Assembly: GCA_012031815.1 (NCBI GenBank)
Contig: JAAUTE010000005.1
Span: 1 to 35,618, forward strand
DNA length: 35,618 nt
Source of the DNA: Chloroflexaceae bacterium
GTDB taxonomy: Bacteria; Cyanobacteriota; Cyanobacteriia; Cyanobacteriales; JAAUTE01
Direction: 5' to 3'
Position 1 is the stretch's first letter. Every line of letters starts with the position of its first letter. Positions 1 to 35,618 of the stretch are shown here, piece after piece. A model generated the notes under the pieces. It was given only the letters and a program-made list of their open reading frames with translations, had not been told where the DNA came from and made no database searches. The position numbers and the translations under genes are program-made.

Positions 1-82
1 TCCCTGGAGTCCCCCGATTATTCCTTGGCGGGACTGAGTTATTCCCTGGAGTCCCCGATCATTCCTTGGCGGGACTGAGTTT
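1..82. repeat. Two-copy tandem repeat with AGTCCC/GGGACT palindromes
   Basis: Two near-identical units of about 41 bases (1-42 and 43-82) start with TCCCTGGAGTCCCC and end with GGCGGGACTGAGTT. They differ by one C in the C-run and a few bases after it. Each unit carries AGTCCC facing GGGACT, so each could fold as a hairpin. The array touches the window edge and may continue to the left. Function is unknown. Confidence 0.75.
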
Positions 83-111
83 GTCTTCTAACTGAGGATA
101 CATGGAGGTCT

Positions 112-300
112 TTAGTGCGATCGCGGCTCAAGATTGGAGGTAAATTGTTTGCGAACTTCGCGTTGAGACAAGTTTTCGGGGCTATCTTCGAGAAAGTGCC
201 TTTGTCTGCGAGCGAGACGCTGAGCCATTGTTAGGAGACGGTTTGCGTTTTCGTTGCTGTCTTGAGTGGAATCTTTGGTGCGATCGTCGGCAATAGTCAT
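112..300 (-). CDS. Small hypothetical protein (62 aa), uncertain
   Basis: An ATG at 300 opens a 62-residue frame ending at 112. The product is hydrophilic and charged, rich in Arg, Gln, Asn and Glu, with a likely helical middle (MAQRLARRQRHFLED). No domain is recognised and no clear ribosome binding site precedes the start. It was chosen over the overlapping frame at 182-478 because its composition is more protein-like. It is independent of the antiporter downstream. It could be spurious. Confidence 0.35.
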   Translation of the reverse strand: MTIADDRTKDSTQDSNENANRLLTMAQRLARRQRHFLEDSPENLSQREVRKQFTSNLEPRSH

Positions 301-528
301 GTTGGATGCAAAATTCTGGAATATTCTGATGATAACCTTTGGAGAATGCGAACAGAATTGCTGTCACCTGTCCGCCACTACCGCCGATAAATATCCCGGT
401 CTGGAGCCGGTAGGTCAAGGTTACCGAGCATCGCCAGGGGTTACAAAAGACGAAGCTCAGTGTATTAGCTTTCGGCAAGGGCTAGCTGGATGGGTAACTT
501 ATTCACAACTTAGGCCAATTAGCCAGGG

Positions 529-1811
529 TTAAATCGTGGTTTTTTCGCGATCGCTTAAACCCGGCCGCCGCCGTTCGTACCAGTTCATCAACGGAGTGGC
601 GCTAATGCCGTGAATAATAATCGACAGCACGACGACAATATAGGTAATCCAGGCAATTTGCTCCCCCAGGCGATCGCGCAATCCGTGGGCTAGGGCATAG
701 GACAGGTAATAGATAGAGCTAACGCCGCGAATGCCAAACCAGCCCAGGAGCCGATTGGTGGGAAAGGAAATGGGCGACCCCCACAGGCTTAACCAAACCC
801 CAACGGGGCGAATCACTAAAAATAACAATCCCGCCACTAGCAGTCCCTGACCGGCGAAGGTTTGCAGGGGTTGGAGCAACAGCAAGGTTCCCAGCAGGAG
901 AATAATGCCAACTTCCAGTAACTTCTCCACCTGTTCCGTAAATCGCAGTTGGTCACAGCGTTTTTCCGCTTCTACTTGGTAAAACCGCCGCATAGCAACC
1001 CCTGCCACAAATACGGCTAAAAACCCATAGCCATTTATAACTTCCGTCAGCCCATAGGTAAGCAAAATCGCACTCAGGGCAATGAAATTTTCCAGCACCT
1101 CTTCCGGATTTCTCAGCCCCTGCAACCGCCGATCCAGCCAGACGATGCCTTTGGCCACCGCCACGCCCATCACCAGCGCCGCCGCGATCGCCCATACCAG
1201 ATCAATGAGAACCCAACTCCGAAACCAGGTTTGCCAGTTGGGGTCTTCCAGGGAATAAAGTCCAAAATAAACGAAGGGAAAAGCCGCACTGTCATTAACG
1301 CCCCCTTCCGAGGTCAGGCTAAAGCGCAGCTCGTCGCGGTCTTCCGGGCTATCAAGCTGGACTTCGGAGGCCAAAACCGGATCGGTGGGGGAAAGAATCG
1401 CCCCCAGTAAAATCCCCGCTCCCCAAGATAGTCCCAGCAGCCAGTGACCCAAAAGTGCGATCGCGCTTATCGTAATCGGCATGAGAAAGCCAATCAACCG
1501 GGCCGTGGTTTCATAGCGCCACAATTGCAAGGGCCGGTTCATTTCAAACCGCAGTTAAAGACCGAAACAATCACAATAAATTCCGAGAAACGCTGCAAAA
1601 AAACAGCATTAACCCGCAAATCAATTAGCTCAAGACCGTAGGGGCCGAGCAAAACGCCCACAATTAGATAGATCACCGCGTAGTTGAGCGGCATCCGTGA
1701 AATCCAGCCCGATCCTAGGGTAACCACCAGCAGCAGTAAGCCGATGACTAATAAGTCTAAGATATAAACATCCACGGGCAGTTGCTGGATTAAGTCAGCC
1801 AGAAAATTCAA
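529..1811 (-). CDS. CPA1-type Na+/H+ antiporter, split by an apparent 1-base deletion
   Basis: This is a membrane cation:proton exchanger of the NhaP/CPA1 type. The N-terminal 90 residues read from a TTG at 1811 to a TGA at 1539. The remaining 337 residues read in the next frame from an ATG overlapping that stop as ATGA. Adding one base in the AAA run at about 1540-1543 joins ...FNCGLK to MNRPL... and gives 427 residues, normal for the family. Family hallmarks are SPTDP (about 141-145 of the joined protein) and EGGVND (about 169-174), set among ten or more hydrophobic helices. Two separately translated, coupled halves are possible but unlikely, because the break falls inside the transport domain. 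An upstream in-frame stop close to the TTG leaves few alternative starts. Confidence 0.85.
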
Positions 1812-1907
1812 AATAGAAAATTAAGTAAGCTGATTTATCTGTACTCAGTCAGTATAAATTTGAGGATTTGTCAGGTGCTATCTCCCCAAGATAGACTTGA
1901 GGGGCCC

Positions 1908-3605
1908 TTATTCTCCATCCTCAGAAGCATAGCTCGATCCCAAACCCCCTTCCTTAGCGGGACAATAGTAATCGCCAGCTTCCAGAGTAAGATTAAACGT
2001 CCGCAAAAAAATTTTAAGGGTATTTTTATCTACCTTAACCTCTGCGGCTAACACTTTCATAATCGTGTCAACGGCAAGGGTCGTTCGCTCGCTCAGTTCT
2101 TCCAGGGTAAAGCGACGCCCGCCATTTTCTGCCCACTCTAAATCTGATTTGGCTTGCCGTAGTTTTTCCAATCCTTTGTGGGTTAGTACCACGCCGCGCA
2201 CGCGAACCGCTGTGTTTTTATCGGTTTTGGGCGTGGAAAATACCTGTCGGTAGAGATTGCAACTGGGAGAAACTTTGTTTTCAACTTGTTTGACCAAGCC
2301 CATACTGCTGAGCTTGTAAGTTGCGATCGGTTCTAAGCGAATCGGCTCCACGGCATCCATGACTTTTTGTAAGGCACTGGCTAACTCCCCTTGGGCTTTG
2401 AGGGTTGTACAATGGGCTTGCAAGTGATTGCGATAGATTCCATAAACAGGATTACTCGCCGATTGCAGAAGTTCTTCTAAGGTGATATCTCCCAGACCCA
2501 GGTGATAGAGCGCTAAGTGAATTAAGGCAGGATGGCCGCCGACTAGCTCGATTAATTGGTTAACTTCCTGGTCTCCCAGCCAATCCAACCCGTAACGTTT
2601 CGCCAACTCCTGAACTTGAGTTTTATTAAACCCCTCTAATAAAATGGGCAAGCCAACATTAAACGGCGATTGGGTAATTTGCAACGGCACATAAATTTCG
2701 GTGGAGTGAACCACCACCAATCTTAGCTTTTGCCAAAGTTGCGATCGCTTGGCTTCTTCGTACCAGGAGCGCAGTAGGGGCAAGACATCTTTGGCTACCG
2801 CTGTATGCTCAAATAATTGATTGACCTCATCCAAGGCTAGTACCAAGGGTCGGTCAATTTGCGAGAGAATGAATCCTCGAAAATAAAGGGTACAGCTCAC
2901 TTTACTGCCAATATCTTCATCCCAGTAATCGTCGAGCTTGGGTTCGAGCTGGAGCAACCGGGAAACCGTCGCGCACAACCAGCGCAAAAACCGGGTCTGG
3001 TCGCTAATAATGTCTGAGTCAATCTGCGCGAGATTGAGGTTGATCGTCCGGTAGTCTTGTTCCTGGGCATAATTAAGCAAGCGCAGCAGTAGGGACGATT
3101 TTCCCATTTCTTTAGGAGCGCGAATTCTAACCAAAGCCCCTGGTTTTTTAATTTCCTGATAAATTTGCTGTTCGACGGGCGATCGCTCGATATAAAATCT
3201 AGAGTCCAGGGGAACGGCTCCCGTGGGATAGCGCCCTACCGCAGAGACAGGCTGATATTCAGACGGCCCGGTGGCCGGTAATGGGGTTGGAGCCAGCAGT
3301 ACGGGCGCAGGGGAAGAAAAACCCTGACGGCGAGCATAGTTTTCCAATAGTTGCCGACAATTTTTCTTTCTAACGGTTTGACCAATCAGATCGGACAGCC
3401 GATGGAGCAATTCCGGCGCAAAAACATTAGTAATATAGTTAGGGCGATAATCGTTCTCTTCCGCGATTTGAGTATAGGTTTTATCTTCCCAGACCCCGCG
3501 TAAAATTGAAATTTCAGAGTCAGTGAGGGGTCTTGCTTGCTGCTCCACCAGCTTGGTGTTAATGACCTCAAGGGTAGATTGAAAGTTGAAGGCGTCCTCA
3601 GACAT
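1908..3605 (-). CDS. AAA-like ATPase with N-terminal vMAP HTH domain
   Basis: The intact 565-residue protein has three parts. Residues about 20-95 match the vWA-MoxR-associated N-terminal HTH domain found in cyanobacterial conflict and signalling proteins. A Pro/Ala-rich linker (about 98-135) follows. Residues about 137-400 form the AAA-like ATPase domain, with a Walker A variant APKEMGKSS (163-171) and Walker B LVLALDE (254-260). The C-terminal about 50 residues (RFTLEELSERTTLAVDTIMK onward) resemble a helical module shared by many cyanobacterial AAA-like and pentapeptide proteins. No signal peptide or membrane helix is visible. The family is thought to act as a STAND-like sensor or effector switch, but no effector is visible here and the role is unknown. 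The gene stands alone. Confidence 0.8.
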   Translation of the reverse strand: MSEDAFNFQSTLEVINTKLVEQQARPLTDSEISILRGVWEDKTYTQIAEENDYRPNYITNVFAPELLHRLSDLIGQTVRKKNCRQLLENYARRQGFSSPAPVLLAPTPLPATGPSEYQPVSAVGRYPTGAVPLDSRFYIERSPVEQQIYQEIKKPGALVRIRAPKEMGKSSLLLRLLNYAQEQDYRTINLNLAQIDSDIISDQTRFLRWLCATVSRLLQLEPKLDDYWDEDIGSKVSCTLYFRGFILSQIDRPLVLALDEVNQLFEHTAVAKDVLPLLRSWYEEAKRSQLWQKLRLVVVHSTEIYVPLQITQSPFNVGLPILLEGFNKTQVQELAKRYGLDWLGDQEVNQLIELVGGHPALIHLALYHLGLGDITLEELLQSASNPVYGIYRNHLQAHCTTLKAQGELASALQKVMDAVEPIRLEPIATYKLSSMGLVKQVENKVSPSCNLYRQVFSTPKTDKNTAVRVRGVVLTHKGLEKLRQAKSDLEWAENGGRRFTLEELSERTTLAVDTIMKVLAAEVKVDKNTLKIFLRTFNLTLEAGDYYCPAKEGGLGSSYASEDGE

Positions 3606-4037
3606 GTTAAGTACTGGGAAAAATTTGCCGATTTAACGGTGTCAGACTAGGGCAATATAGTGATTGCTTTGTATGGTCTGACCCGTGTTGTTATTCTATG
3701 ATGAATTCCCCAGCACCGTAAATCCAGCTTCCCACTAGAGCGCAAGTTGTTCTCCCCTTTATCTGGCCATAAAGGACTAAATTGCGTTGATTCGTTAGGT
3801 AGCCGACTTAAATTGCCTAAAGCAACTATTTTTAAACTCAAAAAATGTTTTCTGTGGAAATCCCTGTGTATTGTTGATGGTTATGAGTTTTCTGCGAAGA
3901 TTTGACGGTTTCTTCTTATGGCGCTAGTGGAGATACTCGAAATGGATAAATTGGGGAGGGTGTGGACAAATTAACGGTGATTTAGCATAATTTAGCGCCG
4001 GGTATCGTATTGCGTTGCTTGTATTCGAGGTGGTTTA
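3606..4037. other. Gene-free stretch, 3606-4037
   Basis: No supported gene. The AT-rich interval upstream of the AAA-like ATPase gene should hold its promoter. The longest frame here (minus strand, 3647-3841) has no protein-like composition and no ribosome binding site. No tRNA, CRISPR or long inverted repeat was seen. Confidence 0.5.
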
Positions 4038-4445
4038 GTGACTGTAGCCATGATACAAATCCCGTTGCCGACCTTTCAATTGCCTGGCCTTGAGAGTTGC
4101 GATGAGGCTTAGTGTCTGAAAAAGGAAGCTACCTATACGGTTGAACGCCTTGCAGCCGAGTCCCACGAGTCCTACGGTTACAAGGAAGCCTGTTTCTACG
4201 GCAATGGCCGGGGCAATCAGCAATCGCATCCGCCGTCTATCGGTGTTGCGATCGCCTTTAAAAACACCCTAATTATGGATCTAGGGGGACTAATTGCCAG
4301 CTATTCCGTTGTCAGTTTGGCCTTACAAAGTGCCTTAGAGATTTTTGTGACCAACCTTAGAGAACCAGCGAAAGCGAATGGCGTCCATCAAATTACCCAA
4401 GCCTACGACGATTTTGCCCGTCCCCAAAATCCTCCTCAAAAATAA
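4038..4445 (+). pseudogene. Unknown protein gene interrupted by an in-frame TAG
   Basis: One reading frame runs from GTG 4038 or ATG 4050 to TAA at 4443-4445, broken only by TAG at 4110-4112. The second part (110 codons) is clearly protein-like: it contains SYGYKEACFYGNGRG, then SIGVAIAFKNTLIMDLGG, then a helical stretch and a Pro/Gln-rich end. I do not recognise the family. With the TAG replaced by a sense codon the product would be about 131 residues from ATG 4050. The real gene may instead start further on, for example at the ATG inside IMDLGG, which would leave 56 residues. A nonsense mutation, a base-call error or a non-ATG start after the TAG are all possible. Confidence 0.5.
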
Positions 4446-4450
4446 ACGAA

Positions 4451-4471
4451 GGGATGCAAAAGTTGCACCCC
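4451..4471. terminator. Hairpin between convergent genes
   Basis: GGGATGCAA and TTGCACCCC form a 9-bp stem with one mismatch and a 3-base loop. It lies between the plus-strand gene ending at 4445 and the minus-strand gene ending at 4506. No strong T-run follows on either side, so a terminator role is only plausible. Confidence 0.35.
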
Positions 4472-4505
4472 AACGGCTTAATAAGCGATAGAAAGCCTAA
4501 GGAAC

Positions 4506-5153
4506 TTAGCGCAGCGCCAGGCTAGAGTCTAGGGTTAGAGTCAAGTCCTGTTCCGGAGCGATAGAAATCAACTCTGCCGATTCCCGACCCAAAAAGACGC
4601 CGGCGATCGCGCCTAGACCAGCACCGCCCAGCACTTCCAACGCGCCAATATCGCCGAAAATGGCCGAGAGAACGCTAGCCGCTGCCGCACCGATGGCCGC
4701 CCCTTCAAGAATGTCGCCGGCACCGGCTCCTCTGCGGACGGTTTCCGTGCGGGTGACCGCATCAGAGCTGGCGTTGAGAAAAGTCCGGCGACCGTCGGGA
4801 AAAATCAATTCCTCTGCCACAAAGCGCGAACCACGACCCGCGGGTTCGATTTGTCCCACAATTTCGCTGTTGTAGGGAATCAGCAACCGACCGCTGCGAT
4901 CGCGGAGATTGGCCGCTACGGTCAGGGTCAGGGGAACGGTTTCGGTACGGGTGACTAGAATTTTTTCAGCCTCCTCGTATCTGACCGGCAAGCGAGTTCC
5001 GGCGGGGATGACGCTTCCGGTAGTAGACCCAGAAGAACTGGGGCGGGAGGGAAACAGTTGCCCCTGGGCAGGCATCACCAGGACGGTAGGTGCAGCAACC
5101 GTTAAAGATAGGGTCAGAAGCGCCGCTGCGCGACGAGACAGTAGATTTAACAT
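4506..5153 (-). CDS. Exported protein with TrbI-like beta domain and Gly/Ala-rich C-terminus
   Basis: The intact frame gives 215 residues. An N-terminal signal peptide is clear: Arg-Arg, then a long Leu/Ala/Val core, with likely cleavage after PAQG around residue 31. A Ser/Gly/Pro-rich linker leads to VIPAGTRLPVRYE, and then a stretch resembling the IPAGT-type domain of proteins often labelled conjugal transfer TrbI-like in cyanobacteria. Residues about 145-190 contain repeated Gly/Ala (GAGAGDILEGAAIGAAAAS), like a glycine-zipper membrane segment. No conjugation genes are near, so a role in DNA transfer is not supported. An envelope protein of unknown function is the safe call. Confidence 0.7.
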   Translation of the reverse strand: MLNLLSRRAAALLTLSLTVAAPTVLVMPAQGQLFPSRPSSSGSTTGSVIPAGTRLPVRYEEAEKILVTRTETVPLTLTVAANLRDRSGRLLIPYNSEIVGQIEPAGRGSRFVAEELIFPDGRRTFLNASSDAVTRTETVRRGAGAGDILEGAAIGAAAASVLSAIFGDIGALEVLGGAGLGAIAGVFLGRESAELISIAPEQDLTLTLDSSLALR

Positions 5154-5261
5154 GGATGTAATTGGTGGTGGTGAGGTAGCTCAAGCATGGAGACTTGATG
5201 TCTAGATCGACCGTCAACTTAAGAGCCGGGTTTCCCAGCCAATCCAAGGTCTGGCACAGGT

Positions 5262-6861
5262 TCAGGGGATGCGGGCCGGAGACTGTAGGAGCAAGCCGTA
5301 CTCAATGCCTTCAACCACAGCCTGATAGGACGCTTCCAGGATATTGGGAGAAACCCCCACGGTCGTCCAGCGGTTTTCGCCATTGCTGGATTCTACGAGT
5401 ACGCGGGTTTTAGCGTCGGTTCCCGCTTCGCTGTCGAGAATCCGCACTTTATAGTCGGCCAGGTGAAAGGCAGCAATTTGGGGATAAAACTTGACCAAAG
5501 CTTTACGGAGAGCCTCATCCAGGGCAGCAACGGGGCCATTGCCTTCGGCCACTTCCAGCAGATCTTTGCCGTTGACCGCTACCTTGATTGTAGCCACCGC
5601 ATTACTGTAAGGTGCCCCCCCCCTGGAGCGATCGCAATGGACTTGAAAGCCTTTTAGCTCAAACCATTCGGGGCGCTGTCCCAAGGCAGAGCGCATGAGT
5701 AGCTCAAAACTGGCTTCAGCGGCTTCAAATTGATAGCCCTGGCTCTCCAATTCCTTGAGACCGTCCAAAATCTGCCGACAGGCAGGGTCTTGTTTGTTCA
5801 GGTCGATGCCGAAGCTACGGGCTTTGTGGAGGACGTTGCTCAGGCCCGCTTGCTCGGAAATCACAATGCGCCGCTGGTTGCCCACTAATTCGGGTTGAAT
5901 ATGTTCGTAGGTTAGGGGGTTGCGCTCGACGGCGGAAACGTGGATGCCGCCCTTGTGGGCAAAGGCCGATCGCCCGACGTAAGGGGCGTGGTCGTCGGGG
6001 GCAAGATTGACAATTTCGCTGATTTCTCGGCTAGTACTGGTGATTTGGGCGAGCTGGCTGGGTTCCATGCAGTCGTAGCCCATTTTAAGCTGGAGATTCA
6101 CTGCCAGAGAACACAAGTTGGCATTGCCGCAGCGCTCCCCGTAACCGTTGATCGTTCCCTGCACCATGCGGGCCCCCTCCCGCACCGCCGCGATCGCATT
6201 AGCCACGGCTACCCCGGCATCATTGTGAGTGTGAATGCCAAAACGAGGCGCTTGACCGAGATTGGCGGCGACTTCTTGAACAATTTGACTGATTTCGTGA
6301 GGTAAGGTGCCGCCATTGGTATCGCAGAAAACTAACCACTCGGCCCCGGCTTCTTGAGCCGCTTTCAGGGTTTGGAGGGCGTAGTCGGGATTATGCTTGT
6401 AGCCGTCAAACCAGTGTTCCGCATCGTAGATGACCCGGCGGCCCTGGGTGACCAAATAAGCCACCGTATCCCGAATCATGGCTAAATTTTCTTGCAGGCT
6501 GGTTTTGAGTCCCTCACTCACTTGCAGATCCCAGGATTTGCCGAAAATTGTAATCCATCGGGTTCCGGCAGCTAAGACCGATTGCAGGAGTGGATCGGTG
6601 GCAGCGGCAGTTTGGGGGCGGCGAGTGGAGCAAAAAGCGACGATTTTGGCAATTTGTGGTCGGGTTTTCCTTGAGATGCCAAAATAACTGCACGTCTTTA
6701 GGATTGGCCCCTGGCCAGCCCGCTTCAATGAAGGGAACGCCCATGCCGTCCAGCTTGCGAATAATTTTGAGCTTATCTGCCAGGGAGAGGGAAATTCCTT
6801 CCCGTTGCGCCCCATCTCTCAGGGTGGTATCGTATAGCCAAATCCGGTGGTTGTCGCTCAT
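5262..6861 (-). CDS. cimA: (R)-citramalate synthase, one apparent +1 frameshift
   Basis: This enzyme condenses pyruvate and acetyl-CoA to (R)-citramalate, the first step of the threonine-independent isoleucine route. The N-terminus starts at ATG 6861 and carries DTTLRDGAQ (residues 10-18), the metal and substrate motif of the DRE-TIM/LeuA family. The frame is lost near 6655-6672, just after FWHLKENP. The next frame continues with [12 protein letters not shown], the [13 protein letters not shown] metal-binding motif, the GxxG-type [12 protein letters not shown] segment and the C-terminal LeuA dimer/allosteric domain. Removing one base gives 532 residues, normal for CimA-type proteins. Isopropylmalate and homocitrate synthases were considered, but the extended C-terminal domain and the overall pattern favour CimA. 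It is divergent from the ferredoxin gene. Confidence 0.85.
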
Positions 6862-6969
6862 AAACTCGTTGAAATCCTCAGCTTCTCAGGATAACAGCCG
6901 GAATTGTCCGTTGTGACGATATTCTGGCTGCCTCGCTTAATTTAACGCGATTAATTAAAAAATCAGGCT

Positions 6970-7312
6970 ATGTCCACCGTAACCATTCAAGGACAGACCA
7001 TTGTTTGCGATCGCGGCGCCAATCTGCGGCAGGTGCTCTTGCAGCAGGGGATTCAATTATACAATGGCAGCGCCAAGCTGATAAACTGCCGCGGTCTCGG
7101 CTCCTGTGGGACTTGTGCGGTGGCTATTCAAGGAGACGTTTCCCCAGCCAATTGGCAAGACCGCGCTCGGCGATCGCTACCGCCCCACAAGCTGGAGCAA
7201 AACCGCCGTCTAGCCTGCCAAACCCAGGTTTTAGGCGATATTCAAGTAACAAAGTACGGATGGCTTTTGGGGAGAGGGAGAGGAGCCAGTGGCAGGGACA
7301 GAACGGGCTTAA
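6970..7312 (+). CDS. 2Fe-2S ferredoxin, C-terminus shifted by an extra base
   Basis: A small plant-type/adrenodoxin-like 2Fe-2S electron carrier. The cluster ligands are visible as NCRGLGSCGTCAV (C-x5-C-x2-C) and the later RRLACQT. Read as given, the frame runs on to 7482 and overlaps the opposite gene. Dropping one G at 7258-7259 (TACGGATGG to TACGATGG) restores KYDGFWGEGEE and a TAA at 7310-7312, giving 113 residues, the usual length. It then ends 4 bases before the convergent pentapeptide gene. It starts at ATG 6970 and shares a 108-base divergent promoter region with cimA. Its partner enzyme is not evident from the neighbourhood. Confidence 0.8.
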
Positions 7313-7316
7313 TCGC

Positions 7317-8285
7317 TCAAAACGGCCCCTGGGTTTCCAGCCAGCGTCTTTGCAGGGCGCTCAAGCCCCTAGCCCTGGTAAACCTCGCCCCCGCAACCAG
7401 CGCCCCAAAGAGGCGCACCTCCTGCCAAACCGTGTCTTGCAGGTTGGCTTCCCGCAGATCGGCTTCTCTGAAATCCACCTGAAATAGAGAAGTTCCAGCC
7501 AGGCTGGCTTGCACTAGAGAGGCACCCTGGAAGCTTGCCTGAGTGAGATTAAGGCTCTCTAATCGGCTCTGGTACAGTTGGGCTTGCTGAAAGTTGGCTG
7601 ACTTGAGTTCGGCGGCTCTGAGGTTGGTTCCCGGCAGGTGGGCAGCGGTAAAGTCGGCTCCCACCAGACAGGCGCGGCTGAGATTGGTCTGCTCTAAATG
7701 GGCGCGCCGCCAGCGACTTTCTGGCAAGTTAGCCGCTTCAAGGCTAGCCAGCCGGAGATTAGCCCCGTCAAAGACAGCCTGGGGAAAATTAACGGCTCCT
7801 AGATTCGCTTGCTCCAGATTCGCCCAGCTAAAGTCGGCTCCTTCCCCGCTGGCTTCTCGAAAGACTGTTCCGCTCAGCAATGCGCCCCTGGCCTGGAGCG
7901 ATCGCAATTGGCGTTATGTAGTTGGGCGTGGCTGGCATGAACGGCGGTAAAGTTGGCTCCTTCCAGGCGGGCACTGTTGAGGAAGGCTTTGGTAAACGTG
8001 GCTCGGCGAAAGCCTCCCCCGGCACAGCAGGGCAAACATCAAGGAGGCTTCGTTAAAATTAGCCCCGGTGCAAACCGCTTCTGTGAAGTTAGCTCCCCGC
8101 AAATAGGCGGCAGTAAAGTCACCTCGTACTAAATTAGCGCCTTGAAGCTGTATACGACTCAATTCTGAGCGATGTAGCGATTTTCCCTGTTGCACTAGGG
8201 CGATAACTTCAGCCGCACTCAGTAAGGTCATGGGTTTTCCGCAGTCTGGCAGGAAACGCGGCGCGATCGCGCACTTGCTAGACAT
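7317..8285 (-). CDS. Pentapeptide-repeat protein, two apparent frameshifts
   Basis: Almost the whole protein is built of A(D/N)LxX-type five-residue repeats (GANLVRGDFTAAYLRGANFT near the start; ANLEQANLGAVNF, ADLREANLQDT later), which fold as a right-handed quadrilateral beta-helix. Two single-base breaks interrupt it: an extra G in the G5 run near 8012-8016, and a missing base near 7906. The stretch between them reads in a third frame as FTKAFLNSARLEGANF. Repaired, the product is 304 residues from ATG 8231 (MTLLSAAEVI) or 322 from ATG 8285. The first about 25 residues form a helical cap with a VIALVQQGKSLHRSEL pattern common in cyanobacterial family members. Its function is unknown. Confidence 0.75.
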
Positions 8286-8359
8286 TTAACCACAGCGGCA
8301 GCCAATTCTCAGTTTCCCCAGGAGAGGGACTGCTCAAACATTGATAATCATCGCTTTGA

Positions 8360-8452
8360 CTACTCTTCCCCACTGACTTTCTGTTGGGGATGGACTCCCA
8401 AGACGTCAATGATGTCAGCTACGAGGCCATAGTAATCGACATTCTGTAACAT
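8360..8452 (-). CDS. Very short unknown frame (30 aa), doubtful
   Basis: A minus-strand frame from ATG 8452 to TAG 8360-8362 encodes MLQNVDYYGLVADIIDVLG followed by a short polar tail. The frame stays open for about 18 codons upstream of that ATG. The composition is protein-like, and it could be the 3' end of a lost gene. It lies between the pentapeptide gene and the peroxiredoxin gene. No family is recognised. Confidence 0.25.
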   Translation of the reverse strand: MLQNVDYYGLVADIIDVLGVHPQQKVSGEE

Positions 8453-8510
8453 TAGAGCCGCTGAATTTTGGCAGGCCGGGGTGGAAATTTTGAACTACCA
8501 TCGTTAATTG

Positions 8511-9095
8511 ATGTATCTTAGTGTCGATCTAGGGAGCTGGCAAACTATGGCAATATCAACTCATTGGCGCGGATTATTTGGCGATCGCTTTGCTCGCAAT
8601 TTTTTACCCCTTCCCGCTGCTAGCAAACTGGCGATGGGCTATCGCACGCCGAATTTTGAGTTATTGGACGTTAAGGGCGATCGCATTCTCCGTCTTTCGG
8701 ATTACTGGGGCAAACAGCCAGTGGTTCTGGCCTTTACCCGTATTTTTACAGAAAAGCAATATTGCCCCCTTTGCTATCCCCACATCAAGCAGCTCAATGA
8801 AAGCTATGCTCGGTTCCAGGCAGTGGGAGCAGAAGTTTTAATGGTAACGAGTACCGACAAGCAACAAACCCAGCAAATCATCAAAGATTTACACATTCAA
8901 CTGCCCCTATTATGTAATCCGGCTTGCGATGTGTTTCGCGGCTATGGGGTGGGACAGGCTCTGGGCGCACCGCTGGCCGGGCAGTTTGTCCTCGATGGCG
9001 ACGGCAAACTCCGCTACAAGCACCTGTTTTCCTTCATCGACCACAATGCTACCGTGGAGAGACTTTTGTTTGCTCTTTCTAAAACAACCGCTTAG
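8511..9095 (+). CDS. Peroxiredoxin-like (AhpC/TSA family) protein
   Basis: A thioredoxin-fold protein of about 194 residues. GYRTPNFELLDVKGDRILRL is the typical AhpC/TSA N-terminal beta-hairpin. KQPVVLAFTRIFTEKQYCPLC then carries a Cys-x2-Cys where most peroxiredoxins have PxxxTxxC. The segment VGAEVLMVTSTDKQQTQQI and the C-terminal QFVLDGDGKLRYKH complete the fold. It probably reduces peroxides or acts as a thiol oxidoreductase, but the altered active-site motif makes the substrate uncertain. Starts at ATG 8511 and at ATG 8547 (MAISTHWRG) are both possible; an upstream TTG at 8508 is less likely. It is monocistronic and precedes the TnpB element. Confidence 0.75.
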   Translation: MYLSVDLGSWQTMAISTHWRGLFGDRFARNFLPLPAASKLAMGYRTPNFELLDVKGDRILRLSDYWGKQPVVLAFTRIFTEKQYCPLCYPHIKQLNESYARFQAVGAEVLMVTSTDKQQTQQIIKDLHIQLPLLCNPACDVFRGYGVGQALGAPLAGQFVLDGDGKLRYKHLFSFIDHNATVERLLFALSKTTA

Positions 9096-9269
9096 GCAGT
9101 TCGCAAAATTGATTAAGCGATCGCCTGTTGGTGATTGAACGATAACGCGGCAGTCCCCACCCTCAGCGCTAGCGGGGTGGGGAAGGATAGCGCGGCGGTT
9201 GAGGGGTTCGATACCCCGAAGCCAGCCAATGGGCTAAAATCGATTTAACCCCAGCAATTGAGGAGATTC

Positions 9270-10513
9270 ATGGCAACCAGGCGTGTAACATTCAAACTGT
9301 ATCCATTTCGTTCTCAGGAGCAAAAGTTGCACCTGTGGCGGCGGATGCACAAGGATTTATACAATGCCTGCTTGTATCACCGAAAGACTGAATACCAGCA
9401 CTATCAAAAATCGGTGGGGTATTTCGACCAACAGAATTGCTTGCCCGCATTTAAGGAAGAATTTCCTGAGTATAAAGAGCTTGGCTCTCATGCACTACAG
9501 GCAACAGTTAAACGCATTGATTTCGCGTTTCAGCGATTTTTTCAAGGATTGGGAAGTCACCCAAAATTTAAGTCCTCTCGTCTCTATCGCGGCTGGACAT
9601 ATCCCTGTAAATCTGGCTGGAAAGTTGATAGCAACGGTAGGAATGGTTACCTTACTTTAAGCAATCTCGGCACGCTCAAAATGCGAGGCAAGGCCAGGAC
9701 ATGGGGAGAACCGATACCTGCACGATTTTCTGGAAAGCTGGTAGCTGGTATGCTTCCATTACCGTTAACTGCCAGCCCGAAAGAGAGACGGGCAATGGCG
9801 TTGTTGGTATTGACTTTGGTGTGCTGACCGCCGTCGCCCTAAGCACTGGCGAGAAGCTGGAAAACCCACGCTTTTTGTCCCAGGCGCAAGCAAAAGTCAA
9901 GCGAGCTGCCAAGGAACTGCGACGGAAAAAGTTGCACTCTCGCCGCTGGCAAAAGGCGCAAAGACGCCTAGCCAAGATTAAGCGCAAAGTTGCCAATCAA
10001 AGACAAGACTGGGTGCATCAGACCGCCACACAGATAGTAGGCGCTAACAGCCTGGTGGCGACGGAGAAACTGGAACTCAAAAAGATGACCAGGAAACCCA
10101 AGAAAGGAAGCATTCGCAAACGACAAAAGACGGGATTAAATCGGTCAATCCTTGATGTCGGCATCGGCATGCTTCGCTCGGCTATCGAGTACAAAATAGC
10201 TGAGGCTGGCGGGATATTCGTGGAAGTGCCAACCCAAAAAGTTAAGCCTTCCCAGACTTGTCCTGCTTGCGGCAAACAGCAGAAAAAAGACTTGTCTGAG
10301 CGCGTCCATCGGTGCGAATGTGGCTGCATCGAAGATAGAGACGTAGCATCAGCCAAAGTCTGCTTAAAATGGGCGCTTGGAACGAGCGTCCCCAGTCGTG
10401 GAGAGGGTAGCTCTACTGCTACTCCCGCAGCCAAGTACTGCGGAGGGTTTCAGCAACTAGCCTCGAAGAAGCGACAGAAACCGCCAGCTCAGCCGAAGGC
10501 GGCTGGCGTGTAG
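9270..10513 (+). CDS. tnpB: TnpB RNA-guided nuclease, one apparent -1 frameshift
   Basis: TnpB is the RuvC-type, omega-RNA-guided DNA nuclease encoded by IS200/IS605 elements and an ancestor of Cas12. It starts at ATG 9270 after GAGGAG. The first part ends in the wrong frame after KMRGKARTWG. One base missing from the GGGG run near 9703 rejoins it to TDTCTIFWKAGSWYASITVN. Repaired length is 414 residues. RuvC residues are visible: GIDFGV (first Asp), VATEKLELKK (Glu), and EDRDVASAK (last Asp). The zinc-binding motif CPACGKQQKKDL followed by CECG lies between the last two. All catalytic positions are therefore present, so a repaired protein could be active. The 3' end overlaps the predicted omega RNA. 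Confidence 0.85.
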
Positions 10514-10517
10514 TTCA
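10482..10517 (+). ncRNA. Right-end hairpin, probable 3' end of the TnpB omega RNA
   Basis: TnpB guide RNAs overlap the 3' end of tnpB and finish at the element's right end. Here CGCCAGC (10482-10488) pairs with GCTGGCG (10502-10508), with GCC/GGC stacked inside. After the tnpB stop (10511-10513) comes TTCA. By family rule, the guide would be the flanking bases from about 10518 onward. The 5' limit of the RNA is not determinable by eye. Confidence 0.45.
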
Positions 10518-10529
10518 TATGTTGTCGAA

Positions 10530-10724
10530 TTATTCGACCGTGTGGCCAGTTGCGGTAATAATTTGCTTGATGGATTCCTCGGAGGCTTGGGTATCAACGG
10601 TCACGGTTTTGTTGGCGATGTCAACCTGGACGCTCGCGCTGGGTTCGTGGGTTTTGATCGCTTTGGTAATCGTATCGCCGCAGCCTTCGCAGACAATACT
10701 GGGAACCTGAAGTTGCATGGACAT
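10530..10724 (-). CDS. Atx1-like copper chaperone (HMA domain)
   Basis: A 64-residue heavy-metal-associated domain with the beta-alpha-beta-beta-alpha-beta pattern. The metal site is VCEGCGDTI (Cys-x2-Cys at residues 12-15). The closing part, IKQIITATGHTVE, is typical of cyanobacterial Atx1 proteins that carry Cu(I) to CtaA and PacS P-type ATPases. No such ATPase lies in this window. ATG 10724 is followed by a second Met two codons later, either of which could be used. The gene ends next to the right end of the TnpB element. Confidence 0.85.
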   Translation of the reverse strand: MSMQLQVPSIVCEGCGDTITKAIKTHEPSASVQVDIANKTVTVDTQASEESIKQIITATGHTVE

Positions 10725-10829
10725 AGCTGGCTGAATTAATCCTCAATTTTTTTGTATTTTAGCCCGCCTCTTGGGTCTTTTTATGGGTCGCTAGGCAGGA
10801 GAGGGATAAGAATAATATTGCTTAGATAA

Positions 10830-11111
10830 TTACCATTGGAGAACCGCTTGCTCAATTCCCCGCTCCCGACGGACTTTGGCATCTTTTTCAAACCAATGAA
10901 TGATTTGTTGATGGGTCAGATCCGCGATCGCAACTCCCGTATCTTCGGCAATAATTTTTAAAAGCCGCTGGGAGGAAATGGTCAAGCGCGCGAGAAATTT
11001 TTCCGGCGAGGTGAGGAGCGCCGCGTCTACGTCAAGGGATTCTTCCTCAGAGAGAAATTGCATCGACGATGATTCCATAGGGCGATTTTCAAGAGTAAGT
11101 AGCAGCTTCAT
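10830..11111 (-). CDS. Conserved-looking small protein downstream of sufR
   Basis: A 93-residue (or 82-residue, from ATG 11078) acidic, helical protein. It begins 15 bases after sufR on the same strand, so the two are probably co-transcribed. The segments SPEKFLARLTISSQRLLKI and TGVAIADLTHQQIIHWFEKD look like paired helices. I do not recognise a named domain. Its linkage to sufR suggests a part in Fe-S homeostasis, but that is only context. Confidence 0.65.
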   Translation of the reverse strand: MKLLLTLENRPMESSSMQFLSEEESLDVDAALLTSPEKFLARLTISSQRLLKIIAEDTGVAIADLTHQQIIHWFEKDAKVRRERGIEQAVLQW

Positions 11112-11126
11112 GGGAAAATTGTCAAA

Positions 11127-11775
11127 CTAAGGCCTTTGAGACTGAATTAAATAGCCACAGCGATGTTCTCCGTTAACGATCCAGTGAGTGCGTTCGACGG
11201 TACATTCGGGCAACACCGCGGCAAACATCTCCAGTTCATGGCCACAAATCGTGGGATAGGACTCAGCAACCTCAGAAATCGCGCAGTTATGCTCGGCTAA
11301 CACGAATTGCTCTGTGCCGTTTCTATTTGTGGTGTGCAGCTCAGCCATGTACCCTTCCTGACGGCGGAGTTCCACTAATTTAGCCATCCGCTCGGTCAGA
11401 CAGCCGTTTCCCACTCGTTCCCGGTATTCCTCGGCCTTGCGCTCCCACTGTTTCCGTAAGACCTGCTTGACCTGTTCCACTCCCACAGTTTCCGCTAGGG
11501 CATCCAGGAACGATACCGCAAATTCTCCATAGCGATGGGGAAAGCGATCGCGACCTTGACGACTCAGACAGTAGACATGCTGGGGACGGCCCATGCCCTG
11601 CTGTACTGATTGGTACTGAATCAGTGCCTCTGCCTCTAGATCCTTGAGGTGGCGTCGGGTGGCCTGGGGGCTAATCGTCAAGGGCAGCGGATAACTGCTG
11701 GGCCGTGGCTTGACCCTCCTTGAGCAAATATTGGAGAATATCGTCTTTGGTAGAAACGTGCTGCGTGCTAGTCAT
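11127..11775 (-). CDS. sufR: SufR, Fe-S-dependent repressor of the suf operon, one apparent frameshift
   Basis: SufR is a DeoR-type repressor that binds a [4Fe-4S] cluster and shuts off sufBCDS when clusters are plentiful. The N-terminus starts at ATG 11775 (MTSTQHVSTKDDILQYLL) and enters the winged helix. An extra T in CCCTTGACG near 11684 shifts the frame; removing it joins QQLSAAL to TISPQATRRHLKDLEAEA and gives 215 residues. The C-terminal cluster motif is intact and reads C-x12-C-x13-C-x14-C (HNC, TIC, PEC, HRC), exactly the spacing reported for SufR proteins. It is divergent from sufB, with two operator palindromes between them. The break is probably a sequence error, since sensing and DNA-binding parts are otherwise complete. 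Confidence 0.9.
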
Positions 11776-11866
11776 AGGCCTAAGCGAGGGGGAACCTCCT
11801 GACGGTCAAAGTCTTGGCACCAGCGATCGCAGTTGGCACTCTGGAGAAATTGATTCCGTGACTTTG

Positions 11867-11882
11867 ACAACATCAAGGTTGT
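11867..11882. promoter_or_regulatory. SufR operator 1
   Basis: ACAACATCAAGGTTGT matches the SufR operator form CAAC-N6-GTTG perfectly and is flanked by a further A/T pair. It lies in the divergent sufR-sufB interval. Confidence 0.75.
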
Positions 11883-11902
11883 TAAACTATTCTAAAATAG
11901 AA

Positions 11903-11926
11903 TTAAACAACAAGACTATTGTTTAA
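11903..11926. promoter_or_regulatory. SufR operator 2
   Basis: TTAAACAA and TTGTTTAA form a perfect inverted repeat around an 8-base centre. Inside it, CAAC-N6-ATTG matches the SufR operator form with one change. It is centred about 40 bases from operator 1. The AT-rich stretch between the two contains possible -10 boxes (TAAAAT around 11893), so a bound repressor pair would cover the promoter of sufB, sufR or both. Confidence 0.6.
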
Positions 11927-12027
11927 GTCTGCCAAGACCAACCAGCGGCGCTTGCTAGAATTTTAGCCTTGGCCTTGCCATCGCAAGCGCGACCCCCTGA
12001 AACCTTAGAGAGAGAACACGAGAGCTA

Positions 12028-13465
12028 ATGACCGCCACCACTGTTAAAACCCTAATTAATGAGCCATATAAATACGGCTTTGTCACGAATATCGAAGCAG
12101 ATACCCTACGCGCGGTTTAAATGAGGAGATTGTCCGCGCCATCTCTGCAAAAAAAATGAACCGGAATTTATGCTGGAGTTTCGCTTGCGGGCTTACCATC
12201 AGTGGCTAAAGATGCAAGAGCCGACCTGGCCCCACGTTACCTATGCGGCGATCGATTACCAAAATATTATTTACTACTCTGCCCCCAAAACCCAGAAGAA
12301 ATTGGGCAGCTTGGAAGAGGTAGATCCGACGCTGCTAGAAACCTTTGAAAAGTTGGGTATTCCCCTGTCTGAGCAGAAACGGTTGAGCAATGTGGCAGTG
12401 GATGCCATTTTCGACAGTGTTTCCATCGCTACGACCTTTAGAGAAGAATTGGCGCAAGAGGGGGTCATTTTCTGCTCGATTTCCGAAGCCTTGCAGGAAC
12501 ATCCAGAGCTGGTGGAAAAATATATTGGTAGCGTCGTCCCCGTGGGCGATAACTATTTTGCCGCCCTCAATTCGGCGGTCTTTAGCGATGGCTCCTTTGT
12601 TTACGTTCCCAAGGGCGTGCAGTGTCCCATGGAACTCTCTAGCTATTTCCGCATTAATTCCGGCGATACGGGGCAATTTGAACGGACTTTGATTATTGTC
12701 GAAGAAGGAGCTTCCGTTAGCTACTTGGAAGGCTGCACCGCCCCCATGTACGACAGCAATCAGCTCCACGCGGCGGTGGTCGAACTGGTGGCCCTGGATA
12801 ACGCCGACATTAAGTATTCCACCGTACAGAACTGGTACGCCGGAAATGAGGAAGGCAAGGGCGGCATTTTTAACTTTGTGACCAAGCGTGGCCTCTGTAA
12901 GGGCGTTAACTCCAAGATTTCCTGGACGCAGGTGGAAACCGGGTCGGCCATCACCTGGAAGTATCCCAGTTGCGTGTTGGTCGGGGACAACTCCGTGGGC
13001 GAATTTTACTCCATTGCCCTCACTAACAACCGTCAGCAAGCCGATACAGGCACTAAAATGATCCATATCGGTAAAAATACCCGCAGCACTATTATTTCCA
13101 AGGGAATTTCCGCCGGCCAGTCCCAAAATAGCTATCGCGGCTTGGTGAAAATTGGCCCGAAAGCGACCGGGGCCCGGAATTATTCCCAGTGCGATTCCAT
13201 GCTGATCGGCGATCGGGCGGGGGCGAATACCTTTCCCTACATTCAGGTAGACAATAACAGCGCCAAGGTGGAACACGAAGCTTCTACGGCAAAAATTGGT
13301 GAGGAGCAGTTGTTTTACTTTGCTCAGCGGGGAATTTCAGAAGAAAATGCGGTTTCGATGCTGGTGGCGGGTTTTTGCAAAGATGTCCTGAATAAGTTGC
13401 CGTTGGAGTTTGCCTCGGAAGCGGACAAGTTGCTAAGCCTGAAACTGGAAGGAACAGTTGGGTAG
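12028..13465 (+). CDS. sufB: SufB, Fe-S cluster assembly scaffold, two apparent frameshifts
   Basis: SufB forms the SufBCD scaffold that builds Fe-S clusters from SufS-derived sulfur. Translation from ATG 12028 gives [20 protein letters not shown]. It then breaks twice: one base missing near 12108 (CTACGCG, expected a Pro codon before RGLNEE), and one A missing from the A8 run at 12149-12156 (before NEPEFMLEF). Repaired length is 479 residues, standard for cyanobacterial SufB. The intact part from 12170 includes [20 protein letters not shown], the Cys of SYLEGCTAP, and the conserved C-terminal [18 protein letters not shown]. It is first in sufBCDS and divergent from sufR, and expected to be repressed by SufR. 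Confidence 0.92.
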
Positions 13466-13548
13466 AACTGGATGCAAAATTCGGTACGTTTCTCTCAACG
13501 TGCCGGATAATTTACTAAAGTTTGAGTTTTTAAGGGTTGAACAAGTCA

Positions 13549-14336
13549 ATGAGTCAGGAAACGAGCGACGTAATTTTATCAGTGCGGAATTTGACGGCCA
13601 ATGTGGACGGGCAACCGATTCTTAAAGGCGTAAATCTGGATGTGAAGGCGGGAGAAGTTCACGCGATTATGGGCCGCAATGGTTCTGGAAAAAGTACCTT
13701 TTCTAAGGTGTTAGCGGGACATCCGGACTATGAAGTAACGGGCGGCGAAATTATCTACAAGGGCGAGAATATTCTGGAGAAAGAGCCGGATGAGCGGGCA
13801 CTGTCCGGGATTTTTCTGGCGTTTCAGTACCCCATTGAAGTTCCAGGGGTGAGTAATTTAGAGTTTCTGCGGGTGGCGTACAATGCCCATCGCCGACATC
13901 AAGGGTTGGCGGAATTAGACCCCTTTGATTTTGAGGATTTGGTGCAGGAAAAGCTGGCGGTTGTGCAGATGAACCCGAGTTTTCTGGAGCGCAGTTTGAA
14001 TGAGGGGTTTTCTGGGGGCGAGAAGAAGCGCAACGAGATTTTGCAGATGGCGTTGTTGGAGCCGAAGCTGGCAATTTTAGACGAAACGGATTCGGGATTG
14101 GATATTGATGCCCTCAGGATTGTGGCGGGCGGTGTCAATCAACTAATGACGCCCGATAACGCAACGATTCTCATTACCCACTATCAGCGGTTGCTGAACT
14201 ATATTGAGCCGGATTTTGTCCATGTCATGCACCAGGGACGCATTATCACCAGTGGCGGCAAGGAATTAGCTCTGGAGTTGGAAATCGCGGTTATGAAATC
14301 GTGGATGAGCTGGCAGCGGCGGAGGTGCAGCCATGA
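13549..14336 (+). CDS. sufC: SufC, ATPase of the SufBCD complex, one apparent frameshift
   Basis: SufC is the ABC-type ATPase that drives the SufBCD complex. ATG 13549 (MSQETSD) is preferred over the upstream TTG. Motifs are Walker [11 protein letters not shown]-loop AFQYP, signature [13 protein letters not shown], Walker [13 protein letters not shown] and the switch His in ITHYQR. Near 14283 one base is missing after ELALELE. In the correct frame the protein ends [16 protein letters not shown] with TGA at 14334-14336, giving 262 residues. Read as given, it runs on wrongly to 14421. The repaired stop overlaps the sufD start as ATGA, which is strong support for the repair and for translational coupling. 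Confidence 0.92.
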
Positions 14337-15668
14337 GTCAATCCGTTGTCAATGGCCGCGATCGCCAAACTTTCGCCAACACCCCAGATGCTTTTTTGGC
14401 GGGATTATTGCAGCAAGTTGAGCAATTTTCTCCGAAAGATGAGTTGGTTCAAGCCTTGCGTCAAGGGGCGATCGCTGATGTGCAGGCGGCTCAGTTGCCG
14501 TCCACGAAAGATGAAGACTGGCGATTTACGGATTTGTCTGGGTTGAAGTCGTTGATTTTTCAAGCAACCCAGCCTTTTGCGGGTCAATCTTACGATATTC
14601 AAGCATTAACTGCCCCGGAAAGTTCCCTGCGTTTAACCTGGATCAATGGTTGTTTTTCGGCGGAATGGTCGGATTTCGGGGATTTGCCCTCAGGGATTTA
14701 TGTGGGGAACCTGGAGCAATTGCCTGAGGCTCAGCGATCGCGCCTGGGGAAGTATCTGGGACAGCAACCGGGAAGTACAGAGATTTTTACAGCGCTGAAT
14801 ACGGCGGGAATGCAGGATCTCGCGCTGATTTTGGGTTGAGCCGGAAGTCGTGGTCGAGAATCCCATTCAGGTTTTGTTTCTCAGTGGGGCTGCAACAGCG
14901 AGTTTTTCTCAGCCCCGCGCCTTGATTGTGGCGGAACGTGGCTCGAAATTAAGCTTTGTTGAGCAATATGCCTCCCTTGGAGAGACGGCTCCTTACTTTA
15001 CCAATGCGATCGCCGAAATTTGGCTAGAACCTGGAGCAACCGTCAACCACGTGCGCTTGCAGCAGGAAGGGGAAACCAGTTTTCACATTGGCCGGAGTGC
15101 GGTTTCCCAAGGACGAGACAGTCACTATACCGGCACTACTATTGATTTAGGCGCAAAATTGTCCCGGCACAACCTGGAGGTTTATCAGGTGGGGGAACAG
15201 ACTACAACGCGACTAAATGGGTTAGTGGTCGTGAGCGGGGAGCAGTTGGCGGATACTCACAGTTTAATTGCCTTAAACCAGCCCTACGGCACCACCGACC
15301 AGCTCCACAAATGCGCCGTTGGCGATCGCGCCCGCGCAGTGTTTAATGGCAAGGTTTGGGTTTCTCAAGGGGCCCAATTGACCAATGCGGCTCAGCTTAA
15401 CCAAAATTTGTTGCTTTCTCCCAAAGCTAGGGTTGACACCAAGCCAGAGCTACAGATTACGGCAGATAACGTCAAATGCTCCCACGGCGCTACGGTGAGC
15501 CAACTGGAAGCTGACGAAATTTTCTACCTCCGCAGTCGCGGTTTGGCTGAAGCCGCCTCCCGCCGGTTGCTGGTCAATGCCTTCGTGAGTGAAGTTCTAG
15601 AGCGCCTGGCGATCGCTTCTTTGCGAGAGCGACTGACCCAGGCTATTCTGGCTAAGATCAATGCTTAA
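14333..15668 (+). CDS. sufD: SufD, Fe-S assembly complex subunit, one apparent frameshift
   Basis: SufD pairs with SufB and SufC and is needed for iron acquisition into the scaffold. ATG 14333 overlaps the sufC stop. The frame breaks near 14828-14833, where TTTT should be TTT. Removing one T changes ILG-stop to [19 protein letters not shown] and continues to 15668, giving 444 residues. Conserved features are [14 protein letters not shown] near the N-terminus and the C-terminal [20 protein letters not shown]. The last 60 residues pair with SufB in homologues. It is third in sufBCDS. Confidence 0.92.
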
Positions 15669-15734
15669 CAGGAAGTGACGTTAGCATCTCCTAGTTTTTT
15701 GTCCATTGCCACTCATTTAGTGAATCCCTGTGCT

Positions 15735-16997
15735 ATGACGTTAGCTAAAGAAAAAACCATTGCCGAGCAAGTGCGGGCTGACTTTCCCATTTTGCAGCAG
15801 AAAATTGGTGACAAGCCGCTCATTTATTTCGATAGTGCGGCCACCTCTCAAAAGCCTGTTGCCGTGTTGGCAGCGCTGCGTCACTACTATGAGGCCGATA
15901 ATGCTAACGTCCATCGTGGGGCACATACACTGAGCGTCCGAGCAACCGAGGCTTACGAAAAGGCTAGGGATAAAGTTGCTCGTTTTATTAACGCTCGCGA
16001 TCGCCGAGAAATTGTGTTTACTCGCAATGCCAGTGAAGCGATTAACCTGGTGGCCTATAGCTGGGCGTTGAATAATTTAAACCCGCAGGACGAAATCCTC
16101 CTAACGGTGATGGAACACCACAGCAACATAGTTCCCTGGCAAATTATCGCCCACAAAACGGGAGCAGTGATTAAATATGTGGGGCTAAGTGAGCGCGAAG
16201 ACTTCAACTGGGAGCAGTACCGCTCGTTACTCTCTCCTAAGACTAAATTAGTGGCCGTGGTTCACGTTTCTAATACCCTGGGCTGCATTAATCCCGTGGC
16301 TGAAATTACGGCCCTGGCCCATAAATACAGCGCAAAAGTCCTCATTGATGCTTGCCAGAGCGTTCCTCACCTACCCGTTGATGTTCAACAAATCGACTGT
16401 GATTGGTTAGTGGCTAGCGGCCATAAAATGTGCGCCCCAACGGGGATTGGCTTTCTCTGGGGGAAGCTAGAAATTCTAGAGGAAATGCCTGCGTTTATGG
16501 GCGGTGGTGAGATGATTTCTGAAGTGTTTCTCGATCGCTTTACCTATGGCGAACTGCCCCATAAATTTGAGGCCGGAACGCCTGCGATCGCCGAAACCAT
16601 TGCCTTAGGAGCCGCAGTGGATTACCTGAGCAATCTGGGTATGGATAAAATCCATGATTACGAAGAACAATTGACGGACTATTTGTTCGAGAAGCTAGCA
16701 GCCGTTCCCCAGGTGAGAAGTTACGGTCCGAAACCAACCCAGGCAGGTAAAGGTCGGGCAGCTCTAGCCTCTTTTAACGTAGAAGGACTGCACGCTAGCG
16801 ATTTATCCACGCTGCTCGATCACGAAGGCATTGCGATTCGCTCCGGCCACCATTGTACCCAACCATTACACCGGATTTTTGGCGCATCTGGTAGCGCGAG
16901 AGCCAGCTTATATTTTTATAATACTTTTGCGGAAATTGATGCTTTCATTGTCGCCTTGCAGGAAACCATCAATTTTTTCAGCGGCATGATGGACTAG
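15735..16997 (+). CDS. sufS: SufS, group II cysteine desulfurase
   Basis: SufS takes sulfur from L-cysteine as a persulfide and passes it to the Suf scaffold. This gene is intact. The PLP lysine sits in VASGHKM and the catalytic Cys in [10 protein letters not shown]. Substrate-site motifs include RGAHTLS and [13 protein letters not shown]. From ATG 15735 ([12 protein letters not shown]) the product is 420 residues, the family norm. An in-frame GTG at 15675 would add 20 residues of unmatched sequence. The 11-base string TGACGTTAGC(A/T) follows both candidate starts. It is last in sufBCDS, 66 bases after sufD. Confidence 0.93.
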
Positions 16998-17343
16998 AAA
17001 TAGCAAAGCCGATGCGTTCACCGATACATTTCGACGCTGAATTCCCCCAATCATTGTCTGGTGAGGACGGCATTCCGATCTAGGATGTGACTGGGGCCAG
17101 GGATGTAGCCAGCGGCGAGGCAGCAGCCCGAGCAAGACCCCCAGATCGAACCTATCCATCGGGCTCTTCCCTAGGGCAGAACCAGGCTAGCCGTCTAAAA
17201 GCTGAAGATCTCCCCCATTGCTGCCGCGCAAAATCTTTCCACAGCAGGAATCGGTTCTAAACACTTTCCAAAGAATTGCGGCAGAGGCGATCGATAGCAG
17301 TAAATTAAATAGTGAAGAAATGTGACGAACTAGGCATTAATAA
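16998..17343. other. Intergenic region between sufS and ndhF1
   Basis: 346 bases with no supported gene. The minus-strand frame at 16908-17159 overlaps the sufS end and is not protein-like. The last 80 bases are AT-rich and should hold the ndhF1 promoter. No clear terminator hairpin after sufS was found. Confidence 0.5.
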
Positions 17344-19413
17344 ATGGAATCGCTCTATCAATACGCCTGGCTTGTTCCCGTCCTACCGCTGGTCGGGGCA
17401 ATGATAGTCGGGATTGGTTTGATTTCTTTCAGTAAGGCGACAGCTCGCCTGCGCAAGCCTTCAGCAGCCTTTATCATTACCCTGCTGAGCGTTTCGATGG
17501 GAATTTCTCTGGCGCTTTTGTGGAGCCAAATTCACGGTCACCCAACCTATACCCGCGCTATCGACTGGGCGGCAGCGGGCGATTTTCGCCTGTCAATGGG
17601 CTACACCATCGATCACCTTAGCGCCCTGATGATGGTGATTGTGACCACGGTGGCGTTCCTGGTCATGATCTACAGCGATGGCTACATGGCCCACGACCCT
17701 GGTTATGTCCGCTTTTTCGCCTATCTCAGCCTTTTTAGCGCCTCCATGTTAGGTCTCGTCATCAGTCCCAACCTGGTGCAGATTTACATCTTTTGGGAAC
17801 TGGTGGGGATGTGTTCCTACTTGCTCATTGGTTTTTGGTACGCTCGTCCGGCGGCGGCCAACGCCTGTCAGAAAGCCTTTGTCACTAACCGGGTTGGTGA
17901 CTTTGGCCTGCTGCTGGGCATGCTCGGCCTTTACTGGGCCACGGGCAGCTTTGAGTTTCAGGAAATGGGCGATCGCCTCCAAGACCTCCTGTCCTCCGGT
18001 GCGTTAACCATGGGCGTTGCCATTTTGTTTGGCATTTTGGTTTTCCTCGGCCCGGTGGCCAAATCGGCTCAGTATCCGCTCCACGTTTGGCTTCCCGACG
18101 CAATGGAAGGCCCGACCCCCATTTCTGCCCTGATTCACGCGGCAACGATGGTAGCAGCCGGTGTTTTCCTGATTGCCCGCATGTATCCCGTGTTTGAGGT
18201 GGTTCCGGGCGCCATGAATGCGATCGCCTGGACGGGGGCTTTTACGGCGTTTCTGGGGGCGACCATTGCCCTAACCCAAAACGACATCAAAAAAGGCCTG
18301 GCTTACTCCACGGTTTCCCAGCTTGGCTATATGGTCATGGCGATGGGCTTTGGCGCTTATACCGCCGGATTGTTTCATCTGATGACCCACGCTTACTTTA
18401 AGGCCATGTTGTTCCTTGGCTCTGGGTCGGTGATTCACGGCATGGAAGAAGTGGTGGGCCACAATCCCGCCCTAGCCCAGGACATGCGGTTGATGGGCAA
18501 CTTGCGCAAGTACATGCCCCTGACTCAACTCACCTTTTTCATCGGTACTCTGGCGATTTGCGGGATTCCACCCTTTGCTGGCTTCTGGTCGAAGGATGAA
18601 ATTCTCGGACTAGCGTTTAATGCCAACCCTCTGTTGTGGTTGATCGGCTGGCTGACGGCGGGCATGACGGCGTTTTATATGTTCCGAATGTACTTTATGA
18701 CCTTTGAAGGGGAATTTCGGGGACAAAATCAGGAAATTCGCCAGCGGTTATTGGCGGAAGCCGGACAAGTGGCTCCTCAATTGGCCTTCGGCCCCGGTGC
18801 GATGGATGTCAAAGAGCTAGAGGCGGACTCTCACCCCGATGCCCACCACCATCACAGTGAAACCCCCCACGAATCGCCCCTGACCATGACCTTGCCCTTG
18901 CTGATTCTGGCGGTTCCTTCCTTGGCGATCGGCTGGTTGGGACGCCCTTGGGCAAATGTTTTTGAAGGGTTCGTATTTGCCCCCGGAGAAACGGCAGCGG
19001 CAGTAGTGGCGGAAGCAACTCATTTTGAGTGGCAGGAATTTGCGATTATGGCCGGCAGTTCTGTGGGGATTTCTCTGCTCGGTTTGACCCTGGCGTCGCT
19101 GATGTACTGGCAGGGCAAGCTGGACTCTGCCTGGTTTACTAAGCGTTTCCCCGCCCTAGACCGCCTCTTCCGCAATAAATGGTACTTTGATGAAGTTTAC
19201 GAGGTACTGTTTGTTCAGGGGTCGCGGCGCTTGGCTCGGCAAATTCTGGAGGTAGACTATCGTGTGGTCGATGGTGCCGTGAACCTGACGGGGTTAGCTG
19301 CAATTGTCAGCGGAGAAGGCTTGAAGTACCTAGAAAATGGTCGCGCTCAGTTCTATGCTTTGATCATTTTCGCGGCGGTTTTAGGCTTTGTCATCGTCTT
19401 TAGCGTTTTCTAA
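17344..19413 (+). CDS. ndhF1: NDH-1 subunit 5 (NdhF1)
   Basis: NdhF1 is the large distal proton-pumping subunit of the thylakoid NDH-1L complex (cyclic electron flow and respiration). The intact frame gives 689 residues with about 16 hydrophobic helices. Antiporter-type motifs are visible: MGYTIDHLSALMM, IFWELVGMCSYLLIGFWY, the Lys-containing LGPVAKSAQYPLHVWLPDAM, and AGFWSKDEILGLAF. A His-rich loop, DAHHHHSETPHESP, sits at about residues 497-510. The C-terminal long amphipathic region and last helix are present. NdhF3/NdhF4 (CO2-uptake versions) were considered; pairing with a 524-residue ndhD1-type gene favours F1. It starts at ATG 17344. It is followed 97 bases later by ndhD1. Confidence 0.92.
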   Translation: MESLYQYAWLVPVLPLVGAMIVGIGLISFSKATARLRKPSAAFIITLLSVSMGISLALLWSQIHGHPTYTRAIDWAAAGDFRLSMGYTIDHLSALMMVIVTTVAFLVMIYSDGYMAHDPGYVRFFAYLSLFSASMLGLVISPNLVQIYIFWELVGMCSYLLIGFWYARPAAANACQKAFVTNRVGDFGLLLGMLGLYWATGSFEFQEMGDRLQDLLSSGALTMGVAILFGILVFLGPVAKSAQYPLHVWLPDAMEGPTPISALIHAATMVAAGVFLIARMYPVFEVVPGAMNAIAWTGAFTAFLGATIALTQNDIKKGLAYSTVSQLGYMVMAMGFGAYTAGLFHLMTHAYFKAMLFLGSGSVIHGMEEVVGHNPALAQDMRLMGNLRKYMPLTQLTFFIGTLAICGIPPFAGFWSKDEILGLAFNANPLLWLIGWLTAGMTAFYMFRMYFMTFEGEFRGQNQEIRQRLLAEAGQVAPQLAFGPGAMDVKELEADSHPDAHHHHSETPHESPLTMTLPLLILAVPSLAIGWLGRPWANVFEGFVFAPGETAAAVVAEATHFEWQEFAIMAGSSVGISLLGLTLASLMYWQGKLDSAWFTKRFPALDRLFRNKWYFDEVYEVLFVQGSRRLARQILEVDYRVVDGAVNLTGLAAIVSGEGLKYLENGRAQFYALIIFAAVLGFVIVFSVF

Positions 19414-19510
19414 GGTGTTTGTTGGTGGTTGGGCAAGGGAAACAGCCTTTGCCTATCCACTGCCGAGACTGGCTTTACCTACAGCTTAATGTCCTGAACC
19501 ATTAGAGAAT

Positions 19511-21085
19511 ATGACCCATTTTCCTTGGCTAACCACCATTATTCTGTTTCCCATCGCGGCGGCGCTGCTGATCCCCTTCATTCCCGATAAGGACGGCAAA
19601 ACGGTTCGCTGGTATTCCTTGATTGTCTCCCTGATTGATTTTGCGGCGATTGTCTACGCTTTCTACAGGGGCTACGACTTTAGTAACCCCAACCTCCAAT
19701 TGGTAGAAAGTTATCCCTGGGTTCCGGCTCTGGATTTGAATTGGTCGGTGGGAGCCGATGGTTTGGCGATGCCGTTGGTGATTTTGACGGGTTTTGTGAC
19801 GACCCTGGCAGTGATGGCGGCCTGGCCCGTGACCTTTAAGCCCAAGTTGTTTTATTTTCTGATGCTGGCCATGTATGGCGGCCAGATCGCGGTCTTTGCC
19901 GTCCAGGATATGCTGCTTTTTTTCCTGGTGTGGGAGCTGGAGTTGGTTCCAGTTTACCTGATTTTGTCGATCTGGGGCGGAAAAAAGCGCCTATATGCAG
20001 CAACTAAGTTCATTCTCTACACCGCAGGAGGTTCCCTGTTCATTCTCGTGGCGGGGCTGACGATGGCTTTCTATGGCGATACAACTACCTTTGACATGAG
20101 CGCGATCGCCGCCAAGGATTACCCGTTAACCCTGCAATTGTTTTTGTACGGGGCGTTTTTGATTGCCTATGGGGTGAAACTGCCCATTTTCCCCCTCCAT
20201 ACCTGGCTGCCGGACGCCCACGGGGAAGCCACGGCGCCAGCACACATGCTGTTGGCGGGAATTTTGCTGAAAATGGGGGGCTATGCCCTTTTTCGCATGA
20301 ACATGGGCATGTTGCCTGACGCCCATGCGGTGTTTGCGCCCGTGCTGGTGATTTTAGGCGTGGTCAATATCGTCTATGCAGCCCTAACTTCCTTTGCTCA
20401 ACGCAACCTCAAGCGAAAAATTGCCTATTCCTCCATTTCCCACATGGGTTTTGTGCTGATTGGCTTGGGGTCGTTTACGGATTTGGGAACCAGTGGCGCG
20501 CTCTTGCAGATGATTTCCCACGGGTTGATCGGGGCGTCATTGTTCTTCATGGTGGGAGCCACCTACGATCGCACCCACACCCTGATGCTGGATGAAATGG
20601 GCGGCGTCGGCCAGCGCATGAAGAAAGTGTTTGCCATGTGGACGACCTGTTCTCTGGCGTCTCTAGCCTTGCCGGGGATGAGCGGCTTTGTAGCCGAGCT
20701 GATGGTGTTTGTGGGATTTGCCACCAGCGATGCTTACAGCACCACCTTTAAGGCGATCGTGGTCTTTTTGGCAGCGGTCGGGGTGATTCTCACGCCGATT
20801 TATTTGCTCTCCATGCTGCGGGAGATGCTCTACGGCCCGGAAAACAAGGAACTGGTCTCCCACCAAGCCCTCGTGGATGCGGAACCCAGGGAAGTGTTTA
20901 TTATCGCTTGCCTAATGGTGCCGGTGATTGGCATTGGTTTCTACCCGAAGCTGGTTACCCAAATCTACGATGCCACCACGGCTAAACTCGTCGTAATGGC
21001 CCGCAAATCCGTTCCCTCTCTCGTCAATCAAGTGGCTCTAACTCCTGAGACGGCAGCGATCGCCCCTGCGCCAACCATTCAATAG
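19511..21085 (+). CDS. ndhD1: NDH-1 subunit 4 (NdhD1)
   Basis: NdhD is a second antiporter-like proton-pumping subunit of NDH-1. The intact frame gives 524 residues with about 14 membrane helices. Typical motifs are [14 protein letters not shown] (helix V Glu), [34 protein letters not shown] (helix VII Lys and loop His) and [13 protein letters not shown]. The order ndhF1-ndhD1 is the usual cyanobacterial one and supports the D1 assignment over D2, D3 or D4. A strong terminator hairpin follows the stop. Confidence 0.92.
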
Positions 21086-21093
21086 ATGAAAAT

Positions 21094-21136
21094 TTATCCC
21101 GTTTCTTGGTTTAGGCTAGGAAGCGGGATAATTGAG
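21094..21136 (+). terminator. Terminator after ndhD1
   Basis: TTATCCCG (21094-21101) pairs with CGGGATAA (21124-21131), extended by TTC/GAA inside. It starts 9 bases after the ndhD1 stop and probably ends the ndhF1-ndhD1 transcript, although no long T-run follows. Confidence 0.6.
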
Positions 21137-21282
21137 TTATTGATAGTTTACTGCTTTTATTTAGAATCCTTACCTATCAAGGAGTCCCAGCTTTTAAAAT
21201 TCACTTCATAAATCAACTGTAAATAGTTTCAGTGAGATAGGGTTTTCTTCTTCAGTACCCAAGAGAGGATAGAACCGCAAGT

Positions 21283-21980
21283 TTAAAAAGCGATGTGATT
21301 TAAGCGCTCCTGGAGCATTGCGGGAAATTTTTCGTAATATTGCTGGTTGAGGGGTGAGGGGTGGGGCAGGGGTAGGAGCGTCACTTCCCGCCGGTGTTGC
21401 TGTCCCTGAAAATCGTGGCGGTGAGGGTGACTTTAAGTTCTTTTTCGTAGCGATCATCGCCCTGCTGCCAAAAACTGTTGACCGCGCCCCGCCCGCCGTA
21501 GGGCGTGAACCATTTAAACGCTTCTGTGCCAAGGGTAACAATTTGATTGCCCTGCCAAAATAGGGTCAATAGCCGCTCCACAAACGGACGAAAGCGCTCT
21601 TTGACCGCGGTGGTATAGGCTTTATTGCCAGGAGGTTTATAGGGAACCGTGTTGCTGAGAAACACTCGCTCTAGCACCGATTCTAATTCTTGCTTGGTTT
21701 TAGCTGGACGTTGGTGTATGGCACTAAATAATCCTTCTCTGACCAAAGTACCGGCGGCTCCGATCAAAGGCTGTCCAGCAATTACCTCATCTCGCCCCAG
21801 ATCGCGTCCAAAAAAGCAAATATTACTACTAAGGTTGCCTGCATACAAAATCGGACGCAGCGGTTCCTTCTTCGCGGACTGGTAAATCGGCGTATCAATG
21901 GGAAAAGTTTCTTTTTCGGCTTCTTGCTGAGTTAGCTGGATGAGGGTGGCAATTTCAGCCGGAACGCTAGCAGTCTGCAT
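21283..21980 (-). CDS. Uracil-DNA glycosylase family protein, one apparent frameshift
   Basis: A base-excision repair-type protein of the uracil-DNA glycosylase superfamily. NICFFGRDLGRDEVIAGQPL is the catalytic first motif region, SNTVPYKPPGNKAYT follows, and the last motif is LPLPHPSPLNQQYYEKF. The last motif is reached only after adding one base near 21408, after VTLTAT. Without it the frame ends at 21381. The repaired product from ATG 21980 (MQTASVPAEI) is 232 residues. A TTG at 22010 is possible but less likely. Four-Cys Fe-S ligands of family 4 enzymes are not seen, so the subfamily is uncertain. The C-terminal 34 residues read cleanly to TAA at 21283. Confidence 0.75.
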
Positions 21981-22152
21981 GGGAGGTAAGCTCAAGTGCG
22001 ATCGCAACAATATCAGTGAAGACCCAATCTAGGCAAATATTACCGCAAAGATGCCTCTAATAACTCTCTCGTCGGTGCTAGTGAGGCGAAAGTTGGCAGC
22101 AGTTGAACGGCTAGGGGCAGATGTGACCTTACCAACCACATCAATAAATTAT

Positions 22153-22455
22153 TTATTGGGAAATCCACTTTTTACGGAGTTCGCGCAGTTCGTCCAGGGA
22201 AAAGCCCTTGCCCCTGGTGGTGTTAAGGTCGCTAAATTCAACAAGATCGGCGAGATTGCAATCAAGAACCACGCACAGTTTTAAGAATTTCTCGATCTGC
22301 TCCACCCCCGACTTGCCTTTTTCCCAATTTTGAATGGTATTCGTGGTGACCCCTACTAAAACGGCAAGCTGTTGTTGGGTCATTCCGGTCGCTTCGCGTA
22401 GCTCGGCAATTCTTGAAACCACCCGCGTCTTTTCTTCTTTTGTATGCCTGATCAT
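22153..22455 (-). CDS. XRE-family HTH regulator
   Basis: An intact 100-residue DNA-binding protein. The helix-turn-helix is TGMTQQQLAVLVGVTTNTIQ, followed by the usual NWEKGK. A tail with FSLDELRELRKKW is typical of small cyanobacterial XRE proteins. The target is unknown. It sits alone between the UDG-like gene and a long non-coding stretch. It begins at ATG 22455 with no strong ribosome site. Confidence 0.8.
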   Translation of the reverse strand: MIRHTKEEKTRVVSRIAELREATGMTQQQLAVLVGVTTNTIQNWEKGKSGVEQIEKFLKLCVVLDCNLADLVEFSDLNTTRGKGFSLDELRELRKKWISQ

Positions 22456-23112
22456 GCTGCTTCGACTTTGCGACTTTTTACTTCTTCAATACTAACGATA
22501 CTTTTGCCCGCTTCTTACTCACTTTATCGAACAGAAAAATATTTGGGTTAATGTTAACACCCAGACTGTAGAGGATTAGGTGAAATACCGGGACTCTGAG
22601 CATCCTAAATTCAGCTTTCGTCAATTTAATCGCAGGAAAACGAGACCAATGCTCAGATTATAGATGAATCTATAGTGCAGCAACATTCAGCTAGCTGCAC
22701 AAATGAAACTGTTCTTTATCGCCAAAATGGTGACTTTAATGACAGAGAATCAAATAACCATTTTTTAACGTTTATAGACATAAAAACGCTGTTATTTAGG
22801 TTGGCCGTCTTAAAGGCGATCGCCTATTGCTCCGGTCATGAAGCACATTGTTGCACGCTCAGTGGTGCAGTCTGGTACCCAAGTCTGTAGGGCCGTGGGG
22901 CTTCCGTGGCAAGGCCGGCAGGAACCCGCGTATTTTCTTAGGCAAAAGCCCGTGTTTAACGACCATTGACACCCAAAAAAATGGGTGTTAAGCTTGTTGG
23001 CGACAGTGCCGCTAAGGAATTCCACTAGACTACCTTCTGCAATTCCTGGACATGCATCGTGTCGTCGTTGTAACAAACCTTTGAACACTTACGAAGAGCC
23101 TATTCTAGCCCT
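22456..23112. other. Long gene-free leader region upstream of the PEP-CTERM gene
   Basis: 657 bases without a supported gene; short frames here are not protein-like. Several hairpins are visible: GTGCAG...CTGCAC at about 22675-22700, and ACACCCA-A6-TGGGTGT near 22969-22989. A GC-rich block at about 22850-22945 (repeated GGCCG / GGCCGG) could fold. The region must contain the promoter of the PEP-CTERM gene and could encode a small RNA, but I recognise none. Confidence 0.4.
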
Positions 23113-23799
23113 ATGAATACTACATTCTCTCGCATTGCTCCTTTTGCTGCTACCCTAGGCGCAGTTGCAACCATCGCCGTTGCTGCTCCCGCTCAAGCGG
23201 CTGACCTTTCCTTCTCTGATGCAACCTCTGACTTCTTTGGTCTAGTTCAAACCGGCGGTGTTTTTAACCCTAGTTTCGACGTTACCTTCGTTCCCGTTCC
23301 CGGCGGCCTGCTGCTGAGCGAAGCGACCTCTTTCTTCGGGGATGTTCTACTCCCCCCCGCCACTCCTCGCTTAGAAGAAGGCAATAATTTCCTCGCTACT
23401 TTTAATCTCCTTGGCTCCGTAGGCGATGTAGCTACCTACGTGCTCGCTGAAGACCTCGAAGTTACCTTCACCGGTGACAATGGCTTCCTGACTGTTAACT
23501 ATGGTGCGGGTTCGGAGTTTCAAGTTACTGTCGGTGGCACAGAAGCTTCCGTTGTAAAGACCGTGACTGACCCCAGTTCCTTTGTGAACGTCAACGGTGA
23601 TGTATTCACGCCAGCTAACTCCGAGATTTTCTCGTTAACTTTGACCTTTGATGATAATTCTGGTCCTGGTTTGGGTTCCTTCTCCGGAACAACTCAGATT
23701 ATCGTAGAAGAATCGGTTCCTGAACCCGGCACCATGCTCGGTCTGGCAGCCGTCAGCGGCCTCGGCCTCCTCGCCAAGCGCAAGAAGCAAGCGGTATAG
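23113..23799 (+). CDS. PEP-CTERM sorting-domain exported protein
   Basis: An intact 228-residue exported protein. The signal peptide ends at APAQAAD (about residue 30). The body is beta-rich, low in charge and rich in Thr, Gly, Phe and Asn, with no Cys. The C-terminus is a complete PEP-CTERM signal: VPEPGT, then a short hydrophobic helix ([14 protein letters not shown]) and a basic KRKKQ tail. Such proteins are thought to be processed by an exosortase and to end up in surface or extracellular polymer; no exosortase is in this window. It has a long leader region upstream and a terminator downstream shared with convergent murE. Confidence 0.85.
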
Positions 23800-23876
23800 G
23801 CACACAGTTTGTTAGCTCTCCAATTCTTTCGGCACCTTAGATAGAGATAAGGGCTTTTAGAAATATAAATGGTTTC

Positions 23877-23904
23877 GCCTAGGCAACAAAGCTTAGGCAT
23901 TTTT
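23877..23904. terminator. Terminator between the PEP-CTERM gene and murE
   Basis: GCCTAGGC and GCTTAGGC form an 8-bp stem (one G-T wobble) with the loop AACAAA. ATTTTT follows on the plus strand. It stops the PEP-CTERM transcript, and murE ends 10 bases away on the other strand, so it may serve both. Confidence 0.7.
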
Positions 23905-23913
23905 ATTGGCTTC

Positions 23914-25409
23914 TCATCCTTGGGATCTGTATTTTGCTGTGAGAGCCGCGCGGGCCTGTTCGCGATCGTCGAAGTGAATTTTTCCGTTCCCAGAATTTGA
24001 TAGTCTTCGTGACCTTTGCCGGCAATGAGAACGCCGTCGCCCGGTTCAGCGCTTTCAATGGCTGTGGCAATAGCCTCTGCGCGATCGCCAATCACCGTGG
24101 CTCCACGGTGGGGGGAATGCCGGCGAGGATATCGTCTAGAATCCTCTCTGGGTCTTCGGTGCGGGGATTATCGGAGGTCACCACCACCACATCGGCGAGG
24201 CGGGCGGCAATGGCTCCCATGAGAGGACGCTTAGTGCGATCGCGATCGCCACCGCAACCAAACAGGCAGATGATCTTGCCGGGGATGAAGGGACGGGCGG
24301 CCCGCAGCAGGTTTTCCAGACTGTCGGGGGTATGGGCATAGTCAACGATAACGCTGATTTCTTGGGCGTTATTGAGGCTAACCCGCTCCATCCGTCCGGG
24401 AACCCCAGGAAATTGGGACAAGGGTTGCAGGATTGCCTCTAAACTCAGGCCGCAGTGGACGGCGGCGGCGATCGCCGCCAGGAGATTGGACAAATTAAAC
24501 TGGCCGACCAGGGGGGAGGAAAACTCAGCGGCTCCCACGGGGGTATGTAAGCGGCCGCTGACGCCCGTGGCCTGGTAGGTGAGGTGGCTAGTGTAAAAAT
24601 CAGCACTGGTATCACTAATGCTGTAGCTCCAAGCGCGATCGCCAAAGGAGACGAGGAGGCGCTGGCCGTAGGAGTCATCGAGGTTAATAACGGCTCGCTG
24701 CTTCAAGTAGTCCGGGGTAAACAGTAATTGCTTAGCTTGGAAGTAGTCCTCCATGTCTTTGTGGAAATCCAGGTGGTCTTGGGTGAGGTTGGTGAAAACC
24801 CCAACGGCAAAAGCACAGCCCCGGACGCGACCTTGGGCCAAGGCGTGGGAGCTGACTTCCAGGACAGCGTAGCGATTTCCCGCCTGGCGGGCGGCGGCGA
24901 GCTGTTGCTGCAATTGAACGGCAAAGGGAGTGGTGTGGGTGGCGGTTTGTTGGAAGCCCGGCCAGCGCAGGTAGAGGGTTCCCAGGAGGGCGGTCGGTTC
25001 TCCCGCCTGTTGCAGGAAGTATTCGATGAGATGGGTGGTGGTGGTTTTGCCGTTGGTTCCGGTAACGCCGATCAGCTGCAATTTTTGACCGGGGTAGCCG
25101 TAGAAGGCGGCAGCGGCTTCCGCACTGGTAACGATCATGTCCGCAGCGGCAATCACGCAAGTATCGGGGGGTGGGGGGCTGTTTTTGGGCAGCTTGGAGA
25201 GAAATCAGGGCCGCGATCGCGCCGGAGTTGAGAGCGCTCTGCCAAAATTCGCCGCCATCAACGCGGGTTCCCGGCATACCGAGGAACAGATCGCCGGGCT
25301 GACAGGCGTGGGAATTGGTGGAAAGTCCCCTGACTTCGGCGTCTAGGGCTAGATGATCGGGGATAGCAAGGATTCCCGAAAGTTTAGCTAATAATTCCCG
25401 CAGTTTCAT
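23914..25409 (-). CDS. murE: MurE, UDP-MurNAc-L-Ala-D-Glu:DAP ligase, three apparent frameshifts
   Basis: MurE adds meso-diaminopimelate to the peptidoglycan precursor in the cytoplasm. The start is ATG 25409 ([12 protein letters not shown]). The ATP site is [14 protein letters not shown]. The DNPRTEDP segment is the DNPR motif that marks DAP-adding rather than Lys-adding enzymes. Three single-base breaks occur: one extra C in CCCCCC near 25166-25171, one missing base near 24101-24104 (before [13 protein letters not shown]), and one missing A near 23978-23982 (before [13 protein letters not shown]). Repaired, the frame ends with KYRSQG and TGA at 23914, giving 498 residues. As the gene is essential, all three are most likely sequence errors. 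Confidence 0.9.
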
Positions 25410-25551
25410 AGTGCGCTCCCTCAAGCAAGCAGTAGGCAAAGACGACGCTGATAACCTGGGGACTGTTTCGCCCTGCCAGGATGCGATCGCCATTTTAGGA
25501 TCAGGTTTGCGGCCAGGGTTGATGTTTTGGAGGAATGGCTTAAGACACATC

Positions 25552-25585
25552 AAAAAAAGGGCGCCAACGGGAGCTAGCACCCTTT
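25552..25585 (-). terminator. Terminator after the site-2 protease gene
   Basis: On the minus strand AAAGGG-TGC pairs with GCG-CCCTTT (one mismatch), and the hairpin runs into T7. It lies 27 bases after the protease stop codon and about 145 bases before the murE start, so murE should have its own promoter. Confidence 0.7.
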
Positions 25586-25611
25586 AAATAACTTTTTGAG
25601 GCTTAAAACGG

Positions 25612-26783
25612 CTAATTCAGCGGATTGGACTGACTCTTCTCAGATTGAAGTGCTACAGAAACCTGGGTTTGCTGCTCGGAAGACTGCTGCAAAGATTTAA
25701 CCACCGATTCTTTCTCTAGCAGCCCTAAAACCTGGTTTTGGCCATCGGTAACGACAAATTGTTGGACATCCGGGGTTTGCTCGAACAATTTCACCACATC
25801 CAGCAAGGAGGCTTCCGCTTCGATCAAAACCTTCTCTTCAATGGGTTGGGTTAATTCCTTAACCGCCATGTCTGGCCAGTGAGACGTGGGAATGGTTTTG
25901 AGGTCGTTAACGGCGATCGCGCCCAGCAATTGACCTTGGACATCAATGACCAGAAACTTGTTCCATTGGGCTTTACCGATGACATAATCATTGACGAACT
26001 CCCGCAGGGACAGCGCGCCGCTGACAATGGGGCTATGGGGAATCACCGCATCTTTGGCAGTCAGGTTGCTGAGTTTTTCCTGCAAAGTAGCACTCTGAGC
26101 TGATCTTTTGGCGTTTTGCAGGAGGAACCAACCGATTAACAGCGTCCAAAAACTGCCGATGGGACTGATGCCCAGAACAGCGAGAACGCCAATCCCAATG
26201 GCCAGCCAGCCAAAGGCCTGACGACGCGGCTTGCAAAGACGATGCCTTTGTTAGGATTGCCCGTAAATTGCCAGACAGCGGCTTTGAGGATATTGCCACC
26301 ATCGAGGGGCAGCCCTGGAATCAGGTTAAACAGCGCCAGAATTAGGTTCAGGGACGCCAGGAGGGACACAATCGCCGCTAAAGGGGCAGGTAGCGCCACC
26401 GCAACCCCGATGGCTACGAATAAAACAAACAGTAGTAAACTCACCGCCGGCCCGGCGATCGCCACCAGGAAAGCTTCCAGGGGAGTTTTGGATTCCTTCT
26501 CCAGCATGGCCAGGCCGCCGAAGAGGAACAGAGTGATGGAATTAACCTTAATGCCCTGAGAAATGGCGACTAAACTATGTCCTAATTCGTGGGCAAGAAC
26601 GGACGCAAACAGCAGTAAGGCAGCCACAAATCCCAATACCCACGGGGAAATCCCCGTCAATCCTGGGAATAGCGCTAGCTCGCCCCCATAGGTTAGGGTG
26701 ACCAAAAATAGCACAAAAAACCAGGAGACATTGAGATAAAAGGGAATGCCAAAGATACTGCCGACGCGGATATTGCCGTTCAT
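25612..26783 (-). CDS. Site-2 protease (M50 family) with C-terminal CBS domains, one apparent frameshift
   Basis: A membrane-embedded zinc metalloprotease that would cut transmembrane substrates such as anti-sigma factors. ATG 26783 is preceded by GGAGG with an all-T spacer, which decides the start. The zinc site is LAHELGHSLVA (HExxH) in an early helix, and the third ligand is in GLPLDGGNIL. After FASRV one G is missing near 26227. The repaired frame continues QAFGWLAIGIGVLAVLGISP and into LQEKLSNLTAKDAV, giving 390 residues in all. The last about 145 residues hold two CBS motifs (AVIPHSPIVSGALSLREFV; QPIEEKVLIEAEASLLDVV), which usually bind adenine nucleotides and regulate activity. About six membrane helices are visible. 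Confidence 0.88.
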
Positions 26784-26969
26784 AAAAAAAACCTCCAATA
26801 CTTGTGGGACAAACCTGAGCGGATTGCCACCTAGCCTTATTGTATCGGCGGCTTAAAATCCCCACAAAGCCTGCACCTGTCGCAAAATCCGCCCCATCTG
26901 GTTCGGTCACGAACTTTGCTCGACCCTGGCTTTCTTCTCCAGATTTTCAGCCAATGCACTATGTCTGCA

Positions 26970-27256
26970 CTATGTCCCCAACTACCCCAGCCAAAACGCC
27001 GCCAGCCTCATTGAGGTCGTGAATCTAGGCGCATCGCCCGCAGCCGAGATTATCGCTATCAACACACCAAGTATGACGCATGGGGGGTATTTTTAAAGAT
27101 TGAATTATCGATCCTCAAGAACAGCAACTTACCCTGGGTCAGTGGATAGAGAGACGGTATGAAAACACCCTTATCAAAGGTTCTCAGCTCATTCCCTCAA
27201 CCGTTATTCCAACCCTAGACTTAACGGTTGAGCAACTCCTTGCCTTGGGAAAATAA
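26970..27256 (+). pseudogene. Uma2-family (DUF820) endonuclease remnant
   Basis: Three pieces in different frames line up with the C-terminal half of Uma2 proteins common in cyanobacteria: NYPSQNAASLIEVVNLGAS (about 26980-27036), DYRYQHTKYDAWG (27048-27086) and IDPQEQQLTLGQWIERRYEN onward to TAA 27254-27256. A block of about 7 bases seems missing where EYWI would be encoded before IDP. The N-terminal half is not recognisable. Upstream, TGCACTATGTC is repeated twice at about 26955-26976. It is a genuine decayed gene rather than a single-base error. Confidence 0.65.
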
Positions 27257-27315
27257 CCCAAAAAAGGTAAACTGAATCTAACATTTTTTGTAAAGTAATT
27301 GATTAAATCTCGATC

Positions 27316-28327
27316 ATGCGAATTATTTTCTTTGGCACGCCTTTATTTGCCGTCTCAACCTTGGAGCGCTTGCTAACTCACCCTGAATTTGAAATCATTG
27401 CGACCGTCACTCAACCCGATAAACGCCGCGGCCGGGGCAACGAAATGATTCCTTCTCCGGTTAAAAAAGTTGCTCTTAATTACGATCTCCCCATTTGGCA
27501 GCCCAGGCGGGTCAAAAAATCGGCTGAAACCCTTGATAAATTAACCCAAGCCCAAGCCGATGTTTTTGTAGTGGTTGCCTATGGCCAGCTTCTCTCCCCG
27601 GTCATTCTCGCCGCGCCCAAATTAGGCTGCATCAACGTCCACGGTTCCCTCCTCCCCAAATATCGCGGCGCAGCTCCTATTCAATGGAGTTTATATCACG
27701 GCGATCGCGAAACGGGAATTACCACAATGCTGATGGATGAAGGCATGGACACCGGGCCGATGCTGCTTAGGGCCACAACTCCGGTGGGATTATTGGAAAA
27801 TGCCCATGAATTAGCTGCTCGATTAGCTAATCTTGGTGCTGATTTATTAATTGAAACCCTGGTTAAACTGGCTTGCCTAGAAATAGAACCAACGCTCCAA
27901 GATTCTACCCAAGCAACCTACGCGCCCTTAATCCAAAAATCTGATTATGCTCTCGATTGGTCACGGGTTGCGATCGCCGTGCATAATCAGGTGAGAGGAT
28001 TTTATCCCAATTGCTTTGGTGAGTTTCGCGGTAAAACCCTCAAAGTTTTGAGGACTGTCCCATTAGGTGAAATGTATTGGGCAGAGTTACCAGAAAAATT
28101 TGAACCCTTGAGACAGTGCTGGAATGAGTTGACAAAATTTAGCGGGACAGCCGGGAGAAATTGTAGAAATTGTTAAAAACTTGGGCCCAATTCTCCAAAC
28201 AGGTTCAGGCTTACTATTATTGCAAGAAGTTCAACTGGCTGGAAAACGAGTGCAATCTGGTTGGGATTTTGTCAACGGGACTCGTTTAGAAGTGGGAGAA
28301 ATTTTAGCAGCAGGCGCTAGCGGATGA
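27316..28327 (+). CDS. fmt: Methionyl-tRNA formyltransferase, one apparent frameshift
   Basis: Fmt formylates initiator Met-tRNA using 10-formyl-THF. It starts at ATG 27316 with [19 protein letters not shown]. The catalytic region is intact: [20 protein letters not shown] (Asn and His) and [15 protein letters not shown] (Asp). Near 28134 an extra G (GCGGGACAG, expected GCGGACAG) shifts the frame and gives a false stop at 28176. Repaired, it continues [20 protein letters not shown] and ends at TGA 28325-28327, 336 residues, the family norm. The C-terminal tRNA-binding barrel is therefore present in the DNA. Confidence 0.9.
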
Positions 28328-28482
28328 CAGCCAAACTGCAAAGCTACCAACTCCAATGTAAAACTTTGTTTTGCCCAAATACCAACATCTTTCCCGTAAA
28401 AAATTCCATGCCAGTTGAGAACTGTTGAGAAAGTCATGGTAGGCAAAGAGCTATCAAAGTATACATTTACCGAAAAATTGGG

Positions 28483-28851
28483 TTTAAAGCCCCGTCCTTA
28501 TAGGACGGCTTTTCTGCTATTATTAAAAAGTGGAAAGGTAATCAACCACTTAAAAAACCTAGCTACCTAAAGGTAAAGCGCTGCACCTTGAAAATTGAAT
28601 CTATGCGGTTCTACTGCATTTTTCTAGACTCCACCTCGCAGTAGGTAAAAGATTCAGAGGAGCTAGACAAACAGTTTTGTTGGAACGATATGTTTCAAAT
28701 AAAAAAAGAATTTGGAGCAATCCAACTAGGGTAGGGCATACCCGAAGTCGCTTGGGGAGAGTCCCACCTCTGGGCTAGACACTGCAAGGTATCTGGTTTA
28801 AGTGGTCTCAGTGAACCAAGAATCCTCGTGCATTTATGCCGAGGAGTGTCA
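28483..28851 (+). ncRNA. HEARO / IscB-type omega RNA, orphan (no IscB gene)
   Basis: A roughly 370-base structured RNA candidate. It opens with a hairpin in which CCGTCCT (28492-28498) pairs with AGGACGG, flanked by AAAG/CTTT. It contains GGAGCAATCCAAC, then GTAGGGCATACCC, then GGGGAGAGTCCCACCT. It ends with the hairpin TCCTCG-GCAT / ATGC-CGAGGA (28823-28845) and GTGTCA. These blocks match my memory of HEARO RNAs, the guide RNAs of IscB nucleases carried by IS200/IS605-like elements; the OgeuIscB RNA has a similar GGAGCAATC block. No HNH/RuvC reading frame lies near, so any IscB would act in trans. Assignment rests on recognition by eye, not a covariance search. Confidence 0.6.
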
Positions 28852-29175
28852 ATGAAAGGAAACTTATTGGATCATGAATATCGCACCCTGTTAGTGCGCG
28901 ATCGCCGGGCAGGGGTTGTTGCTGGCCTTGGAAAAAGTGTCGGGATTGCTTTATTTGGGGGGAAAGAGCGGGTATCGCCCTATGAATTCGGCGGACTGCT
29001 GGCTCAGGAATGAGGACTGCCAAAAGAATTGATTAAGCCTTGCTGGCAGCGGGATGTGCCCATGACCGCTCCTCGGCCAGCTGATGTTTCCCTTGACAGT
29101 CGCCTCACCTTTTCCTGGAGCTATGAACCTCCTCCCCTGACAGTTCAATTAGCCGCTCTCCAAGGTCAAGTTTAA
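28852..29175 (+). pseudogene. RmlD-like (dTDP-4-dehydrorhamnose reductase type) 3' remnant with in-frame TGA
   Basis: One frame runs from 28852 to TAA 29173-29175, broken only by TGA at 29011-29013. The sequence resembles the C-terminal third of NAD-dependent sugar-nucleotide reductases: EYRTLLVRDRRAG, ALFGGKERVSPYEFG, LLAQE-stop-GLPKELIKP, then MTAPRPADVSLDSRLTFS. The TGA stands where relatives have Trp (TGG), so one G-to-A change explains it. The 5' two thirds, including the Rossmann nucleotide site, are absent. The remnant begins exactly at the end of the omega RNA, so the element may have landed in this gene and the upstream part was then lost. Confidence 0.6.
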
Positions 29176-29190
29176 GCAAAAAGCTGCAAA

Positions 29191-29677
29191 CTAACGGACG
29201 GAAGCCGACCCGGAGGCTTTCAGAGGGGCGTAGCCGAAGGTGGCATTAGCCATGCGGCACCAAATCACGACAGATTTAAAAGACGAGAGATTGACGCTGC
29301 CGGGGATAGGATAGCGCTGTTCGCCCTGGAATTTTTGCAATTTGCCTAAATTGATGTAGCGAGTGGCTTCGCTAGCGCCGTGAGGTTTGGGGGGGCGTGG
29401 TAGTGCTATCGAGCAAAACGTGTAGGTCTGGCCCTTGGCTGCTGGTGGTGAAGGTTGAATCAAACACCAGGTAGCGCTGTCCATTTTCGTTCATCACGCG
29501 AACGGTTCCAGCGGTCGGGGCTTCGGCTGCCACAAAAGTTCCGTTCATCAGGCTTTGGGCGACGGCTCGATTTTCGATCAATTGACGGTTGGTTTCGGCA
29601 GGGGCGATCGCGCTAAAGCTCAGGGCAGTTAGGAGGGAAGCTGCGCCGATGAGCGTTATCTGTGCAATTTTTCTCAT
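29191..29677 (-). CDS. DM13-domain exported protein, one apparent frameshift
   Basis: A predicted exported protein. The signal peptide MRKIAQITLIGAASLLTALS leads to cleavage near AIAPAE (about residue 28). The mature part is a DM13 domain: GTFVAAEAPTAGTVRVMNE, YLVFDSTFTTSSQGPDLHVL, then INLGKLQKFQGEQRYPIPG and SVVIWCRMANATFGYAPL. DM13 domains are proposed to take part in extracytoplasmic redox chemistry and contain a conserved Cys, here VIWCR. The break is one extra C in the C7 run near 29390-29396 between TTTP and KPHGASEA. Repaired length is 161 residues. The gene has its own leader and is not in an operon. Confidence 0.85.
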
Positions 29678-30225
29678 GGTTTTCTGATTTCCGGTGGAAA
29701 TTTTCTAGGGTTAGATGTCCCCAGGATGGATAGATTTAATAGTCATTATTAACAATTTATTGGCTGCAAGCATGAATTTTCCCTGAGAGTTTTTGCCCTT
29801 TAAACTTGTTTTCAAACAAAACAAAACGGTTCATTAAATAGCAGTATATTTTTTGTCGGACGTGAAAAACGAATCGATCGAACCGAGGGATGAATCCTTC
29901 ATGGTTGCTTTTTATGTGCCAAAAGCCTGTTCTAAATTGGACTTTATGGCTTTTCAACTTTTTGGTGAAGAGCAAAATAAAGATGTCTTGCATCAATTCA
30001 CCCTAGTCAAACTGAATCGAGTAATCCTGGATTTTTTCCTTTCCATCTGGTTCGAGTTTGAATAAGCATTAATATTTAGCCCCAGTGGCTAAACAAAATG
30101 CGATCGCGCTCCAACCGAGCTGGAGGGAGGGAGTGGGTAGGGAGGACAAGTTGATTAAAATCCTGTTTAAGATGGAGTTGCGGTGAGTAAGCGGACGAAT
30201 GATTGACTGCGAGCCTTACCTGAAC
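29678..30225. other. Gene-free stretch upstream of the DUF4062 remnant
   Basis: 548 bases without a supported gene. Overlapping frames at 29757-29996 (-) and 29853-30065 (+) both look non-coding: odd composition, no ribosome site, no recognised motif. A hairpin TTTAGCC/GGCTAAA lies at about 30077-30095. The right part of the interval is divergent with nothing identifiable. Confidence 0.45.
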
Positions 30226-30228
30226 TCA

Positions 30229-30607
30229 ATAACTCCACGAAAAAGGGACGCAAGGCGCGATTGATGACAAGTTTAGGATTCCTGAGTGCGATTTGCTTCT
30301 CTACATCTTCTGGAAACGCTTTGGCACTCCCACCGAAGACGGCACAACTGGCACAGAACACGAATTTTTAACCGCCTTCAACGCCTGGAAAGCGGGCGAC
30401 AAAACCTCTCCCCAAATCATGCTCTACTTCAAGCAACAGCCCTTCATGCCCCAATCCATCCCCGAAACCGAGCAATTCCTCAAAGTTCAGCAATTCCAAA
30501 AGAATCTCCCTAAAGAATGCTTCTACTGGCAATACCAAGACGCGGGGGATTTTGAGCGCCAGGCCCGCCAGCACCTCACCGACTTCTTTCGCGATCGTCT
30601 GAAGTAA
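30229..30607 (+). pseudogene. DUF4062-like protein, N-terminally truncated remnant
   Basis: The open frame from about 30229 to TAA 30605-30607 encodes IDDKFRIPECDLLLYIFWKR, then FGTPTEDGTTGTEHEFLTAF, then PQIMLYFKQQPFMPQSI and DFERQARQHLTDFF. This matches the C-terminal half of the DUF4062 domain, which precedes STAND ATPase, TPR or other effector modules in bacterial conflict proteins. The N-terminal beta-strand/helix part is missing, and an upstream TAA closes the frame. A start at ATG 30293 would give 104 residues lacking the fold core. It lies directly upstream of hicAB in what looks like a small defence or stress cluster. Confidence 0.6.
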
Positions 30608-30655
30608 TTCAACGAAGTGCAATAGCAATCACTAATTTAAAAACGGAAAAGATTA

Positions 30656-30901
30656 ATGACCAAGAAGGAGAAATTGCTGAAACGCTTAAAGAACAATCCC
30701 AACAACGTTACTTTCACTGATGTCAGAAAACTTATGGAACAAGAAAATTTTAGGCTTGACCACATTACAGGAAGTCATCATGTCTTTAAAAGAGAAGAGG
30801 TAACTTTTGTTATTCCCGTTCATAATAATAGAGTCAAGAGCATTTACGTCAAAAGAGCTATAGAACTGATTGAACAAGACAACCAGAAAGGAGAAAACTA
30901 A
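30656..30901 (+). CDS. hicA: HicA-family mRNA interferase toxin
   Basis: HicA toxins are small dsRBD-like ribonucleases that cleave mRNA. The 81-residue protein fits the family and carries the catalytic His region LDHITGSHHVFKREEVTFVI, followed by HNNRVKSIYVKRAIELI, the usual C-terminal helix. ATG 30656 starts an intact frame. The stop overlaps the hicB start as TAATG, so the pair is translationally coupled. HicB would neutralise it and repress the operon. Confidence 0.85.
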   Translation: MTKKEKLLKRLKNNPNNVTFTDVRKLMEQENFRLDHITGSHHVFKREEVTFVIPVHNNRVKSIYVKRAIELIEQDNQKGEN

Positions 30902-31119
30902 TGCAGTACCCAATCCTGATTTATCCTTGTCCTGAAGGGGGTTTCGTTGCAGAAGTGCCTGCCTTGAAAGGATGTTTAGCTCAAGGCGAAACCGTAGAAG
31001 AAGTTTTTCAGGAGTTAGAAATCGTCACCCGGCTCTGGATTGAATCAGCCCAACGCAACGGCCAAACTCTCCCCAGCCCAGAATTGGCGATCGCCCAAGC
31101 CCAACAACTCAGCGCTTGA
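30901..31119 (+). CDS. hicB: HicB-family antitoxin
   Basis: A 72-residue HicB-type protein with the partial RNase H-like fold: MQYPILIYPCPEGGFVAEVP, then LKGCLAQGETVEEVFQELE and IESAQRNGQTLPSP. This core binds HicA. No separate C-terminal HTH or RHH DNA-binding domain is present, so autoregulation would depend on another factor or on the short form. ATG 30901 is preceded by GAAAGGAG within hicA. The frame is intact. Confidence 0.85.
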   Translation: MQYPILIYPCPEGGFVAEVPALKGCLAQGETVEEVFQELEIVTRLWIESAQRNGQTLPSPELAIAQAQQLSA

Positions 31120-31246
31120 CTCCCCGGCGATGCTTCTGGGAGCGGCTACACCTACGCGGCTTAACCCAACAACTCCATTGGGGCATTACTGGAGAGAAAC
31201 TCACCGACCTGTAAGGCTGGCCTGCCTCTGGACTCAGCGGGAGCAG

Positions 31247-31342
31247 AAATTTTCTCGGAAGGCCGACTAATTTTCTCGGAAGGCCGAGCTATTTTGTATA
31301 ACGTTTAACAAATTTTCTCGGAGCCTGGAGAAATTTTCTCGG
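31247..31342 (+). repeat. Four copies of AATTTTCTCGG between hicB and tldD
   Basis: The 11-mer AATTTTCTCGG occurs at 31248-31258, 31269-31279, 31311-31321 and 31332-31342, each preceded by A or T. After copies 1 and 2 comes AAGGCCGA, so CTCGGAAGGCCGAG can fold as a hairpin. The last copy is inside GAGAAATTTTCTC, a near palindrome. Spacing between starts is 21, 42 and 21 bases, so it follows a 21-base period. It may be an operator or attenuator for tldD, or a decayed repeat. Confidence 0.7.
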
Positions 31343-31405
31343 CCGGTGGAGTTCGGGAGGCGATCGCTAAACTAGAAAGCAATTGGCCCTATCCCCCGAA
31401 CCCGA

Positions 31406-32788
31406 ATGAACCATTCTTTAAGCGAACAACTGCAAGCCGCGATCGCCTCTTACCGCAGCGTGATCGACTATCTGGAAATTCGGATCGACCAAAGCGAAGC
31501 GACGACCCTCTCCTTTCGCGGGCCGCACCTGGAAGCGGTTGACCGTAATTTGGGTCTGGTGGGCGGGATTCGTGCCTGCCATCGGGGGGGGTGGAGTTTT
31601 GTGACCTTCAACGGCATGGCGGAACTGAGCGATCGCCTGGCGGAAGCCACCTCCCAAGCCCAACTCATTGGTCAAGGAATCACCACCCTCGCCGCCGTTG
31701 ACCCGATTCAAGATACCGTTAGCGCCCCTTGCGATCGCGACCCGCGCGGCGTCTCCCTCAGGGAAAAAAGAGCCATTCTCGAACATTACAACCGCCTGCT
31801 CCTGGAATTTGACCCCCAGATCCAATCCACCATCGCCACCCTCTCCGATCGCTTCTCCACCAGCTATTTTGTCAACTCTACAGGCACTTGCCTCGTCCAG
31901 GAACGGCTTGACATCAGCGGACGCTTCGGGGCGATCGCCAAAAACAGCGACGGTATCGTGCGCCAGGGGTTTGAAACCGTGCGATCGCGCCGCGACTTTA
32001 ACGCGGTGGTCGGGATTGAAACCCAGGTTATCAGCGCTGCCGAGCGAGCCATCCGCCAACTGAGGGCAAAATCCGTCAAAGGCGGCCAATACACGGTTAT
32101 TCTCGACCCCCATCTCTCCGGCGTCTTCATCCACGAAGCCTTTGGTCATCTTTCTGAAGGGGATTTCCTCTACGAAAACCCCCGGATGCAAGACCTGCTC
32201 GCCCTCGATAAACCTATGGGCATCGAACAACTAACCGTCACCGACGATGCCACCCTCCCCGGACTGCCCGGAAGTTTCCACTACGATGACGAAGGGGTTC
32301 CCGCACAGAAAAAATACCTGATTAAAAACGGCGTCCTCGCCGGTCGGCTCCATTCGCGCGAAACCGCCGGAAAAATGGCTGAGACTCCCACCGGCAACGC
32401 CAGAGCCATTAATGCTTCCTACCCTCCCATTGTCCGCATGACCAACACCGCCATTGAACCCGGCGATCGCACCGTTGAGGAGATGATTCGCGACATAGAC
32501 AATGGCATCTACGCAGTGCGGATGCTCGGCGGACAGACTAATGGGGAACTGTTTACCTTTGCCGCAGCGGAGGGCTACTGGATTCGTAACGGCGCGATCG
32601 CAGAACCGGTCAGCGATGTCACCCTCAGCGGCAATGTGTTTCAAACCCTCAAAGATATCGAACAAATTGGTAGCGATACGCACTACACTAGCGGCGGCTG
32701 CGGTAAGGCGGGACAAATGCCCTTACCGGTTAGCGTCGGCGGGCCGCACCTGCGCATCAAAAATGTGGTTGTCGGTGGCCGGGGTTAA
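31406..32788 (+). CDS. tldD: TldD-family metalloprotease
   Basis: An intact 460-residue TldD/PmbA-family protein. The zinc motif HEAFGHLSEGDF (HExxxH) is present, which marks the catalytic TldD partner rather than the PmbA/TldE partner. Downstream motifs GIYAVRMLGGQTNGELFTFA and the C-terminal TSGGCGKAGQMPLPVSVGGP are family hallmarks. In other bacteria TldD works with TldE on peptide maturation and CcdA degradation. The tldE partner is not in this window. It starts at ATG 31406, about 64 bases after a four-copy repeat. Confidence 0.88.
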   Translation: MNHSLSEQLQAAIASYRSVIDYLEIRIDQSEATTLSFRGPHLEAVDRNLGLVGGIRACHRGGWSFVTFNGMAELSDRLAEATSQAQLIGQGITTLAAVDPIQDTVSAPCDRDPRGVSLREKRAILEHYNRLLLEFDPQIQSTIATLSDRFSTSYFVNSTGTCLVQERLDISGRFGAIAKNSDGIVRQGFETVRSRRDFNAVVGIETQVISAAERAIRQLRAKSVKGGQYTVILDPHLSGVFIHEAFGHLSEGDFLYENPRMQDLLALDKPMGIEQLTVTDDATLPGLPGSFHYDDEGVPAQKKYLIKNGVLAGRLHSRETAGKMAETPTGNARAINASYPPIVRMTNTAIEPGDRTVEEMIRDIDNGIYAVRMLGGQTNGELFTFAAAEGYWIRNGAIAEPVSDVTLSGNVFQTLKDIEQIGSDTHYTSGGCGKAGQMPLPVSVGGPHLRIKNVVVGGRG

Positions 32789-32832
32789 GGGGCAGGCTGG
32801 AAAGCGTCTTGCCAGCCCCCACTGGCGATCGC

Positions 32833-32994
32833 TTACAGCAATTGCAGGTAGCGACCTTCAGCTTCCAGCAGGTGGACTAAATGGGCGTCGCCTTTAGCTC
32901 TGGCTACTTCCAGGCGGTGCTGTAGGCTCTTTTGCAAATTCTGGCGGTGAGCGGCGGCGGTTTGGGTAACGGCATCTTTCCGGTGAGGTCTCAT
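32833..32994 (-). CDS. Small helical protein (53 aa)
   Basis: A frame from ATG 32994 (MRPHRKDAVTQTAAAHRQNL) to TAA 32833 encodes a basic, helical 53-residue protein; it continues QKSLQHRLEVARAKGDAHL. Heptad-like spacing and the ARAKGD-HL-LLEAE pattern resemble small conserved cyanobacterial proteins, but I cannot name a family. It lies between tldD and the GAF gene. Confidence 0.6.
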   Translation of the reverse strand: MRPHRKDAVTQTAAAHRQNLQKSLQHRLEVARAKGDAHLVHLLEAEGRYLQLL

Positions 32995-33107
32995 AGCGGC
33001 GTCCTAGCAAAAATCGGTGACTGACTTTTCTCAGCCTATCATTGCCCTTGGGAAAAAGTAGCAATTGTTACCGAAGATTTAGGGGACTCGATCAGTCCGG
33101 TGGCGGG

Positions 33108-33653
33108 CTAGGGCCATTCCCGCCGAATTTCCCGCAGCACATAAGCTTGCACCACGGGGGCCAGTTTTGCCGTAACGCGATCGCACAGTTCGCGGTCGGC
33201 CTGAGACCAGGGGTGGGGGCGATGGAAAGTGCAGGCTTGCAGGATGCCCCAAAGCTGGCCGTCTTGACAGAGGTGGCCGTGGATGAGGGCGCGGTGGCCG
33301 AAGTTTTGCCGCTCAAACTCCCGATTAACCACCAGGGGAGCAGCGGTTTCCACATCTTCCACAAAAATTGACGGTTGAGCCTGCACCGCTGCCGCAAACA
33401 TCGGGTCTTCTGCCACCAGGGACGGTGACTCAGCCTTGAGTTCCGGCGTCCAGGCATCGGGAATCGCTTCGGAAGCTCGCCAGCAATAGGGCACTTTTCC
33501 CCAGGCGGTCAGGGGGTCGCGCAGGTATAAAAACACGCGATCGCAAGTCCAAGCTTCACCCAAAATCGACAGCAGGTTCAAAAACTGGGCATCTCCAGTC
33601 AAACCTTGAGAAAAAATTGTTTCAATATCCGCGATCGCCGCCGTGGCATTCAT
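33108..33653 (-). CDS. GAF-domain protein
   Basis: An intact 181-residue single-domain protein. Helix FLNLLSILGEAWTCDRVFLY opens a GAF fold; SIFVEDVETAAP and LIHGHLCQDGQLWGILQACT are the central strands, and WSQADRELCDRVTAKLAPVV is the closing helix. The string with RPHPWSQADREL resembles GAF domains of cyanobacterial histidine kinases and phytochromes. Whether it binds a bilin is unclear: the usual chromophore Cys-His pair is not obvious. No output domain is fused to it. It starts at ATG 33653. Confidence 0.85.
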   Translation of the reverse strand: MNATAAIADIETIFSQGLTGDAQFLNLLSILGEAWTCDRVFLYLRDPLTAWGKVPYCWRASEAIPDAWTPELKAESPSLVAEDPMFAAAVQAQPSIFVEDVETAAPLVVNREFERQNFGHRALIHGHLCQDGQLWGILQACTFHRPHPWSQADRELCDRVTAKLAPVVQAYVLREIRREWP

Positions 33654-33781
33654 AAACTGTTACACCTCTCCACGACTGGAGGGGGAAATTAAGGATCGAT
33701 CGTTAACAAAACGTGGCAATGTCGTTAGGAGCGGGGAAAAGACGCTATAACAGAAAACCCCGGTTAAATTTCTGGAAAACT

Positions 33782-34863
33782 ATGTTACCAGCCTTTCTCC
33801 TCAGCCGCATCTTACTGCACTTTGACGCGGAAAAAGACGACCTAATTAGCGATCTTTCGGCGGCGGCTTTTACCCCGGATGGTAGTTTGTGGGTGGCCTC
33901 CGATGAGTTGAACAGCGTCGAGCGCCTATTGCCCCTCGCGCCCCAGCGCTTTGGTCGGGAACAGTCCTTTCCCATCGCTGATTTTGTGGAACTATTCAAT
34001 CAGGAAGATGAAATTGATATTGAAGGGCTAGATTACGCTAACTCTTATTTGTGGTTAGTCGGGTCTCACAGCAGCAAACGCAAAAAAACCAAGGGCAAAA
34101 AGCTCGGCAAAGACCTGCAACGCATAGCCACGATTGTCGCTGAGCCGAATCGCTTTTTACTCGCCCGCATTCCGGTTATCGACGGACAATTGCTCAAATC
34201 AGCTCTCCGATCGCAACGATTTACCCCGCCACCTCAGCGCCGCTTGCCTGCAAAAATTGGCGATCGCAATTTATTATTTGAAGTCCTCAAAGAAGACGAA
34301 CATTTAGAGCCATTTCTGCGGGGAGGAATTCCTGCAAAAGATAATGGATTTGATATTGAAGGGTTGGCGGTGAAGGGTAAGCGTATTTTTCTTGGCTTAC
34401 GCGGGCCGGTGCTGCAAGGCTGGGCCATCGTTTTGTCCTTAGAAATCGAGGAAACTGCCCCAGGAGAGTTGGGATTGGCGGCCATTGGCCCGGAGGGCCG
34501 ACTTTATCAAAACATTTTGTCGATCTCAATGGTTTGGGGGTGCGGGAATTATGCTGGCACGAGAAAGATTTGCTGATTTTAGCGGGGCCGACCCTGGTTT
34601 TAGACGGCGCCATGGGGATTTTTCGCTTGCATAACGCCCTGGAACTTGATGGCGATACTATCAGCGAACAGGAGGAAGGGGTTCTGGAACCGCTGTTTGA
34701 GCTGCCCTACGTGCCCGGCGGAGATTATGCCGAAGGATTGGCGTTGCACTCTCATCTTTTTGGCGATCGCCCAGGGTTGTTAGTGGTTTACGACGGGCCT
34801 CTAGACCATAGAAAACCCACGTCGCGATCGGTTTTTGCTGACTTCTTTCAATTGCCAGATTGA
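33782..34863 (+). CDS. DUF3616-domain protein, one apparent frameshift
   Basis: A cytosolic-looking protein of the DUF3616 family, which has a beta-propeller-like pattern. It opens with MLPAFLLSRILLHFD (ATG 33782; an in-frame ATG at 33719 would add a basic leader) and contains DIEGLDYANSYLWLVGSHSS and DNGFDIEGLAVKGKRIFLG. One A is missing from the AAAA run near 34508-34513. The repaired frame joins YQKHFVDLNGLGVRELC to the C-terminal part and ends at 34863, giving 360 residues. Function is unknown; relatives are widespread in cyanobacteria. It is divergent from the GAF gene. Confidence 0.8.
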
Positions 34864-35017
34864 ACCTAAGCCGTGTTGCTGTAGAGGATAAGAAACCGCT
34901 TTAGCTATATCAAAAACCAGGTGATCAGGTCTGGAACTTGAACGCTCAGGTTTGGGCCGGCAGCGATCGCCGTTGCCACCTCAAGGGTTGGATGCACTTT
35001 GGCGATCGCCCCGGAAA

Positions 35018-35618
35018 CTAGATCGAGATCTCGCTGACATTCCTAACCGTTACATCTGGGCAAGTCCGCTTGAGCAAACCCGATAAAACCTGGCCCGGCC
35101 CCACCTCGATCGCCTCGGCCATGCCCAACTCAGCAAGCTGCAACAGGGTTTCCCGCCAGCGCACCGGGCCCGTCATCTGTCGCCGCAATCGTTCCTTGAG
35201 TTCCTCTCCTGCCTGAATCGGGGTGGGATCGGTGTTCGAGAGCACCGGCATCTTCGCATCCCCAAAGGCGATCGGCTCCAGCACTTCAGCAAACTCGCAG
35301 GCCGCCCCTGCCATCAACGGCGAATGAAAGGCCCCTGATACTTTCAAGGCCACCGCCCGTTTCGCCCCCAACCGCTGCACCAAATCCTCCACGGCCGTCG
35401 GCGTCCCGGAAATTACCACCTGCTGCTCGCTGTTATCGTTAGCTAGAACTACTTCTGGGGTTTCCTCTAACAGTTGGGTCAGTTTTTTTGCGATCGAAGC
35501 GCATTAGTGCCGCCATGCTGCCCCTGCTGCTCGAGCCATCAACTCCGCCCGACGCTTCACTAACCCCAGCCCGGTTTCAAAAGTCAAAATACCCCCGCTG
35601 CATACAGCGCCACATACT
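35018..35618 (-). CDS. fabD: FabD, malonyl-CoA:ACP transacylase, 5' end outside the window, several apparent frameshifts
   Basis: FabD loads malonyl groups onto acyl carrier protein in fatty acid synthesis. Only the C-terminal two thirds are in the window. The right edge begins at YVALYAAG, just after where the GHSLGE nucleophile motif should lie, so the catalytic Ser is outside. The His motif SGAFHSPLM is inside, as is VGPGQVLSGLLKR. Four homopolymer indels lie within 35460-35600: two extra T (TTTT twice around FDFETGLG), one missing G (GGGG) and one extra A (A7). Repairing them yields RRAELMARAAGG and LMRFDRKKLTQLLEETPEV. The cluster near the window edge points to low sequence quality. Confidence 0.85.

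Follow-up and report, generated by a model that had tools for sequence, protein, structure and literature searches.

Between fmt and a presumed rmlD remnant of a Chloroflexaceae bacterium lies a block of DNA that appeared to encode a structured guide RNA with no nuclease gene beside it. The initial annotation placed this block at positions 28483-28851 of the window (the whole stretch of 35,618 nucleotides analyzed here) and read it as an orphan HEARO/IscB-type omega RNA, which would be served by an IscB supplied in trans or would be left over from a decayed mobile unit. The question was which guide RNA this is, how it came to lie there, and which nuclease it might serve. The block itself was real and its structure beyond chance: the RNA had a fold energy of -99.4 kcal/mol, whereas shuffled sequences averaged -85.1 (z -2.65), and of 149 genomes from the same order 95 contained relatives, some of them matching the left end (LE) or right end (RE) only. 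Of the two flanking genes, fmt was supported by Pfam (PF00551/PF02911) upstream, whereas the rmlD remnant downstream gave a sub-threshold match only (RmlD_sub_bind, E 0.039). The fmt gene (window 27316-28327) showed an apparent frameshift near 28160, with the other frame continuing to ~28327; this may be a draft-assembly error or a real frameshift.

The Rfam covariance model of HEARO (RF02033) did not match at the site, either at the gathering threshold or at E<=10, and no other Rfam family matched the window at these thresholds. In this genome, RF02033 matched a different locus only (G000:C307, 145 bits), where a genuine HEARO RNA (5054-5266; L001:1501-3019) was located upstream of an iscB-like ORF. 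In the HNH region, this ORF meets stop codons immediately behind the CAYCGAKR motif, and it looks frameshifted or mis-assembled. Paralogs of the element were present in this genome at C114 (81%), C7 (74%) and C334 (100%, cut by the contig end). No IscB or IsrB ORF was present downstream of the element, in agreement with the initial annotation. The 3' end of the RNA seemed to resemble the type V-K Cas12k tracrRNA, but our covariance models (R1 and R2, below), run over 20 cas12k loci and 1.5 kb on either side, reached chance level only, and the genome itself contained no match to Cas12k. Group I introns and IStrons gave no Rfam match in the window or in 15 loci, and neither did RAGATH-18, the reRNA of IS607 (PMC11061315).

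The limits of the element were determined by joining the flanks of copies and comparing them with the orthologous sites of congeners without the insertion. All seven insertions compared were exact and without target duplication. The joined flanks carried one extra C in each comparison (L318 showed additional drift near the junction), so that the element spans this C to TGTCAA and follows TTAT. Carried over to the window from these comparisons, which all concern relatives with the target TTAT, the element occupies 28471-28852 after TTAC, and is therefore slightly larger than the block first described. GTCAA ended every aligned copy, the copies having been partly chosen by that ending, and was followed by unrelated DNA. 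In the empty alleles, the sequence expected to serve as guide came immediately after a TAM-like motif, and this geometry was cleanest in L320/L350 and L324/L331. The element comprises an LE with a hairpin, a -10 box, a single ~324-nt RNA, and an RE that closes with TGTCAA, arranged as follows:

28467-28470, + strand: TTAC, target site or TAM-like motif to the left of the element; in the empty sites of relatives, insertion is directly 3' of TTAT.
28471-28852, + strand: whole element, 382 bp, from C(GAAAAATTGGG) to TGTCAA; limits from the seven occupied/empty comparisons of relatives.
28471-28515, + strand: left end (LE), with a hairpin at 28492-28508; 89% match over 47 nt to the LE at C216.
28518-28523, + strand: likely -10 promoter box, TATTAT, 5-9 nt before helix P1 as TANNNT in 90 of 98 copies.
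28529-28671, + strand: 5' RNA domain with a P1/P2 pseudoknot and P5/P6 crossed by P7/P8; backed by covariation and unique to the protein-free elements.
28585-28590, + strand: ACCUUG, proposed to form pseudoknot P4 with CAAGGU (28785-28790) in the P13 loop; the core CCUUG/CAAGG is nearly invariant.
28666-28669, + strand: GACA, proposed to pair with UGUC (28847-28850) just before the guide, anti-repeat-like; near-invariant.
28710-28852, + strand: 3' domain, TnpB-type omega-RNA scaffold including the RE hairpin (28823-28845) and TGTCAA; homologous to tnpB 3' ends.
28853-28872, + strand: guide region, consisting of the flanking DNA TGAAAGGAAACTTATTGGAT; geometry from empty sites.

The LE at C216 that matches the window LE belongs to an insertion sequence with a tnpA fragment and tnpB, and the same LE type also flanks tnpB of the cognate clade. 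Two LE types were distinguished, each of which begins at TTAYC and is also found flanking cognate tnpB elements. Subterminal LE and RE hairpins were common to the window element, the C216 insertion sequence, and the cognate-clade tnpB elements, as expected of IS200/IS605 members. No tnpA ORF was found inside the window element, which is thus non-autonomous. We concluded that 28471-28852 is a non-autonomous, protein-free mobile element of IS200/IS605 type whose only cargo is a guide RNA, a conclusion well supported with respect to fold, mobility, and ancestry. A search of the genome for a second guide target with a TAM and up to 3 mismatches revealed no convincing one. In the right flanks, AAGGAAACT stood in the same register after GTGTCAA at the window element (28853-28872) and at the tnpB element of C268 (L015), possibly by chance or through a target preference.

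The ancestry of the RNA was evident from its 3' domain. The last ~140 nt matched the 3' ends of tnpB genes helix by helix in the alignment, including the stretch that codes for ...GHTGTHAWGE.PSG in TnpB; in the standalone copies of the same alignment, this C-terminal coding signature had decayed while the RNA pairs were kept. The covariance model R2 (3' half), built from standalone copies only, matched tnpB 3' ends at 35-116 bits, and the tnpB loci matched lay outside its training set. Of 22 R2 loci checked, 11 that were high-scoring or linked to R1 had no TnpB, and the 11 others had TnpB directly upstream, 50-83% identical to the protein at C268 of the genome under study. The C268 TnpB carries OrfB_IS605 and TNB domains, and its D-E-D motifs (GLDVGLK, YEDLN, EDRDVNA) are intact by inspection. 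Besides 3-4 standalone copies, this genome encodes the TnpB at C268 and a fragment of TnpB at C27, and standalone and tnpB-borne copies of the same scaffold likewise coexist in the genomes whose top R2 matches were checked. None of the standalone copies lay inside or overlapped a tnpB of its own; their link to TnpB omega RNAs is the homology of the scaffold to the tnpB 3' end plus RE. As judged from alignment, the 3' 140 nt are thus well supported as the omega-RNA scaffold of the TnpB clade present at C268, which replaces IscB as the candidate partner, while the earlier view of an omega-RNA type guide within a mobile unit was upheld, with the implication that a nuclease would be supplied in trans.

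Upstream of this scaffold, the RNA contains a domain of its own. A TANNNT hexamer was found 5-9 nt before P1 in 90 of 98 copies compared with 6-18 at control offsets; the window contains no full sigma-70 consensus and no recognizable -35, and a promoter at the start of the RNA is likely from this conservation. The fold was examined in an alignment of 53 copies with pseudoknots written out, in which the 75 pairs were 95.1% intact. Compensatory double changes were observed at 44 of the 75 pairs compared with at most 20 in slid control structures. Double-change cells numbered 435, whereas shuffling gave 125 and sliding no more than 94; the shuffle control, unlike the slid one, is inflated by related sequences. 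The covariation score was 0.346 versus at most 0.078. P1 was fully paired in 44 of the 53 copies when scored with a flexible position (shuffled mean 17), and the crossing helices P7 and P8 were backed by double changes. The P4 and GACA/TGTC pairs are near-invariant and outside the reach of covariation, and are therefore only proposed; three of the four GACA/UGUC pairs were paired in 100% of cells. The two internal signatures noticed earlier proved to be pairing elements, GGAGCAATCC being helix P9 and GTAGGGCATACCC helix P10, and the RE hairpin was indeed followed by GTGTCAA. The compensatory changes and the conserved -10 box indicated that the RNA has been maintained, contrary to the suggestion of a decayed unit.

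The model R1, covering the first ~136 nt of the RNA, found no tnpB locus, its matches in that set being other standalone elements only. R2 follows R1 at a short distance in nearly all copies: among ~85 R1/R2 loci the spacing was short with one exception (L148, 283 nt), and none had tnpB between the 5' and 3' domains, as an autonomous version would. Shortened variants were observed at L262, L263, and L272 (G427, G212), in which P1/P2 and the 3' scaffold were kept and most of the P5-P8 core was missing, which suggests that the 5' domain is reducible.

Of 386 genomes sampled from the phylum, at least 56 contained R1, a minimum since few candidates were scored per genome, and a degenerate pattern searched over genome contigs returned >100 stretches. 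Among the matches listed, all had cyanobacterial names except one Gracilibacteria MAG, and the family is almost confined to cyanobacteria. One genome of another order (G168) held 17 diverged R1 copies, yet R2 gave only one match there, a weak one. Copies were also present on a Dolichospermum plasmid, in Nodularia phages, and in two IMG/VR contigs. In Nodularia phage vB_NspS-kac65v151 (L247, 119691-120000), the RNA copy lies just 3' of an intein-containing ribonucleotide reductase gene, and a small hypothetical protein annotated antisense over the RNA is probably a spurious gene call. A dozen or so copies carried a divergent RHH gene of ~41-55 codons, encoded on the strand opposite to the RNA and ~40 nt upstream (best match NikA-like, 5e-9; CopG-type RHH_1, 1e-5; others weak). 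A left-end motif lies beyond this gene in L070, L156, and L165, so the gene seems to be part of the element, and its product may repress the promoter region that is shared. The two IMG/VR copies (L245, L246) have a divergent RHH gene and no recognizable LE, and are possibly fixed and non-mobile.

In known TnpB systems, the guide preserves a record of where the element inserted, and TnpB cleaves sites that lack the element (PMC11870625); TnpB also processes its omega RNA out of the mRNA that encodes it (PMC10278001). With regard to the window element, we consider it probable, with due reserve, that it is an RNA-only parasite which supplies its own guide RNA to TnpB in trans and also borrows TnpA. 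The -10 box of the element would drive an RNA starting at helix P1 (~28529) and running through the pseudoknotted 5' domain and the TnpB-type scaffold into a guide in the flanking DNA. A cognate-clade TnpB made elsewhere in the genome, such as that of C268, would bind this RNA in trans and cut the element-free copy of the site (TTAY plus the sequence matching the guide), and repair from the occupied copy would restore or spread the element. The occupied site would be immune to self-cutting because TGTCAA replaces TTAY. TnpA from related elements would move the element, and the 5' domain may make the RNA more stable or help it to compete with cis-made RNA. Since all RNA-side requirements are kept and the protein is missing, use of TnpB in trans for the element's own retention is the simplest reading. 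TnpB is very common in cyanobacteria, however, and its presence in the same genome is for that reason weak evidence for use in trans; a preference of TnpB for cis RNA would count against it, as do the scarcity of R2 matches in G168 and the lack of a recognizable -35 in the window, and the 5' domain could serve another protein.

The latter thought leads to a dedicated non-TnpB effector that recognizes the 5' domain, which would account for a domain with phylum-wide conservation that tnpB loci lack, and for the small RHH gene inside or adjoining some copies. We regard it as unlikely, given that no effector-size protein gene is consistently adjacent, that Cas12k loci matched neither model and the genome has no Cas12k match, and that the 3' scaffold is of TnpB type. 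An RNA that acts as a decoy or regulator of TnpB would agree with that scaffold: the scaffold would bind TnpB and the 5' domain, for which pairings to the P13 loop and to the TGTC adjoining the guide are proposed, would block guide use or cleavage, whereby an element or a phage would tame the host TnpB. The copies in Nodularia phages and in the two viral contigs fit such a role. A decoy, however, needs neither an RE end and guide junction that are strictly kept nor a guide geometry that fits empty sites, and most copies are dispersed mobile insertions instead of phage genes, so this explanation is rather unlikely as well.

An inert relic or MITE would require no effector at all. Its ends would be kept as TnpA substrates only, a known type of which comprises LE and RE hairpins like those seen here, and its inner structure would stem from a recent ancestor or be selected as single-stranded DNA; the dispersed copies and the lack of a notable ORF inside them are in line with this. 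Interior pairs far from the ends are nevertheless retained in divergent copies by way of double changes, and the conserved -10 box has no role in TnpA recognition, which makes a relic quite improbable. The HEARO/IscB reading, with IscB acting in trans, draws on the IscB-like locus and genuine HEARO RNA at C307. In view of the failure of the HEARO model in the window even at E<=10, the homology to TnpB omega RNA with the guide 3' of the scaffold, and an iscB at C307 that reads as frameshifted, we consider it extremely improbable.

The preferred reading, an RNA-only parasite of TnpB, relates to several known systems. The element shares with the TnpB omega RNA of IS200/IS605 (IS1341-like) elements the scaffold helices P10-P13, the RE hairpin, the TGTCAA end, TTAY on the left, and a 3' guide taken from flanking DNA, but it has no tnpB, has its own -10 box and an extra pseudoknotted 5' domain of ~140 nt, and has lost the coding constraint of the tnpB C-terminus. 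It resembles the non-autonomous IS200/IS605 derivatives (MITEs, 'palindrome-associated' elements) in having LE and RE only, no transposase, and precise insertion without duplication, whereas in place of filler DNA it contains a conserved RNA that covaries and likely has a promoter. Standalone HEARO/IscB omega RNAs with no adjoining nuclease gene were reportedly described by Altae-Tran in 2021; they are likewise guide RNAs without a neighboring nuclease, but belong to another RNA family and another nuclease lineage, with the guide 5' in HEARO and 3' in the window element. The reRNA/RAGATH-18 of IS607 TnpB (PMC11061315) is also a guide RNA independent of coding sequence, but it adjoins tnpB, and the window RNA has no Rfam match. 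Our literature search brought up no account of elements that consist of a TnpB omega RNA alone and carry a 5' domain of this kind, although an earlier mention is possible.

Together, these results point to a conserved and apparently unannotated family of guide-RNA-only transposons, whose copies are likely unannotated in cyanobacterial genomes since the RNA family has no Rfam match. Tentatively, they may represent a phylum-wide class of RNA-only selfish elements in which a dedicated guide RNA, equipped with its own promoter and a pseudoknotted 5' domain, captures the TnpB of other elements as a gene drive for itself. Such a class would be an RNA-guided counterpart of a SINE living on a LINE, a protein-free element that persists by programming the nuclease of another element. 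The guide-RNA and nuclease parts of an OMEGA system would then have been separated in nature, a separation that also happened on the way to CRISPR-Cas12. If so, the element would offer a compact TnpB guide RNA of natural origin, transcribed separately and extended by a domain, and would allow TnpB action in trans to be tested directly in vivo.
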